NCBI RefSeq assembly: GCF_003634585.1
Contig: NZ_RBLG01000002.1
Span: forward strand, 186,001-250,000
Source of the DNA: Gillisia mitskevichiae
Lineage (GTDB): Bacteria; Bacteroidota; Bacteroidia; Flavobacteriales; Flavobacteriaceae
Direction of reading: 5' to 3'
Length of the DNA stretch: 64,000 nt
Both the position numbers and the translations under genes were made by a program. The notes under the pieces were generated by a model, which saw only the letters and a list, made by a program, of their open reading frames with translations, was not told the DNA's origin and did no database searches. This document shows, piece by piece, positions 1 through 64,000 of the stretch (position 1 is its first letter; every line of letters begins with the position of its first letter).

Positions 1-439
1 TGCAAGTCATTTTGCGACAACACATTTAATGGATGCTTTAGAAATTTACCGGGATGAATTTCAAGTATCAGAAGAGTTACAGGAACCACGTGTAATGGCT
101 GGGGTAAATATTATTATTGCAGATACAGACGAGGAAGCCGAACGTATGTCTACATCTTTAATCCGTATGATCGTGGGGATATTTACAGGTAAACGGGAGT
201 TTGTACAACCACCAACCGCCATGACAACAGAATTGGAGGAGATTTTGCAACATCCGCAAATACACCAAATGTTAAAATATTCTTTTATAGGTAGTAAGGC
301 CACCGTGAAAGCTCAGGTAAAAGAGTTTATGGAGCAAACCAAAGCGGACGAACTTATAGCGGTTACTAATATTTACGATGTAAACGACAGAATACGATCT
401 TATGAATTATTTGCTGAGATCATGCAGGAGTTGAATTAA
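1..439 (+). CDS. LLM-class flavin-dependent monooxygenase, C-terminal part (5' end outside window)
   Basis: The frame is open from base 2, so the gene begins upstream of the window and the ATG at 29 is internal. About 145 C-terminal residues are visible. The segments ASHFATTHLMDALEIYR and VMAGVNIIIADTDEEAERM are typical of the last third of single-component bacterial luciferase-like monooxygenases (the MsnO8 or alkanal-monooxygenase-like group), which are TIM-barrel enzymes using reduced FMN. The flavin-binding N-terminal barrel is not in view, so substrate and cofactor cannot be judged. The gene converges on the GDSL esterase, with a long stem-loop between them. The family call is fairly firm; the specific role is unknown. 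Confidence 0.75.
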   Translation, partial: ASHFATTHLMDALEIYRDEFQVSEELQEPRVMAGVNIIIADTDEEAERMSTSLIRMIVGIFTGKREFVQPPTAMTTELEEILQHPQIHQMLKYSFIGSKATVKAQVKEFMEQTKADELIAVTNIYDVNDRIRSYELFAEIMQELN

Positions 440-447
440 AATTTATT

Positions 448-505
448 GTAAAGCATTAGTTATTTGAGAATCTATAATGAATTTTCAAATAACTGGTGTC
501 TTTAC
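448..505. terminator. Stem-loop between convergent genes, possible bidirectional terminator
   Basis: AGTTATTTGA (458-467) is repeated inverted as TCAAATAACT (485-494), and the outer arms GTAAAG (448-453) and CTTTAC (500-505) also pair. It fills the 90-bp gap between two convergent genes. There is no clear T-run right after either arm, so intrinsic termination is only plausible. Confidence 0.45.
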
Positions 506-529
506 AAAATACCTCTAACAACTCTTAAG

Positions 530-1285
530 TTATTTTGATTCCTCGTTGATCACAGGCGAGAGAACTTCCCAAACATTTTCAGCAACGATCTTATGACCTT
601 CTACAGTTGGATGAATTCCGTCATTCTGATTCAAAGTTTTAATACCACCAACATCTTTTAATATAAATGGAATAAAGGCAAGTTTATTTTCAGCAGCAAG
701 ATCAGTGAAAATTTCTTTGAATTCTGTTGTATAATCTTGTCCCATATTTGGTGGCAATTGCATTCCAGCCAATATAATTTTCGTAGTTGGACTCTTCAAT
801 TTTACAGCATCTATGATTGCCTGCAAGTTTGCTCTGGTTTCAGTTAATGCTACGCCGCGCAGGCCATCATTTGCGCCCAATTCTAAAACAAAAATATCAA
901 TATCTTGATTGAGTATCCATTGGATCCTACTTTTACCTCCAGCAGTAGTTTCCCCGCTTAATCCAGAATTTACAACCTCATAGGCCAATCCAAGAGAATC
1001 TATTTTAGACTGGATAACTGCAGGAAAAGCATCATTAGTATCATCCAGGCCATAACCCGCTGTGATACTATCCCCAAAAAAAAGTATGGTCTTTTTTGCA
1101 GTTGCTTCAGGAGCTTCATTTACTGTACTGCTAACTTCATTTTCCTCTACACTTACTTTAGATTTAGTTTCATTACCGCAAGAAATCAAAGCGAAAGCTA
1201 TCAGTATATAACAAAAATTTAAGAGGTTTCTAGGCTTGGAAATTGCGCTGTTTAAAAGCGTTTGTGTAGTTTTAGACTTCAGCAT
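530..1285 (-). CDS. SGNH/GDSL esterase lipoprotein, TesA-like arylesterase
   Basis: This is a secreted or lipid-anchored hydrolase of the SGNH family (TesA / lysophospholipase L1 / arylesterase type). Visible blocks are FFGDSITAGYG with nucleophile Ser73, GLSGETTAGG (block II), LELGAND with Gly137-Asn139 (block III, oxyanion hole), and DGIHPT with Asp222 and His225. The N-terminus has a hydrophobic segment ending in LISCGN (Cys36), so it is probably a lipoprotein; the part before the hydrophobic core is long, about 22 residues, and the start could be mis-set. It lies 27 bp from and divergent to an ABC ATPase/permease pair, the same order as tesA/ybbA-ybbP in E. coli. Natural substrate unknown. 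Confidence 0.88.
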   Translation of the reverse strand: MLKSKTTQTLLNSAISKPRNLLNFCYILIAFALISCGNETKSKVSVEENEVSSTVNEAPEATAKKTILFFGDSITAGYGLDDTNDAFPAVIQSKIDSLGLAYEVVNSGLSGETTAGGKSRIQWILNQDIDIFVLELGANDGLRGVALTETRANLQAIIDAVKLKSPTTKIILAGMQLPPNMGQDYTTEFKEIFTDLAAENKLAFIPFILKDVGGIKTLNQNDGIHPTVEGHKIVAENVWEVLSPVINEESK

Positions 1286-1312
1286 GATTTCAGTAATTAT
1301 TACAAAAATTAG

Positions 1313-2002
1313 ATGTCAAAGATATTAAAGATTAACGGGCTAGAAAAAAGATATACTAGTGGGTCCAAGGAATTAACTGTTCTTCAAAACATATCTTTTG
1401 AAGTTGAGAAAGGACAAACATTTTCTATAGTTGGTCCTTCTGGAAGCGGCAAAACCACCTTGCTTGGATTATGTGCAGGCTTGGACGAACCTAATGCAGG
1501 AACTGTAGAATTATGCGGTTATGATCTAAAGACTTTAAATGAAGATGAGCGAGCACAACTACGAAATGAGGAAGTTGGTTTCATTTTTCAAAATTTTCAG
1601 TTATTACCAACGCTTACTGCCTTAGAAAATGTTAGTGTGCCCTTAGAATTACAAGGAGCTAAAGACGCAAACAGCAGAGCAAAGGAATTATTGGAAAAGG
1701 TAGGTTTAGGAGATCGCATTCATCATTATCCATCGCAATTATCTGGGGGAGAGCAGCAAAGAGTGGCACTGGCAAGAGCTTTCTCTAACAGACCATCGAT
1801 TTTATTTGCAGATGAACCTACAGGAAATCTAGATGAAGAAACTGGAGAGAAAGTTATACAGTTGCTTTTTGACCTTAATAAAGATGCTGGAACTACTCTA
1901 GTAATTATTTCCCATGATCTAGATCTTGCGGCTAGAACTCAGCAAATACTAAGATTGAAAGGTGGCAAGATCTTGACTAACGAAACAACAGCAAACTTTT
2001 GA
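1313..2002 (+). CDS. ABC transporter ATP-binding protein, LolD/YbbA type
   Basis: This is a 229-residue ATPase subunit of the LolD/MacB/FtsE group that powers FtsX-like permeases. Walker A is GPSGSGKT (41-48), the signature is LSGGEQQR (143-150) and Walker B is ILFADEP (163-169) followed by TGNLD. All catalytic motifs are intact. Its stop codon overlaps the TTG start of the permease (TTGA), indicating translational coupling and a two-protein complex. The divergent GDSL esterase next door matches the E. coli ybbA-ybbP-tesA layout. The likely job is extraction or export of an envelope lipid or hydrophobic molecule, but the substrate is unknown even for the E. coli homologues. Confidence 0.92.
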   Translation: MSKILKINGLEKRYTSGSKELTVLQNISFEVEKGQTFSIVGPSGSGKTTLLGLCAGLDEPNAGTVELCGYDLKTLNEDERAQLRNEEVGFIFQNFQLLPTLTALENVSVPLELQGAKDANSRAKELLEKVGLGDRIHHYPSQLSGGEQQRVALARAFSNRPSILFADEPTGNLDEETGEKVIQLLFDLNKDAGTTLVIISHDLDLAARTQQILRLKGGKILTNETTANF

Positions 2003-4542
2003 GCACTTCCAAATTAAAATCAAAATTAAATATCCCTTGGCTTTTTAAAATGGCGTGGCGGGATGCCAAAGCAAGTAGAGTACGATTGTTGCTTTTTATG
2101 GCTTCTATAATTTTAGGGATCGCTGCCGTGGTTTCCATTCAGTTGTTCAGTCAGAATCTCACCGAAAATATTCAGAAGCAATCTAAATCTTTGATGGGTG
2201 CCGATTATACTATCGATAGCGATCAACTTCCCACGGAAAGAGCTCAGGCAATTATAGATTCTTTAAAGCCGGATGCATCTGAAGTTAATTTTGTATCGAT
2301 GATCGCTTTTCCTAAAAATGATGGGACAAAACTAGTTCGCGTTAGAGGATTAATAGGAGATTTTCCCTTTTATGGCATTATAGAAACACAGCCAGTTTCG
2401 GCGGCTGCTAATTATCAAAAATCTGGTGGCGCTCTGGTAGATGCTACGCTAATGTTGCAGTATAAAATGAATCCTGGAGATTCTATTAAAATAGGAGAAC
2501 TTACTATTCCTATTGCTGGTGCTTTACAAGCGATCCCTGGGAATACAGCAATTTCAACTTCCGTTGCGCCGCTAGTCATTATTCCGTATAGATATATTGA
2601 CGAAACAGAATTGCTACAGTTTGGAAGCCGTAAAGAATATCAGTTTTTTTACAAGCAACCAGAAGTAGATCTAGAAGCCTTAGAAAAGCGTCTGGAACCC
2701 ATGCTAGAGGCAGAAGATGCAGATCTAGATACCCATACTAGTACAAGCCGCCGACTGGGAAGACGTTATGAGAATGTTGGATCCTTTTTAAATTTAACGG
2801 CATTCATTGCACTTTTACTGGGTTGTGTTGGTATAGCCAGTTCTGTAAACATTTATATCAAGGAAAAAATTAAAGCCATCGCCGTCTTAAAATGTATGGG
2901 AGCTTCAAGAAAACAAAGCTTTTTGATCTTCTTAATACAAATTGCAGGAATAGGAATTGTGGGAGGAGTTATAGGAACGGCAATTGGTGTAGGGCTTCAG
3001 GAGTTATTCCCTCTATTATTAAAAGAATTCTTACCATTTGATCTAACCATAAATATTAGCGTACAACCATTAATTATGGGCGTGATCTTAGGTTTAGTGA
3101 TGTCCGTTTTATTTGCTTTATTGCCATTATTACGCACTTGGTATGTTTCTCCATTAGAGGTTTTACGGGTTAGCGCTAGTACATCTGCAGGATCAAAAAA
3201 GGCTCGAATTGTGGCAATTGCAGTGATCATTCTGTTTTTATATGGTTTTACTTTTTGGTTGCTCAAAGACTGGTTGTTTGCACTCGCATTTATTGGTGGA
3301 GTGCTTGTAACATTTGGAGTATTGGCAGGTATCGCCATTCTTAGCATGAAAGCGGTGAAAAACTATTTCCCCAAAGGAGCGCGTTTTACAACGAGACAAA
3401 GTTTACTGAATCTATTTCGGCCCAACAATCAAACCCTCGTATTACTTGTAGCTATTGGTTTAGGAACCTTTTTGATAAGTACTTTATATTTTACCAAAGA
3501 TATATTATTGGATAAAACAGAATTAGGTCAAAGCTCAGAATCTGCGAACCTAATTACCTTAGATGTACAGCCAGCCCAGATTGATGAAGTGGTGAAGACT
3601 TTTGAAGCAAATAATTTACCAGTAATAGATAATATTCCGCTAGTTACCATGCGTATTCATAGTATAAAAAATGTTCTGGTAAATGCTTTACGTGCCGACA
3701 GTACCGCACAAATAAGAGGCTGGATCTTGAACCACGAATTTAGGACAACTTATCGGGATGAATTAATGGCTTCAGAAGAAATCATGGAAGGGGAGTGGGT
3801 GGCTACTCAAAACAAGAATGATCTAGTTCAAATTTCGATCTCAGATAATCTTGCACAAGATGCAAACGTGGGAATAGGTGATTCTATCGTTTTTAATGTG
3901 CAAGGAGTACTTATGCAAACAGTTGTGAAAAGCATTCGAAAAGTAGATTGGGCAAACCTGCAACTCAATTTTTCTATCGTTTTTCCAAAAGGGGTTTTAG
4001 AAGATGCACCTCAATTTAATGTATTAACAACTTATGCCGCAACAGAAAAAGCTTCAGCGGGCTTACAGCGAGATTTGGTTAGCAAATTCCCCAATGTTTC
4101 TATTATAGATTTAAGACAAGTATATACTGTGGTAGAAGATATACTGGATAAAGTATCATGGATCATCAATTTCATGGCTTTCTTTAGTATTCTAACAGGA
4201 ATTATCGTGTTGATAGGTTCTGTGCGTACAAGTAAATATCAGCGTATCAAGGAAAGTGTGTTGCTAAGAACTTTGGGCGCTAAGAACAAACAAATATTAA
4301 GCATCACCGCACTTGAATATTTATTTTTAGGAGTATTAGGAAGTTTAGTAGGAATACTTTTGGCACTTATTAGTAGTTTTTTATTGGCTATTTTCGTTTT
4401 TAAAGAAGCATTTGTACCATCATTAATTCCGTTTTTTATATTTATACCAGGAATTTCCTTATTGGTTCTGGGAATTGGATTAAGCAACATTCGGGAAGTT
4501 TTGAAGAGTTCTCCTTTAGAAGTTCTAAGAAAAACAGCTTAG
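1999..4542 (+). CDS. ABC transporter permease, FtsX-like (YbbP type)
   Basis: This 847-residue inner-membrane permease has the YbbP layout: a first TM helix (about residues 27-50), a large extracytoplasmic domain, a bundle of TM helices near 260-390, a middle TM pair, a second extracytoplasmic domain, and a last FtsX domain near 715-840. The motif KIKAIAVLKCMGASRKQ (first FtsX domain) is echoed by the motif RIKESVLLRTLGAKNKQ in the second, which is typical of duplicated FtsX domains. The start is TTG, overlapping the ATPase stop; an ATG at 2050 (residue 18), directly before the first TM region, is the alternative. It works with the upstream ATPase; substrate unknown. Confidence 0.9.
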   Translation: MSTSKLKSKLNIPWLFKMAWRDAKASRVRLLLFMASIILGIAAVVSIQLFSQNLTENIQKQSKSLMGADYTIDSDQLPTERAQAIIDSLKPDASEVNFVSMIAFPKNDGTKLVRVRGLIGDFPFYGIIETQPVSAAANYQKSGGALVDATLMLQYKMNPGDSIKIGELTIPIAGALQAIPGNTAISTSVAPLVIIPYRYIDETELLQFGSRKEYQFFYKQPEVDLEALEKRLEPMLEAEDADLDTHTSTSRRLGRRYENVGSFLNLTAFIALLLGCVGIASSVNIYIKEKIKAIAVLKCMGASRKQSFLIFLIQIAGIGIVGGVIGTAIGVGLQELFPLLLKEFLPFDLTINISVQPLIMGVILGLVMSVLFALLPLLRTWYVSPLEVLRVSASTSAGSKKARIVAIAVIILFLYGFTFWLLKDWLFALAFIGGVLVTFGVLAGIAILSMKAVKNYFPKGARFTTRQSLLNLFRPNNQTLVLLVAIGLGTFLISTLYFTKDILLDKTELGQSSESANLITLDVQPAQIDEVVKTFEANNLPVIDNIPLVTMRIHSIKNVLVNALRADSTAQIRGWILNHEFRTTYRDELMASEEIMEGEWVATQNKNDLVQISISDNLAQDANVGIGDSIVFNVQGVLMQTVVKSIRKVDWANLQLNFSIVFPKGVLEDAPQFNVLTTYAATEKASAGLQRDLVSKFPNVSIIDLRQVYTVVEDILDKVSWIINFMAFFSILTGIIVLIGSVRTSKYQRIKESVLLRTLGAKNKQILSITALEYLFLGVLGSLVGILLALISSFLLAIFVFKEAFVPSLIPFFIFIPGISLLVLGIGLSNIREVLKSSPLEVLRKTA

Positions 4543-4755
4543 CAACAGACCTATTGAGATATTTTATATAATTCTGCTAAAGGTTTCTTTAAATATGAAT
4601 CAGTCACTGGCTAATCCACTTCTTGAGGTAAATCATAAATAAGTAGTGTGCCGAAAATGGAATTAAAATATTATATTTAATATGCTGAAAATTAAATAGT
4701 TGTCTCTAGGTTTATCTAGTTAGTTGTTCATCTTCAATAAATTAAAATATCAGGT

Positions 4756-5949
4756 ATGTTACAAAATGTTTTATTAGAACGAGAGATCTATTCTTCAGAA
4801 GAACATAAAATGACCCGAAAGATGATCCAAGATTTCATCCACAATGAAATTTTGGATCAGCAAGATGAATGGGAAAAAAATGGAATGGTTAGCCGAGCGA
4901 TCTGGGAACGTGCCGGGGAATTGGGATTGCTTTGCATTGATATGCCTGAAAAATATGGGGGAGGTGGTTTAGATTTCAGCTTTAGCGCCTTATTTATTGA
5001 GGAGTTGGCTAAAAAAGGAGTTAGTGGACCAGGTTTTTCATTACATTCAGATGTTATTGCTCCCTATCTCTTAAAGTATGGCACCGAAGTTCAAAAGCAA
5101 AATTATCTACCTAGAATGGCTAGCGGGCAATTAATCACATCACTTGGTATGACAGAACCAAACTGTGGTAGTGATCTTCAGGCTATCACAACTAACGCTG
5201 TAGATAAAGGAGATCATTATTTGGTAAATGGTCAGAAAACTTTTATCACTAATGGTTATATGAGTGATATGTCTATAGTAGCCGTAAAAACCTATCTTGG
5301 AACAAAGAATGAAGGCGTTTCTTTATTGATCATTGAAAACGATTCTGAAGGTTTTGAAAAGGGAATCCCACTCAAGAAAATAGGGATGAAAGCCCAAGAT
5401 ACTTGCGAATTGTTTTTTGATAATGTAAAAGTTTCAAAAGAAAATTTATTAGGAGAAGAAGGAGCAGGATTCAAAATTATGATGAAGGAATTAGCTAGAG
5501 AACGATTAATAGTAGCACTTAATGCTATTGGTGGGGCAGAAGGGGCTATTGAAAAAACTATTGAATATACCTCTACAAGAACAGCTTTTAAGCAACCTAT
5601 TGCAAATTTTCAAAACACACAATTTAAACTTGCAGAGTGTGCTACACAATTACAAATACATCAAACTTTTTTAGATCGTTGTACACTATTACTTTCAGCA
5701 CATAAATTAACTGCCGAAAGTGCTTCCATGGCTAAGTATTCAGCAACAGAAATGCACTCTAAAGTAGTAGACGAATGTCTGCAGTTATTTGGAGGTTATG
5801 GATATATGTGGGATTACCCAATTGCTAGGATGTATGCAGATAATAGAGTGGCAAGAATTTATGCCGGCACCAATGAGATCATGAAAGTATTGATAGCTCG
5901 AGGTTTGTTCAAAGAATTGTTTCAGCAAATGAAAGCAACGAAAAAATAG
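4756..5949 (+). CDS. Acyl-CoA dehydrogenase, long-chain (LCAD)-like
   Basis: This 397-residue FAD enzyme for the first step of fatty acid beta-oxidation has a helical N-terminal domain, a middle beta-domain (MTEPNCGSDLQA, then ITNGYMSD) and a C-terminal helical domain (QLFGGYGYMWDYP). The usual catalytic glutamate position in the motif IYxGTxxI is alanine (IYAGTNEIMK), but Glu249 in ELARERL sits where long-chain and isovaleryl-CoA dehydrogenases carry their base, and the surrounding sequence also resembles LCAD. Activity is therefore expected. Electrons would go to ETF; the Fe-S pair at 52-54 kb could be a quinone-side acceptor (inference). It stands alone with 213 bp upstream and converges on the ThiE-like gene. 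Confidence 0.92.
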   Translation: MLQNVLLEREIYSSEEHKMTRKMIQDFIHNEILDQQDEWEKNGMVSRAIWERAGELGLLCIDMPEKYGGGGLDFSFSALFIEELAKKGVSGPGFSLHSDVIAPYLLKYGTEVQKQNYLPRMASGQLITSLGMTEPNCGSDLQAITTNAVDKGDHYLVNGQKTFITNGYMSDMSIVAVKTYLGTKNEGVSLLIIENDSEGFEKGIPLKKIGMKAQDTCELFFDNVKVSKENLLGEEGAGFKIMMKELARERLIVALNAIGGAEGAIEKTIEYTSTRTAFKQPIANFQNTQFKLAECATQLQIHQTFLDRCTLLLSAHKLTAESASMAKYSATEMHSKVVDECLQLFGGYGYMWDYPIARMYADNRVARIYAGTNEIMKVLIARGLFKELFQQMKATKK

Positions 5950-6005
5950 AATCTTCCCTTTTTAAAGATATTTCACTTTTAACTTTATTGTAAATTGATC
6001 TTATG

Positions 6006-6647
6006 TTATTTAAATGAATGGCGTTTCTCTTCTATTAAAGATGCGTTTAGTAATAGATTAAATGTTTTTATAGTATCAAAATATTGGGTGATTTCATCAG
6101 ACACAGCAATTCCAGAAACACCTGTTGCTAATATGCCTTTAACATCTTCTGTGGTTATGCCTCCAAATCCAAGTATCGGAGTTTCAGTTTTTAAGGCTTC
6201 TGAAACTGCAGTATAACCGCTTAAACCTAAAGCCGGACTTAGATTGTCTTTGCTTGTTGTAAATCTAAAGGGGCTTAAAATAATATAATCGACTTCCTTA
6301 TCTATTAATGTTTGGCAATCTTGCAAGGTAGTTGCTGTTGCGCCAATAATTTGCCAAGTGTATAAATGCGCTCTCACTATAGTAGGGCAGGAGTCCATTT
6401 TTTCTAAGTGTACACCATCTGCTTTAACCTCTTTTGCAATTTTATATTGGTCGTTAATAATTAATCTAGTTTGATAATGCGAGGTGATCTCTCTAGCTTC
6501 TTTGGCTAATTTTAAAAAATTTTCTTCTGAATCATTTTTTAAACCTAATTGCACAAGTTCAACACCAGAAGTACAGGCTTTTTGGATGTTTTCCAGATGT
6601 TCTTTTGGAGAGTTTCCTTGAGATATATAATGTAGTTTGGGTATCAT
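6006..6647 (-). CDS. ThiE/TenI-like TIM-barrel protein (thiamine phosphate synthase family)
   Basis: This 213-residue protein has the ThiE fold signatures LIINDQYKIA (62-71), DGVHLEKMD (77-85), SPFRFTTSK (125-133) and FGGI (161-164). ThiE joins HMP-pyrophosphate to thiazole phosphate. Two normally conserved motifs differ: the QLRxK segment reads QLGLKN (Arg to Gly), and the G(V/A)SxH segment reads GATATT, losing its His. Such changes are typical of TenI-like homologues that do not make thiamine phosphate. There are no other thi genes nearby and no recognisable TPP riboswitch upstream. It is either a divergent ThiE or a TenI-type paralogue; the fold is secure, the activity is not. Confidence 0.75.
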   Translation of the reverse strand: MIPKLHYISQGNSPKEHLENIQKACTSGVELVQLGLKNDSEENFLKLAKEAREITSHYQTRLIINDQYKIAKEVKADGVHLEKMDSCPTIVRAHLYTWQIIGATATTLQDCQTLIDKEVDYIILSPFRFTTSKDNLSPALGLSGYTAVSEALKTETPILGFGGITTEDVKGILATGVSGIAVSDEITQYFDTIKTFNLLLNASLIEEKRHSFK

Positions 6648-7177
6648 AATGTCTTACTTTCTTTTTACTGGATATGCATTTTCCATTTTTTAGAAGTGTC
6701 TTTTTTTAAAAAAAATAATAGATTACTTGCCAAAGTGGAAGAGCATCTGCTATTCAAAAATTTCTGCATAGTTGTTACAGAATATTAAAATTAAAGGAAA
6801 TGCAAAAATACGAATGTTTAAGTGCCCAAGTACAAAGGTTTCTTATGAAAACAGAATATAACGGGATAGTTTACATAGTATTGAATTATAGCCTTTAGTT
6901 TCTGTACACATCATAATTCAGCTCATTATTTTTTAATATAGGTATCAACCACTTGCTAAACCATATTTAAAAGTATACCATAGGGTTAAGCGTTATATTA
7001 TTTGAACTGAGTGAAAGAAGAGTAGAATGAACTCACAATCTGTTAGTTTTCTTTCCAAAATTTTCATTCAGATCTTATATATAACTAGCCATTTACGCTA
7101 CCAGCCCAATAGAAATGGGGGAAATTGTTGGTAGAACATTGTGGTTGAACAAATCATCTTTATTAACGGATTTTCGT
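6648..7177. other. Gene-free stretch, about 530 bp
   Basis: No supported gene or RNA was found here between the ThiE-like gene and the propeller lipoprotein. It holds one candidate promoter for each neighbour, AT-rich homopolymer runs near 6710, and only very short open frames. Confidence 0.5.
6803..6829 (-). promoter_or_regulatory. Candidate Bacteroidota promoter for the ThiE-like gene
   Basis: Read on the minus strand, a perfect -7 box TATTTTTG (6803-6810) has a TTG (6827-6829) 16 bp upstream. It would give a leader of about 150 nt, with no TPP riboswitch motif visible in it. Confidence 0.35.
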
Positions 7178-7185
7178 TATGTTTG
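7178..7185 (+). promoter_or_regulatory. -7 box of the propeller-lipoprotein operon
   Basis: TATGTTTG matches TAnnTTTG exactly and overlaps the ATG at 7179. This argues that 7179 is not the translation start and supports the ATG at 7215, about 25 nt after the expected transcription start. Confidence 0.5.
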
Positions 7186-7214
7186 TTTTCTCCAATGAAA
7201 AATTCAATATTTTG

Positions 7215-8594
7215 ATGAAATACTTCACTTTAATTCTACTTATCCTATGTTTTTCTTGCTCATCTGATGATGACAATTCTCATATTAATTCAAAACCAGG
7301 ATCCATACAAATCGAGGAAATTCTTTTAGATGGTAAAAAAGTAACTATAGACTGGAGTGATGCCAAAGATGAAGATGATGACCAGATATTTTATAAATTA
7401 TATATAAACTCCATTCTTATTTCAGAAACTACAGAATCTATAGGTGCTACGACTTTAGAGTATAATAAAGATTATACGGGTAGAATAATAGGTTCAGATA
7501 AGAACGGTGGGACAACAGAAGTTAGTTTTAATTTTTCTAGCGCTAATAGTAAAATATTATTGTTTGCAGATGGTTCTGGAGCCTTAAATGCTATCGATCT
7601 TTTTAGTTTACAACCAATGTGGTCTACTAGAACCTCAAATATAGAAAGCCATAGCATATCCGATAATATGGTTTATTCTGGTGTTAATGGTATCAATGGA
7701 TTGGATATTCTTACTGGAGAAAATATATGGTCAAGTACACCTAGCCGTAATTTTAATGATGAATATAGAAATATTATTATAGATGATTTAAATGTTTACG
7801 CTTTCGATGCTGATTCTAATTTGTTTTGTGTTAATAAAATAACAGGAGGGAAGCTATGGGAACGAAGTTTTCTAGGCTATTATGCTCCTTTATCTATAGA
7901 TTCTGAGAATGTATTTGCGTGTAGTAGGAATAATGATCATTTATATGCTATTAATAAAAAAACAGGCTTAACAAACTGGAGCTTTAGATTAAGTAATAAT
8001 AATACAGGAGCTGCCACTAAAATCAACACAAATCCTTTAATTGTAAATAACGATATCTATTTTGGTGATAATATTGGTAGGTTTTATTCTCTTAATAAAA
8101 ATACAGGCTCTATAAATTGGACTATCAATGCAGGTAAGTATAATCCATTTTATCCTTCTCCAACACAATTTAACCAATCTGTTATTGTTGGTACTTATAG
8201 AACGCTCTATGCTTATAATTTAAATACTGGTTCTACAGTATGGGAATATAATTCTCCTACTGGTGTCTTAGAGACTTCTCCATTTGTCTATAACGATAAA
8301 GTATACATTGGTATCTCAAATAATGGCAGTGGCGAATTATTATGTTTAAATGCGAAAAACGGTTCGGTGATTTGGAGTCAAGTTTTAGAAAATAACACAA
8401 CTTCTTCTCCAATTGTTTTTGAAAATACAGTATACATAGGAGATTGGAACAAAAACTTGTATGCTATAAATGCTGAAACAGGTGTAATGGATTGGAAAAT
8501 AAAAAGTGAAGGAGTCATATTTAAATCTCCAACAATTGTGATTGGCGAAGGGGAAACAGTGATTTACCCAAGTGTAAGCGGATTAAAAAATTAA
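7215..8594 (+). CDS. PQQ-like beta-propeller lipoprotein
   Basis: I place the start at ATG 7215 rather than 7179 because only then does the protein begin with a normal lipoprotein signal (MKYFTLILLILCFSC, then SSDDD), and because a promoter box overlaps 7179. A fibronectin-like beta domain follows (roughly residues 28-110), then about seven PQQ_2-type blades marked by recurring xxxTGxxxW motifs such as DILTGENIW, NKITGGKLW, NKKTGLTNW and NLNTGSTVW. The enzyme motifs of quinoprotein dehydrogenases are not evident, so a binding or scaffold role at the outer membrane is more likely, as with BamB-like propellers. It is followed 9 bp later by another lipoprotein and flanked by gene-poor DNA. Confidence 0.85.
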   Translation: MKYFTLILLILCFSCSSDDDNSHINSKPGSIQIEEILLDGKKVTIDWSDAKDEDDDQIFYKLYINSILISETTESIGATTLEYNKDYTGRIIGSDKNGGTTEVSFNFSSANSKILLFADGSGALNAIDLFSLQPMWSTRTSNIESHSISDNMVYSGVNGINGLDILTGENIWSSTPSRNFNDEYRNIIIDDLNVYAFDADSNLFCVNKITGGKLWERSFLGYYAPLSIDSENVFACSRNNDHLYAINKKTGLTNWSFRLSNNNTGAATKINTNPLIVNNDIYFGDNIGRFYSLNKNTGSINWTINAGKYNPFYPSPTQFNQSVIVGTYRTLYAYNLNTGSTVWEYNSPTGVLETSPFVYNDKVYIGISNNGSGELLCLNAKNGSVIWSQVLENNTTSSPIVFENTVYIGDWNKNLYAINAETGVMDWKIKSEGVIFKSPTIVIGEGETVIYPSVSGLKN

Positions 8595-8603
8595 ATTTTG
8601 AAA

Positions 8604-9821
8604 ATGAAAAACATCAAATTTATTCTAATATTGTTTATTGGTATAATAGCATCATGTCAAAAAGACGACGATTCAGATGGATCTCCAGTAATTCTAAGTG
8701 ATAAAAATCTAATAACATCATTTCAAATAAACATTGCAGGCGAATTAGTTTCTGGAGAAATAAATGAAACTGATAAAACTATCAACTTTAATACTGAAGA
8801 TGCAGATCTAGCATCTTTAGTACCAATTATTGAATACTCAGATAAAGCAAGTATTTCTCCAGCACCAACTGTATCACAAAATTTTGAAAATGAAGTTTCC
8901 TATACACTTATCGCAGAAAATGGAGATTCAAATATTTATAGAGTGCTTGTAAAAAATATAAGTTCAAATACAAATATTTTCGGTTTTCAATTATTAATAG
9001 AGGGCAAAGTTTATGATGGTGAGGTAGATAATACTGCTAAAACTTTATATGCAGAAACCGATAATGTGTTAGACTCTGCAGACATTGTTTTTTCTTTACC
9101 TGAAGGTAGCACTATTGCTTCGGTTCAAGAAGATCCACAAAACTTCTATTTACCAGTGGAATATATAGTAAAAGCTGAAAATGGTACAACAGCTACGTTT
9201 ACATTAACAGCCAAAGCTTATAACTTTTTTGGTAGCAACGCCAAATTATTTTATAGTGATGCCATTGCAATTGCTTCTGGAACGGGTATAGATCTATCTG
9301 TACCAAATTCTTCTCTTGTTCTAGAAAATGAACAAAATTCTTACACCATTCAAAATATTTTAACTACAAATTCATCTTCTTATACTAACGGAATGCCATT
9401 TAATTCCTTAAGTTTTCGTTTTCCAGAAAATATTGTAACAGCAACTAACTATAAACTTAAATATTTGATAGATGGCGAAGTTAAAACAACATCAATTTTT
9501 AATGTAGATGTTTTGTCTGAAGATGTGCCTGTTATTAATTCAATAAATCAAGACAGCTATTCTTGGAATGACATACTAATTATTAACGGGAAGAATTTAC
9601 CAGAAACCATTTCTATTCCTTCCAATGGTTCATTATTTATTATTCAGAACTCAGGTAATTATGATTTAACTGTGAACAATGAAAAAACCGAGCTAAGACT
9701 TACGTTAGATTATCATTATTTATTTCCTTCCTATTTTGGAAGACCAGAAGCAGAAAAAACAATCACATTATACGGGCCAAATCGGAGAATTGGTACTACT
9801 ATTAATACCGTTTTCAAATAA
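8604..9821 (+). CDS. Lipoprotein with tandem DUF5018-like domains and an IPT/TIG-like domain
   Basis: The ATG at 8604 is preferred over a TTG six bases earlier. The signal MKNIKFILILFIGIIASC with QKDDD after the cysteine marks a surface-type lipoprotein. Two similar beta-rich units follow, near residues 35-115 (ITSFQINIAGELVSGEI ... YTLIAENGD) and 118-205 (IFGFQLLIEGKVYDGEV ... YIVKAENGT), resembling the DUF5018 domains common in Bacteroidota surface proteins. A later segment (PVINSINQDSYSWNDILIIN) looks like an IPT/TIG immunoglobulin-like fold. No enzyme motif is seen. It is co-transcribed with the propeller lipoprotein, so the two may act together at the cell surface; ligand unknown. Confidence 0.75.
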   Translation: MKNIKFILILFIGIIASCQKDDDSDGSPVILSDKNLITSFQINIAGELVSGEINETDKTINFNTEDADLASLVPIIEYSDKASISPAPTVSQNFENEVSYTLIAENGDSNIYRVLVKNISSNTNIFGFQLLIEGKVYDGEVDNTAKTLYAETDNVLDSADIVFSLPEGSTIASVQEDPQNFYLPVEYIVKAENGTTATFTLTAKAYNFFGSNAKLFYSDAIAIASGTGIDLSVPNSSLVLENEQNSYTIQNILTTNSSSYTNGMPFNSLSFRFPENIVTATNYKLKYLIDGEVKTTSIFNVDVLSEDVPVINSINQDSYSWNDILIINGKNLPETISIPSNGSLFIIQNSGNYDLTVNNEKTELRLTLDYHYLFPSYFGRPEAEKTITLYGPNRRIGTTINTVFK

Positions 9822-10082
9822 ATATAGGATAAAACTGAATCAAATATTAGTTGTTAAATTTTCTATTCTAATGTTATTATACAGCTCAAATTAAAAGAGT
9901 TAAATTGAAACACTATACTAGCAAGTGCTTAGAAATTATCTCGTAGAGTAATTTTAAGCTGTTGCGGCAAACTCACGAGAAGACCGTAGAAAAAAATCTT
10001 ACAGGATTATTATCGAATACGCGATTTTTATATGAATCTAAAAGCTAAGCTTTTTTTGACGTTGGCAAAGCGGCTGGAATTG

Positions 10083-10122
10083 TGTTTTAAATATGATTGC
10101 ATCTGCAATTATATTTAAAATA
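10083..10122. repeat. Long AT-rich hairpin
   Basis: TTTTAAATATGATTGC (10085-10100) and GCAATTATATTTAAAA (10105-10120) are inverted copies around the loop ATCT, with one G.T position, and two further outer pairs extend the stem to 18 bp. There is no T-run after it, so it is not a simple terminator. Confidence 0.65.
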
Positions 10123-10133
10123 AACAATGAGCG

Positions 10134-10151
10134 TCCCGAAAGCTTTCGGGA
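10134..10151. repeat. Perfect 18-bp palindrome
   Basis: TCCCGAAAGCTTTCGGGA is identical to its reverse complement. Short palindromes of the form TCCCGAnAGCTnTCGGGA are, from general familiarity, common dispersed intergenic elements in flavobacterial genomes; only one copy is seen here. It is GC-rich compared with its surroundings. Confidence 0.6.
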
Positions 10152-10727
10152 GCACCGGCAATTTTACATAGCGGCAAATTAAAGGACAATATGTTTCAAT
10201 ACCATTCACTGAGAATCTGTTATTTAAAAGTTACTTGAACCAGATAGGGAATATTTAATTTAAGTAACTGATACTAGGATATTTTACATAGTATTTAATT
10301 ATAACTATCAAATATTCAAGAACATTCCAGTAAAACGGTTTTGACATAATATCTATCGATATAGTCCTGACGGCCGATATCTGATATTATATCAAATAGC
10401 ACAGCTATACACTGTTTTACGACACAGTCATATTTGTACTATAATTTATATTATGTAAAATAGAATGTATAATAACCTCAAGCTCACTTTAATTTCCTAT
10501 TTTAATAAATAGTGATTTTTAAGAAATTCTATCACTTCTTCCGGATCTTATTAGAAAGCACTCTTCAGCCTATTTCATTTACAAAGTTCGGAACTTGAAG
10601 ACCATTTAATAATTCAGCTATAAATATTCTTATAACCGCAAGACGTTATAATTTTCAATGTAAAATATCTATGTACCAATTTGCTTTCCTTTAAATACCT
10701 CAGATTTTAGGTGCTCTAAGTTCTGCC

Positions 10728-10753
10728 TTGTTAAGATCAATAGATTATTTTTG
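10728..10753 (+). promoter_or_regulatory. Candidate promoter overlapping the exporter start region
   Basis: TTG (10728-10730), a 15-bp spacer and a perfect -7 box TATTTTTG (10746-10753) lie just before the ATG at 10758. The expected transcription start falls at or next to that ATG, so the message could be leaderless. Confidence 0.4.
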
Positions 10754-10757
10754 CGGG

Positions 10758-11972
10758 ATGCAAAAAAATATACAGGCTTCGCAATTGGAATTTGTGGCAC
10801 TTATGGCCTCATTGATGTCTGTGGTGGCATTAGCCATCGATGCTTTATTGCCGGCTTTAGACATTATTGGAGTTACTATTGGAACCACCGAAATTGTAGA
10901 TAACCAATTACTCATTACAATGATCTTCCTAGGGCTTGGATTTGGTCCTTTAGTCTTTGGCCCGCTTTCCGATAGTATTGGGAGAAAACCAGTTGTCTAC
11001 ATGGGTTTTGCCCTTTTTATCTTTGCTAGTTTCATCTGTGTTAATTCAACAAGTTTAGAAATGATGGTTGTTGGTAGGATTTTGCAAGGAATTGGACTTT
11101 CTGCTCCCAGAACCATGAGTATTGCTATTATACGCGATATGTATAGCGGGGATTATATGGCCCGTATTATGTCTTTTGTGACCGTTGTTTTTATATTGGT
11201 TCCCGTAATTGCCCCGGCTTTGGGTAAATTTGTTCTTGATCAATATAACTGGCGCGGGATTTTCTATATTCAGGTACTTATAAGTATTTTAGTTTCGTGG
11301 TGGTTTTGGAAACGACAACCTGAGACTTTAACCATTAATAACAAAAAAAGCTTTTCCAAAAAAGGCTTTATAGGTGAATTTAAAGAGCTCATAAAATTTA
11401 AAAGAACAATTGGTTTTACCATTATTGCCGGATTTATTACTGGATCTTTTATGGTTTATCTAAGTAGCGCACAGCAAATTTTCGAGGATCAATATAATTT
11501 GAAGGAAGAATTTCCCTTAATTTTCGCCGGCCTGGCAATATCTATAGGTTCGGCTGTTTTCCTTAATGGAATATTTGTTATTAAATTTGGAATGGAAAAA
11601 TTGATCACCATGGCCCTGGTTTCATTTTTTATGATCTCTGCGATATATGTTGCCATATTCTATAATAGTCCGAATCCGGATGTTCGTGTTTTATTCCTGT
11701 TTTTCGCACTGCAATTTTTTAGTATTGGTTTTCTCTTCGGAAATTTACGCGCAATGGCTATGGAACCTGTAGGACATATTGCCGGGAGTGCTGCTGCCGT
11801 AACCGGATTTATATCTACTATTATGGCAGTTCCTATCAGTATCTTTATTGGAAGGTTTATTTCTGATACAGCTTTGCCTCTGTTTATTGGCTTTTCAATA
11901 TGCGCAGCTCTATCAATTGGTCTGATTATTTATCTAAAAGCAGACGAGAAACGAGCTACTGAAACTATCTAA
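10758..11972 (+). CDS. Bcr/CflA-family MFS drug exporter
   Basis: This roughly 404-residue, 12-TM major facilitator transporter belongs to the Bcr/CflA (DHA1) group, which exports drugs or metabolites by proton antiport. The start at 10758 (GGGATGCAAAAA) is chosen because a TTG ten codons earlier lies inside the putative promoter. Motifs seen are FGPLSDSIGRKPV (MFS motif A after TM2), GRILQGIGLSAPRTM and AIIRDMY in TM4 and its loop, and PVIAPALG in TM5 (antiporter motif C region). It stands alone between gene-poor stretches, so its substrate cannot be inferred from neighbours. Confidence 0.88.
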   Translation: MQKNIQASQLEFVALMASLMSVVALAIDALLPALDIIGVTIGTTEIVDNQLLITMIFLGLGFGPLVFGPLSDSIGRKPVVYMGFALFIFASFICVNSTSLEMMVVGRILQGIGLSAPRTMSIAIIRDMYSGDYMARIMSFVTVVFILVPVIAPALGKFVLDQYNWRGIFYIQVLISILVSWWFWKRQPETLTINNKKSFSKKGFIGEFKELIKFKRTIGFTIIAGFITGSFMVYLSSAQQIFEDQYNLKEEFPLIFAGLAISIGSAVFLNGIFVIKFGMEKLITMALVSFFMISAIYVAIFYNSPNPDVRVLFLFFALQFFSIGFLFGNLRAMAMEPVGHIAGSAAAVTGFISTIMAVPISIFIGRFISDTALPLFIGFSICAALSIGLIIYLKADEKRATETI

Positions 11973-12267
11973 AACATACCTGTATTTACCAAAACTAGAA
12001 AGAATATTAATTTTAGGTATGGGCAAATCCACTATTAAATTATTATGTAACGACCAGATAAACCTTTCAACTCAAATTTTTGGATTGCCAGATACAAAAA
12101 TCTTGCTTTCGGCATCTCTTTTTAGGTTCTTAGTGGCAAACAAAAAAATCAGTATTGTTGGAAGCACTTAAGCTAGCCGTATTCGCTTTCAACTTCTAAG
12201 AATAAAATTCCGAAGAATTTTTAAAATTTAAAATAGCAGTATTCACTTATCCAATCATCGTATTTAA

Positions 12268-12711
12268 TTAGTGTGCTACCCCAGCTTCAAAAGCATCACT
12301 CCATTTAGACGCAACACCCACAGCTGGAATTAATTCAGCAAAGATCTTTAAATGCCTGCGCTCATAATGTTTGTTCTTATTCAAGATGCCTAATTTCAAT
12401 TTAAGCTTGCTATCTATAGATTGGATCCTAGAAGTTGCTATTATATGAATAGAGATCTTTCCTAACATATCATCTTCGGTTTCCTGTGGGATTGCAGAGA
12501 TCGTACTTTCATCCCAGTTATTTAAAATTATTGGTATATCTTCTTTTCCTCGTATATCGTAAGCATAGAGATATAGCATGTATTCCATTTCTAAACGAAG
12601 GTCTACAGCATGAAATTCAATTTTAGTATGCACAGGAATAATGCTTGAATCTGTACCAACTTCAATAATTTCTGGAAATTCTGAAGGCTTTACTGAAAGG
12701 ATCTTTGCCAT
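12268..12711 (-). CDS. Hypothetical protein, 147 aa
   Basis: I do not recognise this protein. It has no signal peptide or TM segment and is predicted cytosolic, with a mixed alpha/beta composition (segments KIEFHAVDLRLEMEYMLYLY and KISIHIIATSRIQ). It starts 27 bp after the stop of the GIN-domain gene on the same strand and is probably co-transcribed with it. The reading frame is clean, the start has a normal ATG and codon use resembles the neighbours, so it is likely a real gene. Any link to envelope or cell-surface function is only suggested by its partner. Confidence 0.6.
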   Translation of the reverse strand: MAKILSVKPSEFPEIIEVGTDSSIIPVHTKIEFHAVDLRLEMEYMLYLYAYDIRGKEDIPIILNNWDESTISAIPQETEDDMLGKISIHIIATSRIQSIDSKLKLKLGILNKNKHYERRHLKIFAELIPAVGVASKWSDAFEAGVAH

Positions 12712-12738
12712 AATTACTTAATTATATTTAATACTAGC

Positions 12739-13566
12739 TTACTTTTTTATTATTCTGGATCTATCGGTTAAACCTTTAACCTCTATCTGAGGATTACCAT
12801 ATACATAAACCTTGCTTTTTCCTTCTATATCTATACTCAGGTTTTTGGTGGCATGTATATAAATATCAGCACTATTGGAAGCATTTAGTATTGCAGTTCT
12901 TGCTTTCATTTTCTTAGTTTTCAACTCTGCTGAATTTTTCAAATTAAAAATAGCATTATTCACTTTGCCGTCCATATCCATTTCCGCCGACTTAGATAAT
13001 TGCGCCGATAAATTTTCAGCATCCATTTTACCTTTCAAATCTGATCTGTCACTAATATTAACAGTCACCTCCTTTGCCTTTAGATCTAATTTTCCACCAG
13101 AATTCTTGGTTAAAATTATGCTGGCATTCTGCGCCTCTATATCTAGATCGAACTTTGTAGATTGATTTCCCGTAAAACTAAAAATATCTGAAGATAAAGT
13201 GCCTTGAGTTTCTAGTTCTGCATCATCATTTAAAATAATAGTAGAAATACCTTTTACGCTTAAAAAGACTTCTAATTTTTTACTACCTGTAATTTTAGCA
13301 GTCGTAAACATTTTAAGCACTCCATTGGTAACTTCTACATTTACCACTTCAGCAAGATTCTTATCTGTAGTAAGAACATAACTATTCTTATTACTTTGAG
13401 CTATGGTCACCTTTAAGTTATTGCTGATCTCCAATACACTAAATTCCTTATCTATGGTATTACTTACAGAGATCACATCCTTATCCCCTTTAATTTTTTC
13501 CGTTTTTTGAGCTACACTTATTTGTACGAAACCTAATAAGAGTAAAATACATAATTTTGTCTTCAT
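12739..13566 (-). CDS. Secreted GIN-domain (DUF2807) protein
   Basis: This 275-residue protein has a cleavable signal (MKTKLCILLLLGFVQISVAQ) and then the beta-helix-like head GIN domain (DUF2807): repeated short strands ending in turns such as GVLKMFTTAKITGSKKLEVF, LSAQLSKSAEMDMDGK and AILNASNSADIYIHATK, with the NASNSADIYIHA type core usual for this family. Family members are exported, of unknown function, and often annotated as auto-transporter adhesins without having a translocator domain. It lies upstream of a small hypothetical gene with a 27-bp gap. No recognisable -7 box was found directly in front of it. Confidence 0.85.
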   Translation of the reverse strand: MKTKLCILLLLGFVQISVAQKTEKIKGDKDVISVSNTIDKEFSVLEISNNLKVTIAQSNKNSYVLTTDKNLAEVVNVEVTNGVLKMFTTAKITGSKKLEVFLSVKGISTIILNDDAELETQGTLSSDIFSFTGNQSTKFDLDIEAQNASIILTKNSGGKLDLKAKEVTVNISDRSDLKGKMDAENLSAQLSKSAEMDMDGKVNNAIFNLKNSAELKTKKMKARTAILNASNSADIYIHATKNLSIDIEGKSKVYVYGNPQIEVKGLTDRSRIIKK

Positions 13567-13904
13567 AATTTATTGATTTTAAACGTTTAGGGTTATAAAT
13601 CGTTGAAGAAAACTTCACTATTAAGTTAGCCTCTATAAATATACAACACTAAATGTTTGTTTTTAAGCCACTATAAATAGTAACTCTTTAATATTGAACC
13701 CATGCAAGCTATAAAGTTAAATCCTACACTTTAATTTAAACTTGATAAATGTCAGTTTAATTAAATAGTATCATAGAATAAGAAGTTTAAAAACTAATGC
13801 CTGAAATGCCAAATAAATTCTAAAATAGCGCAGCACTACCCTACTTCTGCACGAAATATTGTAATTTTCCAGCAACTAATCCAATCACTAAAAATCCAAA
13901 CTTT
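13567..13904. other. Divergent intergenic region, 338 bp
   Basis: This AT-rich spacer separates the divergent GIN-domain and cation diffusion facilitator genes. No gene or RNA is seen. TAATTTTC at 13862-13869 is one base off a -7 box for the transporter. Confidence 0.4.
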
Positions 13905-14822
13905 ATGGCGGGTAATTCTAAGATCGCTATCTACGGCGCAATTGGCGCGAACCTTTTAATTGCAATAGGAAAATTTTTTGCGGCTTTCTTCACAGGAAGT
14001 TCTGCAATGCTGGCAGAAGGGATCCATTCTCTGGTAGATACTGGAAATGGGCTTTTACTTCTCTTGGGAATAAAACGCTCGAAACAAGAACCCGATGAAA
14101 TGCATCCTTTTGGCTACGGAAAAGAGGTCTATTTCTGGAGTTTTGTGGTAAGTATCCTAATTTTTGCATTAGGAGGTGGTTTTGCAATATATGAAGGAAT
14201 TCATGCCTTACAAGATCCGCATATTATAGAAGATCCTACTTGGAATTACGGAGTTTTAATTGCAGCATTGGTTTTTGAAGGTACTGCACTGTATATAGCC
14301 TTAAAAACCTTTAATAAGTCTAGAGCAGCTTCAGGAAACTTAATTAAAAATATAGTACAAAGTAAAGATGCTGCAACTTTTGCAGTTATTATTGAAGATA
14401 CAGCTGCCGTGGTTGGTTTAAGTATCGCTTTACTTGGGGTCTTTCTATCTCAGCAACTGCAAAATCCATATCTAGATGGTGCTGCTTCAGTTTCTATTGG
14501 AGCATTATTGCTAATAGTAGCTACATTTTTAGCAAAAGAAAGTAAAGGATTATTATTGGGTGAAAGTGCAAATCCAGAAGTTATAGCTGCAGTAGAAAAG
14601 ATCATGAAAGAGCATCCAAGTGTGAAAGATTGGACCTTACCACAAACGATGCATTTTGGGCCAGATAGTATACTGCTGGTAATAGAAATAGATCTTTTAG
14701 ATACCATGGAATTGTTGGAGGCTGAGAATACCATGCAAAACATTCGTAACGAGATCCAGATTCAGCAACCCTCTATTACACAGGTATTTATACAAAGTGC
14801 TAATAATCTTGAGAAAAACTAA
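13905..14822 (+). CDS. Cation diffusion facilitator family transporter
   Basis: This 305-residue divalent metal exporter of the CDF family (zinc/iron/manganese, proton antiport) has six predicted TM helices and a C-terminal cytosolic domain from about residue 215. TM2 carries the HxxxD site in GIHSLVDTGNG (His41, Asp45). TM5 reads IIEDTAAVVG instead of the usual second (H/D)xxxD, which is like the SLC30A9/ZnT9-type subgroup rather than FieF or CzcD; this assignment is inferred from the motif. If so, metal specificity, or even classic zinc export, should not be assumed. The gene is followed by the hibernation factor 136 bp later. Confidence 0.85.
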   Translation: MAGNSKIAIYGAIGANLLIAIGKFFAAFFTGSSAMLAEGIHSLVDTGNGLLLLLGIKRSKQEPDEMHPFGYGKEVYFWSFVVSILIFALGGGFAIYEGIHALQDPHIIEDPTWNYGVLIAALVFEGTALYIALKTFNKSRAASGNLIKNIVQSKDAATFAVIIEDTAAVVGLSIALLGVFLSQQLQNPYLDGAASVSIGALLLIVATFLAKESKGLLLGESANPEVIAAVEKIMKEHPSVKDWTLPQTMHFGPDSILLVIEIDLLDTMELLEAENTMQNIRNEIQIQQPSITQVFIQSANNLEKN

Positions 14823-14958
14823 ACTATGAAGTTAATCTCATCTCATATATTCTCTATAGCCCAATCATAATTCTTTGCTAATTAATGAAGAATTGCTTGT
14901 AGAACTATAGAAAAATGGGTTTCTTAGATAAAATATTAACCCTAAAAATTATTAGAAT

Positions 14959-15258
14959 ATGGAAGCGATATTTCAATTTGTTCAACTAAGTAAAAGTGAA
15001 CGTTTAGAAGAATTAACTCAGAAGAAACTAGATAAATTAGAAAATAAATATGATTGGATAATCCGTGCAGATGTTTTCTTTAAGAAGCAAGATGGTATGG
15101 ATCCTAAAGGATTTATTTGCAATATTAAATTAAGTGTGCCTGGACCACAGGTTTTTGCAGAATCTAACGAAACTTCTTTTGAAGCGGCTATGGCAGAAAC
15201 GGTAAGCGATCTAGATAGACAACTATCTAAGCGAAAAGCACAAATGAATACTCATTAA
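14959..15258 (+). CDS. Short ribosome hibernation-promoting factor (HPF/YfiA family)
   Basis: This 99-residue protein matches short HPF/RaiA proteins, which bind the 30S decoding centre in stationary phase and block translation. It shows the beta-alpha-beta-beta-beta-alpha pattern: FQFVQLSKSERLEELTQKKL, then WIIRADVFFKKQ, CNIKLSVPGPQVFAE and SFEAAMAETVSDLDRQLSKR with the basic C-terminal helix. The length equals E. coli HPF, and there is no long-form dimerisation domain. It is monocistronic, with a strong terminator right behind it. Confidence 0.88.
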   Translation: MEAIFQFVQLSKSERLEELTQKKLDKLENKYDWIIRADVFFKKQDGMDPKGFICNIKLSVPGPQVFAESNETSFEAAMAETVSDLDRQLSKRKAQMNTH

Positions 15259-15272
15259 ATTGGATAACATAT

Positions 15273-15314
15273 AAAAAAAAGGTCTGAAGTTTAATTATTT
15301 CAGACCTTTTTTCT
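15273..15314. terminator. Bidirectional rho-independent terminator
   Basis: GGTCTGAA (15281-15288) and TTCAGACC (15299-15306) form an 8-bp stem with a run of A before and T after it, so it works for both the hibernation factor (+) and the FNT channel (-), which converge here. Confidence 0.85.
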
Positions 15315-15329
15315 GTTATAGCATTTAAT

Positions 15330-16202
15330 TTAATCTACGTTATATACAAAAGCACGATATTTTAATAAGGCAACAAACACTACTCCCCCAATTGCATTCC
15401 CTAAAAGTGCAACACTTTCAAATATTAAATAATCTGAAATCGTGATTTTCGGGGAACTTAAAAGTCCAGCAAATACTTCCACATTTCCTACAATACTATG
15501 ATGCAAACTGGTAAAAGCCATTATTCCGGTAATTATTATAATTAATAGGATCCTACTTACCGTATCTGTTGCAGATGCTAACAACCAAGAAAGTAATCCC
15601 ATTAACCAACCAGCCAAAATTGCACTTATCAAAATTACTTGAGGAGAAAATGAAATGACATGACTGGCAATTTTTTCAACCGCTAATAGGTCGAAAAGAC
15701 CTAAAGCTGGCCCTATCCAAATTAAGAGTGCTGCCATTAGACAACCTCCAGCAAGATTCCCAAATATCACTAAACTCCACAGTTTTAATAAACTCGTTAC
15801 CGACTGTTTTCTGTTTAAAACCGGTAAGCTTAGCAAGGAGGTTTGCTCTGTAAAAAGTAAGGACCTTCCTAGAATTACAAAAATGAAACCAGCAGGATAT
15901 ACAAAGGTCAATAATTTAAATATAGTGTCTTCGGCCAGCTTACCAGTAAAAAAGCTGAAGACAGAGCACATTAGTAAAAAACTAAATCCTATCTCTAAAC
16001 CTGCAGTAAATGAGCATAGCGCAATGCTGCCTGGGCTATTTCCAAACACGGCTTTACCTTCTTCCAGTTGCTCATTTAATATCTCTCCATGTTCACGGCG
16101 TTTATTTTCTTCACCATTCTCCTTAACTTCAGAATTTTCAAGTTCAGAATCTATATTTTTTTGTTTCCGATCTCGTTCTTCATTTTTGTTTTCTGTCTTC
16201 AT
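15330..16202 (-). CDS. Formate/nitrite transporter (FNT) family protein, YfdC-like
   Basis: This 290-residue inner-membrane protein has about six TM helices of the FNT fold (pentameric anion channel). Helix motifs such as LWSLVIFGNLAGG, ILAGWLMGLLSWLLA and FTSLHHSIVGNVEVF match the FNT helices, the last containing the central His region. It carries a very hydrophilic, charged N-terminal extension (about residues 1-50, rich in Glu, Lys and Asn) before the first helix, as in YfdC-like members, whose substrate is not established. It sits 80 bp downstream of the NADP-binding protein on the same strand and ends at the shared terminator. Confidence 0.85.
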   Translation of the reverse strand: MKTENKNEERDRKQKNIDSELENSEVKENGEENKRREHGEILNEQLEEGKAVFGNSPGSIALCSFTAGLEIGFSFLLMCSVFSFFTGKLAEDTIFKLLTFVYPAGFIFVILGRSLLFTEQTSLLSLPVLNRKQSVTSLLKLWSLVIFGNLAGGCLMAALLIWIGPALGLFDLLAVEKIASHVISFSPQVILISAILAGWLMGLLSWLLASATDTVSRILLIIIITGIMAFTSLHHSIVGNVEVFAGLLSSPKITISDYLIFESVALLGNAIGGVVFVALLKYRAFVYNVD

Positions 16203-16282
16203 ATATACTTAAAGGATGTTACTTGTACCTTTCTTAAGTGTTTTCCCTTAAGTCTTTGGCTATTTATAATATAAAGTTCTTT

Positions 16283-16909
16283 CTAAGAGATCAACTTTTC
16301 TAATTCCTGTCTACTCACAGATTTACCATATATTTTTTGATCTGGATCCATTATTTTTGTTTTAGTAAGATCTCCCACATATACAGCCTCAAAACCTATG
16401 TCTTCTATCAATTTTCTGGTGGTTTCCTTACTTTCTTGATCTTGTGCGGCATAAGGAATAGCGAGTTTATCTGTTTCCTGAAAAGCTTTGTTCTTTAAAT
16501 GGTCGGCGTAAATAGTATTAAAAGCTTTTGAAGTCTTAGCAGTATTAAATTTCATGGCTGTATATTCTGAAGCATTCCTGTTAGAATCTCTAACTTCTTG
16601 CGCCATGGCCCCATCTCTCTCTGGATATGGATTGGTAGCATCAATGATCACTTTTCCACCATATTCTCCCGCATATAATTCAGATAATCTGTCTATAGCT
16701 TTAAAAGGAACTGCTAATAAATAGACATCTGCATTTGCTTCAAATGCTTTTTCAATACTAACGGCTTTAGAATTTCCACCAGCTTCTCTAACAATATCAT
16801 TTAATTGCTCGGGATGTCTTGAGCTAAACAATACTTCATGGCCTGCTTTGGCCCAATGTTTACCAAGATTGCCACCAATATTTCCACTTCCAATAACTCC
16901 TATTTTCAT
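16283..16909 (-). CDS. NADP-binding oxidoreductase, F420-dependent NADP reductase-like
   Basis: This 208-residue Rossmann protein begins with MKIGVIGSGNIGGNLGKHWA, the dinucleotide-binding GxGxxG motif, followed by VLFSSRHPEQL, where Ser-Arg-His is typical of NADP preference. VYLLAVPFKAID and KVIIDATNPYPERDG match the family of NADPH-dependent F420 reductases. Bacteroidota generally lack F420, so the real partner is probably another substrate; related proteins are simply annotated as NAD(P)-binding. It starts 33 bp after the aconitase-like gene ends and is probably co-transcribed with it. Function otherwise unknown. Confidence 0.75.
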   Translation of the reverse strand: MKIGVIGSGNIGGNLGKHWAKAGHEVLFSSRHPEQLNDIVREAGGNSKAVSIEKAFEANADVYLLAVPFKAIDRLSELYAGEYGGKVIIDATNPYPERDGAMAQEVRDSNRNASEYTAMKFNTAKTSKAFNTIYADHLKNKAFQETDKLAIPYAAQDQESKETTRKLIEDIGFEAVYVGDLTKTKIMDPDQKIYGKSVSRQELEKLIS

Positions 16910-16942
16910 GATCTTAATTTTTAAAATTACTATTATAATTAA

Positions 16943-18928
16943 TTATGAGTTTAGTTCGTTTTCTTCCAATTTCTCTTTGAATTCGTTTATGATCCCACCT
17001 TTTAGCAAAATATTTATTTGTCTATCACTTAAACTGTGCTTACTAGGGATCTCCAAAACTTCTCCATTCTTCTTTTGAATAATTACTTGAATTTGTTCTC
17101 TTTCAGAAACCGTCTTAGGTAGGTTTTTTAATGAAACCATATCACCCTGTTCTATTTTATCATAATCGCCTATATCTATAAATTCCAAGGGAAGAATTCC
17201 GAAATTCACCAAATTTTGCCATGCGATCCTCGCATAACTTTTTGCTAGAACTGCAACCTGCCCTAGGTATTTTGGAGCTAAAGCAGCGTGCTCTCTACTA
17301 GAACCTTGAGCATAGTTTTCTTTAGCCACAACAATATGTCCTCCGTGTTCATTTTTAGCTTTCATCGCACGGTCATAAAAAGTATCATCTATTACGGTAA
17401 AAGAATATTTACTTATTTCGGGCAAATTACTCCTAAAGGGTAAGACCTCTGCTCCTGCTTTAAGGATCTCATCGGTAGAAACATTATCTCCCATTTTTAA
17501 AAGTACGGGCACATTATAATTATCTTGTAAATGTTCTATATGTGGCAGACTTTTTATATTTGGTCCTTTATGTAGTTCGACCTGAGAACCATCTTCCAAA
17601 GGAGCTACCAACATTTCTTTATTTATAATTTCCATTTCTGGTTGAATGTATTGAGGGTAACTCATCTTATATAACTTTTCCAAATCTCTAGGGTCTGTAA
17701 TCACTCCGGTTAATGCAGAAGCTGCTGCGGTTTCTGGACTACATAGATGCACTTGATCATCTTCTGTACCAGATCTACTCGGGAAATTTCTAGGCATCGT
17801 TCTTAGACTTATGGTATTAGATGCCGGAGCTTGTCCCATCCCTATACAACCCATACATCCAGATTGATGAAATCTTGCCCCAGCTTTAATAAGATTACCA
17901 AAAGCCTTATTCTCGATCATATTTTGAATAGTTTGTCTTGATGTTGGATTCACATCAAAAGAAACATCACTGTTCACTGCCTTATCTTTTACTATAGCGC
18001 TTGCCATCCAGAAATCTCTTAAACCCGGATTAGCAGAAGAACCTAGCACTACCTGACTAATCTTTTTTCCAGCAACCTCAGACACCGGAACCACATTTCC
18101 TGGACTGGTTGGCAAAGCGATTAAAGGAACAAGATCATCCAAAATTATTTCTTCATATAGGTCATATTCACAAGCATCATCGGCTAAAAGTTCACTCCAA
18201 TCCCCTTCTCTACCTTGGGATCTTAAAAAACGCTTGGTTTCATTATCACTAGGAAAAACAGTGGTAGTTGCTCCAAGCTCTGCGCCCATATTTGCAATTA
18301 CGTGTCTATCCATAGCACTTAAATATTTTAATCCTTCTCCATAATATTCTACGATCTTTCCAACGCCACCTTTTACGTCATGTCTACGCAACATTTCCAA
18401 GATCACATCTTTGGCACTTACCCAGTCTGGCAGTTTTCCAGTAAGTTTTACACCCCAAACTTTTGGCATCTTTACAAAATAAGGCTTGCCTGCAATGGCG
18501 GCAGCAACATCTAAACCCCCTGTTCCAATTGCGAGCATTCCTAAAGAACCAGCCGCACAACTATGACTATCTGAACCTACTAATGTTTTCCCTGGTTTCC
18601 CAAAACGTTCCATATGCACAGGATGACTCACACCATTCCCTGGCCTGCTGTACCATAAACCAAACTTCTGCGCAGCAGAAAGAAGAAATAAATGATCATC
18701 GGCATTCTTGAAATCTGTTTGTAAAAGATTATGATCTACATACTGTACTGCAACTTCCGTCTTGGCCTTTTTAAGATTCATGGCTTCCAATTCTAATTGC
18801 ACTAAGGTTCCAGTTGCATCTTGTAATAAAGCTTGGTCTATCTTAATTCCAATTTCTTTTCCCGGAGTCATTTCTCCTTGAAGAAGATGAGATTTTATTA
18901 GCTTTTGGGTAACATTTAGATTTTCCAT
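16943..18928 (-). CDS. Aconitase-family hydratase with a missing cluster ligand
   Basis: This 661-residue protein has the complete aconitase/IPMI architecture: a catalytic N-terminal part to about residue 480 and the swivel domain with YAQGSSREHAAL near the C-terminus. Its length suits the short putative bacterial aconitases rather than AcnA (about 900) or mitochondrial-type (about 750) enzymes. GSDSHSCAAGSLG (118-130) and SGCMGCIGMG (Cys358, Cys361) are present. The third [4Fe-4S] ligand expected in GSCTN is Ser (GSSANPGLRDF, 296-306). Either this subfamily handles the cluster differently or the enzyme differs from canonical aconitase. It probably heads an operon with the NADP-binding gene. 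Confidence 0.82.
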   Translation of the reverse strand: MENLNVTQKLIKSHLLQGEMTPGKEIGIKIDQALLQDATGTLVQLELEAMNLKKAKTEVAVQYVDHNLLQTDFKNADDHLFLLSAAQKFGLWYSRPGNGVSHPVHMERFGKPGKTLVGSDSHSCAAGSLGMLAIGTGGLDVAAAIAGKPYFVKMPKVWGVKLTGKLPDWVSAKDVILEMLRRHDVKGGVGKIVEYYGEGLKYLSAMDRHVIANMGAELGATTTVFPSDNETKRFLRSQGREGDWSELLADDACEYDLYEEIILDDLVPLIALPTSPGNVVPVSEVAGKKISQVVLGSSANPGLRDFWMASAIVKDKAVNSDVSFDVNPTSRQTIQNMIENKAFGNLIKAGARFHQSGCMGCIGMGQAPASNTISLRTMPRNFPSRSGTEDDQVHLCSPETAAASALTGVITDPRDLEKLYKMSYPQYIQPEMEIINKEMLVAPLEDGSQVELHKGPNIKSLPHIEHLQDNYNVPVLLKMGDNVSTDEILKAGAEVLPFRSNLPEISKYSFTVIDDTFYDRAMKAKNEHGGHIVVAKENYAQGSSREHAALAPKYLGQVAVLAKSYARIAWQNLVNFGILPLEFIDIGDYDKIEQGDMVSLKNLPKTVSEREQIQVIIQKKNGEVLEIPSKHSLSDRQINILLKGGIINEFKEKLEENELNS

Positions 18929-19061
18929 TTTTTTATAATTTTACTTTTCAAAATATCAAATTTCGTTGGATTTTCTGGGGTGTTTAACAATATCTTATAG
19001 CTTTTATAAGTGTGTAAGGCGAGAAATGAATAGCAAATAAATTGTTTTAAAATATTCTAAT

Positions 19062-19637
19062 ATGAATGTAATCGTAAAACGTGCAATTGTAGGAGGTGTA
19101 GTCTCAACAATTATTATGGGAATTGGGACTTATATATTAGGGGAAATGTCTGGATATAAAGCTAAAGAACTGCTTTCCACTTCCCTATCGGGAATTAATA
19201 TGCTTTGCAATACCGTGATCCTAGGATCATCAACTATTTTGGCATTGATGCTCCCCTTGTTAAGCTTAAGTACAGGTTCTAATTCCAGACTAACTAAGGT
19301 GCACTATAGTCATGTTTTGACCATTGCAAAATTTGTAACCATTCTTATAATAGTTTCGGTAATAACCTTTTTAATGCTGAATTTACCAATTACCGAAAGT
19401 GAGGAAGTTCCAAGCTCTTGGTTCACTATAATATATTATATAAGTTTGGGAATGGCCTCTATCTTAGGGGGTGGTTTTATAGCAATTGTAACCATGCTTT
19501 ACGAAACAATTTCCAACGTAATATTAATAGTTGGTTTTGGAGTAAAAGACCATCCTATGGTTGAGAAAGCTGAAGATCAGGCTGAAGAAGCAAAAGAGAA
19601 TGCTAAGGAAAATAAAGAGAGAATTGAAGATGAATAG
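19062..19637 (+). CDS. Hypothetical membrane protein with charged C-terminal helix
   Basis: I do not recognise this 191-residue protein. It has about four TM segments (roughly residues 5-27, 45-70, 86-108 and 122-152) and then a cytosolic tail from about 165 made of Glu, Lys and Ala (AEDQAEEAKENAKENKERI) that should form a long helix or coiled coil. It is divergent from the aconitase gene by 133 bp and monocistronic. A small inverted repeat (18994-19010) lies in its upstream region. Function unknown. Confidence 0.65.
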   Translation: MNVIVKRAIVGGVVSTIIMGIGTYILGEMSGYKAKELLSTSLSGINMLCNTVILGSSTILALMLPLLSLSTGSNSRLTKVHYSHVLTIAKFVTILIIVSVITFLMLNLPITESEEVPSSWFTIIYYISLGMASILGGGFIAIVTMLYETISNVILIVGFGVKDHPMVEKAEDQAEEAKENAKENKERIEDE

Positions 19638-19816
19638 AACTTTAAAAGTTACAACCGTCTATAACATAAAAATAGGCAAATAAAAAAAAGACTATTCGAG
19701 AAATGATTTACAAAAAACATTAAACGGAATTTTACTTTTTCATAAATAAGAAAACTAAAATTGTGATCAATGCGAAAACACTTCGGGAATAGTCCTTGTA
19801 AAAATATTTTATCAGT

Positions 19817-20539
19817 CTAAGACTGAATTCTGCTGAGTTTATTTAGTATATCGGTTTGTTCACCATCTTCTAAATTGAAAGCTGGCTTTCCATGTAATGG
19901 GAAAAGATAACTAAAGGATTCTTCAAAAGCTCCCCAACTTTCGGCTAATCCAAATTCAGAATTTTTACTATCCATTGTAGGTCTAGAAAAATTATTTTCT
20001 TCAGTAGAATAACTGGAACCTATGGCATCTTCTCCTGTAAACAACATACCGTCATTGATATCTGAATAGATCAAAATAGATCCTCCCCCATTTCCAGGCA
20101 AGTCATAGATCTTTAAGCCAAAGTGTTTAGTTACCTCCTGCTTCCCAGTGATATCCTTTAAATTATAGTCGTCTTTAATAGAATTTCTTGGATGTGCAAA
20201 AATTGGAGCTCCTCCAGCGTCTTCAGAAATTGTTTTAAGATCTGCATATGCATTTTTATAGACCGAGGAGTTACTAAGGATAATTCCTTTTATAGTATAC
20301 CCATCGGTTACAAGTTGTTTTACTGCTTTTAGGGTTTCTTTTTCAACTACGTCTATTAAAAGAATGTCTTTTCTATTAATATGTCTAATTGCATATCCTT
20401 GATTAAATCCATTTTCTTGTTCGCTACCTTTTATTATAAAAGTATCGGGAATCAATTTTAAAAATTTTCCGGTCTCTCCTTGTAAAATAAATTCGGCTGT
20501 TTGGCTATGTAAAATCTCCATTTTATCTACTGTCTTCAT
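19817..20539 (-). CDS. MBL-fold-like protein lacking the HxHxDH metal motif
   Basis: The start at 20539 (MKTVDKMEILHSQ) is favoured over 20596, which would add 19 residues of leader-like sequence; both lie downstream of the phosphopantetheinyl transferase on the same strand. The order of elements resembles the metallo-beta-lactamase fold: DILLIDV strand, GIILSNSSVYKNAY where LTHxHxDH is expected, PIFAHPRN, LFTGEDAIG and a terminal LFPLHGKP. The His/Asp metal ligands of the first motif are absent, so two-metal hydrolysis is unlikely. It could be the last gene of the polyketide operon or a separate gene; no -7 box is seen before it. Confidence 0.6.
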   Translation of the reverse strand: MKTVDKMEILHSQTAEFILQGETGKFLKLIPDTFIIKGSEQENGFNQGYAIRHINRKDILLIDVVEKETLKAVKQLVTDGYTIKGIILSNSSVYKNAYADLKTISEDAGGAPIFAHPRNSIKDDYNLKDITGKQEVTKHFGLKIYDLPGNGGGSILIYSDINDGMLFTGEDAIGSSYSTEENNFSRPTMDSKNSEFGLAESWGAFEESFSYLFPLHGKPAFNLEDGEQTDILNKLSRIQS

Positions 20540-20622
20540 AAGATATTTTGGTTTTAAATTATATTTAAATTTACAAAGGGATGATAGCAAGGCCATCTCC
20601 TTTAATATTCTTTAACGAGCAT

Positions 20623-21198
20623 TTAGCAGTTCATTAACGCGATTGCAAATGCAGCAAATTTTCCGTGATGAGAAAGAGAAAATACCTGATTGGTATTTAT
20701 ATTGTTGCTAAACAATTCAGGAATATTATGATATTTTTTTTTAATTCTAAAATTTGTTTTCGGCTCTTTTAAAAGTAAGGAATATTCACTAAATAATTTG
20801 TCTTTTAGAATATTTTCATCTTCAAAAACTTTTATACTTGTAGACTGAGTTTTTTTTGAAGTTGCTGAACTGTGGATAGTTAGGGATGTAATCCTTGATT
20901 GAGTGTAGTAAGTATAGCTATTAACCCTTACAATTCCGTGTAATTTTTCTTTATTTTCTGATATAATTTTACATTGAAAATCTAGCGGATTATAGGTTCT
21001 AGGCAAATTGAATAAACGTTGATGTGCTTTATAAGCTGATTCCTTTAATGTCCAAAATAATTGAAGAGAGATCTTAGGATTGTCGGAATTAAAAATAACA
21101 AATTGCTCTGTAGGAGTATATAATTTATTCAAATAACGAGGATTGTTCCAATTTGGAGAGATCGGTATATTAAGGTCTATTATATCATTACCTATCAA
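20623..21198 (-). CDS. 4'-phosphopantetheinyl transferase superfamily protein
   Basis: This 191-residue enzyme of the Sfp/AcpS superfamily transfers phosphopantetheine from CoA to the serine of a carrier protein. MIGNDIIDL carries the Mg-binding Asp5, and WTLKESAYK (49-57) is the WxxKE(A/S)xxK signature; FSLSHHGKFAAFAIA forms a late beta-hairpin. Its ATG overlaps the stop of the acyl carrier protein gene by 4 bp, so its most likely client is that carrier protein. A dedicated transferase inside the operon suggests the carrier is not efficiently served by the housekeeping AcpS. Confidence 0.88.
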   Translation of the reverse strand: MIGNDIIDLNIPISPNWNNPRYLNKLYTPTEQFVIFNSDNPKISLQLFWTLKESAYKAHQRLFNLPRTYNPLDFQCKIISENKEKLHGIVRVNSYTYYTQSRITSLTIHSSATSKKTQSTSIKVFEDENILKDKLFSEYSLLLKEPKTNFRIKKKYHNIPELFSNNINTNQVFSLSHHGKFAAFAIALMNC

Positions 21199-21446
21199 TT
21201 TTCAATTTTAGCTAATATTATTCTTTTAGCATCTCCGGCAGTAAGCATTCCTTCCATCGAAGTGTTATCTATTTCTATATTAAATTCATCTTCAACATCC
21301 AAAATAACATCTACTAGATTCGCTGAGTTTATTTTTAGGTCAGTTAAAAAATCAGTTTTTTCATCAAAATCCTCTAGCCCTTCTTTGCGTTGAACATAAG
21401 GAGTTACGATGGCCTTTATTTTTTCTAAAATTGTTTTGTCTGTCAT
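21195..21446 (-). CDS. Acyl carrier protein of the polyketide operon
   Basis: I set the start at 21446 (MTDKTILEKIKAIV), giving an 83-residue protein; an upstream ATG at 21512 would add an unusual 22-residue extension abutting a tandem repeat. The phosphopantetheine serine is Ser41 in LKINSANLVDV, where most ACPs read DSL; the following acidic helix (VILDVEDEFNIEI) is standard. The variant NSAN motif distinguishes it from the fatty acid ACP and fits a specialised pathway. It overlaps the transferase gene by 4 bp and follows the ketosynthase after a repeat-containing gap of 159 bp. Confidence 0.88.
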   Translation of the reverse strand: MTDKTILEKIKAIVTPYVQRKEGLEDFDEKTDFLTDLKINSANLVDVILDVEDEFNIEIDNTSMEGMLTAGDAKRIILAKIEN

Positions 21447-21513
21447 GAGGCTAATATAATAATCTATTTGAGGTGAAAAGTAAAAAATATTACTGTTCTG
21501 TTCAAGGTTCACG

Positions 21514-21560
21514 GTTCAAGGTTTGAGGTTTGAGGTTTGAGGTTTGAGGTTTGAGGTTTA
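21514..21560. repeat. Heptanucleotide tandem repeat (GTTTGAG)n
   Basis: There are five perfect copies of GTTTGAG (21521-21555), a partial sixth, and degenerate copies on the left (GGTTCAAG, GGTTCAC). It lies in the leader of the ACP gene, between the ketosynthase stop and the ACP start. The unit is not a multiple of three and the array is non-coding in the chosen gene model. Confidence 0.9.
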
Positions 21561-21605
21561 AAAATTTAAATAAGAAATCCGAAATCTTGAATATAAAATT
21601 TTGAA

Positions 21606-22874
21606 TTAAACATATTTCTTAAAAATAACCACCGCATTCACATCTCCAAAGCCAAAACTTGCTTTTGCTATTATATTGATAGGTTCTTCAATTATTTTCC
21701 TTGGAATACGTTCTTCTGAAATTAGATCTAAGATCTCTGGATGAACTTCGTCACAATTAATATTTGGAAAAATAAAATCTTTATCTATTTGCAACACACT
21801 TGCCACACACTCCATACTCCCTGAAGCACTTAAACAATGTCCTGTCATTCCTTTAAGAGAATTGATATATGGAAATACTGAATTTGAACTTAAAGCCTGA
21901 ACCCAATTCTTAATTTCTACGGAATCTTTACTCGTTGCTGTTAAATGTCCATTAATCAGGTCTATTTCTGAAGCTGATACCTTTGAGTTTTTTAAAGCTC
22001 CTACAATGCAACGTTGTACTGCTTCATTATTTGCAGCCGTCATACTTCCTTCTCCCCTTTGTCCGCCACTGTTTACTTCTCCCCCAAGCACTTCGGTATA
22101 GATCTTGGCACCTCGTTCCAAAGCAGACTCAAGATCTTCCAAAATTAAAGCTCCAGCTCCACTTCCAGGAACAAATCCAGATGCATTTGCACTCATAGGT
22201 TGGGAGGCAGCTTCTGGATATTCATTATAATTGCCTGGAAGAATACGCATAGCATCAAATCCGCCCCAGACATAGGGTCCATGATCACTACAACTTCCCA
22301 CTAACATTCTTTGCGCTTTTCCAGCTTTTATGCGCTCATAACCCATTAAAAGGGCTTCTGTTCCTGTAGTACATGCAGAAGAATTAGTAGTCACCTGATT
22401 ACCACAACCTAAAATACCTCCCAGATAAGCACTTATCCCACTTGCCATGGTTTGTATTACACTGGTACTGCCTAGACGTCTTGTTTTTCCCTCATCTATT
22501 AAATGAATGGCTTCTCTAAATTTATCTACGCCTAAGATTCCGGTTCCAAAAATAATCCCAGTGTCCCAATCTGGAGATGAACCATCCGAGATCTCAAGTC
22601 CGGCATCTTTCCAAGCATCGGTTCCGGAGATCACACCGTATACAATTCCACTGCTATTTAAGCCCCGAAGTTGTAAAGGCGTAAAATATTCAGCTAGCTT
22701 GGTTTCAGAAATTTCAGGCTTCCCTCCTATTTGGCAACTAAAATTAAGCTCTTTAAGTTGAGGATGAAAAGTGATCCCGCTCGTGCCAGACCTTAAAGAT
22801 TCTTCAAATTCAGGAATACTTACTCCATTGGGAGAACAAATTCCTAAACCTGTAATTACAACTCTTTTTTCCAT
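21606..22874 (-). CDS. Beta-ketoacyl-ACP synthase, FabF-like (KAS I/II family)
   Basis: This 422-residue decarboxylating ketosynthase condenses malonyl-ACP with an acyl chain. The catalytic triad is intact: Cys168 in NSSACTTGT, His310 in NGHLTATSKD and His346 in KGMTGHCLSASG. The second motif reads NGHLTAT rather than NGTSTP with the His one place later, a pattern found in secondary-metabolite ketosynthases. It belongs to the carrier-protein branch of the operon and is followed by the ACP. Both flanking gaps contain heptamer repeats. Its likely role is chain building or modification of the acyl-ACP feeding the type III synthase; direct proof is lacking. Confidence 0.9.
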   Translation of the reverse strand: MEKRVVITGLGICSPNGVSIPEFEESLRSGTSGITFHPQLKELNFSCQIGGKPEISETKLAEYFTPLQLRGLNSSGIVYGVISGTDAWKDAGLEISDGSSPDWDTGIIFGTGILGVDKFREAIHLIDEGKTRRLGSTSVIQTMASGISAYLGGILGCGNQVTTNSSACTTGTEALLMGYERIKAGKAQRMLVGSCSDHGPYVWGGFDAMRILPGNYNEYPEAASQPMSANASGFVPGSGAGALILEDLESALERGAKIYTEVLGGEVNSGGQRGEGSMTAANNEAVQRCIVGALKNSKVSASEIDLINGHLTATSKDSVEIKNWVQALSSNSVFPYINSLKGMTGHCLSASGSMECVASVLQIDKDFIFPNINCDEVHPEILDLISEERIPRKIIEEPINIIAKASFGFGDVNAVVIFKKYV

Positions 22875-23088
22875 TATTGACTATTCCGAAATGTAGTTAA
22901 TCTTTATTCTGTAACCTTACGCAATGTTCTATCCGAGCGTATTCGAAAACTTTTCTATTAGAAATGAAGTTTTCTAAACTACTCAACCTGACATCTCTAT
23001 TATAAATATAATCCCTAGAATACCCCAACAAATTAAATCTTAAACATCAAACTTGAAACTTGAAACCTGAAATTTTGAATTTTAGATC
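22875..23088. other. Intra-operon gap with heptad repeats
   Basis: This unusually long 214-bp gap inside an otherwise tight operon holds no gene. Near its right end (23041-23081), AAACTTG-type heptamers run into AAATTTTGAATT. Read on the plus strand, these match the minus-strand reading (AAACCTC) of the array at 21.5 kb, so the two arrays face in opposite directions on either side of the ketosynthase. Confidence 0.6.
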
Positions 23089-23538
23089 TCATTTACGAAT
23101 CATGCCCGCGATCGTCCCCCGGCAAACCAATTCATTATTACTATTGAACATTTCTACACCACATTTTAATTTATTGAATCTAAAATATTCCTTTTTTGAA
23201 ACCACCTTTATTTGCTCTCCGGGATATACCGGAATAAAAAAATCTATTTGACTGGAACTTAATGCAATTTGAATATTCTCTGTTAGCGCAGGATTTTCTT
23301 GGTTAGTTATATTCAGAAGAAAGCTTCCTAAACATACTACTCCTATCTGCGCCATACATTCTGTTAAGATCACTCCAGGAGTTACAGGATTATCTTTAAA
23401 ATGCCCTTTATAAAAATAAGAATCATTAGGGAAACGATAAGTGCCCGTACAAGATTCTTCATCTATCTGTAAAATTTCATCTACAAATAGAAATGGATAA
23501 GTATAAGGAAGTGTGGAAATTATAGAATTAAAACTCAC
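23089..23538 (-). CDS. FabZ-like 3-hydroxyacyl-ACP dehydratase
   Basis: This 149-residue single hot-dog domain protein of the FabZ family dehydrates 3-hydroxyacyl-ACP. LPYTYPFLFVDEI (10-22) matches the LPHRYPFLLVD motif, and the active-site pair is His46 (KGHFKDNPVTPG) with Glu60 (ILTECMAQ), 14 residues apart as in FabZ. Length and catalytic residues are normal. It sits 42 bp after the SDR and before the ketosynthase, and should act on intermediates carried by the operon's ACP. Confidence 0.9.
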   Translation of the reverse strand: MSFNSIISTLPYTYPFLFVDEILQIDEESCTGTYRFPNDSYFYKGHFKDNPVTPGVILTECMAQIGVVCLGSFLLNITNQENPALTENIQIALSSSQIDFFIPVYPGEQIKVVSKKEYFRFNKLKCGVEMFNSNNELVCRGTIAGMIRK

Positions 23539-23580
23539 TTTAAAAATCGAAATTTTGGTTAAAGCTAAATTTTGAATGAA

Positions 23581-24375
23581 TTATTTAAGATGTTCCCCAC
23601 CATTCACAGGGATTATTGTCCCCGTGATCCAACTGGCTTCATCTTTACTTAAAAGATATACCACATTGGCCACATCGTTTGGAACGGTTAAACGCTTAAA
23701 TGGATTATGTTTTAATGCATGCATTCTCAACGTCTCATTTCCCGGAATCATCTGGAAAGATCTGGTAACTGTAACTCCAGCCTGAATACAATTTGCACGA
23801 ATACCATATCTTGCAAATTCAAGTGCCATGCTTCTTGTTATTGATTCTAGAACTACCTTGGCAGCAGAAACAGCTGCATAATTCTCCCAAGCCTTTTTAT
23901 TTCCTTCACTGGTAAAAGAAATTACTCGAGCATCTTTAGCAAATAATCCTGATTGATAAACAGCTTCAGTCCAGTCGTATAAACTCAATGCCATTGCATC
24001 TATAGTGATTTGGAAATCTATGTTTTCTAAAAAAGGCCCCTCACCACTCATCGGCTTTAAATTTCCTTTGGCAATGCTATGTACTAAAGTCCTTATTTTA
24101 CCTTTCTCTCCTAAAATAGAGGTGATCTCCTTTATTAGATCTGCCCTTTTCTCTTTTTGAATAGCATCTACATTAAAACTTTCTAACTGAACGCCAGAAT
24201 TTCTAATGTCCTCAAAAGCTTCCTCGATATCTGGAATTTCAGAGCGTCTATCCCTATGAATAATTATAATATTCATGCCGTGTTTGGCAAGTTTTCGGGC
24301 TGTTGCAAGTCCAAGTCCGCTGCTGCCTCCCAGGATCAATGCCCAGTAATTAAGATCTTTAAATTCTGCTACCAT
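23581..24375 (-). CDS. SDR-family reductase with Y-X6-K active site (enoyl-ACP reductase-like)
   Basis: This 264-residue Rossmann protein has LGGSSGLGLATA (15-26) as the cofactor motif; HRDRR after the second strand suggests NADPH. The active-site spacing is Tyr166 to Lys173 (ENYAAVSAAK), that is Y-X6-K, as in FabI/FabL enoyl-ACP reductases, rather than the YxxxK of FabG and other classical SDRs. VHSIAKGNLKPM also resembles the FabI/FabL loop. The likely reaction is reduction of a trans-2-enoyl-ACP, though aberrant ketoreductases exist. Its start overlaps the type III synthase stop by 7 bp, so the two are translationally coupled. Confidence 0.82.
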   Translation of the reverse strand: MVAEFKDLNYWALILGGSSGLGLATARKLAKHGMNIIIIHRDRRSEIPDIEEAFEDIRNSGVQLESFNVDAIQKEKRADLIKEITSILGEKGKIRTLVHSIAKGNLKPMSGEGPFLENIDFQITIDAMALSLYDWTEAVYQSGLFAKDARVISFTSEGNKKAWENYAAVSAAKVVLESITRSMALEFARYGIRANCIQAGVTVTRSFQMIPGNETLRMHALKHNPFKRLTVPNDVANVVYLLSKDEASWITGTIIPVNGGEHLK

Positions 24376-25421
24376 TCTATTAAAATTCGTTGAGCTGAAA
24401 ACCCGGGACCAAAACTTAAAAGTAAACCCTGCTCTCCTTTTGGTATTTCTTTCTGAAGAAATCTTTCCAAAACATAAAGCACGGTTACACTACTCATGTT
24501 CCCATATAGTCTAAGTACTTCTCGGGTATCATCTATATTCTTCCCTAAGATACCAAAAAGATCAGACACTGTTTGTACTATCTTTCTTCCACCTGGATGA
24601 AAAATTAAATGTTGTACTTTATCTATAGAACTACCATTTTTCTCTAAAAAAGGATAAATAATATCTGGGAAATGATTTGAAATAGTTTCTGGAACAGACT
24701 CATCCAAGATCATTTGCAACCCGGAATTAGCAAGGTGAAAGCCCATTAAATGAGTAGCATCAAAAAAGTGATACATTTCTTCCCCTATAATTTTAGGCCC
24801 TACAGCATCTTCTTCAGAAGAAAGCAATACACAAGCTGCTCCATCTCCAAAAATTGCTGCACTCACCATATTGGCCATACTAAAATCTCCTAATTGAAAG
24901 GTAGCAGTTGGACTTTCAACCGCAACAATAGCTGCTCTTTTTCCAGGATTGGCTTGTAAAAATTTATGGGCGTAGATCATTCCAGAAATTCCTGCAGCAC
25001 AACCCATTTCGGTTACTGGAAGTCTGGTGATATTTTGATTTAGTTGTAATTCGTTAATTAGATAAGCATCCAAAGAAGGGATCATGATGCCAGTGCAACT
25101 AACCGTGATTATAAAATCTAAAGATCCTGGTTCCCAGTTATTCTGGTCTAATGCATCCTTAAGTACGTTTTTACCTAATTTCTTAACCTCCCTAACATAG
25201 ATGTTATTTTTCTCTTCAAAAGAAGTCGCCGTAAAAACCTCCTCTGGAGCCATTATAGAATATCGCTTATCTACACCAGCACCTTCAAATATCTTAGTGA
25301 TCTTTCTCCTAAAGCGTTCGTCCTTTTCATCCAGCCAATCCTCGACCAATGGTATTATATCTGAAGTTTCTCTAAAATATTTTGGGAGTTCTTTTTGAAC
25401 GCTTATAATTCTTACACTCAT
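24369..25421 (-). CDS. Type III polyketide synthase (chalcone/stilbene synthase family)
   Basis: This 350-residue homodimeric-type ketosynthase extends a CoA- or ACP-bound starter with malonyl units and cyclises the product. The Cys-His-Asn triad of type III synthases is visible: Cys141 (EMGCAAG), His275 (HPGGRKIV) and Asn308 (LYGNMSSVT), followed by the C-terminal SFGPG loop. FGDGAACVLL (191-200) is the other family signature. HPGG and GNMSS separate it from KAS III and HMG-CoA synthases. It lies 6 bp after the methyltransferase and overlaps the SDR. The starter may be an acyl chain from the co-encoded ACP system; ring type (resorcinol, pyrone or phloroglucinol) cannot be told from sequence. 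Confidence 0.88.
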   Translation of the reverse strand: MSVRIISVQKELPKYFRETSDIIPLVEDWLDEKDERFRRKITKIFEGAGVDKRYSIMAPEEVFTATSFEEKNNIYVREVKKLGKNVLKDALDQNNWEPGSLDFIITVSCTGIMIPSLDAYLINELQLNQNITRLPVTEMGCAAGISGMIYAHKFLQANPGKRAAIVAVESPTATFQLGDFSMANMVSAAIFGDGAACVLLSSEEDAVGPKIIGEEMYHFFDATHLMGFHLANSGLQMILDESVPETISNHFPDIIYPFLEKNGSSIDKVQHLIFHPGGRKIVQTVSDLFGILGKNIDDTREVLRLYGNMSSVTVLYVLERFLQKEIPKGEQGLLLSFGPGFSAQRILIEW

Positions 25422-25427
25422 AAGGGG

Positions 25428-26141
25428 TTATTTTTTTAAGATCCAACGGTAACGGAATGCCCATTTCCATTTTATACTATGTTTTTGAGAAGGGATTTCT
25501 TTGGCTAAATTTTCTAGATCATTCTTTTTGAAACCCCGAAGAATAGACGTTAATCCATCTTTTCTTGCAATCTCATTGTTGATGAACACTTTACAGAAAG
25601 CCTGAAATAAAATATATGCGGTTTTACTTCGCTGAAGATCATTTATTACAACCCCTTTTTTAGATTGATGCATAAAAGTATTTAGTAATTCTAAGATCTC
25701 CTCATTTTTAAAATGGTGAAGAGTGAGGGTGCAAAGCACTATATCGTATTTCTGCTCTTTATAGGTCTCACTAAAAATGTTTAAGGCTTCGAACTTTATT
25801 TCAGGATAATAATTGGATCTTCTTTGGGCAATTTCAACCGCGTATGGGTTTGCATCTATCCCAATAAGTTCTAAATTAAAATTTTGATTTCTACCCCAAT
25901 TAGCAATTTCTCGAAGTACAGCCCCACTACCGCAACCTACATCTGCTATTCTTATCGTTGTTTGCTCCGGAGTGTCTTTCAAAAGAACTTGAATTCCCTC
26001 TAAGGTGATCTTATTTCCGCCCAACCATTTATTTATCTTTTCAAGATCACTCAGGGTTTGCTCTAGTTCTTCCCCTTTTAATTCGAAATCATCCATGATC
26101 TCGGCTTCTTCACTGCGTTTTGAAGTATTTATAGAAATCAT
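25428..26141 (-). CDS. Class I SAM-dependent methyltransferase
   Basis: This 237-residue protein has a class I methyltransferase core: motif I IADVGCGSGAVL (about 84-95), LIGIDANPYAVEIA (acidic end of the second strand) and DIVLCTLTLHHF (motif IV/post-motif). The C-terminal part (TAYILFQAFCKVFINNEIARKD) resembles methyltransferases that pair with flavoenzymes in phenolic and quinone biosynthesis. The ATG overlaps the FAD gene stop by 4 bp, and the type III synthase starts 6 bp later, so O- or C-methylation of the polyketide is the most likely role. The substrate is an inference from context. Confidence 0.85.
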   Translation of the reverse strand: MISINTSKRSEEAEIMDDFELKGEELEQTLSDLEKINKWLGGNKITLEGIQVLLKDTPEQTTIRIADVGCGSGAVLREIANWGRNQNFNLELIGIDANPYAVEIAQRRSNYYPEIKFEALNIFSETYKEQKYDIVLCTLTLHHFKNEEILELLNTFMHQSKKGVVINDLQRSKTAYILFQAFCKVFINNEIARKDGLTSILRGFKKNDLENLAKEIPSQKHSIKWKWAFRYRWILKK

Positions 26142-27262
26142 AATATTGGGTTTCCGTGGGTTCTTGAAATAATTTTTGGGAGCAATGAAGGGAAGCTACT
26201 TATAATTTTTTGAACGATATTTGAAAGCTTTGGATTTAATAAAATATTTTGCAAAATATTACCCATCCGTAATCTGGAGCTAAACTGTTCTTTCCAATTT
26301 TTTTGATATTCCTTTTCCATATCTTCTCTATTGTAGGTTTCATTTTCGTAATATTTGAGAATTACTTCTGAAGCGATCTTAGCGCTATGGATCGCCATGG
26401 CCATGCCATTCCCCGACAAAGGATGAATTAGTCCTGCCGCATCTCCTAACATTAGAATATGATCTTCCACACTAGATTTCTTTTTAAATGATATCTGTGC
26501 AATGCTAAGGTCTCTATCAAATAATGGGATTGCATCCTGAAAAAAAGAATTTAAATGAGGGTTTTGCATTAAAATTTCACTTTTAAAAGTGCTTGGATCT
26601 TTATGTGCTTTAAAGCTATTATAGGAAGCCAAATAACAAACATTAATAGCTCCAGATTCGGTTTTAGATAATCCGCAATACCCACCTTTAAAATTATGTA
26701 GCATTACTAGATCATCTGGAAAATCTTCTTTTATATAATGTCCTTTTATTGCTAACCATCCAGACTTTTGATCGATAAAATCACGATACAATTTTTTATC
26801 CAATAATGAGCGTTTTCCATAAGCTCCTAATATCAAATGAAAGTGATACGTATCTTTTTTATTGGTGATTAATTCGAATTCATTTTCAATAAATTTCACA
26901 TCGGTTACCAATTTGTGAACGAACTTAACACCAAAGGAAATTGCTTTTTGATACAGAAATTCATCTAAAGTATAACGGGAGACCCCTAAACCGCCTAGGG
27001 GCAATGTTGTGTCTATTAATTTTCCAGATACATCGCTGTATTGAAGCTTGCTTATTTTGGCAGGATTAAGATCTAATAGATCAATTCCAAGTTGTTCTAA
27101 GTATGGTACGATCTCCAGAGATAGATATTCTCCACAAACTTTATGGCTAGGATAAGAGTCTTTCTCGAATACTGTAACAAGCAAATTATTTTTAGAAAGA
27201 TGAATAGCAGAAACGAGGCCTGATAGACCACCGCCGATAATTCCTATAGATTTTTTTTTCAC
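26138..27262 (-). CDS. FAD-dependent oxidoreductase (geranylgeranyl reductase / monooxygenase-like)
   Basis: This 374-residue flavoprotein of the PHBH/geranylgeranyl-reductase superfamily begins GIIGGGLSGLVSAIHLS (dinucleotide motif), has CGEYLSLE typical of the reductase-like subgroup, and GDAAGLIHPLSGNGMAMA (273-290), the FAD ribityl-binding motif. The start codon is GTG. It is the first gene of the polyketide operon, 74 bp from the OmpA gene with a strong terminator in between, so the operon needs its own promoter in a very short space; no TAnnTTTG box is visible there. Likely role: hydroxylation, halogenation or reduction of the aromatic product. The exact chemistry is open. Confidence 0.85.
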   Translation of the reverse strand: MKKKSIGIIGGGLSGLVSAIHLSKNNLLVTVFEKDSYPSHKVCGEYLSLEIVPYLEQLGIDLLDLNPAKISKLQYSDVSGKLIDTTLPLGGLGVSRYTLDEFLYQKAISFGVKFVHKLVTDVKFIENEFELITNKKDTYHFHLILGAYGKRSLLDKKLYRDFIDQKSGWLAIKGHYIKEDFPDDLVMLHNFKGGYCGLSKTESGAINVCYLASYNSFKAHKDPSTFKSEILMQNPHLNSFFQDAIPLFDRDLSIAQISFKKKSSVEDHILMLGDAAGLIHPLSGNGMAMAIHSAKIASEVILKYYENETYNREDMEKEYQKNWKEQFSSRLRMGNILQNILLNPKLSNIVQKIISSFPSLLPKIISRTHGNPIL

Positions 27263-27283
27263 TTGTTGAAGATACTAAAAGGA

Positions 27284-27315
27284 AACAAAAAAATCCCGGG
27301 GGAAACCCGGGATTT
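27284..27315 (-). terminator. Rho-independent terminator of the lipocalin-OmpA operon
   Basis: AAATCCCGGG (27291-27300) and CCCGGGATTT (27306-27315) form a perfect 10-bp stem with a 5-nt loop. On the minus strand it is followed by a T-run. It separates the OmpA gene from the polyketide operon downstream. Confidence 0.9.
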
Positions 27316-27336
27316 AGTATGAATTTGTGAGTTGTC

Positions 27337-28032
27337 TTAGTTCTCTTTAGTAGCTTCTTCTGCTTCTTTTTTCAATTGTTCATTTGCAACGATAGCAAGT
27401 TCTACTCTACGATTCTTAGATCTACCATCTGCAGTAGTGTTATCGTACTTAGGTTGAGCTTCCCCATACCACTTGGTATCAAACCTACCTTTATCCAATC
27501 CGTTATTAACCATATAATTTGTTACGGCCTGCGCTCTGTTCTTAGACAAAGTAAGGTTATAACTATCACTACCTGTATCATCTGTATGTCCTTCAACTAA
27601 AACATTAGTATTTGGATATTCTTTAAAGATACCAGCTAATTTATTCAAGGTTTCTTGAGATTTTGCATTGATGTTATATTTTTCAGTATCAAAATAAACA
27701 CCACTCGCTTCATCAAATGTCACGTTAATTCCTTCACCTACTCTTTCAACTTCAGCACCAGGAATTTCTTGCTCTATTTGTTTAGCTTGTTTATCCATTC
27801 TACTTCCAATGTAACCACCAGCAGTACCACCTACAACACCACCAATTATGGCCCCTAGAGCAGTATTTCCTTTTCCAACATTGTTTCCAATTACACCACC
27901 TATAACGGCTCCACTACCAGCACCTATTACAGCACCTTTTTGAGTGTTATTTGCATTCTTAGTAGCCTCACAACCAAATAATAAGGTTGCCGTAAATGCT
28001 AGAGCTAAAAATTTATTTATTCCTATTTTCAT
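27337..28032 (-). CDS. OmpA-family lipoprotein with glycine-zipper domain
   Basis: This 231-residue protein has a lipoprotein signal (FTATLLFGCEA), a glycine-rich zipper (about 33-78; GAVIGGVIGNNVG, GAIIGGVVGGTAGG) and a C-terminal OmpA peptidoglycan-binding domain (about 105-215) with NVLVEGHTDDTG, LSKNRAQAV and DGRSKNRRVELAI. It likely links the outer membrane to peptidoglycan. It resembles the Pal/YiaD-type small OmpA proteins. It is co-transcribed with the upstream lipocalin-like gene (10-bp gap) and ended by a strong terminator. Confidence 0.92.
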   Translation of the reverse strand: MKIGINKFLALAFTATLLFGCEATKNANNTQKGAVIGAGSGAVIGGVIGNNVGKGNTALGAIIGGVVGGTAGGYIGSRMDKQAKQIEQEIPGAEVERVGEGINVTFDEASGVYFDTEKYNINAKSQETLNKLAGIFKEYPNTNVLVEGHTDDTGSDSYNLTLSKNRAQAVTNYMVNNGLDKGRFDTKWYGEAQPKYDNTTADGRSKNRRVELAIVANEQLKKEAEEATKEN

Positions 28033-28042
28033 AATTTATATT

Positions 28043-28522
28043 TTAAAGTTTAGTAAAATTCATTCTGATAACAAATGGAGAACCTTCTAGGGTTACAGTT
28101 TGTTCCCAGGTCATTGTAGTTTCGGTTAAGGAAACTAAGTTAATTCTGAAACCTTGATTTCCAGTAGTAGAGTTCCATTTACTATCTGTTGGTTTCAATA
28201 AAAAGTCGAATGTTCCACTTGGTGTATTCTCTTCGTCTATAGACCAAACGAAATAACGTTCTCCAGCAGTACAATTAGAACCAGCAGTAGTATAAGTACC
28301 CGTATTGTTATTGGAAACAAAACTCCAGTTACTTCCCTTAAAACATGCTGCCGAAGCATCATTAAATAAGGTAACATCAAATGTACCTTGAGAATTAGGA
28401 TATGTAACGGTATTAAGCATCCAATCGCCTTTAAATGTTTTACGAGCTTCTGTTGCTACTTTACTAGGACCACAGGAAACTATTAAAAGAGCTGCGGTGA
28501 GTATAAAAATTAACTTTTTCAT
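28043..28522 (-). CDS. Lipocalin-like lipoprotein
   Basis: This 159-residue lipoprotein has the signal MKKLIFILTAALLIVSCGPS with the cysteine at 17. The rest is all-beta and of lipocalin size: FKGDWMLNTVTYPN matches the lipocalin start motif GxW, and TMTWEQTVTLEG with VIRMNFTKL forms the closing strands. Similar proteins in Flavobacteriia are called lipocalin family proteins, with ligand unknown. It is the first gene of a two-gene unit with the OmpA lipoprotein. Confidence 0.75.
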   Translation of the reverse strand: MKKLIFILTAALLIVSCGPSKVATEARKTFKGDWMLNTVTYPNSQGTFDVTLFNDASAACFKGSNWSFVSNNNTGTYTTAGSNCTAGERYFVWSIDEENTPSGTFDFLLKPTDSKWNSTTGNQGFRINLVSLTETTMTWEQTVTLEGSPFVIRMNFTKL

Positions 28523-28545
28523 AAGGGTTTTTGTTTAAAGATTTG

Positions 28546-28586
28546 AAAAAATCCAATCAAATAAAGTTATTTTATCTAATTGGATT
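28546..28586 (-). terminator. Rho-independent terminator of the DUF1328 gene
   Basis: On the minus strand, AATCCAATTAGATAAA pairs with TTTATTTGATTGGATT (28550-28565 and 28571-28586) over 16 bp with two G-U pairs and a 5-nt loop, followed by six T. It ends the small membrane protein gene upstream of the lipocalin gene. Confidence 0.85.
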
Positions 28587-28603
28587 AATATATTGAGCTT
28601 AAA

Positions 28604-28765
28604 TTATCTTCTGAATAATCGGCTTATTAAGGAAATAACAAGCAATACAATAAAGATGTAAAAGATAATTTTTGCAATGTCTGCAGATCCTTCTGCGATT
28701 CCTCCAAAACCAAAAATTGCAGCAACTAGTGCAATAATCAGGAAAATAACAATAAGTCGTACCAT
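28604..28765 (-). CDS. DUF1328 (YtjA-like) small membrane protein, 53 aa
   Basis: A 53-codon gene translates to a protein starting [20 protein letters not shown] and continuing [12 protein letters not shown], then a second TM segment ([15 protein letters not shown]) and the basic end SRLFRR. Two TM helices around the GGIA motif are the hallmark of the DUF1328/YtjA family. Its function is unknown; homologues are often stress- or stationary-phase-induced (general knowledge). A strong terminator follows the stop, and 131 bp separates it from the E1 gene, so it is its own transcription unit. Confidence 0.88.
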
Positions 28766-28896
28766 AATAATAGTAGTTTAATGATTAGTTAAAGCTAAAT
28801 TACTCTACGCTTAAGCATCTAACAAAAGATTATTAATAATTTAACAAGGAATTTGTTAAGGAATCTTAAATATAAACTTGTAAAGCCAATATTTTG

Positions 28897-30903
28897 CTAA
28901 TACGTTATTAATTCTTTTAATTTTTCATTAATACGATTTTTCGGAAGATATTGATTCTCTAGGTTTTGCGTAAATGGAATTGGTGTTTCCATACTTCCTA
29001 ATCTCTTTATAGGTGCATCTAAATACTCAAAACATTCTTCTGCCACCTGCGCTGCAATATCTGAAGCGATACTTCCAAAGATAGAGTCCTCATTTATTAT
29101 AAGTACGCGTCCTGTTTTCTTTACAGAAGTGAAAACGGTGTCTATATCTAAGGGTTGCAAAGTTCTAAGATCTATTAGATCTACACTAAGATCTGGGAAC
29201 TCCAATAAGGCTTCCATTGCCCAATGTACAGCTGCTCCGTAAGCTACAATAGTAACCTCGTGCCCTTCCTGGATGAATGCGGCTTTTCCAAAAGGAATCG
29301 TATAATAATTTGTTGGCACTTCTTGACGAATACTTCTATAAAGTGCTTTATGTTCAAAAAACAAGACTGGATTGGGATCGTTAAAGGCGGTATTCAATAA
29401 TCCTTTGGCATCTTTAGGAAATGCTGGATACACAACCTTTAAACCTGGAGTTTTAGTGAACCAAGCTTCATTAGTTTGACTATGAAAGGGTCCTGCGCCA
29501 ACCCCTGCGCCACAAGGCATTCTTATTACAACATCTGCTTGTTGGTTCCATCTATAATGTACTTTAGCTAAATAATTAACCACTGGATTAAAGCCTGAAC
29601 TCACAAAATCTGCAAATTGCATTTCCACCATAGACTTAATCCCTTTAATAGAAAGTCCCATTGCAGCTGCCACAATTCCCGATTCACAAATAGGGGTATT
29701 ACGAACTCTGTCTTTGCCGAAGTCTGCTAAACTGTTCTCTGTTATTTTAAAAACTCCTCCATAATCTGCAATATCTTGCCCCATTAGAACAAGATCATCG
29801 TGCTGTTGCATAGATTGCTTTAAACCTTCTGCTATCGCATCGATAAACCGGATATTCTCTACTTCTTTATTTTCTTCAAAATGCTGATATTCAAATTTTT
29901 GATATACATCATTTAACTCTTCACTTTCAGAAGAAACAATTACTTCTTCATCGAATGCTAGCTGTAAGTTCTCATTTATTTCAGCTTTGATATCCTTTAT
30001 ATAGCCTTTATTAACCTCTTCACTAAGGATGTTATTTTCTATTAAGAAGGCTTTAAAATTAGATAGTGGATCTTTAGCAGCCCACTCCTTCATCAAGTCT
30101 TCTGGAACATACTTTGTTCCACTTGCCTCTTCATGACCTCGCATTCTAAATGTTATAAATTCCAATAATACTGGTCTTGGGTTTTCACGAACACTTTCAG
30201 CTATCTCAGATACCTTGGTAAATACTTCTAAAATATTATTCCCATCTATTTGATAAGCTTCCATTCCATAACCAATCCCGCGGTCCATGATATTCTTGCA
30301 CCTATATTGCTCGGTGGTTGGGGTTGAAAGTCCGTATCCATTATTTTCAACACAAAATAAAACAGGAAGATCCCAAACAGAAGCAATATTTAAAGCCTCA
30401 TGAAAATCCCCTTCACTGGTACCTCCTTCTCCAGTAAAAACCGCAGTTAATTTATTTTCATTTTTAAGTTTATGTGCTAAAGCAATACCATCTGCAACTC
30501 CTAACTGAGGACCTAAGTGAGATATCATTCCCACAATTTTATATTCTTGAGTTCCGAAATGAAAACTTCTATCTCTTCCCTTAGTAAAACCATTAGCTTT
30601 TCCCTGCCATTGAGAAAACAACCTATAAAGAGGTATTTCTCTAGCGGTAAATACACCTAAATTTCTATGCATTGGTAAGATATATTCATCTTCTTGCATT
30701 GCCATTGTTACTCCTATAGAAATGGCTTCCTGCCCTATTCCACTAAACCATTTAGATACTTTTCCCTGCCTTAATAAAATAAGCATTTTTTCTTCTATGA
30801 GTCTGGGCTTAAGCATTCCCCTGTATAACTTTAAAAGAGTAGAATTAGGGAGGTTGGTGTTTTGGTAGTTTATGCTTGAAAAGTCTGTATTTGCAGGTTT
30901 CAT
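28897..30903 (-). CDS. 2-oxoacid dehydrogenase E1, alpha-beta fusion
   Basis: This 668-residue thiamine-pyrophosphate enzyme fuses the E1 alpha (about 20-310) and E1 beta (about 340-668) subunits of a branched-chain 2-oxoacid or pyruvate dehydrogenase. The TPP site reads TGEGGTSEGDFHEALN with downstream VENNGYGLS; the beta part has GQDIADYGGVFKIT and EDSIFGSIASDIA. The fused form is common in Bacteroidota and usually annotated as a 2-oxoisovalerate dehydrogenase. It works with E2/E3 encoded elsewhere, giving acyl-CoA for branched fatty acids or energy. A -7 box TACATTTG lies just upstream. Substrate specificity is inferred only. Confidence 0.9.
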   Translation of the reverse strand: MKPANTDFSSINYQNTNLPNSTLLKLYRGMLKPRLIEEKMLILLRQGKVSKWFSGIGQEAISIGVTMAMQEDEYILPMHRNLGVFTAREIPLYRLFSQWQGKANGFTKGRDRSFHFGTQEYKIVGMISHLGPQLGVADGIALAHKLKNENKLTAVFTGEGGTSEGDFHEALNIASVWDLPVLFCVENNGYGLSTPTTEQYRCKNIMDRGIGYGMEAYQIDGNNILEVFTKVSEIAESVRENPRPVLLEFITFRMRGHEEASGTKYVPEDLMKEWAAKDPLSNFKAFLIENNILSEEVNKGYIKDIKAEINENLQLAFDEEVIVSSESEELNDVYQKFEYQHFEENKEVENIRFIDAIAEGLKQSMQQHDDLVLMGQDIADYGGVFKITENSLADFGKDRVRNTPICESGIVAAAMGLSIKGIKSMVEMQFADFVSSGFNPVVNYLAKVHYRWNQQADVVIRMPCGAGVGAGPFHSQTNEAWFTKTPGLKVVYPAFPKDAKGLLNTAFNDPNPVLFFEHKALYRSIRQEVPTNYYTIPFGKAAFIQEGHEVTIVAYGAAVHWAMEALLEFPDLSVDLIDLRTLQPLDIDTVFTSVKKTGRVLIINEDSIFGSIASDIAAQVAEECFEYLDAPIKRLGSMETPIPFTQNLENQYLPKNRINEKLKELITY

Positions 30904-30921
30904 AAAATATATCTAGTTAAT

Positions 30922-30929
30922 CAAATGTA
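30922..30929 (-). promoter_or_regulatory. -7 box of the E1 fusion gene
   Basis: Minus-strand TACATTTG matches TAnnTTTG exactly, 18 bp before the start codon. No clear -33 TTG is seen. The same octamer precedes aroC. Confidence 0.45.
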
Positions 30930-30988
30930 ATTAATTTTATGAGTTCCTTATAATTGTAAAGAAAAATATATACTCCATTAATTTTATT

Positions 30989-30996
30989 TAACTTTG
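30989..30996 (+). promoter_or_regulatory. -7 box of the oxygenase operon
   Basis: TAACTTTG matches TAnnTTTG exactly, 29 bp before the oxygenase start, leaving a leader of about 24 nt. Confidence 0.45.
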
Positions 30997-31025
30997 TTTG
31001 TAAACTATGATAAAGACACCGTAAA

Positions 31026-31982
31026 ATGGCAATGAATAATATACCAAGTGTAGACTTAGCAGATTTTCTTTCAGGAGATCCAAAGCGCAAGCAAAAATTT
31101 GTTGATGAAATAGGTACAGCCTATGAAGAGATTGGATTTGTTTCACTAAAAAATCACTTTTTGAGTGATGAGTTGGTGGAGGAATTATATAAAGAAGTAA
31201 AATTATTCTTTGACCTTTCAGAAGAGACTAAGAGAAGTTATGAAATTGAAGGTTTAGGAGGACAGAGAGGTTATATTTCTTTTGGGAAAGAACATGCTAA
31301 AGGCAAAAAAGAAGGAGATCTTAAAGAATTCTGGCATTTTGGACAAGAACCAACAGCCGATGCTAATTTAAAAGAAGAATATCCTCCAAACGTAATTGTA
31401 GAAGAATTAAAAGATTTTAATCATACCGGGATGGAAGCATATAGAATGCTTGAAAAAACGGGAATCTATGTATTAAGAGCTTTAGCTATATATATTGGCT
31501 TAGATGAGCATTATTTTGATCATTGGGCAAGTAATGGAAATAGTATTTTAAGACCTATTCATTACCCACCAATCACTGAAGAACCTAAAGGTGCTGAACG
31601 TGCCGGAGCACACGGGGATATCAATTTAATCACACTTTTAATGGGTGCTTCTACAGGAGGACTTCAGGTAATGAGAAAAGACGGAGAATGGATAGATGCA
31701 ATTCCCGAAGAAGATGAATTGGTTATTAATGTTGGTGATATGCTGGAAAGACTTACCAATAATAAATTAAGATCTACTATTCATAAAGTGGTAAATCCAC
31801 CTAAGGAGCAATGGAGCAATCCACGTTATTCTATTCCATTTTTTATGCATCCAAGAGGTGAAATGCCTTTAAATTGTCTGGAAGAATGTATAGATGAAAA
31901 CAATCCTAAGCAATATGAAGATATTACTGCTGGAGAATTTCTACATCAGCGTCTTGTTGAGATAGGGCTTATTAAAAAATAA
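31026..31982 (+). CDS. Isopenicillin N synthase-family Fe(II)/2-oxoglutarate dioxygenase
   Basis: This 318-residue non-haem iron dioxygenase has a DIOX_N region (about 5-115) and a 2OG-Fe(II) domain. The iron triad is His196 and Asp198 (GAHGDINLIT) with His253 (STIHKVV); Arg267-x-Ser269 (NPRYSIPFF) binds the 2-oxoglutarate carboxylate, so it probably uses 2-oxoglutarate rather than being a true IPNS. Substrate unknown. It starts a run of five co-directional genes and is only 3 bp from the SUI1-type gene, hinting at a shared role with translation or simply operon packing. Confidence 0.9.
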   Translation: MAMNNIPSVDLADFLSGDPKRKQKFVDEIGTAYEEIGFVSLKNHFLSDELVEELYKEVKLFFDLSEETKRSYEIEGLGGQRGYISFGKEHAKGKKEGDLKEFWHFGQEPTADANLKEEYPPNVIVEELKDFNHTGMEAYRMLEKTGIYVLRALAIYIGLDEHYFDHWASNGNSILRPIHYPPITEEPKGAERAGAHGDINLITLLMGASTGGLQVMRKDGEWIDAIPEEDELVINVGDMLERLTNNKLRSTIHKVVNPPKEQWSNPRYSIPFFMHPRGEMPLNCLEECIDENNPKQYEDITAGEFLHQRLVEIGLIKK

Positions 31983-31985
31983 GTT

Positions 31986-32339
31986 ATGTCCAAGAAAAAA
32001 TTAGGTTTAGAGGATCTGGGCGGATTTGTCTTTTCTACAGATAATGATTTTGATGTAGATGCTAATGATTCAGAACAAACCGAAACCCCAGAACCTAAAG
32101 ATCAATATTTAGAGGCACATTTTAGCAACAAAGGTCGCGGTGGTAAAATTGTGACTGTTATTAAAGGTTTTGAAGGAAAGGATGAAGATCTTAATTCTCT
32201 TGGAAAAACCTTAAAGAAAAAATGTGGTGTTGGTGGATCTGTTAAAGATGGAGAGATCATAATTCAAGGAGATGTTAGAAATAAAGTCATGGAGTTTTTA
32301 AAACAAGATGGTTATAGAGTGAAACGAGTTGGCGGATGA
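31986..32339 (+). CDS. SUI1/eIF1-family translation factor (YciH-like)
   Basis: This 117-residue protein has an acidic disordered N-terminal part (to about 45) and a SUI1 domain: KGRGGKIVTVIKGFEG, LGKTLKKKCGVGGSVKDG and EIIIQGDVRNKVMEFLKQDGY are the family's hallmark segments. Bacterial YciH binds the 30S subunit near the P site and affects initiation fidelity in vitro; its physiological role is not settled. It is tightly linked (3 bp) to the upstream dioxygenase and 30 bp from the DUF1835 gene. Confidence 0.92.
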   Translation: MSKKKLGLEDLGGFVFSTDNDFDVDANDSEQTETPEPKDQYLEAHFSNKGRGGKIVTVIKGFEGKDEDLNSLGKTLKKKCGVGGSVKDGEIIIQGDVRNKVMEFLKQDGYRVKRVGG

Positions 32340-32369
32340 TTTATACTAATGTTTTTTTAACCCCTTAAT

Positions 32370-33299
32370 ATGCCTAGACAATTACATATTGCTAATGGAA
32401 ATATACTTGCAGAAAATATTTCGGAATTGGGCATTGAGGGAGATATTGTTATTTGGCGAGAAATGCTTTGTGAGGGTCCTACCACCTATGAACTAGGAAC
32501 TCCAGAATTCATTAAACTACGCACTACTTTCTTAAAACGCTTTTATCAAATTAATCCAGAAGATTATGAAGAGAAATTTTTACAACAACTTCAGAAATTA
32601 GATGCGATAAAAGATACCGATGAAATTATTCTTTGGTTTGAGTTCGATCTTTTCTCTCATATTAATATGATAGCTGCAATTAGCCGTTTACTGGAAAATA
32701 AGGTAGATCTGCCTGTTTACTTAGTTTGCAGCAAAAAACTGAAAGGAGAAAAGGAATTTCAACCACTTTCTCAATTATCTCTGAAACATCTAAAAAATCA
32801 CTTCGATCAGAAAATACATTTAGATCAGGATGATCTAGAAATGGCAAATTTGATCTGGCAGTATTACAATGAAGAGAACCCTTTGAAATTAAAATCCTTG
32901 ATAAGGCAAAAATCTAATTTCGAATACCTTTCCAGCTGTATTAGAACTCATATAGAACGTTTTCCAAATTCCAGAACAGGCTTAAACACGATAGAAGCAA
33001 ATATTCTTAGATTAATAAAAGAGAATAATATCACTAGTTTAAATCAGTTATTGGGCTATTCTATTCAGTATCAAGGATATTTTGGATATGGAGAAAGACA
33101 AATTCAGAGATTACTAGATAAGTTGAAAAAGTTTTATACTCTTAAAAATGAGAGGATCATCCTTACTGAAGAGGGAGAAGAGGCTTTTATTGGCTCACGT
33201 AATTTTTATCAAAACCTAAAAAACAAAGATTCATTTGGCGGAGTAAAAATGTATGATTTTTTATACGACTCTGAATCTCATAATATTTTAAAATTATAG
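32370..33299 (+). CDS. DUF1835 domain protein
   Basis: This 309-residue cytosolic protein has an N-terminal DUF1835 domain (about 3-125): LHIANGNILAENISELGIEGDIVIWREMLCEGP (shown in family order, here 5-37) followed by the DEIILWFEFDLFSHINM segment, and a C-terminal helical, winged-helix-like part (NNITSLNQLLGYSIQ, RQIQRLLDKLKKFY). The family is widespread with no assigned biochemical function. It ends 1 bp before the nucleoside phosphorylase start, so they are translationally linked. Confidence 0.8.
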   Translation: MPRQLHIANGNILAENISELGIEGDIVIWREMLCEGPTTYELGTPEFIKLRTTFLKRFYQINPEDYEEKFLQQLQKLDAIKDTDEIILWFEFDLFSHINMIAAISRLLENKVDLPVYLVCSKKLKGEKEFQPLSQLSLKHLKNHFDQKIHLDQDDLEMANLIWQYYNEENPLKLKSLIRQKSNFEYLSSCIRTHIERFPNSRTGLNTIEANILRLIKENNITSLNQLLGYSIQYQGYFGYGERQIQRLLDKLKKFYTLKNERIILTEEGEEAFIGSRNFYQNLKNKDSFGGVKMYDFLYDSESHNILKL

Positions 33300-33300
33300 A

Positions 33301-34182
33301 ATGACTTTAAAACCTTCAGAGTTTATCCTAAATGAAGATGGTAGTATTTATCATTTAAATTTATTGCCAAATCAATTAGCTACAACAGTTATTACGGTAG
33401 GTGATCCAGATAGAGTAAACAATATTACTAAGCATTTTGATACTATAGAGCATATTGTACATAAAAGAGAGTTCCATACTCAAACTGGAATGTACAAAGG
33501 TAAACGCATTAGTGTGATCTCTACAGGTATTGGAACCGATAATATAGATATCGTCTTCAACGAATTAGATGCGTTGGTAAACATAGATTTTAAAACAAGG
33601 AAGGTTAAGAAAAATCTCACTTCTTTAGATATTATTAGAATAGGGACTTCTGGATCTATTCAAGCAGATATCCCAATAGATGCTTTTTTAGTTTCTGAAA
33701 CTGCTGTAGGTTTCGATTCTTTACTTCATTTTTATAAAAGTGAGGAAATCCAAGATATAAAATTTTCAAAATTATTATTAGAACATCTAATTCTTCCAAG
33801 AGAAAATGGTCTTCCTTATGTAGTAAATGCAGATGTTAGGCTACTCTCCTATTTTGAAAAGGATTATTTTAAAGGAATTACTGTAACCAACTGTGGCTTT
33901 TATGGTCCACAAGGAAGAGTGCTTAGGTTGCCACTTAGCAACCCAAATCTAAATGATAGAATGGCTCACTTTAATTATAAAGACCGAAGAATAACCAATC
34001 TTGAAATGGAGACTGCCGGGATCTATGGTTTATCGAAACTTCTTGGGCATAGAGCGCTCTCATTAAATGCTATAGTTGCTAATAGAGCAACAGGCGAATT
34101 TAGTAAAGATCCAACAGCTACGGTAGAAAGGCTTATTGTGGATGCACTAGATAGAATAGCTTCTATAGAGGCCGTTATTTAA
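33301..34182 (+). CDS. Nucleoside phosphorylase (uridine phosphorylase-like)
   Basis: This 293-residue protein belongs to the PNP/UDP phosphorylase superfamily, which splits nucleosides with phosphate into base and ribose-1-phosphate. GDPDRVNNIT (33-42), VISTGIGTDNIDIV (phosphate-binding loop), RIGTSGSIQADIP and NLEMETAGIYGLSKL with the ribose-binding Met-Glu are the diagnostic motifs. Base preference cannot be set from sequence alone. The start is 1 bp after the DUF1835 stop; ppk1 follows 58 bp later behind its own promoter. Confidence 0.9.
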   Translation: MTLKPSEFILNEDGSIYHLNLLPNQLATTVITVGDPDRVNNITKHFDTIEHIVHKREFHTQTGMYKGKRISVISTGIGTDNIDIVFNELDALVNIDFKTRKVKKNLTSLDIIRIGTSGSIQADIPIDAFLVSETAVGFDSLLHFYKSEEIQDIKFSKLLLEHLILPRENGLPYVVNADVRLLSYFEKDYFKGITVTNCGFYGPQGRVLRLPLSNPNLNDRMAHFNYKDRRITNLEMETAGIYGLSKLLGHRALSLNAIVANRATGEFSKDPTATVERLIVDALDRIASIEAVI

Positions 34183-34195
34183 CAGAACATTAAAG

Positions 34196-34224
34196 TTGAG
34201 AGCATTGTAGTCTTTGTATTTTTG
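34196..34224 (+). promoter_or_regulatory. Promoter of ppk1
   Basis: TTG (34196-34198), an 18-bp spacer and a perfect -7 box TATTTTTG (34217-34224) form one of the best Bacteroidota-type promoters in the window. The transcript would start near 34230, about 10 nt before the ppk1 ATG. Confidence 0.6.
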
Positions 34225-34240
34225 TTAAAAATGATCCCCT

Positions 34241-36283
34241 ATGCTAGCATCTACAGAATCTCGTTTAAGACATCGCGATCTAAATTGGTTGAGTTTCAAT
34301 GAACGGGTTTTACAAGAAGCTGAAGACGAAATAAATCCGCTTTACGAAAGACTTAAATTTTTAGCTATTTTCTCTTCTAATTTAGATGAATACTTTAGAG
34401 TACGCGTATCTCAATTACGGCAGATTAAAAAAGTAGAGAAGAGCATTCGTAAAAAACTTGCCTTAAGACCTAATAAATTTACCAAGCAAATCTTAGAGGA
34501 AGTAAAACTTCAGCAAAATAAATTTGGAGAGATCTTTCATGAGCAGATCATTCCGCAATTGGCAGAAAAAGAAATCTTTCTAATAGAATCAGAAAACTTC
34601 AATCAGGAACAACATGCTTATGCAAAAAAATATTATAATGAGCAGGTAGCAAAATATTTGAAACCTGAAGTCATTGACCTTACTAAAGCATCTGAATTAT
34701 TTCTCACCAATAATATACTTTATTTAGTAGTTACATTTAAGGATGAAAACAAACTAGGTTTTGTAAATATTCCTACTGAAGAATGTGGCCGCTTTGTACA
34801 ATTCACCAATAATACGATCACTTTTCTAGACGATATTATTAGAAATATTATTCCAGAATTATTTCCAAAGGAATCTGTTTCCGGGATTTATGAAATAAAA
34901 ATGTCTCGAGATGCCGAACTCTATATTGAAGATGAATTTGATGGGGTTTTAGCCGAAAAAATTTATGAGTCCTTGGCACAACGAACAGATGGGCAACCTA
35001 CTCGTTTACTATATGATGCAGATATGGATAAGGAAATCCATAAGAAGTTAAGAAAACTCTTAAATCTTGGAAAGATAGATATGATGCCTGGAGGGAGATA
35101 TCATAATTTTAGCGATTTTTTCTCTTTCCCAGATCCAACAAATAATGCCGAGTTACATTTTGAAGAGCTTCCCCCTCTTAAACATAAAGTTTTAGGTAAT
35201 TCAGAAAATTATTTTGAGATCATAGCTGCAAAAGATCAGTCTTTGCATTTCCCTTTTATGTCTTTCAACTATGTCGAAAAATTCTTGGAGCAAGCAGCTT
35301 CAGACCCAACTGTAGAAGCGATAAAAATATCGCTTTATAGAGTCGCCGATGAATCTCAATTAACATCTAGTCTTCTTAAGGCTATTGAAAATGGTATTAA
35401 AGTGACCATTTTTGTTGAAGCAAAAGCAAGATTTGATGAAGCTAACAATATAGTTTGGGGAAGGAAGTTTGAAGAAAAAGGAGCCAATGTAATTTATAGC
35501 TATCCAAAGATTAAAGTTCACTCCAAGATCATGCTGGTTAAACGGCAGGAAAATGGAAAAGCGAAAAGATACGCTTATATAGGAACCGGGAATTTTAATA
35601 GTAAGACCTCCAAGATTTATTGTGATCATGCAATTTTCACTGCAGATAAAAGAGTAACTAAGGAACTGGATCGTATTTTTAAGGTGTTGGATGGAAAATT
35701 GATCATTCCTAGAGAAAAGCACTTATTAATATCTCCTTTCTCCACCCGTAGAAATTTCACTAAACTGGTTTTAAATGAAATTCAATTTGCGAAAGAAGGA
35801 AAAAAGGCTTCCATAATTGCGAAAATGAATAGCTTAGAAGATGAAGAAATGATCGAACTTTTATATAAGGCCAGTAATGCTGGAGTAAAAATTCGATTGC
35901 TTATTCGTGGTTTCACGAGTCTGATACCTGGAATTAAAGGAATGAGTGAAAATATTTATATTACCAGTATTATAGATAGATTTTTGGAGCACGGAAGAAT
36001 CTATCTTTTTGAAAATGGAGGCGATGAACAAATATTTTTTGGAAGTGCAGATTGGATGAGTAGAAATTTAGACAGAAGGATAGAAGTGATCACACCTATT
36101 TTTGATGAAGATATCGCTCAGGAATTTAAAGATATTTTACATATTCAATTGAGTGATAATGTAAAAGCAAGAATTCAGGATAAAGAAGAGTCGAACACTT
36201 ATGTTGAAAGAAAGGCTGGAGAAAAAGCGATTCGTTCTCAATATGAGATCTATGAGTATTTAAAAGAAAAACACGATATATAA
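34241..36283 (+). CDS. ppk1: Polyphosphate kinase 1
   Basis: This 680-residue enzyme polymerises the ATP gamma-phosphate into polyphosphate and reverses the reaction. All four PPK1 domains are present: the N-terminal helical domain (LSFNERVLQEAED, 17-29), the middle domain, and two PLD-like C-terminal domains. The autophosphorylated His427 (KVHSKIMLV) and the second His584 (LEHGRIYLFE) match E. coli His435 and His592. IGTGNFNSKTS is also standard. Length is normal. The stop codon overlaps the start of the binding-protein-like gene (TAATG), an unusual partner for ppk1. Confidence 0.96.
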   Translation: MLASTESRLRHRDLNWLSFNERVLQEAEDEINPLYERLKFLAIFSSNLDEYFRVRVSQLRQIKKVEKSIRKKLALRPNKFTKQILEEVKLQQNKFGEIFHEQIIPQLAEKEIFLIESENFNQEQHAYAKKYYNEQVAKYLKPEVIDLTKASELFLTNNILYLVVTFKDENKLGFVNIPTEECGRFVQFTNNTITFLDDIIRNIIPELFPKESVSGIYEIKMSRDAELYIEDEFDGVLAEKIYESLAQRTDGQPTRLLYDADMDKEIHKKLRKLLNLGKIDMMPGGRYHNFSDFFSFPDPTNNAELHFEELPPLKHKVLGNSENYFEIIAAKDQSLHFPFMSFNYVEKFLEQAASDPTVEAIKISLYRVADESQLTSSLLKAIENGIKVTIFVEAKARFDEANNIVWGRKFEEKGANVIYSYPKIKVHSKIMLVKRQENGKAKRYAYIGTGNFNSKTSKIYCDHAIFTADKRVTKELDRIFKVLDGKLIIPREKHLLISPFSTRRNFTKLVLNEIQFAKEGKKASIIAKMNSLEDEEMIELLYKASNAGVKIRLLIRGFTSLIPGIKGMSENIYITSIIDRFLEHGRIYLFENGGDEQIFFGSADWMSRNLDRRIEVITPIFDEDIAQEFKDILHIQLSDNVKARIQDKEESNTYVERKAGEKAIRSQYEIYEYLKEKHDI

Positions 36284-37134
36284 TGAGAACACTTAGAGTT
36301 GGTGGAGTTCCAGAACATTTCAATCTTCCATGGCATCTTGCTATAGAAGATGGAGATTTTGAATATGATCATTTACATATAGAATGGCATAGTTTCCCTG
36401 GGGGAACGGGCGCTATGAATTCTGCTTTGAGAAATAATGAAATAGATGTCGCTATTATTTTAACAGAAGGGATCATTAAAGATATCATCGCTGGAAATCC
36501 GTCTAAAATAGTACAAACCTATGTACATTCTCCATTAATATGGGGAATACACGTAGATGCTAATTCTAAATATAGTTCTGTAGAAGACCTAAAAAATACA
36601 AAGGCAGCTATTTCAAGGATGGGATCGGGATCTCATCTTATGGCATATATAAATGCTGAAAAGCTACACTGGGAACCTAAATCATTAGACTTTGAAATTG
36701 TTGGGGATATAGATGGAGCTGTAAAAGCTCTAGAAGAAGATAAAGCTCAGTACTTTATGTGGGAACGTTTTACTACTAAACCTTTGGTAGATAAAGGCGT
36801 TTTTAGAAGTGTGGGAGAATGTCCTACTCCGTGGCCATGTTTTGTTATTGCGGTAAGAGAAGACGTTTTAGAAAATCAAAAGGATGCCGTTAGGGAAATG
36901 TTGAAGGTGATTAACACTAAAACGATCAGTTTTAAAGAGATCCCGGAAATAGAGGAGCTATTAGCTAAACGATATGATCAAAAGCTAGAAGATATTAAAG
37001 AATGGTTGGAGATCACTTCATGGAGTGAATCCCAGCTGACAGTAGAGGAAATTGAGAATATTCAAAACCATTTATTAAGCTTGAATTTAATTCCTGAAAA
37101 ACTCGCTGCTTCCAAATTAATTTATAATTTGTAG
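36283..37134 (+). CDS. Cytosolic substrate-binding-like protein (type 2 periplasmic-binding fold)
   Basis: This 283-residue protein resembles the solute-binding domains of nitrate/taurine/thiamine-precursor systems (NMT1/THI5-like and the fungal Ca3427-like group): MRTLRVGGVPEHFNLPWHLA, then HSFPGGTGAMNSALRNNEID, and ISRMGSGSHLMAYINAE in the ligand-cleft region, and PTPWPCFVIAVRED. It has no signal peptide or lipobox and begins directly with the first strand, so it should be cytosolic. No permease or ATPase is nearby. It is translationally coupled to ppk1 by a one-base overlap, suggesting a link to phosphate or nucleotide physiology. Ligand unknown. Confidence 0.75.
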   Translation: MRTLRVGGVPEHFNLPWHLAIEDGDFEYDHLHIEWHSFPGGTGAMNSALRNNEIDVAIILTEGIIKDIIAGNPSKIVQTYVHSPLIWGIHVDANSKYSSVEDLKNTKAAISRMGSGSHLMAYINAEKLHWEPKSLDFEIVGDIDGAVKALEEDKAQYFMWERFTTKPLVDKGVFRSVGECPTPWPCFVIAVREDVLENQKDAVREMLKVINTKTISFKEIPEIEELLAKRYDQKLEDIKEWLEITSWSESQLTVEEIENIQNHLLSLNLIPEKLAASKLIYNL

Positions 37135-37168
37135 TTTTTAATCTCATTTTATATTTTAAAAAGCTTAC

Positions 37169-37768
37169 ATGAAAAAACAATTACTTCTTCCCCTCTTTTT
37201 ATTTGCATCATTTATAAGTTTCTCACAAGGAATAACTACTGAAAAGGAGACCACTTCTTCAGAAGAAATAGTTTATAAACGAGATATTGCAAAAAACGAA
37301 CTAAGTATAGGTACATTAAATTTAGTTGCTTTTGGAGCTCTGGATGTTGCCTATGAACGTATAATAACACCAAATTCTAGTTGGGCAATTGAAGCCTTTG
37401 TTCTGGCCTTAGATAGAGATAACGAAGACATTGGTGATGCTTTTAACAAAGATGTCTCTTTAACGGGAAAATATAAATACTTTTTTGGAGACCGTACAGC
37501 TTGGGGATTTTATGTAAATGGACTTGCAATGATATCTTCTGGGAAATATTCTGAGTATAATGAATACTTTGTGGATGATATCTATTACTCTAACCGTGAA
37601 AAGATATCTTATACAGATTTCGCTCTGGGATTTGGTTTAGGTGGAAAATTTGTTGGAAAACAAGGTTTCTTCTTAGATCTAAGTACCGGGATTGGTAGAA
37701 ATTTATTCAACGATAACTCTCCTGTTGTTGTTGGCCAGTTTAATGTAAACCTCGGATTTAGATTTTAA
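37169..37768 (+). CDS. Outer-membrane beta-barrel protein (DUF3575-like)
   Basis: This 199-residue exported protein has a clear signal (MKKQLLLPLFLFASFISFSQ) and a pattern of alternating amphipathic strands ending in the aromatic terminus FNVNLGFRF, typical of eight-stranded outer-membrane barrels. Segments such as NELSIGTLNLVAFGALDVAYE and FALGFGLGGKFVGKQGFFL resemble the DUF3575 barrels common in Bacteroidota (key residues only; positions about 37-57 and 150-168). Function unknown. It lies 34 bp after the binding-protein gene and meets ung tail to tail with 1 bp between the stops. Confidence 0.78.
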   Translation: MKKQLLLPLFLFASFISFSQGITTEKETTSSEEIVYKRDIAKNELSIGTLNLVAFGALDVAYERIITPNSSWAIEAFVLALDRDNEDIGDAFNKDVSLTGKYKYFFGDRTAWGFYVNGLAMISSGKYSEYNEYFVDDIYYSNREKISYTDFALGFGLGGKFVGKQGFFLDLSTGIGRNLFNDNSPVVVGQFNVNLGFRF

Positions 37769-37769
37769 A

Positions 37770-38438
37770 TTACCAGTTTATTGGGGATTTCCTGTTTTCA
37801 ATTAGATATTTATTCGTTTGGGTAAAATGTTTATTTCCAAACCAATATCCACGATTAGCGCTTAAGGGAGAAGGATGACCACTAGTTAAAACCAAATGTT
37901 TTGAAGTGTCTATCTTTCTTCCTTTCTTTTTTGCATAGCCACCCCAAAGTAAAAAAACCAGGTGTTCCTTTTCTTCAGAAAGAACTTTGATCACCGCATC
38001 TGTAAATTTTTCCCATCCTTTATTTTGATGAGATCCTGCATCTCCACCTCTAACAGTTAATACCGCATTCAATAAAAGAACGCCTTGATTTGCCCATTTT
38101 TCAAGATCACCATTTTCTGTATTATATGGTCCCCCAAGATCAGACTCCAATTCTTTGAAAATATTTTTTAATGAAGGAGGGTTTGTAACTCCATTATGTA
38201 CAGAGAAGCACAATCCATTTGCTTGGCCAAATCCATGATATGGGTCCTGCCCTATTATAACCACTTTTGCAGCATCTAAAGATGATTTGTTAAAGGCTTC
38301 AAAAATATGTTCTTGTTTTGGGTAACAAGTATTATTTTCATACTCTTCAGAAACAAAATCTATTAATTCTTGGAAATAAGGTTTATTAAATTCATCATTA
38401 AGTACCTTTTTCCAACTGTTATGGATAGTGAGCTTCAT
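37770..38438 (-). CDS. ung: Uracil-DNA glycosylase
   Basis: This 222-residue family 1 uracil-DNA glycosylase removes uracil from DNA arising by cytosine deamination or dUTP incorporation. GQDPYHGFGQANGLCFSV (63-80) contains the water-activating Asp65 and the uracil-stacking region, LLLNAVLTVR (121-130) holds the binding Asn, and HPSPLSANRG (188-197) contains the catalytic His188 and the minor-groove Leu loop. Length is typical. It is divergent from mutS2 with only 47 bp between, where facing -7 boxes overlap. Confidence 0.96.
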   Translation of the reverse strand: MKLTIHNSWKKVLNDEFNKPYFQELIDFVSEEYENNTCYPKQEHIFEAFNKSSLDAAKVVIIGQDPYHGFGQANGLCFSVHNGVTNPPSLKNIFKELESDLGGPYNTENGDLEKWANQGVLLLNAVLTVRGGDAGSHQNKGWEKFTDAVIKVLSEEKEHLVFLLWGGYAKKKGRKIDTSKHLVLTSGHPSPLSANRGYWFGNKHFTQTNKYLIENRKSPINW

Positions 38439-38449
38439 TATAATTTAAG

Positions 38450-38457
38450 TAAATTTG
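38450..38457 (+). promoter_or_regulatory. -7 box of mutS2
   Basis: TAAATTTG matches TAnnTTTG exactly, 28 bp before the mutS2 start. Its expected transcription start (about 38462) lies against the -7 box of ung on the other strand. Confidence 0.5.
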
Positions 38458-38464
38458 TAGAACC

Positions 38465-38472
38465 CAAAATTA
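38465..38472 (-). promoter_or_regulatory. -7 box of ung
   Basis: Minus-strand TAATTTTG matches TAnnTTTG exactly, 26 bp before the ung start. The expected start (about 38460) falls next to the mutS2 -7 box, so the two promoters face each other. Confidence 0.5.
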
Positions 38473-38485
38473 GGGAAAAATTACT

Positions 38486-40678
38486 ATGATAAAAATTGCA
38501 TCGAAAAGCCTTCAGGATCTAGAGTTTCCTACTGTTAGAAAACAAATAAGTGAGTTGTGTACCACACAAATGGGAATTGAAAAGGCTTTAGAAATTGTAC
38601 CATATTCTTCTTACGACGATACTATTTTTGGTCTAAACCAGACTAACGAATATGTAAGTTCTTATATGCAGGACAGTAAAATTCCTAATCATGGTTTTGA
38701 TGCTGTTCATAGGGAGATCAAACTCCTAAATATAGAAAATGCTGTTTTAGAAATTGGAGGCTTTAGGAAGATCTCCAGTCTTTCTCAAACGGTAAACGAT
38801 CAATTACGATTTTTTAATAAATTCAAGGAACTTTACCCAAGTTTGTATAAGACTACTGAAGAAGTAGAATATACCAAGGTACTTATTGAGAGAATAGATG
38901 AAGTAATAGATAGATTTGGGGATGTAAAAGATAATGCTTCTCCCCTGCTACTTAATACTCGCCGGGCGATGAATTTGGTAAAAGGCCAGATAAATTCCAG
39001 TTTTACTAATGCGCTTTCAAAATATAGCGGTTATGGTTATTTAGATGAAATAAAAGAAAGTGTTGTAGATAATATTAGAGTGTTGGCAGTTTCAGCTATG
39101 CACCGTAAAAAAGTGAAAGGTGGGATTCTAGGAAATTCTAAAACTGGAAGTATTGTATATATTCAGCCAGAAGCTACTTTGAACCATACCAGAGAATTAA
39201 ATAATCTGGAATATGAGGAAAAAGAAGAGATAGACAGGATATTAAAAGAGCTTACTGTTTTCATGGTTCCTTATATAGAACTATTAAAGGAATATCAGGA
39301 TCTTCTTAGTGAGATAGACGTGATAGCTGCAAAGGCGAAGTATGCGCGTTTAATTAATGCTTTATTACCAAAGATCACAAAGGAACGGGAGCTTTATATA
39401 AAAGATGCTTATCACCCGTTGCTTTATAGAAATAACCTTAAATCGGGGACAAAAACCTATCCTCAGAATATTGAGCTTTCTAAAGAAGAACGTATAATAG
39501 TAATTTCCGGACCCAATGCAGGTGGTAAAAGTATCACCTTAAAAACGGTTGGTTTATTGCAAATCATGTTGCAAAGCGGGATTTTAATACCGGTACATGA
39601 ATACAGTCGGGTTTGTCTTTTCGATAAAATATTAACCGACATTGGAGATAATCAATCTATAGAAAATCATTTAAGTACTTATAGTTATCGCTTAAAGAAC
39701 ATGAATTATTTTCTGAAGAAATGTGATGATAAAACATTATTTCTTATAGATGAATTTGGAACCGGAAGTGATCCGGAATTAGGTGGTGCTTTAGCCGAAA
39801 CTTTTCTGGAAGTGTTCTACGAGCGGGAATCTTTTGGAATCTTAACTACGCATTATACCAATTTAAAGATGTTGGCGAATGAATTGCCATATATGAGCAA
39901 CGCCAACATGATGTTTGATTCCAGAACACTGGAACCACTTTTCAAATTGCATCTTGGAGAAGCGGGAAGCTCTTTTACTTTTGAAGTTGCTCAGAAAAAC
40001 GGAATTCCCTATAGCTTGATAAACCGTTCTAAAAAGAAAGTAGAACGCGGGAAAATCCGATTTGACAAGAGCATTGCAGATCTTCAACGGGAACGCAGCA
40101 AGCTTCAAAAAACGACCGATTCATTAAAAAGTAAGGAGTTAAAAGCCTCTCAGCAAAAAGACAAGCTAGAAGAGACAAATTCAAAGATTCAGCAGAAATT
40201 AGAGAGCTATCAGGAACTCTATGATAGTAATCAGCGGTTGATCTATCTCGGGCAGAAGATCAATGATCTTAGCGAGAAATACTTCAGCAATAAAAAGAAA
40301 AAAGATCTAATTGGTGAATTCTTGAAGATCGTTGAGATCGAGAATTCTAAACGAAAAAAAGAAACACCTAAAGAGATCAAGGTCAAAAAAGTCAAGGAAA
40401 AACAGGTGCTTCAAGAAGCTGAAAAGAAAGTAGAAGTAATTAGGGAGCGTAAGAAAGAAGAAAAGAAATCAGAAGCAATTCAGAAGAAAAAAGAAGCAAA
40501 TAAGCCTAAGGTTGCCTTGAAAATTGGAGACCGAGTTCGAATGGAAGATGGTCGTGCTGTTGGCTCTATAGATAAAATTGAAAAAGGAAAAGCCATTGTA
40601 AATTACGGCATGTTCACTACCAACGTAGATCTTGCGCAATTAGAATTGGTGCAACCTGCAGGGAAAAAGAAAAAATAA
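38486..40678 (+). CDS. MutS2-family ATPase lacking the Smr domain
   Basis: This 730-residue protein has the MutS2 core: helical lever/clamp region, Walker A GPNAGGKS (342-349), FLIDEFGTGSDPE (Walker B and signature region) and LTTHYTNLKML (switch), then a coiled coil near 530-630 and a KOW-like domain (IGDRVRMEDGRAVGSI). The C-terminal Smr nuclease domain of Bacillus MutS2 (about 785 residues) is absent; the protein ends at LVQPAGKKKK. Smr-less MutS2 is known in Bacteroidota. Roles known for the family are suppression of recombination and rescue of collided ribosomes; without Smr, only the binding/clamp function is expected. Confidence 0.88.
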   Translation: MIKIASKSLQDLEFPTVRKQISELCTTQMGIEKALEIVPYSSYDDTIFGLNQTNEYVSSYMQDSKIPNHGFDAVHREIKLLNIENAVLEIGGFRKISSLSQTVNDQLRFFNKFKELYPSLYKTTEEVEYTKVLIERIDEVIDRFGDVKDNASPLLLNTRRAMNLVKGQINSSFTNALSKYSGYGYLDEIKESVVDNIRVLAVSAMHRKKVKGGILGNSKTGSIVYIQPEATLNHTRELNNLEYEEKEEIDRILKELTVFMVPYIELLKEYQDLLSEIDVIAAKAKYARLINALLPKITKERELYIKDAYHPLLYRNNLKSGTKTYPQNIELSKEERIIVISGPNAGGKSITLKTVGLLQIMLQSGILIPVHEYSRVCLFDKILTDIGDNQSIENHLSTYSYRLKNMNYFLKKCDDKTLFLIDEFGTGSDPELGGALAETFLEVFYERESFGILTTHYTNLKMLANELPYMSNANMMFDSRTLEPLFKLHLGEAGSSFTFEVAQKNGIPYSLINRSKKKVERGKIRFDKSIADLQRERSKLQKTTDSLKSKELKASQQKDKLEETNSKIQQKLESYQELYDSNQRLIYLGQKINDLSEKYFSNKKKKDLIGEFLKIVEIENSKRKKETPKEIKVKKVKEKQVLQEAEKKVEVIRERKKEEKKSEAIQKKKEANKPKVALKIGDRVRMEDGRAVGSIDKIEKGKAIVNYGMFTTNVDLAQLELVQPAGKKKK

Positions 40679-40679
40679 A

Positions 40680-41099
40680 ATGGAAACTGTATTACCCAAA
40701 AATAAAAAGATTATCCTTTTTGACGGCGTTTGCAATCTTTGCAATAATGCCATCAATTTTATTATTGAACATGATAAAAAAGATGTTTTTAGGTTTGCCT
40801 CCTTACAAAGTGACTTGGGTAAAAAAATGGTTTCAGAAAGAGGGATCGATCCAGAGAAACTAGATAGCATAACCTTAATTGAGCCAGGAGTCGTTTATTA
40901 TGAAAAATCTACTGCGGCATTAAAAATAGCAAAAGAGCTTTCTGGAGGATATTCTTTAATGAAACACTTCTTATTTCTCCCAAATTTCATTAGAGATGGA
41001 GTGTATGATATTGTGGCCACTAATCGCTACAAATGGTTTGGCAAAAAAGAATCTTGCATGATCCCAACACCAGAACTAAAAGCGAAGTTTTTAGAATAA
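40680..41099 (+). CDS. DCC-family thiol-disulphide oxidoreductase-like protein (DUF393)
   Basis: This 139-residue protein has the DUF393 signature at the start: IILFDGVCNLCNNAINFII, with DGxCxxC reading DGVCNLC, followed by RFASLQSDLGK. The thioredoxin-like fold suggests redox activity but no substrate is known. YDIVATNRYKWFGKKESC near the end is also typical. The ATG begins 1 bp after the mutS2 stop, so it is co-transcribed with it. A perfect 15-bp terminator follows. Confidence 0.88.
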   Translation: METVLPKNKKIILFDGVCNLCNNAINFIIEHDKKDVFRFASLQSDLGKKMVSERGIDPEKLDSITLIEPGVVYYEKSTAALKIAKELSGGYSLMKHFLFLPNFIRDGVYDIVATNRYKWFGKKESCMIPTPELKAKFLE

Positions 41100-41103
41100 A
41101 AAA

Positions 41104-41144
41104 AAGTCGGATTCTAAATAAATTTTAGAATCCGACTTCCTTTT
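41104..41144. terminator. Bidirectional rho-independent terminator
   Basis: AAGTCGGATTCTAAA (41104-41118) and TTTAGAATCCGACTT (41124-41138) form a perfect 15-bp stem with a 5-nt loop. A-runs precede it and CCTTTT follows it, so it can end both the DCC gene (+) and the symporter gene (-). Confidence 0.88.
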
Positions 41145-41171
41145 AGAAAAACTGTACTATTACATTATCTC

Positions 41172-42500
41172 TTATTGATGTGCGATCTCTTTTTCTTTGG
41201 TTGGCGCATAATTATCATCCCAATCCTTCACATTTGGTGGGCCTAATTTATCTACAGATTTAGCAACCAGCATAGAAACGGCTGCATCCCCAGTTACATT
41301 TACAGTTGTTCTGCACATATCTAAAGGTCTATCTATTGCAAATATCAGTGCTAAACCAGCTTCCGGAATCCCTGCTTGAGCAAGTACTATCACCAACATT
41401 ACCATTCCGGCTCCAGGAACAGCAGCAGAGCCTATAGAAGCTAAGGTTGCAGTTACTATGATCCCTAATTGAGCTCCAATACTTAGGTCTATCCCAAACG
41501 CCTGTGCAATAAATACTGCAGCTACCGCTTGATAAAGACTTGTCCCATCCATATTAATAGTTGCACCAATAGGCAATACAAAACTTGCAACTTCTTTATG
41601 TACTCCAAGATGCTCTTCTACCCTTTCCATAGTTACAGGTAAAGTGGCAGCACTGGAACTTGTGGAAAAAGCTAATAACTGTGCTGGCGCAATTCCATTT
41701 AAGAAAAATCCTGGTTTATTTTTTGTAAAGATCCAAACGATTAAAATATAGAAACCAATCATTATTGCTAATCCAACAATTACGGTCAAGGCGTACATAG
41801 CTAATGCAGCAAAAAGATCGGCACTTGGAGATTCTACAACTAAGGCTGCTAATAAAGCAAATACACCGTAAGGAGCTGCAAGCATTATGAGATCTATCAT
41901 TTTTAAGATAACTTCATTAAAGCCATCAAAAAAGTCTTTTACCGGTTTTCCAACTGCTTCTGGAATAAGGATTAAACCAATTCCGAAGAAAATAGCAAAA
42001 AAGATCACTTGAAGCATATTTCCATTATCACTAGCTGCACCAAAGATATTACTAGGAACGATGTCTTCTAAGGCTTGTAAAGGACCTGCATCTTTTTGCT
42101 TTTGAGCATCTGCTATTCTTACCGATGCATCAGTTTCGTAACTAGTAATAAGATCTGTTCTAGTTTCTTCACTAATTGCACTTCCGGGTTTTATAAGATT
42201 TACAAGTCCAAGTCCTATAGAAACCGCTATAACCGTAGTAATTATATAGGTTACAATAGTTCTAGTTCCCATTTGGGATAATTTAGAAATATCCTTAAGA
42301 TCGGAGATCCCTTTAATTAAAGAAGCTAGAATTAAGGGAACTGCAATTAATTTTAAAGCATTAATAAATATGTTTCCAAAAGGTTTAATCCAATCTTCAA
42401 CAAAGTCTGGTCCCCAGCTAAAATTGGTTAACACTAGTGCGAAGAGTACCCCGAAGAGCATCCCTAATAAAATTTGCCAGTGCAATGCTAATTTTTTCAT
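41172..42500 (-). CDS. Dicarboxylate/amino acid:cation symporter (DAACS family)
   Basis: This 442-residue sodium- or proton-coupled transporter for glutamate, aspartate or C4-dicarboxylates resembles GltP/DctA. Eight TM helices and two re-entrant hairpins are expected; the hairpin motif FSTSSSAATLPVT, the TM7 motif INMDGTSLYQ and the TM8 substrate segment IDRPLDMCRTTVNVTGDA are all present. An extra hydrophilic loop (about 115-150, rich in Thr, Asp and Lys) lies after the third helix. It sits 17 bp after aroC on the same strand and may be read through from it. Confidence 0.93.
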   Translation of the reverse strand: MKKLALHWQILLGMLFGVLFALVLTNFSWGPDFVEDWIKPFGNIFINALKLIAVPLILASLIKGISDLKDISKLSQMGTRTIVTYIITTVIAVSIGLGLVNLIKPGSAISEETRTDLITSYETDASVRIADAQKQKDAGPLQALEDIVPSNIFGAASDNGNMLQVIFFAIFFGIGLILIPEAVGKPVKDFFDGFNEVILKMIDLIMLAAPYGVFALLAALVVESPSADLFAALAMYALTVIVGLAIMIGFYILIVWIFTKNKPGFFLNGIAPAQLLAFSTSSSAATLPVTMERVEEHLGVHKEVASFVLPIGATINMDGTSLYQAVAAVFIAQAFGIDLSIGAQLGIIVTATLASIGSAAVPGAGMVMLVIVLAQAGIPEAGLALIFAIDRPLDMCRTTVNVTGDAAVSMLVAKSVDKLGPPNVKDWDDNYAPTKEKEIAHQ

Positions 42501-42517
42501 TGTATTTCTTGCTTTAA

Positions 42518-43582
42518 TTATATTTTAGATGTCTTATTTTGTAACCAAAAATCTGCTAATACCAAGGCTGCCATAGCCTCTACAATAGGTATTGCTCTTG
42601 GAACCACACATGGATCGTGTCTTCCTTTCCCCTGCATTTCTACCAACTCACCTTTAGAGTTAATAGTTTCTTGTTTTTGCATAATTGTAGCTACAGGTTT
42701 AAAAGCCACATTAAAGTAAATATCCATTCCATTAGAGATTCCACCTTGAATACCTCCACTTAAATTTGTTTTGGTTGTGCCATCTTGATTAAAAAGATCA
42801 TTATGCTCACTACCTTTTAATTTAGTGCCATCAAAACCACTCCCAATTTCAAAACCTTTAACAGCATTAATAGAAAGCATCGCTTGTCCTAAAGTAGCAT
42901 GTAATTTATCGAACACAGGTTCTCCTAATCCTATTGGAACATTTTTAATAATACACTTTACAGTACCACCAACGGTATCTCCCTCTGCCCTAATTTGCTT
43001 AATATAATTCTCCATTTTAGTAGCTGTCTCAGGATCTGGACAACGTACAGGATTAGATTCAATTAAACTGAAATCTAATTCAGCAAATTCTTTCTCTAGT
43101 TTCAGTTCACCCACAGAAGAAGTAAACGCAACTATCTTAATATCTTTTATAACTTGTTTGGCAATTGCGCCTCCAACAACTCTACAAGCTGTTTCTCTAG
43201 CTGAAGATCGTCCTCCTCCTCTATAATCTCTTACGCCATATTTTTCTGAATATGTGTAATCTGCATGAGAGGGTCTAAAAGCATCTTTTATGTGAGAGTA
43301 ATCCTTCGATTTCTGGTTAGCATTTTCTATAGTGAAGCCAATTGGAGTACCCGTAGTTACACCTTCAAAAATACCAGACAGAAAAACAACGGTGTCTGGT
43401 TCTTTACGCTGAGTAACTATTGCAGATTGGCCAGGTTTTCTTTTATTAAGATCATCCTGGATTTTATCTAGATCCAAAACGATGCCAGCGGGACAACCAT
43501 CTATTATTCCACCAATAGCCGGGCCATGTGATTCTCCGAAAGTGGTTAGTTTAAATAATTTCCCAAAGGAGTTCCCTGCCAT
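42518..43582 (-). CDS. aroC: Chorismate synthase
   Basis: This 354-residue enzyme performs the last step of the shikimate pathway, EPSP to chorismate, with reduced [21 protein letters not shown] (17-34), [14 protein letters not shown] (104-117) and [13 protein letters not shown] (119-131) are the three signatures; the catalytic His residues in GESHG and RPSHAD are present. Length is normal for the monofunctional FMN-dependent enzyme. A -7 box (TACATTTG) precedes it and the symporter follows. Confidence 0.97.
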
Positions 43583-43596
43583 ATATCGATTTTTAA

Positions 43597-43604
43597 CAAA
43601 TGTA
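43597..43604 (-). promoter_or_regulatory. -7 box of aroC
   Basis: Minus-strand TACATTTG, 14 bp before the aroC start; the same octamer is used before the E1 gene. The leader would be only about 10 nt. Confidence 0.45.
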
Positions 43605-43695
43605 ATTTTTTAACTACAGATTTAAAAATCTAAAGACATATTAAAATCATAGGCGAGCTATGCGTCTTTAAAATTTTTAAAAATATAATTACAAT

Positions 43696-46605
43696 TTAAA
43701 TTAAAGCCTCTTTTAAGATTGTCACTGGGTGTTGTGCAATTCTTTTAGTTCCGTCAAATATTTGATGTCTGCAACTGGTTCCGTTTGCAGCAATCAAAGT
43801 AGAATCGGAACATTTTCTAACAGCTGGAAAAAGACTCTGTTCTCCAATATTCATACTGATCTCATAATGCTCTTTTTCATATCCAAAAGATCCTGCCATC
43901 CCACAACAACCAGAAGCTATTATTCTTACAGTATAATTTGTAGGTAGATTTAAAATATCAAAAGTATAAGCAGAGTTGGACAAGGCTTTTTGATGGCAAT
44001 GCGTATGAATTTTTATTTCTTTTGTTTCTGAAGTAAATGCCTCTGCCCTTATATTTCCTAATGCGATCTCTTTCTTTAAAAATTCTTCGATCAAAAAACA
44101 GTTTTTAGATAAGGTATTCGCCTTATCAATATTATTTGCTAAACGTAGATATTCATCTCTAAAACTCAATATAGCTGAAGGTTCTATTCCTAATAAAGGT
44201 GAATCTTCAGAAATTAAACTTGAAAAGAGTTCTATGTTTTTATTCGCTACTTCCTTCGCTTCTTCTAAGAAACCCTTAGAGATATAACTACGGCCACTTT
44301 CTGGATTATCAAGAATTATTACTTGATAATTTAGCTTTTGTAATAATTGCAAAGCATCTATTCCAATACTTGCATCCAAATAATTAGTGAACTCGTCGTT
44401 AAATAAATAGACAGTTTTTATAGGCTTCGCAAGCTCTACATGGTTTTTAGAATAATAGTCCCAAACAGTTTGTTTCGCTAGTTGAGGTAAATTCCTTTCC
44501 GGAGCTACTCCCATTATATTTTTAGCAATTCCTGAAGTAAAACTATTAGAGAATAAAAAGTTAGAAAATCCTGTTGCTTTAGAAGCTAACTGATTCATCT
44601 TTACATTGTTCGCGAATGCTCTACTTCTTAAAGACTTACCGTTTGTTTTTTGATATTGATATTGAAACTCTGCTTTTAATGCAGCAACATCTACGTTAGA
44701 TGGACATTCACTTTTACAGCCTTTACAACTTATACAAAGATCGAACACCTCTTTAAGTTCCTCATGCTCAAACTTGTTTGGTTTATCGGAATTAGTTAAA
44801 AACTCCCTCAAAGCATTTGCACGCGCTCTTGTAGTATCTTTTTCATTTTTTGTAGCGCGGTAACTAGGGCACATAGTTCCACCCGCTTCAACAGACTTCC
44901 TACAATCTCCACTACCATTACATTTTTCAGCTAATCTTAAAATCCCTTCAGAATCAGAGAAATCCATCAGCGTTTTGATCTCTGGTTCCTTTCTGTCAAC
45001 TTCATAACGCAAGGAAGTATCCATAGGAGCAGTATTGGTAATTTTGCCAGGATTAAAAATATTATTAGGATCAAAAATAGCTTTCACTTCTTCCAGAAGT
45101 TTATAGTTTTTAGAACCTATCATCATTTCAATAAATTCCCCACGAAGTCGTCCATCACCATGTTCCCCACTCATAGAACCTCGGTACTTTTTAACTAAAA
45201 CAGCTACCTCTTCTGTGATCTTTCTAAACAACTTTACATCCTCATCTTTTTTAAGGTTCAAGATGGGTCTTAAATGTAATTCTCCAGCTCCAGCATGCGC
45301 ATAATAAACTGCGTTCTGTTTATGCTTTTTCATGATCTCCGAGAATTCTGCAATATAATTTGCAAGATCTGGCAAGGCAACAGCTGTATCTTCTATACAG
45401 GCTACCGCTTTTTTATCACCTATTATATTCCCCAGTAAACCAAGTCCTGCTTTACGTAGTTCTAATGCCTTATCTATTTCATCATCCAAAAGCACAGGCA
45501 CTGCATAGGTGAGATTTGTGCTTTCCAGTCTATTTAAAAGAATATGAATTTGGTTATTAAGGTCTTCTTGATCATTAGATCTTAATTCTAACATAAGAAT
45601 TGCTTGCGGATCTCCTTCAATAAAATACCTGTTCTCCTTGTACATTAAATTTTGAATGGTACAATCCAGAATAACCTTGTCCATCATTTCACAAGTATAA
45701 AGATCACTTTCCATAGCAGGTTCTACTGCTAGCATACAATTTTCTATACTCGTAAAATGAGCTGCTACCATCGCAGTGAATTTTGGAGGCAATACATCTA
45801 ATTGCAAACTGATCTCTGTTGTAAAAGCTAAAGTTCCTTCACTTCCGGAAAGCAGATCGCATAGATTTAGAGTCTTATTACTCTCCGAAAACACTTCAGT
45901 ATCAATTAAACTATCTAAGGCATAACCTGTATTTCTTCTATGAATGGTACTTATTGGAAATTCTTTGGTTATATCTTTCTGAACTTCAGCAGGAGAAAGC
46001 AAATTAAAAAGATCTTTATATATTTTAGACTCTAAGGATTTTCCTACTTTAAGTTCTTCAAGTTCATTTTTTGCAATTGAACTAAATTCTGCTTCACTTC
46101 CGTCACTTAATATGGTTTTTAACCCTAGTGTTTTATCACGGGTTGTTCCATACTTTATAGAAGTAGTTCCGCTAGAATTATTACCCACCATTCCGCCGAT
46201 CATACACCTATTAGAAGTAGATGTATTAGGCCCAAAGAATAATCCAAATTCTTTAATAGCTCTATTAAGATCATCCCTAATTACTCCAGGTTCTACTACA
46301 GCGATCCTCTTAATAGGATCTATGTTGATAATTTTATTGATATGTTTGGAAACATCTACAACTATCCCACTACCTACGCATTGTCCTGCCAAGGAAGTTC
46401 CAGCAGTTCTAGGTATTAAACCAATATGATTGTTAGTTGCAAATTCTATAAGCAACTTAATATCTTCTTTGTTTTTGGGGTAAGAAACTGCTAAAGGTAT
46501 TTCTCTATATACCGAAGCATCAGTTGCATATATACTTTTATGCAGGTCGTCCATTAAAAGTTCTCCTGCGAGCGCTTTTTGTAATCCTAATAATTTTTCT
46601 TTCAT
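43696..46605 (-). CDS. FAD- and Fe-S-binding dehydrogenase (GlcD-GlpC fusion, D-lactate/2-hydroxyacid type)
   Basis: This 969-residue enzyme fuses a GlcD-like FAD domain and an Fe-S/CCG part. The N-terminal PCMH FAD domain (about 30-250) has GLIPRTAGTSLAGQCVG and MIGGMVGNNSSGTTSIKYG; the FAD-linked C-terminal domain follows (GEHGDGRLRGE). The 4Fe-4S region has CISCKGCKSECPSNVD, and the end carries CCG-type cysteines (HCHQKALSN, GCCGMAGSFGYEKEHYEIS). Related proteins oxidise D-lactate or D-2-hydroxyglutarate and pass electrons to quinone. The substrate here is not set by the sequence. It is monocistronic with its own promoter. Confidence 0.88.
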   Translation of the reverse strand: MKEKLLGLQKALAGELLMDDLHKSIYATDASVYREIPLAVSYPKNKEDIKLLIEFATNNHIGLIPRTAGTSLAGQCVGSGIVVDVSKHINKIINIDPIKRIAVVEPGVIRDDLNRAIKEFGLFFGPNTSTSNRCMIGGMVGNNSSGTTSIKYGTTRDKTLGLKTILSDGSEAEFSSIAKNELEELKVGKSLESKIYKDLFNLLSPAEVQKDITKEFPISTIHRRNTGYALDSLIDTEVFSESNKTLNLCDLLSGSEGTLAFTTEISLQLDVLPPKFTAMVAAHFTSIENCMLAVEPAMESDLYTCEMMDKVILDCTIQNLMYKENRYFIEGDPQAILMLELRSNDQEDLNNQIHILLNRLESTNLTYAVPVLLDDEIDKALELRKAGLGLLGNIIGDKKAVACIEDTAVALPDLANYIAEFSEIMKKHKQNAVYYAHAGAGELHLRPILNLKKDEDVKLFRKITEEVAVLVKKYRGSMSGEHGDGRLRGEFIEMMIGSKNYKLLEEVKAIFDPNNIFNPGKITNTAPMDTSLRYEVDRKEPEIKTLMDFSDSEGILRLAEKCNGSGDCRKSVEAGGTMCPSYRATKNEKDTTRARANALREFLTNSDKPNKFEHEELKEVFDLCISCKGCKSECPSNVDVAALKAEFQYQYQKTNGKSLRSRAFANNVKMNQLASKATGFSNFLFSNSFTSGIAKNIMGVAPERNLPQLAKQTVWDYYSKNHVELAKPIKTVYLFNDEFTNYLDASIGIDALQLLQKLNYQVIILDNPESGRSYISKGFLEEAKEVANKNIELFSSLISEDSPLLGIEPSAILSFRDEYLRLANNIDKANTLSKNCFLIEEFLKKEIALGNIRAEAFTSETKEIKIHTHCHQKALSNSAYTFDILNLPTNYTVRIIASGCCGMAGSFGYEKEHYEISMNIGEQSLFPAVRKCSDSTLIAANGTSCRHQIFDGTKRIAQHPVTILKEALI

Positions 46606-46621
46606 AGCTGCTTTAAAATTA

Positions 46622-46648
46622 CAAATTTATCCCATATAGCCTTAACAA
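46622..46648 (-). promoter_or_regulatory. Promoter of the FAD/Fe-S dehydrogenase gene
   Basis: Minus-strand -7 box TAAATTTG (46622-46629) with TTG (46646-46648) 16 bp upstream. The leader would be about 12 nt. Confidence 0.5.
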
Positions 46649-46710
46649 GCTATTAATCATTATTAACAATACATTAGCTATTCAGGCAATTTCAGTGTGA
46701 TTTTAACGTT

Positions 46711-46718
46711 TAAATTTG
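46711..46718 (+). promoter_or_regulatory. -7 box of the 46.7-kb barrel gene
   Basis: TAAATTTG matches TAnnTTTG exactly, 26 bp before the ATG at 46745. It lies inside the longer open frame starting at 46697, which supports the downstream start. Confidence 0.5.
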
Positions 46719-46744
46719 CTGAACAAACTAAAATAAATCAAAAA

Positions 46745-47260
46745 ATGAAAAAATTAATTTTATTGGCAATATTCGCACTTGGTACTACGGTAGCTACCAA
46801 TGCACAAACGATATCTGAAAATGCACTTGGTTTGCGTTTTGGAGGTGGTAATGGGTACGGAGCAGAAGTTTCTTACCAAAGAGCTGTAGGTGGAGATAAC
46901 AACAGACTGGAATTTGATCTAGGATGGAGAAATGATAATTCTAGATATAATTCAGTAAAACTTGCTGGTTTATACCAATGGGTATGGAATATTGACGGTG
47001 GTTTTAACTGGTATGCAGGTGCTGGTGGTGGTATAGGAAATATTAGTGCAAAGGATGATCGTTATTACAATAACAAAAATTATAAATATTACGATGAAAC
47101 CTTTTTATTTCTTGCAGGTAATATAGGTATCGAATATAATTTTGATATCCCTTTATTGATTTCTCTAGACTTTAGACCAGAAATAGGTTTTATTAATGAC
47201 AATGATGATCTTGATAATTTCTCACCAGACGTAGCATTAGGACTTAGATACCAATTCTAG
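46745..47260 (+). CDS. Small outer-membrane beta-barrel protein
   Basis: The start at 46745 is preferred over 46697 because it begins a proper signal peptide (MKKLILLAIFALGTTVATNAQ) and because a -7 box lies just upstream. The mature part, about 150 residues, shows alternating strands (GLRFGGGNGYGAEVSYQ, WYAGAGGGIG, LFLAGNIGIEYNF) and the aromatic end VALGLRYQF, so it should be an eight-stranded barrel of the outer-membrane protein beta-barrel family. It resembles abundant small porin-like proteins of Flavobacteriia. Function unknown; monocistronic, with a terminator after it. Confidence 0.85.
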   Translation: MKKLILLAIFALGTTVATNAQTISENALGLRFGGGNGYGAEVSYQRAVGGDNNRLEFDLGWRNDNSRYNSVKLAGLYQWVWNIDGGFNWYAGAGGGIGNISAKDDRYYNNKNYKYYDETFLFLAGNIGIEYNFDIPLLISLDFRPEIGFINDNDDLDNFSPDVALGLRYQF

Positions 47261-47284
47261 AACTAATCAAAATATATTATTATT

Positions 47285-47319
47285 AAAGGCTGAAGGAATT
47301 AAAACTCTAGTCAGCCTTT
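47285..47319. terminator. Stem-loop terminator between convergent genes
   Basis: AAAGGCTGA (47285-47293) pairs with TCAGCCTTT (47311-47319) and is followed by a short T-run on the plus strand. The right arm overlaps the last codons of bshA on the other strand, so the same hairpin may serve both genes. Confidence 0.65.
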
Positions 47320-48446
47320 TCTATTTCTAAGATTGCCTTTTCATATAATTTCTCATAGATAGGCACTATTTTATGAATATCAAAAGCCTTAGCCTGCTCA
47401 CGTGCATTTAGCTTAAACTTTTCCAAAGTACTTTCGTTCTCTAATATTTTAATGGCGTTTGTTGCCATTTCATCTATATTTCCAACTTCACTTAAATATC
47501 CAGAAATTCCATGCTTATTAACCTCTGGAAGTCCACCACTGTCAGAAGAAATAACTGGAACTCCATTAACCATTGCCTCTAAGGCAGCTAATCCAAAACT
47601 CTCTTTTTCTGAAGGTAACAAGAATAGATCTGAAAAACATAAGATCTTATCTACCTCATTACTTTGTCCAAGAAAAACTACTTTATTTTCTATCCCTAAT
47701 TCTTGCACTAAATATTCTGCTTTTTCTCTCTCAGGACCTTCCCCAACCATGATAAGTTTAGATTTTATAGTCTTCTGAACTTGATAAAAGATATTAATAA
47801 TATCTAAGATCCTTTTAACAGGTCTAAAATTACTAACATGAGAAATGATCTTTTCATCATCATCTGCCATTAAGGTTCTTTGACAATCTGTAAATCCGAT
47901 CCTGAATTTAGCTACATCAATAAAATTGGGAACCACTTCGATCTCTTTCTTAATTTTGAAAAACTTTAAAGTGTCTTCCTTTAAGGATTCAGATACAGAA
48001 GTTACAATGTCACTTTTATTAATGCTAAAAGTTACAGCTGGTTTATAAAAAGGATGGTTTCCAACTAAGGTGATATCTGTACCATGCAGCGTAGTGACCA
48101 TAGGTATGAAGATGCCATCTTCTTCTAGGATCTTTTTCGCCATATATCCTGCATAAGCATGCGGAATGGCGTAATGCACATGTAAAACTTCAATTTTATG
48201 AAGCTTTACCATAGTCACCAATTTACTACTTAGTGCCAATTCGTAAGGCTGAAAATGAAAAAGCGGGTATTCTGGAACATTCACTTCATGAAAATGTATG
48301 TTTCCTGTAAGTTGTTCTAAACGCACAGGTTGCTTATAGGTGATAAAATGAATTTCATGGCCTCGTTTAGATAGTTCCATACCTAATTCTGTTGCCACTA
48401 CTCCACTCCCGCCAAAAGTGGGATAACAAACTATACCTATTCTCAT
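47307..48446 (-). CDS. bshA: N-acetyl-alpha-D-glucosaminyl L-malate synthase
   Basis: This 379-residue GT4-family glycosyltransferase performs the first step of bacillithiol synthesis, joining UDP-GlcNAc to L-malate. MRIGIVCYPTFGGSGVVATE at the N-terminus is diagnostic of BshA, and the C-terminal domain has SEKESFGLAALEAMVNG with the EX7E glutamates. Bacteroidota generally use bacillithiol as low-molecular thiol (established), so the call fits. It follows the GH3/beta-lactamase gene by 3 bp, an operon arrangement that links thiol and cell-wall functions only by position. bshB and bshC are not in the window. Confidence 0.95.
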   Translation of the reverse strand: MRIGIVCYPTFGGSGVVATELGMELSKRGHEIHFITYKQPVRLEQLTGNIHFHEVNVPEYPLFHFQPYELALSSKLVTMVKLHKIEVLHVHYAIPHAYAGYMAKKILEEDGIFIPMVTTLHGTDITLVGNHPFYKPAVTFSINKSDIVTSVSESLKEDTLKFFKIKKEIEVVPNFIDVAKFRIGFTDCQRTLMADDDEKIISHVSNFRPVKRILDIINIFYQVQKTIKSKLIMVGEGPEREKAEYLVQELGIENKVVFLGQSNEVDKILCFSDLFLLPSEKESFGLAALEAMVNGVPVISSDSGGLPEVNKHGISGYLSEVGNIDEMATNAIKILENESTLEKFKLNAREQAKAFDIHKIVPIYEKLYEKAILEIEKAD

Positions 48447-48449
48447 GAT

Positions 48450-51371
48450 TTATTCCTCTATAGATTCATATATAATGCGTTGTATCTTTTCTCGAATATC
48501 CTCTCTAATCAATTTTCTATTATTAACATCTGGATATGTTCTATTAGATAAAAATACGTAGACTATTTCTTTATCTGGATCTGCCCATGCTAAAGTACCA
48601 GTAAATCCTGTATGTCCAAAACTAGATAATGAAACACAACCACAGGTAGGACCTGCAGTGCCTAATTGAGGTTTGTCGAAACCAACTCCTCTCCTTACGT
48701 TTTGCTCACAATAATAACAGGTATTAAACTTTTCTAATGTTTCCTTTTTAAAATACTCTTTACCGGCATAGTTCCCACCATTTAGATACATCTGCATTAT
48801 TTTCGCAACATCCGTGGCATTGCTAAATAGTCCAGCATGACCACCAATTCCTCCTTGCATAGCTGCACCTTGATCATGAACATAGCCTAAAACTTCTTGT
48901 TTTCTCCAAAGCTTATCGTATTCTGTTGGGACGATCCTACTGGTATCTATATTCACTAGAGGCAAATAAGTAATAGTATTTGCGCCTAAAGACTTATAAA
49001 AATGCTCTTTTACCAAATAACTTAAAGAGGAATTATAATGATCTTCAATAAAGTATTTCATTATATAAAACGGGAGATCACTGTATTTATATGCTAGTTT
49101 AGATTCTAATTTACTATCTCTTATAGTTCCCATGATAGAATCCCGAAGATCATCTCTTATAAACATGTTTTTTGCAACCTGTGTATTATAAATATCCATA
49201 GGTTCTTCTCTATAGTATTTTACAGATCTGCCTCTAGTCTCTTTATCTAAAGTAGAAACATAAAATGGGATCCATGGTTTTAAACGGGCATAGTGCATAA
49301 GCATATCTTGCAGCTTTATATTCGCTTTATTGGAACCTTTAAAAAATGGCATCAGATCTCCTAATTTCGAATTTAATTTAAGCTCCCCTTTGTCTTCCAA
49401 CTCCATGATGAGGGGCAAAGAAGCAAGGATTTTGGTTAGTGAGGCAAGATCGTAAACAGAAGAATCTGTAACTTTTATAGTTTTATCATATGTATGAAAA
49501 CCTTCATTTCGCTCATAGATCACTTTCCCTTTTCGGGCTACAATCAATTGCAAGCCTGGGGTCATTTCTTCTGAAATAGCTAAGTTTATTAAAGAGTCTA
49601 TTTCTTGAAGTTTATTAGAATTCATACCTACAGCTTCTGGATACCCGTAAGAAAGTCGATCTAAACTTTTAGTATAATAACCCGTTCCTGCAGGGAACTC
49701 TTCACTAATACTTACAGGTAATCGTCCTTTTGCTCCCAATGCTCCAAAAATAATTTCTGCAGATTTCTTTTGAGCAGCTTCAGAGTTTTGATAACTCATC
49801 ACAATTCCCTCTATATTACTACTAGAATTAAGATCCATAAGAGCATAAGGTCTTGTAAATACATCTAAAATAGTGGTATTATTTCTAGATATTTCATGTA
49901 TCCAACTCAACTCTTCCGCAGTAAAAGCATATCTAGCCCAAGGAGAAGCATTGGATTTATGATAACCGACGATCACTTGATTGTAATTCTTTAATTTTTC
50001 AAGCAACTCATCCAGTTTGGTAGCTTTTACCCAATCTACTTGGGTATATCGAGATAATTGATGAAAAAAGGCAGCACCGTCATCATCTCCTAAACTCACA
50101 TAGGCTATCTTTTTAGTATCAAGGTCTTTAATTGGAAGAATACCTACATCGTTCTTTATAACCGTGATTGCGTTTTCTATGAGCTTATCGTAAAGAGCAA
50201 GATCTTCTTTCGTATTAAGATCTGCAATAAGATTGGTCGTATCTACTGATTTATAATTATGTAAACCAGCTTTATACTTTGCAAATAGGATCTTTCTAAC
50301 AGAATGGGCCATTCGCACTTCTGAAATAGTACCATCATTATAAGCCTCTGTGATCTTAGCTACCGCTTTTGGAACATCTTCAGATATCAATAATATATCA
50401 TTGCCCGCCATAAAAGCTGCTAGATCTATTTCTCCGGGATTTTTAAAATTTGATGCTCCTTTCATATTAAGAGCATCCGTGAAAATAAGACCATTAAATT
50501 TTAATTCCTTTTTCAGCAAGTCATTTACAATAGTGTTGGATAATGAAGATGGAATTGTTTCCTCCGTTTCCAGACCTGGAACGTTAAGATGCGCTACCAT
50601 AATACTAGAAACCCCTTCTTCAATTAATTTTTTAAAAGGATACAATTCTATACTATCCAATCTACTTTTAGAAAATGAAATGGTAGGTAAAGTTTTATGG
50701 GAATCTCTTTTTGTATCTCCATGACCAGGAAAATGTTTTGCACTAGATAGAATTCCCTCTTTGTGCATCCCTCTCATGAAAGAAACGGACTTTAAAGTAA
50801 CATTAATTTTTTCCTCTCCAAAAGAGCGGTTTCCAATAATTGGATTTAAAGGATTTGTATTGATGTCTACAACAGGAGCAAAATTAATATGAACCCCTAA
50901 CCTTTTGGAATTACGTGATATAGCAGCCCCAGCTTCTTCTATTAATTTAAGATCCTGAATAGCTCCTAAAGTCATATTCCAAGGCAGAGCAAAGGTAGAA
51001 TCCAGACGCATTGCAAGACCCCATTCTGCATCCATCCCGATCATTAAGGGGGTTTTAGATAGCTCTTGAAATTCGTTATTTAATTTAGCCTGACGCTGTG
51101 GTCCGCCTTTAGAAAATATAATTCCTCCAATATGGTACTCGCTTATTAATTCACGAACTTTCTCGATATTTTTTCCACTTTGACTGGAAAAAACATCAAC
51201 CATAAATAACTGACCTACTTTTTCCTGAAGGCTCATATTCTCATAAATACTATCCACCCAGATCTTCTGATCTTTAAAATCTTTAGCTATAAGCGGATTG
51301 ATACTCTGAGAAAAACAGGAAAAAGTAAAAAACAGGAAAATTAAAATTGAATAAAATTGGGGTATTTTCAT
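48450..51371 (-). CDS. GH3 beta-N-acetylhexosaminidase fused to a serine beta-lactamase-like domain
   Basis: This 973-residue exported fusion begins with a signal (MKIPQFYSILIFLFFTFSC; lipoprotein type possible). The GH3 part (about 40-560) has MDAEWGLAMR, AKHFPGHGDTKRDSH (with the NagZ His-Asp dyad, residues 211-225) and GLIFTDALNMKG, where Asp299 is the likely nucleophile. The C-terminal beta-lactamase/esterase domain (about 575-960) has Ser644-x-x-Lys647 (ASLTK) and a late FGHTGFTG motif. Probable role: trimming GlcNAc-containing wall fragments plus hydrolysis or transfer on peptides or esters in the periplasm. It is joined to bshA (3 bp) and to a conserved hypothetical gene (7 bp). Confidence 0.88.
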   Translation of the reverse strand: MKIPQFYSILIFLFFTFSCFSQSINPLIAKDFKDQKIWVDSIYENMSLQEKVGQLFMVDVFSSQSGKNIEKVRELISEYHIGGIIFSKGGPQRQAKLNNEFQELSKTPLMIGMDAEWGLAMRLDSTFALPWNMTLGAIQDLKLIEEAGAAISRNSKRLGVHINFAPVVDINTNPLNPIIGNRSFGEEKINVTLKSVSFMRGMHKEGILSSAKHFPGHGDTKRDSHKTLPTISFSKSRLDSIELYPFKKLIEEGVSSIMVAHLNVPGLETEETIPSSLSNTIVNDLLKKELKFNGLIFTDALNMKGASNFKNPGEIDLAAFMAGNDILLISEDVPKAVAKITEAYNDGTISEVRMAHSVRKILFAKYKAGLHNYKSVDTTNLIADLNTKEDLALYDKLIENAITVIKNDVGILPIKDLDTKKIAYVSLGDDDGAAFFHQLSRYTQVDWVKATKLDELLEKLKNYNQVIVGYHKSNASPWARYAFTAEELSWIHEISRNNTTILDVFTRPYALMDLNSSSNIEGIVMSYQNSEAAQKKSAEIIFGALGAKGRLPVSISEEFPAGTGYYTKSLDRLSYGYPEAVGMNSNKLQEIDSLINLAISEEMTPGLQLIVARKGKVIYERNEGFHTYDKTIKVTDSSVYDLASLTKILASLPLIMELEDKGELKLNSKLGDLMPFFKGSNKANIKLQDMLMHYARLKPWIPFYVSTLDKETRGRSVKYYREEPMDIYNTQVAKNMFIRDDLRDSIMGTIRDSKLESKLAYKYSDLPFYIMKYFIEDHYNSSLSYLVKEHFYKSLGANTITYLPLVNIDTSRIVPTEYDKLWRKQEVLGYVHDQGAAMQGGIGGHAGLFSNATDVAKIMQMYLNGGNYAGKEYFKKETLEKFNTCYYCEQNVRRGVGFDKPQLGTAGPTCGCVSLSSFGHTGFTGTLAWADPDKEIVYVFLSNRTYPDVNNRKLIREDIREKIQRIIYESIEE

Positions 51372-51378
51372 TCAGTAT

Positions 51379-51864
51379 TTAGTTTAAGAAACGATTATGC
51401 CAGCTATCTGATGCAGGAACTTCCCAGTCTGATATATATTCACCTTTATTGGTCACCAAATTATTAAAGACGATGGTATTCTTACTAACCGCTTTCTCCT
51501 TAGCCATCTTTCTAAAATCTGTTAATGTTTTATAAGCTACAAACTCACCTTGCTTATAACTTACATTCATTTTATCCAATAGGTCTACATTGTATTTTTT
51601 CTCTAGATCTTGGATAAATTTAACAGAACTATCTATAGAACAGCCTGTAGCAGCGTTTAATTGCTGATCTAGTGCTAAGGTGATAAAACGTTTGTATTTT
51701 ATTTCAAAAGAAGCTTTAAGATCGGCTCCGTGAGCAGTCCATTGAGTTATAAAGTTCTCTAAATTTGAAGTGATTTCCTCAAGTTCTAGATCTGTAAATG
51801 ATCTATTTGACTGATATATCCAAACTCTAGAAGAATCTGGTAATTCATTAAATGGTACAAGCAT
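51379..51864 (-). CDS. Conserved Bacteroidota protein of unknown function, 161 aa
   Basis: This protein is cytosolic, with no signal or TM segment. Homologues in Bacteroidota are often labelled ABC transporter ATPase, but no Walker A, signature or Walker B motif is present here, so that label should not be used. Visible segments are SSRVWIYQSNRSFTDLELEE at the N-terminus, DQQLNAATGCSIDSSVKFIQ in the middle and WEVPASDSWHNRFLN at the end; the ATGCSIDSS cysteine motif is notable. It heads the GH3-bshA operon (7-bp gap) behind a good promoter. Function unknown. Confidence 0.75.
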   Translation of the reverse strand: MLVPFNELPDSSRVWIYQSNRSFTDLELEEITSNLENFITQWTAHGADLKASFEIKYKRFITLALDQQLNAATGCSIDSSVKFIQDLEKKYNVDLLDKMNVSYKQGEFVAYKTLTDFRKMAKEKAVSKNTIVFNNLVTNKGEYISDWEVPASDSWHNRFLN

Positions 51865-51886
51865 ATTTTGTGGAGTTATATTTTTA

Positions 51887-51918
51887 CAAAGCTACTTTTT
51901 TAAAGGGATAGCTTCAAA
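51887..51918 (-). promoter_or_regulatory. Promoter of the 161-aa/GH3/bshA operon
   Basis: On the minus strand TTTG (51915-51918), a 20-bp spacer and a perfect -7 box TAGCTTTG (51887-51894) match the Bacteroidota consensus. Leader about 18 nt. Confidence 0.6.
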
Positions 51919-51995
51919 TATAGTACCACTAAAATGTTGTATTTAACACCAGTTTATTAGTTAAATTTTTGCGAATAATATTCTATGAGGGAATA

Positions 51996-52787
51996 TTAGA
52001 GATCGTGAGCATTTGCAATCATTTCTGCAACATCCATCACCTCTATTTTATCTTCTTGATTTTTACCTTTTACACCATCTGTCATCATCGTATTACAGAA
52101 TGGGCAACCAGCTGCAATAATCTCTGGTTTCACTTCCATAGCCTGCTCTGTGCGCTCAATATTCACATCTTTATTCCCAGGCTCTGGTTCTTTGAACATT
52201 TGTCCACCTCCAGCTCCACAACAAAGACCGTTAGATTTACATTTACGCATCTCTACTAATTCCACTTCAAGTTTTCTAAGTAGATCCCTTGGAGCCTCAT
52301 AAACATTATTGGCACGTCCTAAATAGCAAGGATCATGAAAAGTGATACGTTTACCTTTGAATTTCCCTCCTTCAACCTTTAATCTCCCCTCTTCTAAAAG
52401 AGACTTTAAAAATGTAGTATGGTGCATCACCTCATAGTTTCCACCAAGCACAGGATACTCATTTTTAAGAGTATTAAAACAGTGCGGACAGGCAGTTACT
52501 ACTTTTTTTATCTCATATCCATTAAGAACTTCAATATTGGTTGCAGCTTGCATTTGGAACAAGAACTCATTCCCAGCCCGTTTTGCAGGATCTCCAGTAC
52601 AGCTTTCTTCCGTTCCCAAAACAGCAAAATCTACTTTTGCTTCATGCAATAATTTTACAAAAGCTTTAGTGATCTTTTTAGCTCTATCATCAAAACTTCC
52701 AGAACAACCCACCCAAAATAAGACTTCAGGTTTTTTTCCTTGAGCCATATATTCTGCCATTGTTGGTACTTTGATTACTTCTGCCAT
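51996..52787 (-). CDS. CCG-domain Fe-S protein (HdrB-like)
   Basis: This 263-residue cytosolic protein has two cysteine-rich CCG domains as in HdrB/GlpC/GlcF: VTACPHCFNTLKNEYP and HDPCYLGRANN with CCGAGGGQM, then AAGCPFCNTMMTDG. Such proteins bind noncubane 4Fe-4S clusters and pass electrons to disulphides, quinones or other carriers. It follows the membrane Fe-S subunit (92-bp gap), and the two likely form one complex. In Bacteroidota this pair is near-universal next to the MlaD-amidase block, and the donor could be ETF. The donor assignment is inference. Confidence 0.85.
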   Translation of the reverse strand: MAEVIKVPTMAEYMAQGKKPEVLFWVGCSGSFDDRAKKITKAFVKLLHEAKVDFAVLGTEESCTGDPAKRAGNEFLFQMQAATNIEVLNGYEIKKVVTACPHCFNTLKNEYPVLGGNYEVMHHTTFLKSLLEEGRLKVEGGKFKGKRITFHDPCYLGRANNVYEAPRDLLRKLEVELVEMRKCKSNGLCCGAGGGQMFKEPEPGNKDVNIERTEQAMEVKPEIIAAGCPFCNTMMTDGVKGKNQEDKIEVMDVAEMIANAHDL

Positions 52788-52879
52788 TTTGAATACTTTT
52801 ATATTTTATATTGTCCTTTATAACACAAGGATCTAATTTTAAATTAATTAACCTATTATACTTTAAGTTTTACTTTAAT

Positions 52880-54220
52880 CTAATTTTCCTTAGCCCAATT
52901 CAATCTATCCATTTGATTATAAGGCCAAGGTGCCCCATTATTCTCAATATTAGTCATTGCATTTGCAAGATCTGACGGGGCAGCACTTTGCTCCATTACT
53001 AGATATCTTCTCATATCTAAAATAATAGATAATGGATCTATTCCAATTGGACAAGCTTCCACACAAGCGTTACAGGTGGTACAAGCCCAAAGCTCCTCTC
53101 TTAAAATGTAGTTGTCTAAAAGTTGTTTTCCATCATCTTCAAAACTACCTTTTTCATTTATAATGTTTCCAACTTCCTCCAATCTATCACGAGTATCCAT
53201 CATTATCTTTCGTGGAGATAGTTTCTTCCCTGTTTGGTTTGCTGGACATTCTGCCGTACAACGCCCACATTCTGTACAGGTATAGGCATTTAAAAGCTGT
53301 ACCTGATTGAGATCCATTACATCTGAGGCTCCAAATTTCTCAGGAACGTCATCTTCAGCTCCCTCAGCAGGCATCGCATAAGGATCGGCATCTGGATCCA
53401 TCATCAATTTTACTTCATTGGTAACTGCTTCAACATTATCAAATTCTCCAAGTGGTTTTAATTTAGATAAATAAACGTTCGGAAAAGCTAATAAAATATG
53501 GAGGTGCTTAGAATAATATAAATAATTCAGAAAAATTAATATCCCAACTATATGCAACCACCATGCAGTACTTTCAATAATGATAAGCGTTGCATTACTA
53601 AAACCTTCAAACCAAGGTAATAAAAACTGACTTATTGGAAAAGAACCTGCAATTCCAGCGTTCTGCGCATAATGATCTGCACCGTTAAGTTGTAATTGGT
53701 AATCTGCACCATTCATGGTTAAGAAAAGGATCATTAGAACCATTTCAAAATACAATATATAATTTGCGTCATTCTTAGGCCAACCCTTTAACTCATTCCC
53801 TATAAAGCGATATATGTTGGTTACATTTCTTCTTAACCAGAAAATAATCACTCCTACTAAAACAAGTAAAGCTAAGATTTCAAACGTAGCTATTAAGAAG
53901 TTATAGCCAGCTCCCAGAAAGGAAAGTATTCTATGGGTGCCAAAAACTCCATCAATAATAATTTCTAAAACCTCAATATTGATAATTATAAATCCGAGAT
54001 ATACAATTATGTGAAGAAATCCAGCAAAGGGCTTTTTAACCATTTTAGACTGGCCCATCGCAACTTTGGCCATTTTAGCAAAGCGCTCCCCAGGATTATC
54101 TGATCTGTCTATTTTTCTACCTAATTTAATATTGCGAATAACTCGGCGAATATTAAATGTAAAAAAAGCGATACCAGCCACTAGGACAATAAAAAAGGCA
54201 ATTTGAGCAATAAGTTGCAT
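52880..54220 (-). CDS. Membrane-bound 4Fe-4S dicluster protein (HdrC/NarI-like)
   Basis: This 446-residue protein has about five N-terminal TM helices (roughly 5-25, 72-92, 102-125, 155-170 and 215-240) of the NarI/HdrE type and a soluble domain with two 4Fe-4S motifs, CTECGRCTAECPANQ and CTTCNACVEACPIGID. This is the typical design of a quinone-linked Fe-S electron carrier, partner of the CCG protein that follows. A role as ETF:menaquinone oxidoreductase is plausible given the acyl-CoA dehydrogenase at 4.8 kb, but is unproven. It starts 8 bp after the MlaD gene. Confidence 0.85.
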   Translation of the reverse strand: MQLIAQIAFFIVLVAGIAFFTFNIRRVIRNIKLGRKIDRSDNPGERFAKMAKVAMGQSKMVKKPFAGFLHIIVYLGFIIINIEVLEIIIDGVFGTHRILSFLGAGYNFLIATFEILALLVLVGVIIFWLRRNVTNIYRFIGNELKGWPKNDANYILYFEMVLMILFLTMNGADYQLQLNGADHYAQNAGIAGSFPISQFLLPWFEGFSNATLIIIESTAWWLHIVGILIFLNYLYYSKHLHILLAFPNVYLSKLKPLGEFDNVEAVTNEVKLMMDPDADPYAMPAEGAEDDVPEKFGASDVMDLNQVQLLNAYTCTECGRCTAECPANQTGKKLSPRKIMMDTRDRLEEVGNIINEKGSFEDDGKQLLDNYILREELWACTTCNACVEACPIGIDPLSIILDMRRYLVMEQSAAPSDLANAMTNIENNGAPWPYNQMDRLNWAKEN

Positions 54221-54228
54221 ATGTTGGT

Positions 54229-55179
54229 CTATTTTAAAGAATCTTTAGGAGCTTGATATGATCCCGGTTTTTTACCGAATAATGAGAAATGAACATATCT
54301 TTTAGGATTCAATTTAAGATCTTGTAATAATTCTTCCAACTGCTTTGTCGCACGGTCTAAATTATTATATACTTTATCGTCATTCAGGAACTTACCAGCA
54401 GTTCCCTTCCCATCATTTAAGTTACTCGATAATTGCTCAAAATCTGCTATAACGGCCTCAAGTTTTTTCGTCATTCCGTTAAGATCTACCTGCGAAAGTG
54501 TATCTGAAAACTTATTGAAGTTTCCAGACATTTCATCTAAATTAGTGAATGTTCTGTCTAATTTAGCAGAATTACCAACTACAATACCATTTAAGGATTG
54601 TGCAGTTCCTTTAAAAGATCTTACAGTTTCTGCTAAATCATCGAAAGTAGCTGCAATATTATTTCTTGTTTTCGGATTTAAAACTTCGTTGAATGCTGTA
54701 AGTAACGAATCGGCACTTACGATGGTTCTTTCAACTTTAACCTGCAAAGGTGTAAGTCTTTCATTTACAAGTTCCATGATACCCTCTTCTATATCACTAG
54801 GTAGCGTATCACCAGATTTAGCCATAATTTTAGACTCATAATCTGGAACAATAGCAAGAGACTTCCCTCCTATTAAACCTCCACCATAAATTTGAGCTAA
54901 ACTATTTCCTGAAAATTCAAAATCGCTATCTACACTAAAGGTTACTAAAAGAATCCCAGTGCCATCTAAAAAATCTATTCTATTTACCTGGCCGACCTTT
55001 AATCCATTAATTGTAACTGCCGAAGATGGAGAAAGCCCCTCTACGTCTGCATATACTGCGTGAAATTTACGGCTGGAATCTAAGAGATTTTTACCTTTAA
55101 GAAAACTATAACCAAATATTAAAATTACAATGGCCACAATTGCCAGGATACCAGTCTTAACCTCTTTAGTATATTTCAA
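54229..55179 (-). CDS. MlaD/MCE-domain protein
   Basis: This 316-residue protein is anchored by one N-terminal TM helix (ILAIVAIVILIFGYSFL, 12-28) followed by an MCE/MlaD domain (about 37-115: HAVYADVEGLSPSSAVTING, GGGLIGGKSLAIVPD) and a long helical, probably coiled-coil region (about 130-290). MCE proteins bind phospholipids and shuttle them across the periplasm. The MlaE/MlaF partners are not next to it here. A 53-bp gap to the amidase and a -7 box (55202-55209) suggest its own promoter as well. Function in outer-membrane lipid homeostasis is likely. Confidence 0.9.
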   Translation of the reverse strand: MKYTKEVKTGILAIVAIVILIFGYSFLKGKNLLDSSRKFHAVYADVEGLSPSSAVTINGLKVGQVNRIDFLDGTGILLVTFSVDSDFEFSGNSLAQIYGGGLIGGKSLAIVPDYESKIMAKSGDTLPSDIEEGIMELVNERLTPLQVKVERTIVSADSLLTAFNEVLNPKTRNNIAATFDDLAETVRSFKGTAQSLNGIVVGNSAKLDRTFTNLDEMSGNFNKFSDTLSQVDLNGMTKKLEAVIADFEQLSSNLNDGKGTAGKFLNDDKVYNNLDRATKQLEELLQDLKLNPKRYVHFSLFGKKPGSYQAPKDSLK

Positions 55180-55201
55180 AAGTATTTTTTTTAGATACGT
55201 A

Positions 55202-55209
55202 CAAATTTA
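55202..55209 (-). promoter_or_regulatory. -7 box upstream of the MlaD-like gene
   Basis: Minus-strand TAAATTTG matches TAnnTTTG exactly, 22 bp before the start codon, in the short gap after the amidase gene. No clear -33 is seen. Confidence 0.4.
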
Positions 55210-55232
55210 AAAATAAATATAGGAAAGTACTG

Positions 55233-56360
55233 CTATTCCGCCTGTGATTTTAACGCGTCATTAACTGTAATTTTGTCTCCATCCTTAAAAGCGACCAAAT
55301 AACTGGTTTTATAACCCTTAGTTTTGGCTTGCTCATGTAGATTTTGGATTTGAGAATAACTGGAAGTTGCTCCAAAATAGTATTTGTATAATTTTCCCTC
55401 TTTCTCCCTAAATACAGGAGTAAGACCTTTAAAATTCGAAGATTTAGGTTCTAGTTTCTTAGAACTTGCAGCTAATTGTACTTTAAAGGTTATACCTTCA
55501 TAACTATCTTTAAACTCTTCGATCTTTTTTTCTTGAGTTGTAACTGCCACAGGAGCGTTTTTTTCTAAATTATCTAAAACCCCTAAATTAATACTGTGAC
55601 TATAATCCTTAATAGCATCTACGATTGCATCTGCCATTTTACTTTGACCATTAGAGCTATTTAAATAAGGACCTTCTTCTTTATTAGTTAAGAAACCAGT
55701 TTCAATTAACACACTTGGCATATAGGTTTGATGTAGCACAATAAAACCTGCTTGCTTTACACCTCTATTGGTACGTTTAAGATCGTGAGTGAATTTTTTC
55801 TGAACAAAATCTGCAAGTAAAATACTCTGATCTAAATATTCTTCTTGCATAATGGTCATTCCTATTGAAGATTCCGGAGAATTAGGATCAAAACCATCAT
55901 AAGTTACTTCATAATTTTCCTCCAAAAAGATCACAGAATTCTCTCTTTTAGCAACCTCAAAATTTGTTGAATTTCTATGGATTCCTAATACAAAAGTTTC
56001 TGTTCCTGAAGCTTGGGAATTATGAGCATTACAGTGTACAGATACAAAAAGGTCTGCTTTAGCATCATTTGCTATCTTTCCTCTTTTTTCTAATGGAATA
56101 AATACATCTGAATCTCTAGTGTAAACCACTTTAATATTATTATCCTTTTCTAGCTCGGCACCAATTTTAAGGATAATATTAAGAGCGATATCCTTTTCCT
56201 GAAATCCTCCACCTCTATTTCCCGGATCTTTTCCACCATGTCCAGCATCTAATACCACTACGAACTTAGATTTTTCGGTGTAGTTTTTGTTGGGAGTAGA
56301 TGCAGATATTAGTATACCTGTTAGTAATAAGACTAAAACTTTAATACTGTTAGTTTTCAT
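55233..56360 (-). CDS. N-acetylmuramoyl-L-alanine amidase (AmiC type, Amidase_3)
   Basis: This 375-residue periplasmic zinc amidase cleaves the bond between MurNAc and the stem peptide. A signal peptide (VLVLLLTGILISAST) is followed by the Amidase_3 domain (about 32-250): VLDAGHGGKDPG (zinc His), FQEKDIALN (zinc Glu), FVSVHCNAHNS (second zinc His) and VLIETGFLTNKEEG (catalytic Glu). The C-terminal 80 residues (about 285-370) resemble a SPOR-like peptidoglycan-binding unit (TFKVQLAASSKKLE, YKYYFGATSSYSQ). It is divergent from lptD, a common pairing in Bacteroidota. Confidence 0.92.
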   Translation of the reverse strand: MKTNSIKVLVLLLTGILISASTPNKNYTEKSKFVVVLDAGHGGKDPGNRGGGFQEKDIALNIILKIGAELEKDNNIKVVYTRDSDVFIPLEKRGKIANDAKADLFVSVHCNAHNSQASGTETFVLGIHRNSTNFEVAKRENSVIFLEENYEVTYDGFDPNSPESSIGMTIMQEEYLDQSILLADFVQKKFTHDLKRTNRGVKQAGFIVLHQTYMPSVLIETGFLTNKEEGPYLNSSNGQSKMADAIVDAIKDYSHSINLGVLDNLEKNAPVAVTTQEKKIEEFKDSYEGITFKVQLAASSKKLEPKSSNFKGLTPVFREKEGKLYKYYFGATSSYSQIQNLHEQAKTKGYKTSYLVAFKDGDKITVNDALKSQAE

Positions 56361-56442
56361 ATATAGATTAACGATTCTGTTAGAGCAATTATTTTATGTT
56401 TGATTTTTTTAATTTCCCAAAAGGAACCTAAAAAAATATATG

Positions 56443-56450
56443 TAATTTTG
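56443..56450 (+). promoter_or_regulatory. -7 box of lptD
   Basis: TAATTTTG matches TAnnTTTG exactly, 47 bp before the TTG start of lptD. No clear -33 is seen. Confidence 0.45.
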
Positions 56451-56497
56451 ATTATTCAAAAAGCAAGCCATTCTTTACAAAAATAGCACTTATAGTA

Positions 56498-59203
56498 TTG
56501 CAGACAAACTCACTTTATATTCTTTTTACAATTGTTTTAGTACTGATATTCCCAGTATTATCTCAAGCACAAGAAGTTAAAACAAAAGAGGAAGTTCGTA
56601 TTAACGCACAGAGAGACAGCACTATTACCGTTTCTGATTCTCTTACTACGGCAACCACAAAATTAATCGCTACTCCTGTACAAACCGATACAATAAAGAA
56701 AAAGCCGGCTTTATTAACCGACGTCGTGGCATATCAAGCGGAAGATTACATGCGTTTGAGCCCTAGAGAAAATAGAATGTATTTATATGATCAAGCACAA
56801 ATTACCTATGGAGACTTGGTAATTACTGCAGGTTTAATTATTCTAGATAACGAAAAAAATGAAGTTTACGCTTTTGGAATTCCGGATTCTTTAGGTAACT
56901 ATTCCCAAACCCCCATCTTTACACAAGCTCAAAATACCGTAAGACCAGATTCAATTCGCTTCAATTTTAAATCTAAAAAGGCCCTAGTTTATAATTCTAA
57001 GACTGAAGAAGGAGCATTTAAAGTAAATGGAGAAATAACTAAAAGAGAAAATGATTCTGTGTACTTCATGCAAAATGTGAAATTTACCACATCTGAAAAT
57101 GAAGAGGACCCAGATTATTATTTTTATGCCAGAAGAATAAAATTTGTTCCAAAAAAGAAAATCGTTACTGGCTTGGTGAATATGTATATAGCAGATGTTC
57201 CCACGCCACTTGGGCTTCCATTTGGATATTTTCCATTAACAGAAGAAGAAACATCTGGCTTTATCATTCCTTCTTTTGGGCAGAGTAATAATAGAGGTTA
57301 CAGTTTACAAAATGGAGGTTATTATTTTGCTATAAGCGAGTATGCAGATCTACTTGCAGTGGGGGATTATTACACCAATGGAAGTTATGGATTGCGGCTG
57401 GAATCTAGTTATGCGCTGCGTTATAAATTCCGTGGTAATTTAAGTTTTAGATATGAAAATCTTTTAAGTAGTGAACGTGGATTTCCAGATTTTTCACAAA
57501 GTTCAGTTTATAATTTAAGATGGAGTCATTCTCAGGATAGTAAGTCCAGTCCCAACTCCAGGTTCTCTGCATCTGTGAATTTAGGAAGTAGCACGTACTA
57601 TCAAGAATCGGTGAATCAAACCAATACTGCTAATTTCTTAAATAATACATTAAGTTCTTCTGTCTCTTATTCTAAGACCTTTCAAGGAGAACCTCAGGTA
57701 AATGTAAGTGTTGCAGCTACTCATACGCAAAACAGTAATACAGGAGCAATAAACATGACGCTCCCAACAGTTCAAGGAAGTGTGTCCAGAATTTACCCTT
57801 TAGCTCCAAAATTAGGTACGAAGAAAGGAATTATAGAGAACATCAATTTTCAGTATAATTTTAGAGGAGAGAACAGGATCCAAACGTTTGATTCTTTATT
57901 CTTTAAGCCTCAAATGTTTAAGGATGCCACTTATGGAGCGCAACACAGCATTCCAATTTCTACAAACTTTAAGCTGCTTAATTATTTAAGCGTTAGCGCT
58001 AATGCAAATTATCAAGAGAATTGGGTTTTCAAAACTTTTGATAGATCCTATGACCAAGAAAATAATGTGGTAGTTATAGATACTATAGATGGATTTGATT
58101 CTTTTAGAACATACAATTTTAGTACAAGCATCGGTACTACAGTATATGGAATGATGAATTTTGGGGAAGATAAGAAGATCCAAGCTATTAGACATGTAAT
58201 GAGGCCTTCCATTAGTTATAGTATTAACCCAGGCTTCGATCAATACTACGATCAATATACAATAGAAGATGAAATAGACCCTACGAGAAATCAGGTTGTG
58301 GATTATACGAGATTTCAAGGATCATTATTTGGTTCTCCAGGACAGCTATACTCAAGTTCTATTGGAATGTCTATAAGTAATACTTTAGAAGCTAAAGTAC
58401 GAGACAAGGATAGCACGGCTATAGAGGCCAAGAAAATAAAATTATTGAATAATTTTAGCGTAAGCACAGCTTATAATCTAGCAGCCGATTCCCTCAAACT
58501 TTCGCTTGTTAGCATGCGTGGAAGCATTCCTATTATACAAGATAAATTGGATATAAATGTGGGTGCCAACCTGGATATTTATGCTCTTGATAATAACAAT
58601 AGAAGAGTAGATAAGCTTAACATAAATAACGGTGGGAGTTTATTTAGAATGACCTCTGCAAACGTTAGTTTTGGTTATTCCTTATCCAGTAAAGATTTTG
58701 AATTGGGCGGTGAGAACAAAGACAAGCTTGAGAACGAAACCTTTAGAAATGGAGGTCGTCCAGACGATCTTTTTGGAAAGTCAACAGACTTAGACGGGAA
58801 ATTCTATGATGATGAGGAAGATGTTTTCGAAAAGGATGAAGATAAAAAGAAGAATGAATGGTATAATTATAAGATCCCTTGGGATCTAAGGCTCGCTTAT
58901 ACGATGACTTATAATAATAATGCCAGACAAAATGAGATCTCCTCCCACTCCATTATGTTCTCTGGAGATGTAGAGCTCGCCCCAAAATGGGTAGTAGGAG
59001 CTTCCTCTGGTTTTGATATTAAAGATGGAGGATTTACATATACTCAATTAAGATTTCAGCGAGATCTAGATAGCTGGAGAATGAGTTTTAACTGGGTTCC
59101 ATTTAGTGCCCGTAGTTCTTGGTTCTTCTTTATAGGAATTAAATCTTCTATCTTGAGCGACATTAAATACGACAAACGCCTAGAACCAGACAGAAGTCTA
59201 TAA
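56498..59203 (+). CDS. lptD: LPS-assembly outer-membrane protein LptD-like
   Basis: This 901-residue outer-membrane protein inserts lipopolysaccharide into the outer leaflet. The start is TTG, the only initiation codon that gives the signal peptide (LYILFTIVLVLIFPVLSQAQ). A beta-jellyroll (about 80-220: QITYGDLVITAGLIILDN, RIKFVPKKKIVTG) is followed by GLPFGYFPLTEEETSGFIIP, the segment typical of LptD, and then a large barrel (about 250-900) ending in aromatic strands. A very acidic insertion (DDEEDVFEKDEDKKKNE) precedes the last strands. It is divergent from the amidase gene and followed 17 bp later by a RidA gene. Confidence 0.9.
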   Translation: MQTNSLYILFTIVLVLIFPVLSQAQEVKTKEEVRINAQRDSTITVSDSLTTATTKLIATPVQTDTIKKKPALLTDVVAYQAEDYMRLSPRENRMYLYDQAQITYGDLVITAGLIILDNEKNEVYAFGIPDSLGNYSQTPIFTQAQNTVRPDSIRFNFKSKKALVYNSKTEEGAFKVNGEITKRENDSVYFMQNVKFTTSENEEDPDYYFYARRIKFVPKKKIVTGLVNMYIADVPTPLGLPFGYFPLTEEETSGFIIPSFGQSNNRGYSLQNGGYYFAISEYADLLAVGDYYTNGSYGLRLESSYALRYKFRGNLSFRYENLLSSERGFPDFSQSSVYNLRWSHSQDSKSSPNSRFSASVNLGSSTYYQESVNQTNTANFLNNTLSSSVSYSKTFQGEPQVNVSVAATHTQNSNTGAINMTLPTVQGSVSRIYPLAPKLGTKKGIIENINFQYNFRGENRIQTFDSLFFKPQMFKDATYGAQHSIPISTNFKLLNYLSVSANANYQENWVFKTFDRSYDQENNVVVIDTIDGFDSFRTYNFSTSIGTTVYGMMNFGEDKKIQAIRHVMRPSISYSINPGFDQYYDQYTIEDEIDPTRNQVVDYTRFQGSLFGSPGQLYSSSIGMSISNTLEAKVRDKDSTAIEAKKIKLLNNFSVSTAYNLAADSLKLSLVSMRGSIPIIQDKLDINVGANLDIYALDNNNRRVDKLNINNGGSLFRMTSANVSFGYSLSSKDFELGGENKDKLENETFRNGGRPDDLFGKSTDLDGKFYDDEEDVFEKDEDKKKNEWYNYKIPWDLRLAYTMTYNNNARQNEISSHSIMFSGDVELAPKWVVGASSGFDIKDGGFTYTQLRFQRDLDSWRMSFNWVPFSARSSWFFFIGIKSSILSDIKYDKRLEPDRSL

Positions 59204-59220
59204 TTTAATATAATTCTATT

Positions 59221-59601
59221 ATGAAAAAAATAATAAATACTTCCAATGCTCCTGCTCCTATTGGACCTTATAACCAAGCTGTTTTAAATGGGGATATGCT
59301 TTATACATCAGGGCAGATTGCAATAGATCCAAAAACAGGGAATTTAGTTACAGATTCTATTCAAACTGAAACAGAGTTGGTAATGGAGAATTTAAAAGCA
59401 ATTCTTACTGAAGCTGGAATGAGTTTCGAGAATGTATTAAAATCCTCAATCTTTATTAGCGACATGAACAACTTTGCTCAGATAAATGAAGTTTATGCTC
59501 GATATTTTAACGCTGAAACTGCTCCAGCTAGAGAAACAGTGGAAGTAGCAAATCTTCCAAAATTTGTTAATGTTGAAATTAGTGTGATCGCTACTAGATA
59601 G
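59221..59601 (+). CDS. RidA family deaminase
   Basis: This 126-residue protein matches RidA/YjgF, which hydrolyses reactive enamine/imine intermediates from PLP enzymes. APAPIGPYNQAVLNGDMLYTS (here 10-30) opens the family signature, SGQIAIDPKTG and NLKAILTEAGMSFENVLK follow, and the active-site Arg region ARETVEVANLP is present near 104. Length is standard. It lies 17 bp after lptD and may share its transcript. Its 3' end overlaps mgsA on the opposite strand by 8 bp. Confidence 0.93.
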   Translation: MKKIINTSNAPAPIGPYNQAVLNGDMLYTSGQIAIDPKTGNLVTDSIQTETELVMENLKAILTEAGMSFENVLKSSIFISDMNNFAQINEVYARYFNAETAPARETVEVANLPKFVNVEISVIATR

Positions 59602-59956
59602 CTTTCATCAATAATCTTGCGGTAGCGGGATTGGTAGCTAGTGGAATATTATGAACATCACATAATCTCATTAGCATAAAGATATCTGGTTCATGCGGAT
59701 GCTTATCTAATGGATCTCTGAAAAAGATTACCATATCTATTTTTCCTTCTGCCAGTCTAGAGGCAATTTGCGCGTCTCCTCCCAAAGGTCCAGATAATAG
59801 CTTTTCTACTTCAAAGCCAGCTTCTTCTGTTTTTGCCCCCGTAGTTCCTGTGGCAACAAGTTTAATATGTTTGGCATGAAGAATATCCCTAAATTCATTT
59901 AAGAACATTACCATTTCTGGCTTTTTACCGTTGTGGGCGATTATCGCTATCGTCAT
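59594..59956 (-). CDS. mgsA: Methylglyoxal synthase
   Basis: This 120-residue enzyme converts dihydroxyacetone phosphate to methylglyoxal and phosphate, bypassing lower glycolysis when phosphate is limiting. IAIIAHNGKKPEM (His8), LVATGTTGAKTE (phosphate loop) and LSGPLGGDAQIAS with the catalytic Asp61 are diagnostic, as is FFRDPLDKHPHEPDI. It is shorter than the E. coli enzyme (152) but complete. It starts 3 bp after pfkA, so both are made together, and its end overlaps ridA by 8 bp tail to tail. Confidence 0.95.
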   Translation of the reverse strand: MTIAIIAHNGKKPEMVMFLNEFRDILHAKHIKLVATGTTGAKTEEAGFEVEKLLSGPLGGDAQIASRLAEGKIDMVIFFRDPLDKHPHEPDIFMLMRLCDVHNIPLATNPATARLLMKAI

Positions 59957-59959
59957 ATT

Positions 59960-60946
59960 CTAAGTAGATAAAATGTCTGAAATTCTTAATAGATCTAGAT
60001 TAATAGCATGCTTTTCTTTTAAAGCACTTTCTAGAGTACAGGATTCAATTTGATTATTCACAAATCCAACCATCAAATCCTTTTTACCATCTAGTAGTAA
60101 TTCTACTGCTTTTACGCACAGTCTGCTAGCCAAAACCCTATCGAAACAACTTGGGCTTCCCCCACGCTGAATATGACCAAGGACCGTTACCTTAGAGTCG
60201 TAATCTGGTAGATTTTTAGTAACGTATTCTGCTAATTCAAAAACATTCTTTCCAATCTTGTCTCCTTCAGAAACCACAACTATACTTGAGGTTTTACCAG
60301 ATTTTCGACTGCGTTCCAAGGATGCTAATAATCTATCTAGTCCAAGATCTTCTTCTGGAATCAGAATTTCTTCAGCACCAGCTCCCACTCCACTATTTAA
60401 GGCGATAAATCCAGCATCTCTTCCCATTACTTCAACGAAGAACAATCTGTTATGAGAACTTGCAGTATCCCGTATCTTATCTATGGCATCAACCACAGTA
60501 TTTAATGCGGTATCATACCCAATCGTATAATTTGTCCCATAAATATCGTTATCTATAGTTCCTGGCACTCCTATAACAGGTATATTATGTTCTTTACTAA
60601 AAATTTGCCCCCCTCTAAAAGTTCCATCTCCCCCGATAAGGATCATGGCATCTACTTCGGCTTTCTTTAAATTATCTGCTGCTTTTTGCCTGCCTTCAGA
60701 AGTGTGAAATTCTTTAGATCGAGCAGATTTTAGTATAGTACCTCCTCTAGAAATGATATTTCTTACACTTCGGGCATCCATTTCTACATAATCTCCTTCT
60801 ATCATTCCTTGAAAACCTCGATAAAAACCTACGCACTGTATATTATAATAGGCGCAAGATCTGGCTACAGCTCGAATTGCAGCATTCATTCCCGGTGAAT
60901 CTCCTCCAGAAGTCATTACCCCAATTCGTTTTATTTTATTGCTCAT
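59960..60946 (-). CDS. pfkA: ATP-dependent 6-phosphofructokinase
   Basis: This 328-residue group I phosphofructokinase catalyses fructose-6-phosphate to fructose-1,6-bisphosphate. GVMTSGGDSPGMNAAIRA (9-26), the ATP/Mg site GGDGTFRGG (105-113) and the catalytic PGTIDNDI (128-135, Asp132) are intact; MGRDAGFIAL and HIQRGGSPSCFDR are standard. Gly at 109, in GGDGT rather than GGEGT-type PPi enzymes, favours ATP. Length fits the bacterial enzyme. It is followed by mgsA 3 bp on, giving direct coupling of a glycolytic entry step with a bypass enzyme. Confidence 0.95.
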   Translation of the reverse strand: MSNKIKRIGVMTSGGDSPGMNAAIRAVARSCAYYNIQCVGFYRGFQGMIEGDYVEMDARSVRNIISRGGTILKSARSKEFHTSEGRQKAADNLKKAEVDAMILIGGDGTFRGGQIFSKEHNIPVIGVPGTIDNDIYGTNYTIGYDTALNTVVDAIDKIRDTASSHNRLFFVEVMGRDAGFIALNSGVGAGAEEILIPEEDLGLDRLLASLERSRKSGKTSSIVVVSEGDKIGKNVFELAEYVTKNLPDYDSKVTVLGHIQRGGSPSCFDRVLASRLCVKAVELLLDGKKDLMVGFVNNQIESCTLESALKEKHAINLDLLRISDILST

Positions 60947-61042
60947 AAATAAATCTTTGATTACTAAAATTACAAAGTATAATTGATACTCTTAAAAAGT
61001 GCACATCTATTTAACCTTAAAATAATAATTGTGGAGATAATC

Positions 61043-64000
61043 TTATTGCTTTGGAAAGACAATATATTCTGGGGCTAAAGATTTGGCAGATTCTTCTTGC
61101 TCTTTTTCTTCAACAGATTTCACGATCTCTTTATTCATGATCTTTCTGATCAATTCTTTAAAAGTATCGAAATCTACAGAATAGGAAAGTCCGATTCCCT
61201 GAGTGAAACCAATCTCCTCCCCGATAAACTGAATATTATTTTCTCTATTAAAAACTTTAGCCCGCAGGCTTCCATCTTCATTCAGTAAAAATTCAATTTC
61301 TACATCCCCAACAATTATAGATTCTGTAACACCACCTACAGGAACTCCTACTTGGCCGTTTATAAGCACCCTATTAGTGATTTGCGTAGAAAGTGTTAAT
61401 CCAAATCTATCTACAGTTTGCTGGTCTGGGGTGCGATCTCCCTGAACATAATTTACACCCACTTGGAATTTCCCATCTTCATCAGCAAAAATATCATTTA
61501 CTAGAGAAGAAGCTCTTTCTACTAAATTCCCTGTTATAGCATTCTGCCCAATTGCAAATTCACTATAGAACGAGCCTTGAGTAACAAGAAATAAAGCTTG
61601 TAATTCCCTACTGGCTCTATCGCTAATTCTATATTCCAATTCTGAACGTACTACAGAACTGGCATTTGGAAATTCAACATTAAATGTAATATCGGGTTGT
61701 GCAATTTGGCCTTGTAATAAAATAACCACTTCTACCGGAATCTTTCTATTGATAGATGGGTTTTCAAGTAATACCGCAGGATTTGCATTTACCTCATATA
61801 CCGCGCTTACATCCAACTGTGCCTGAGTCGGATTCCCATCCCAGTTTATACTACTTCCAGAACGCACTTGAAATACTTTTTGAACGAGACCTGCATATTT
61901 AAAATTATAAACCCCTTGATAAACCACGAAATCTCCCCACATATTAAACTTACCATTGGTATTGATCTCCAATAACAAGTTTCCTGCTCCACGACCACGC
62001 AAAGTGCTTCCACTGGTTTGGTCTACCACCACTTCCACTTCGGCATCATTAGTAATATCCAGATCGAAATTTAATTCTAAACCTTTCACTTCCTGAATTT
62101 GAATTGGAATCCCTGCAAGACGAGATGCTTTTTCCTCAGGGCTCAAGAAATGTATATAAGAATTGTCTCCAATAGATTCAGTATCATTTAATGGGATCTT
62201 AAAAATAGTTCCTTTTGCAGTAGATGCATTCACATCTATAACCAACTCATCTGTGGGTCCTTTTATACTAGCAAATCCATCGATGAATGCTGTTCCATAA
62301 TAAAGCGCATCTTCTGTAGCTTCCGTATCTAAAACCAATAACCTATCGCTAGTTACACTTAGATCTAAGAACCATTCTTTAAAGTTCTTATGAGAAATAA
62401 TACCATCTAAAATACCAGAAGTTTTAAACTTAGTGTCAACGATATCAATTTCGTCAAAGTTAAATTGCTGCTTGGTAAGATTAACAGTAGCATTTTCCTT
62501 GAAATCTATATCTACATTTAAATATGGAATTCGTAGCCCTGCCTTTTCTAAAGTTAGTTGTCCTGTAATATCAGGGTTTTTATAATTCCCACTTACTTTT
62601 GCATCTCCAGAAGCAAGACCTCTAATATTATCTATAGCATCCCTGCCTAGAGCACTAAAGGCTGCCATATTGAATTTCTTAAGATTCACATCCAGATCTA
62701 TTGTAGGCTTATCCCCAACGTTGATACCTCCTTTAGCGTTTAAAGATTCGAATCCTTGATTTGTTAAAGTTGCATCTATATTATAGAAAGAGAGATCTCC
62801 TTTCCCATCTACATCTAATTTAAGATTCCCCATTAAATTATCATTAACCGAAAGATCCTGAATGGTTAATGATGTATTTGGATAATAGGTACCTTTTTCT
62901 TGAAGTAAATTCAATTTTCCATTTAAGGTACCAGCAAGGTCCAAACTATCTATATCTGGGGTGATCTTACCAATGTCTACATCTTCAAAAGCTATTTTAA
63001 AATCTTTGTAGGTGCTATCTCGTAAATTACCATTTAACCTTATAAATTCCTGCTCATGGCTTAATACCAAAGAATCTATTACAACGTCATTAAACTTATT
63101 ATCGAAAACAATCTTATTGCTCCTATTATTATTCTCATTTAGAAACCAGAGATTGTCTTTAAACTTCACATCTGATCGCTGAATTCCAACTACCGACTTG
63201 TTCTGCTCATTGATAGTATGATAAAAGTTGAGGTTAAAAATATCCTTATTATTTTTACCTCCTTGAAATTCTGAACGTATAAACAAGGTATCTCGTAAGG
63301 TTACATTAATAAGACTGAATTCTGAAAAGTTATAATATTGGGTAGAAACACTATCTGCTTCCACAAAGGTGTTATAGATAGGGTTGTTATTATCTACCTG
63401 AACATTGATATCCTTCATCATATTCCCAAAAGCTTCAATTTTCGGGGATCTAAAGGTGAGCTTAAATTCAGATTCATCAGATTCTATTCTTCCCCGTATA
63501 AAAGTATTCGGCGCAAGAGCCACATCTGGAAAGAAAACTTCTACGATCTTATTATATATATCGAAATCGAATTCTAAATATTGATCTGTAGTAATTACAT
63601 TTGGCCTATAGTTGGTATAAATACTTCCTATGGAATTAGTGATTAAAGACCCTACTTCCGAAACTTTAAACTTCCCAGTAACTTGTCCATTTATTACATC
63701 TGGAGAGTTTACAGAAATCGTTCTAACCCCTTCAGCATCAAAAGTAGAATTCACTTCTAAGTCATCAAAATAATAGAGATCATTAGGGTTTTGGTAAGAG
63801 GTATTTAATAACAATACCTTCCCTGCCACATTATCCAAGGTATTCCCCTGCATGTTTATTAGGATATCTCCTTTTAGGACAGAAATACTATCACGCGTAA
63901 TAAAATTCAGCTTATTAAGATCTGCATAGGCTATAGAAGCTTGAAAGTCGTACACATTTACTTTCTGTGAAATATCCACAAGCCCATTAAATTCTAATTT
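61043..64000 (-). CDS. TamB-like translocation/assembly protein (5' end outside window)
   Basis: The frame stays open to the right edge, so the true start lies beyond 64000; about 985 C-terminal residues are in view. It has the features of the TamB/DUF490 family: long beta-rich repeats (such as GKLNLLQEKGTYYPNTSLTI and GDAKVSGNYKNPDITGQLTL) and the C-terminal DUF490 domain, with AVYEVNANPAVLLENPSINR, LLQGQIAQPDITFNVEFPNA and the final ITNRVLINGQVGVPVGGVTE barrel-like segment. TamB spans the periplasm and aids outer-membrane protein or phospholipid transfer. pfkA follows 96 bp later. Confidence 0.88.
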   Translation of the reverse strand, partial: KLEFNGLVDISQKVNVYDFQASIAYADLNKLNFITRDSISVLKGDILINMQGNTLDNVAGKVLLLNTSYQNPNDLYYFDDLEVNSTFDAEGVRTISVNSPDVINGQVTGKFKVSEVGSLITNSIGSIYTNYRPNVITTDQYLEFDFDIYNKIVEVFFPDVALAPNTFIRGRIESDESEFKLTFRSPKIEAFGNMMKDINVQVDNNNPIYNTFVEADSVSTQYYNFSEFSLINVTLRDTLFIRSEFQGGKNNKDIFNLNFYHTINEQNKSVVGIQRSDVKFKDNLWFLNENNNRSNKIVFDNKFNDVVIDSLVLSHEQEFIRLNGNLRDSTYKDFKIAFEDVDIGKITPDIDSLDLAGTLNGKLNLLQEKGTYYPNTSLTIQDLSVNDNLMGNLKLDVDGKGDLSFYNIDATLTNQGFESLNAKGGINVGDKPTIDLDVNLKKFNMAAFSALGRDAIDNIRGLASGDAKVSGNYKNPDITGQLTLEKAGLRIPYLNVDIDFKENATVNLTKQQFNFDEIDIVDTKFKTSGILDGIISHKNFKEWFLDLSVTSDRLLVLDTEATEDALYYGTAFIDGFASIKGPTDELVIDVNASTAKGTIFKIPLNDTESIGDNSYIHFLSPEEKASRLAGIPIQIQEVKGLELNFDLDITNDAEVEVVVDQTSGSTLRGRGAGNLLLEINTNGKFNMWGDFVVYQGVYNFKYAGLVQKVFQVRSGSSINWDGNPTQAQLDVSAVYEVNANPAVLLENPSINRKIPVEVVILLQGQIAQPDITFNVEFPNASSVVRSELEYRISDRASRELQALFLVTQGSFYSEFAIGQNAITGNLVERASSLVNDIFADEDGKFQVGVNYVQGDRTPDQQTVDRFGLTLSTQITNRVLINGQVGVPVGGVTESIIVGDVEIEFLLNEDGSLRAKVFNRENNIQFIGEEIGFTQGIGLSYSVDFDTFKELIRKIMNKEIVKSVEEKEQEESAKSLAPEYIVFPKQ

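Follow-up and report, generated by a model that had tools for sequence, protein, structure and literature searches.

A type III polyketide synthase (PKS) encoded among the genes of a private carrier-protein system raises the question of what such an operon makes and how its polyketide and fatty-acid halves would work together. We addressed it for a locus of Gillisia mitskevichiae, analysed within a window of 64,000 nucleotides, the whole stretch of DNA under study, by combining profile searches, structure prediction and comparison with related genomes.

Gene content and limits of the operon

All eight minus-strand reading frames of the original prediction were found where it had placed them in the ORF listing of the window, and 8/8 match the Pfam profile of the claimed class above the family cut-off (Table 1), which bears out the eight adjacent genes and their class assignments. 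The claim that they are joined by overlaps or short gaps stands in part: the flavoprotein (FAD) and methyltransferase (MT) genes overlap by 4 bp, the PKS and SDR genes by 7 bp, and the acyl carrier protein (ACP) and phosphopantetheinyl transferase (PPT) genes by 4 bp, but the dehydratase (DH) and ketosynthase (KS) genes are separated by 214 bp holding no called gene, and, taking the conserved Met at 21446 as the ACP start, roughly 160 bp lie between the KS and ACP genes. The called ACP frame is probably some 22 residues too long. Neither a ketoreductase gene nor a malonyl transferase gene is present in the operon.

Table 1. Features of the operon and its flanks (window coordinates)
Feature	Coordinates	Strand	Basis
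FAD-dependent oxidoreductase	26138..27262	-	PF01494
Class I SAM methyltransferase (MT)	25428..26141	-	PF13847
Type III polyketide synthase (PKS)	24369..25421	-	PF00195/PF02797
Enoyl-ACP-reductase-like SDR, Y166-X6-K173, optional component	23581..24375	-	Pfam, NCBIfam, structure match, conservation
FabZ-like 3-hydroxyacyl-ACP dehydratase (DH), H46/E60	23089..23538	-	PF07977
FabF/FabB-like elongating beta-ketoacyl-ACP synthase (KS), C168-H310-H346	21606..22874	-	PF00109/PF02801
Dedicated acyl carrier protein (ACP)	21195..21446 (called ORF to 21512)	-	PF00550
4'-Phosphopantetheinyl transferase (PPT), TTG start	20623..21198	-	PF01648
Intrinsic-terminator-like hairpin	27291..27315	-	10-bp stem, between upstream OmpA-family gene and operon
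Flanking conserved gene, probably outside pathway	19817..20596	-	no family match

The flanking gene, which has no family match in Pfam or NCBIfam, was considered as a ninth member and rejected because it is found in only 13/80 loci and stays at the site in one genome (G031) where all of the operon except the SDR gene has been lost. Terminator-like sites are not enriched in the region (3 versus 5.3 in shuffles), the promoter search returned 35 sites against 33.3 expected, indistinguishable from chance, and scans of the window with Rfam (gathering thresholds) and for tRNAs gave no match.

Conservation of the unit and of its fatty-acid module

Across the named loci, which are the best 80 of 112 and include Flavobacteriaceae genera as well as Chitinophaga and Pedobacter, the FAD-MT-PKS-DH-KS genes follow one another in this order on one strand in 74/80, and all eight genes are seen in 37/80. 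Contig ends truncate three of the six loci that break the order (L082, L106 and L112), which leaves L101, L102 and L110. A PKS ortholog occurs in 85 of 249 family genomes, together with the operon KS in 84 and alone in one (G138), where the contig ends inside the DH gene, and the KS is never found by itself; in 81 of the 84 pairs the two genes start within 7 kb of each other on one contig. The genes are thus conserved together in relatives, far beyond the genus, in support of the predicted pairing of a type III PKS with a private carrier-protein system in one operon. The two halves are divergent in Dyadobacter and unlinked yet retained in three genomes, lying 356 kb apart on one contig in G190, on two contigs in G144, and, in Pedobacter insulae, with the PKS on contig C8 and DH-KS-ACP-PPT on C7, and this retention without linkage argues for a functional link between them.

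The carrier half preserves the residues that we take to be catalytic. The KS, which scores best against FabF/FabB in NCBIfam, below their cut-offs, and against FabB/FabF structures, keeps its C168-H310-H346 triad at least 97% conserved in 73 homologs, confirming that the triad is intact, and is the only KS of the operon. Conservation is likewise at least 97% for H46-E60 of the DH (76 homologs; best NCBIfam match FabZ, below cut-off), W49-K52-E53-K57 of the PPT (57 homologs) and N62-S63-A64 of the ACP (66 homologs), whose PF00550 score of 21.5 bits exceeds the cut-off of 20.8 and whose pantetheine serine is flanked as N-S-A where D-S-L is usual.

The SDR does have the Y-X6-K spacing described at the outset, and its Y166 and K173 show at least 97% conservation across 56 homologs, 33 of which carry a VHSIA-type motif; this spacing belongs to enoyl reductases (FabI/FabL), not to classical ketoreductases. 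With enoyl reductase 3oic as its best solved structure and FabL as its best NCBIfam family, at 135.5 bits and below the cut-off of 328, the protein reads from its sequence as a FabL-like enoyl reductase (ER), and it is dispensable. At E ≤ 1e-60, with up to 10 candidates scored per genome, a match is missing in 10/85 PKS-bearing family genomes, and a quick tree of the PKSs implies at least 10 gains or losses of the reductase, with L101 and L106 left out and L093, L102 and L110 set as reductase-bearing by hand; in L101 no reductase gene adjoins either half. Gillisia and Gramella have species with the reductase, whereas several species of Polaribacter and Pedobacter lack it. A replacement reductase in Polaribacter was considered and dismissed: the reading frames in the SDR place of L060, L062, L063, L067 and L068 form one cluster, and the L060 member is a Y1-type transposase.

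The polyketide synthase and its tailoring pair

By sequence and model, the PKS has the Cys-His-Asn triad, the (S/G)FGPG loop and the thiolase fold of a type III enzyme. The C141-H275-N308 triad and the SFGPGF loop (336-341) are invariant in 47 aligned sequences, with conservation of at least 97% over 80; these features were borne out by conservation and Pfam, and the predicted model (pLDDT 87.8) has a normal fold and triad, with PKS11 and CylI, both of which act on alkyl chains, as the nearest solved folds. In trees that, here as for the reductase and the tailoring enzymes, are quick ones, PKSs of the window type form a single clade (SH-aLRT 100).

For comparison, 51 distant-PKS loci (L148-L198) were fetched from the phylum-sample match list, a non-random source, apart from L148, which came from a separate search, and 47 were used; in L162, L167, L172 and L183, two of which are the same place, the PKS frame was missed in ORF calling. 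Eleven of the 47 carry an ICMT gene, 25 were called PKS-MT-flavoprotein trios (MT and FAD genes together in 24, FAD alone in L190) and 11 fit neither description, while 7 examined of 209 plasmid records with a PKS match hold PKSs of other kinds, two of them beside annotated ICMT-family genes. The trio PKSs fall outside the window clade, so their chemistry is not transferable to the window PKS. We also compared one pocket position, presumably the ArsB/ArsC switch site, which is Trp in type B (11/11), trio (25/25) and plasmid (7/7) sequences. It is Phe throughout the window clade (27/27), matching neither the Trp of PKS11 (pyrone) nor the Leu of CylI (resorcinol), and is therefore undecisive; a prediction of cyclisation from this position was rejected.

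The tailoring enzymes, in contrast to the PKS, point to the trios. The MT is 27-41% and the flavoprotein 37-45% identical to their counterparts in nine trios with a UbiA-like neighbour, and the pair thus resembles, at the sequence level, that of PKS-MT-flavoprotein trios elsewhere in Bacteroidota, with a gene set like hidABC. The MT, whose best NCBIfam match is PRK06202, below cut-off, alongside a weak UbiG match, is proposed to methylate a ring at O or C. The flavoprotein appears to belong to the geranylgeranyl-reductase-like, aromatic monooxygenase and halogenase superfamily, with GG-red-SF and QhpG as best NCBIfam matches, both below cut-off, and is proposed to be a ring hydroxylase; the nearest folds to its model (pLDDT 88.4) are flavin halogenases and 3-hydroxybenzoate 6-hydroxylase. 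Halogenases top both its sequence and fold searches, and the fold search ranks hydroxylases equally high. The WxWxIP motif, which we assume to mark flavin-dependent halogenases, is absent from the window protein, and WxWxI occurs in 0/74 family members scanned, making a halogenase possible but unlikely.

Known systems, proposed pathway and alternatives

For acyl-ACP supply, the closest precedent appears, by analogy, to be arsABCD of Azotobacter vinelandii (phenolic lipids), in which the fatty acid synthase is one large PUFA-synthase-like protein. As described, arsABCD encodes a PPTase alongside its fatty acid synthase, ArsA-bound fatty acid is handed directly to ArsB/ArsC and acyl-ACP can prime the PKS (PMC6274091, PMC4824345); PUFA synthase-like genes are also named for this system (PMC13291983). 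In gene content, as far as those sources describe it, a PPTase and a dedicated fatty acid synthase accompany a type III PKS in both operons, and a similar hand-over may occur here. They differ in that arsABCD has a multidomain synthase and two PKSs where the window operon has discrete KS, DH, ER, ACP and PPT proteins and one PKS, and in that the window operon adds an MT and a flavoprotein. Flexirubin and aryl polyene clusters of Bacteroidota also hold a dedicated KS, dehydratase, ACP and reductases, but the window operon has a single KS and a type III PKS, with no DarA/DarB or aryl-priming gene among its eight.

The original prediction had looked to srsABC of Streptomyces griseus, which shares the PKS-MT-flavoprotein logic leading to quinone-like lipids; its SrsB is, we assume, an ICMT-type membrane methyltransferase, and we know of no carrier system in it. 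The window MT has class I domains and no ICMT match in Pfam, and resembles the trio MTs with their hidABC-like gene set; PKS-ICMT pairs do exist in Bacteroidota, and since their PKSs sit in another part of the tree, we set srsABC aside as the closest relative, and it is probably not the nearest parallel. SrsA resorcinols are reported to become alkylquinones, and hidABC of Cyanobium (hierridins) and planctomycetal MT-oxidoreductase-PKS operons to make alkylresorcinols (PMC10896814). Like these operons, ours places the PKS beside an MT and an oxidoreductase, FAD-dependent in Planctomycetota; it differs from the commoner order described there, MT-oxidoreductase-PKS, by running FAD-MT-PKS, and from the operons as described by its fatty-acid module. 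The likeness is one of gene content, and the window PKS belongs to a clade that excludes the Bacteroidota trio PKSs. In the planctomycete Gimesia maris, the cited text considers the corresponding MT probably a C-methyltransferase and gives no role found for the flavoprotein (PMC10896814).

The operon is best read, by analogy, as a discrete counterpart of arsABCD joined to hidABC-like tailoring. We propose, with somewhat better than even confidence, that its genes largely suffice to make a methylated, oxygenated alkyl-aromatic lipid. The PPT would load the private ACP, on which the KS, the DH and, where present, the ER would build or extend an acyl chain, while housekeeping FabD and FabG would supply malonyl-ACP and ketoreduction. 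The PKS could then take the acyl group from the ACP, extend it with malonyl-CoA, cyclise the chain, most likely to an alkylresorcinol, and release it, and ring hydroxylation by the flavoprotein and ring methylation by the MT may lead to a methoxy-hydroquinone-like lipid. The direct basis of this pathway is the genes and their conserved residues, the conservation of the unit, the co-occurrence of its halves when unlinked, the optional ER and the kinship of the tailoring pair. A bolder extension, which we hold only tentatively, is that the locus is the founding example of a widespread Bacteroidota pathway to a new kind of quinone-like membrane lipid, in which a remodelled PKS receives its chains solely from the discrete fatty-acid module of the operon by way of the private ACP, with repeated ER loss turning saturated tails into unsaturated ones from one lineage to another.

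The same logic would yield a methylated alkylpyrone instead of a resorcinol or quinone if the PKS lactonised its chain, an outcome to which we give a low but appreciable probability: PKS11, nearest to the window PKS in both solved sequence and fold, is an alkylpyrone synthase, the window clade has fixed M113, T137, H218 and F228, which most other PKSs compared lack, and the one switch position examined does not discriminate, whereas a phenolic ring would be the more sensible substrate for a flavin hydroxylase and an MT, and resorcinols are the reported products of hid-type operons that carry both enzymes (PMC10896814). That each half yields a product of its own and the two are only co-selected, for example for one membrane or ester, seems improbable; the halves are separable blocks, as the unlinked and divergent arrangements attest, and G031 retains the SDR alone, but none of the 249 genomes has the KS without the PKS, and the PKS and SDR genes overlap. 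More improbable still is a route in which the PKS, like DpgA, forms an aromatic acyl unit for transfer to the ACP and elongation by KS and DH to an aryl-alkyl or aryl-polyene chain. Among NCBIfam families the PKS does score highest against DpgA, and loss of the ER in many lineages that keep KS and DH would leave a polyene; yet the match, at 164.5 bits, is far below the cut-off of 425, the operon holds no DpgB/C/D-like helper, ligase or second KS, and housekeeping FabI could stand in for the absent ER.

Counted against the favoured alkyl-aromatic lipid pathway are the missing ketoreductase and malonyl transferase genes, the level ranking of halogenases and hydroxylases, the lone SDR of G031, the position of the PKS outside the trio-PKS clade, the undecisive pocket position and, for the tailoring steps, the Gimesia maris precedent.

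The operon is real and widespread, and its ars- and hid-like logic has precedents. Our literature search found no product for the eight-gene set, in agreement with the original prediction for Flavobacteriaceae. Being small and defined, the operon would offer a discrete, reconstitutable system for a carrier protein feeding a type III PKS. Published surveys assign about 9-11% of the biosynthetic clusters of Flavobacteriaceae to the type III PKS class (PMC7440613, PMC10734526). Among the 41 family genomes listed in our phylum sample, a listing ordered by kinship with 209 non-matches outside it, a type III PKS match (E ≤ 1e-30) was obtained in 30, and every one of these, many from one genus, is of the window type. 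Most Flavobacteriaceae type III PKS clusters may thus trace to a single compound family, and the operon probably makes an aromatic lipid common to many Flavobacteria.

Operon layout and conservation

All eight minus-strand genes of the original prediction are present (see the table), as judged from open reading frames and family matches, the NCBIfam ones all falling under their family cut-offs. The described overlaps or short gaps hold for the FAD oxidoreductase/methyltransferase (MT; 4 bp), polyketide synthase (PKS)/SDR (7 bp) and ACP/phosphopantetheinyl transferase (PPT; 4 bp) overlaps and for the 6-bp MT to PKS spacing, and fail for the dehydratase (DH) and ketosynthase (KS), separated by 214 bp. 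A terminator-like hairpin stands between the operon and the OmpA gene upstream of it, and the closest named PKS, from Gillisia sp. CAL575, is 96% identical to that of the window.

Coordinates of the operon and of two SDR genes at related loci
Feature	Record	Position	Strand	Description
Operon	window (G000:C2:186001-250000)	27262 -> 20623	minus	FAD oxidoreductase, class I methyltransferase, type III PKS, SDR, FabZ-like dehydratase, FabF/B-like ketosynthase, ACP, phosphopantetheinyl transferase
Lone SDR	L143 (G031:C17:206000-221000)	7157-7948
Second, distinct SDR	L050 (Salinimicrobium nanhaiense)	11979-12761		between enoyl reductase and dehydratase

The operon is real, widespread and conserved as a unit. 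A search of 249 Flavobacteriaceae genomes at E ≤ 1e-40 gives PKS matches in 86, namely orthologs 60-100% identical to the window PKS in 85 and a different PKS in G072. At E ≤ 1e-90 the operon KS has a single match in each of 84 genomes, all among the 85 with a PKS ortholog; in the sole exception, G138, other genes are inserted after the SDR and the contig ends inside the DH gene. PKS and KS start at most 7 kb apart in 81 of the 84; this link is missing from the fragmented assembly G066; G190 and G144 keep a DH-KS-ACP block away from the PKS, as does Pedobacter insulae (G629), with DH-KS-ACP-PPT on a different contig. This retention of both halves where they are unlinked is the strongest evidence that the PKS and KS halves work together.

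In the best 80 of 112 named loci, tblastn recovers PKS and MT in 80, DH and KS in 77, FAD in 76, ACP in 71, PPT in 59 and SDR in 56, with all eight genes in 37 and FAD-MT-PKS-DH-KS collinear on a single strand in 74. The six order-breaking loci comprise three that end at contig edges, that of P. insulae and two from Dyadobacter, which consist of two divergent blocks and give no tblastn match to the FAD gene.

Several related loci differ in their gene complement. The type III PKS of G072 (locus L148) is of a different kind, with 32% identity to the window's, and none of the other seven operon genes lies among its four neighboring ORFs on each side. In 17 of the 80 named loci (e.g. L060, L073, L052, L065) the operon is flanked by a YceI-type (PF04264) gene, which takes at least four different placements, never lies more than ~6 kb from the PKS and is absent from the remainder of the retrieved loci. 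None of the four YceI genes in the window's genome adjoins the operon. The PKS operon of the planctomycete S. ferox includes a lipid/isoprenoid-binding protein gene as well (PMC10896814). Loci L048, L051-L054, L065 and L093, in most of which no PPT was found, encode a small conserved, hydrophobic-looking protein of ~143 residues after the ACP or PPT gene, the one member tested giving no Pfam match. Finally, the tandem pair of methyltransferase genes in the operons of Ferruginibacter and another Chitinophagaceae MAG (L065 and L074) suggests a doubly methylated product.

Conserved residues, carrier protein and enoyl reductase

Conservation is at least 97% for the presumed catalytic residues of PKS, SDR, DH, KS and PPT and for the serine of the ACP (56 to 80 homologs by gene). 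The usual ACP serine context is D-S-L; here it is replaced by N-S-A, each residue at least 97% conserved among 66 homologs, which fits a carrier that has drifted from the housekeeping ACP.

The SDR carries Y166-X6-K173, the spacing of the enoyl-reductase type; its top family is FabL (NCBIfam, under its cut-off), its top solved structure is the enoyl reductase 3oic, and it plausibly saturates the acyl chain. Because its presence is patchy, the SDR seems to be an optional step: 10 of the 85 PKS-bearing genomes give no match at E ≤ 1e-60, the PKS tree (81 rows, two unscored) implies 10 or more events of gain or loss, of which well-supported branches force 7, and in G031 an SDR (75% identical) survives alone at the syntenic site, the rest of the operon being lost. 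In five Polaribacter loci (L060, L062, L063, L067, L068), genes of one cluster occupy the enoyl reductase position of other genera, the tested member being a Y1-type transposase.

Relatives of the PKS and its tailoring enzymes

The other Bacteroidota PKSs retrieved, 27-35% identical to that of the window, fall into 47 classified loci: 11 pair the PKS with an ICMT-type methyltransferase, 25 belong to a trio architecture with methyltransferase and flavoprotein (both partners in 24), and 11 show neither. By gene content, the trios are hidABC-like. Nine have a UbiA-like gene nearby (L165, L168, L180, L181, L182, L189, L191, L192, L195), which would suggest prenylated aromatic products; the Pfam match, for a 150-residue piece of one member, is weak (21.2 bits against a cut-off of 34.2).

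Protein identities and three trees indicate that the operon's MT and flavoprotein are of the trio kind and its PKS a lineage of its own. The MT is 27-41% and the flavoprotein 37-45% identical to their counterparts in the nine UbiA-neighbor trios, with lower values for the remaining trios (flavoprotein down to 19% among the matches listed). A long-stemmed branch with SH-aLRT 100 separates the window PKS clade from ICMT and trio PKSs, and the window group likewise occupies one side of a branch in the MT (support 78) and FAD (support 93) trees. The closest solved folds are PKS11 (TM ~0.92) and CylI (0.91) for the PKS model (pLDDT 87.8), and flavin halogenases and 3-hydroxybenzoate 6-hydroxylase (TM ~0.76) for the flavoprotein model (pLDDT 88.4). 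Furthermore, the PKS has fixed residues that are rare among the other PKSs compared; since most of these lack them, its product may differ from those of all PKSs compared.

Near-identical PKSs (branch lengths 0 and 0.034) also occur in plasmid records named for two distant phyla, Stenotrophomonas rhizophila (L202, CP065518.1) and Lysinibacillus fusiformis (L203); given this and a predicted FosB-type gene in CP065518.1, one of the two records may carry the wrong name or contain contaminating sequence.

Proposed pathway and precedents

As stated in the original prediction, no described product of the eight-gene set emerged from the largely open-access literature searched, which includes PMC9606717, PMC12795557 and PMC13291983; T3PKS clusters are reported, with no product in the portions available, in family and single-genus surveys (PMC7440613, PMC10734526, PMC9323603, PMC7477175). 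In the proposed pathway, the PPT would arm the operon ACP, on which KS, DH and enoyl reductase, with housekeeping FabD and FabG, would build the tail; the PKS would accept it from the ACP, add malonyl units and close a ring, either resorcinol or pyrone, to be decorated by flavoprotein and methyltransferase. Against this, the operon encodes no ketoreductase, and the planctomycetal study leaves the flavoprotein without an assigned role and, for one species, infers C- rather than O-methylation (PMC10896814).

Published work supplies two precedents: arsABCD combines a fatty acid synthase with a PPTase, and a fatty acid on ArsA can go straight to ArsB/ArsC (PMC6274091, PMC4824345), while alkylresorcinols are the products of hidABC and of planctomycetal methyltransferase-oxidoreductase-PKS operons (PMC10896814; cyanobacterial survey, PMC8086630). 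Merging both ideas as discrete proteins, the operon is a new variant assembled from known parts.
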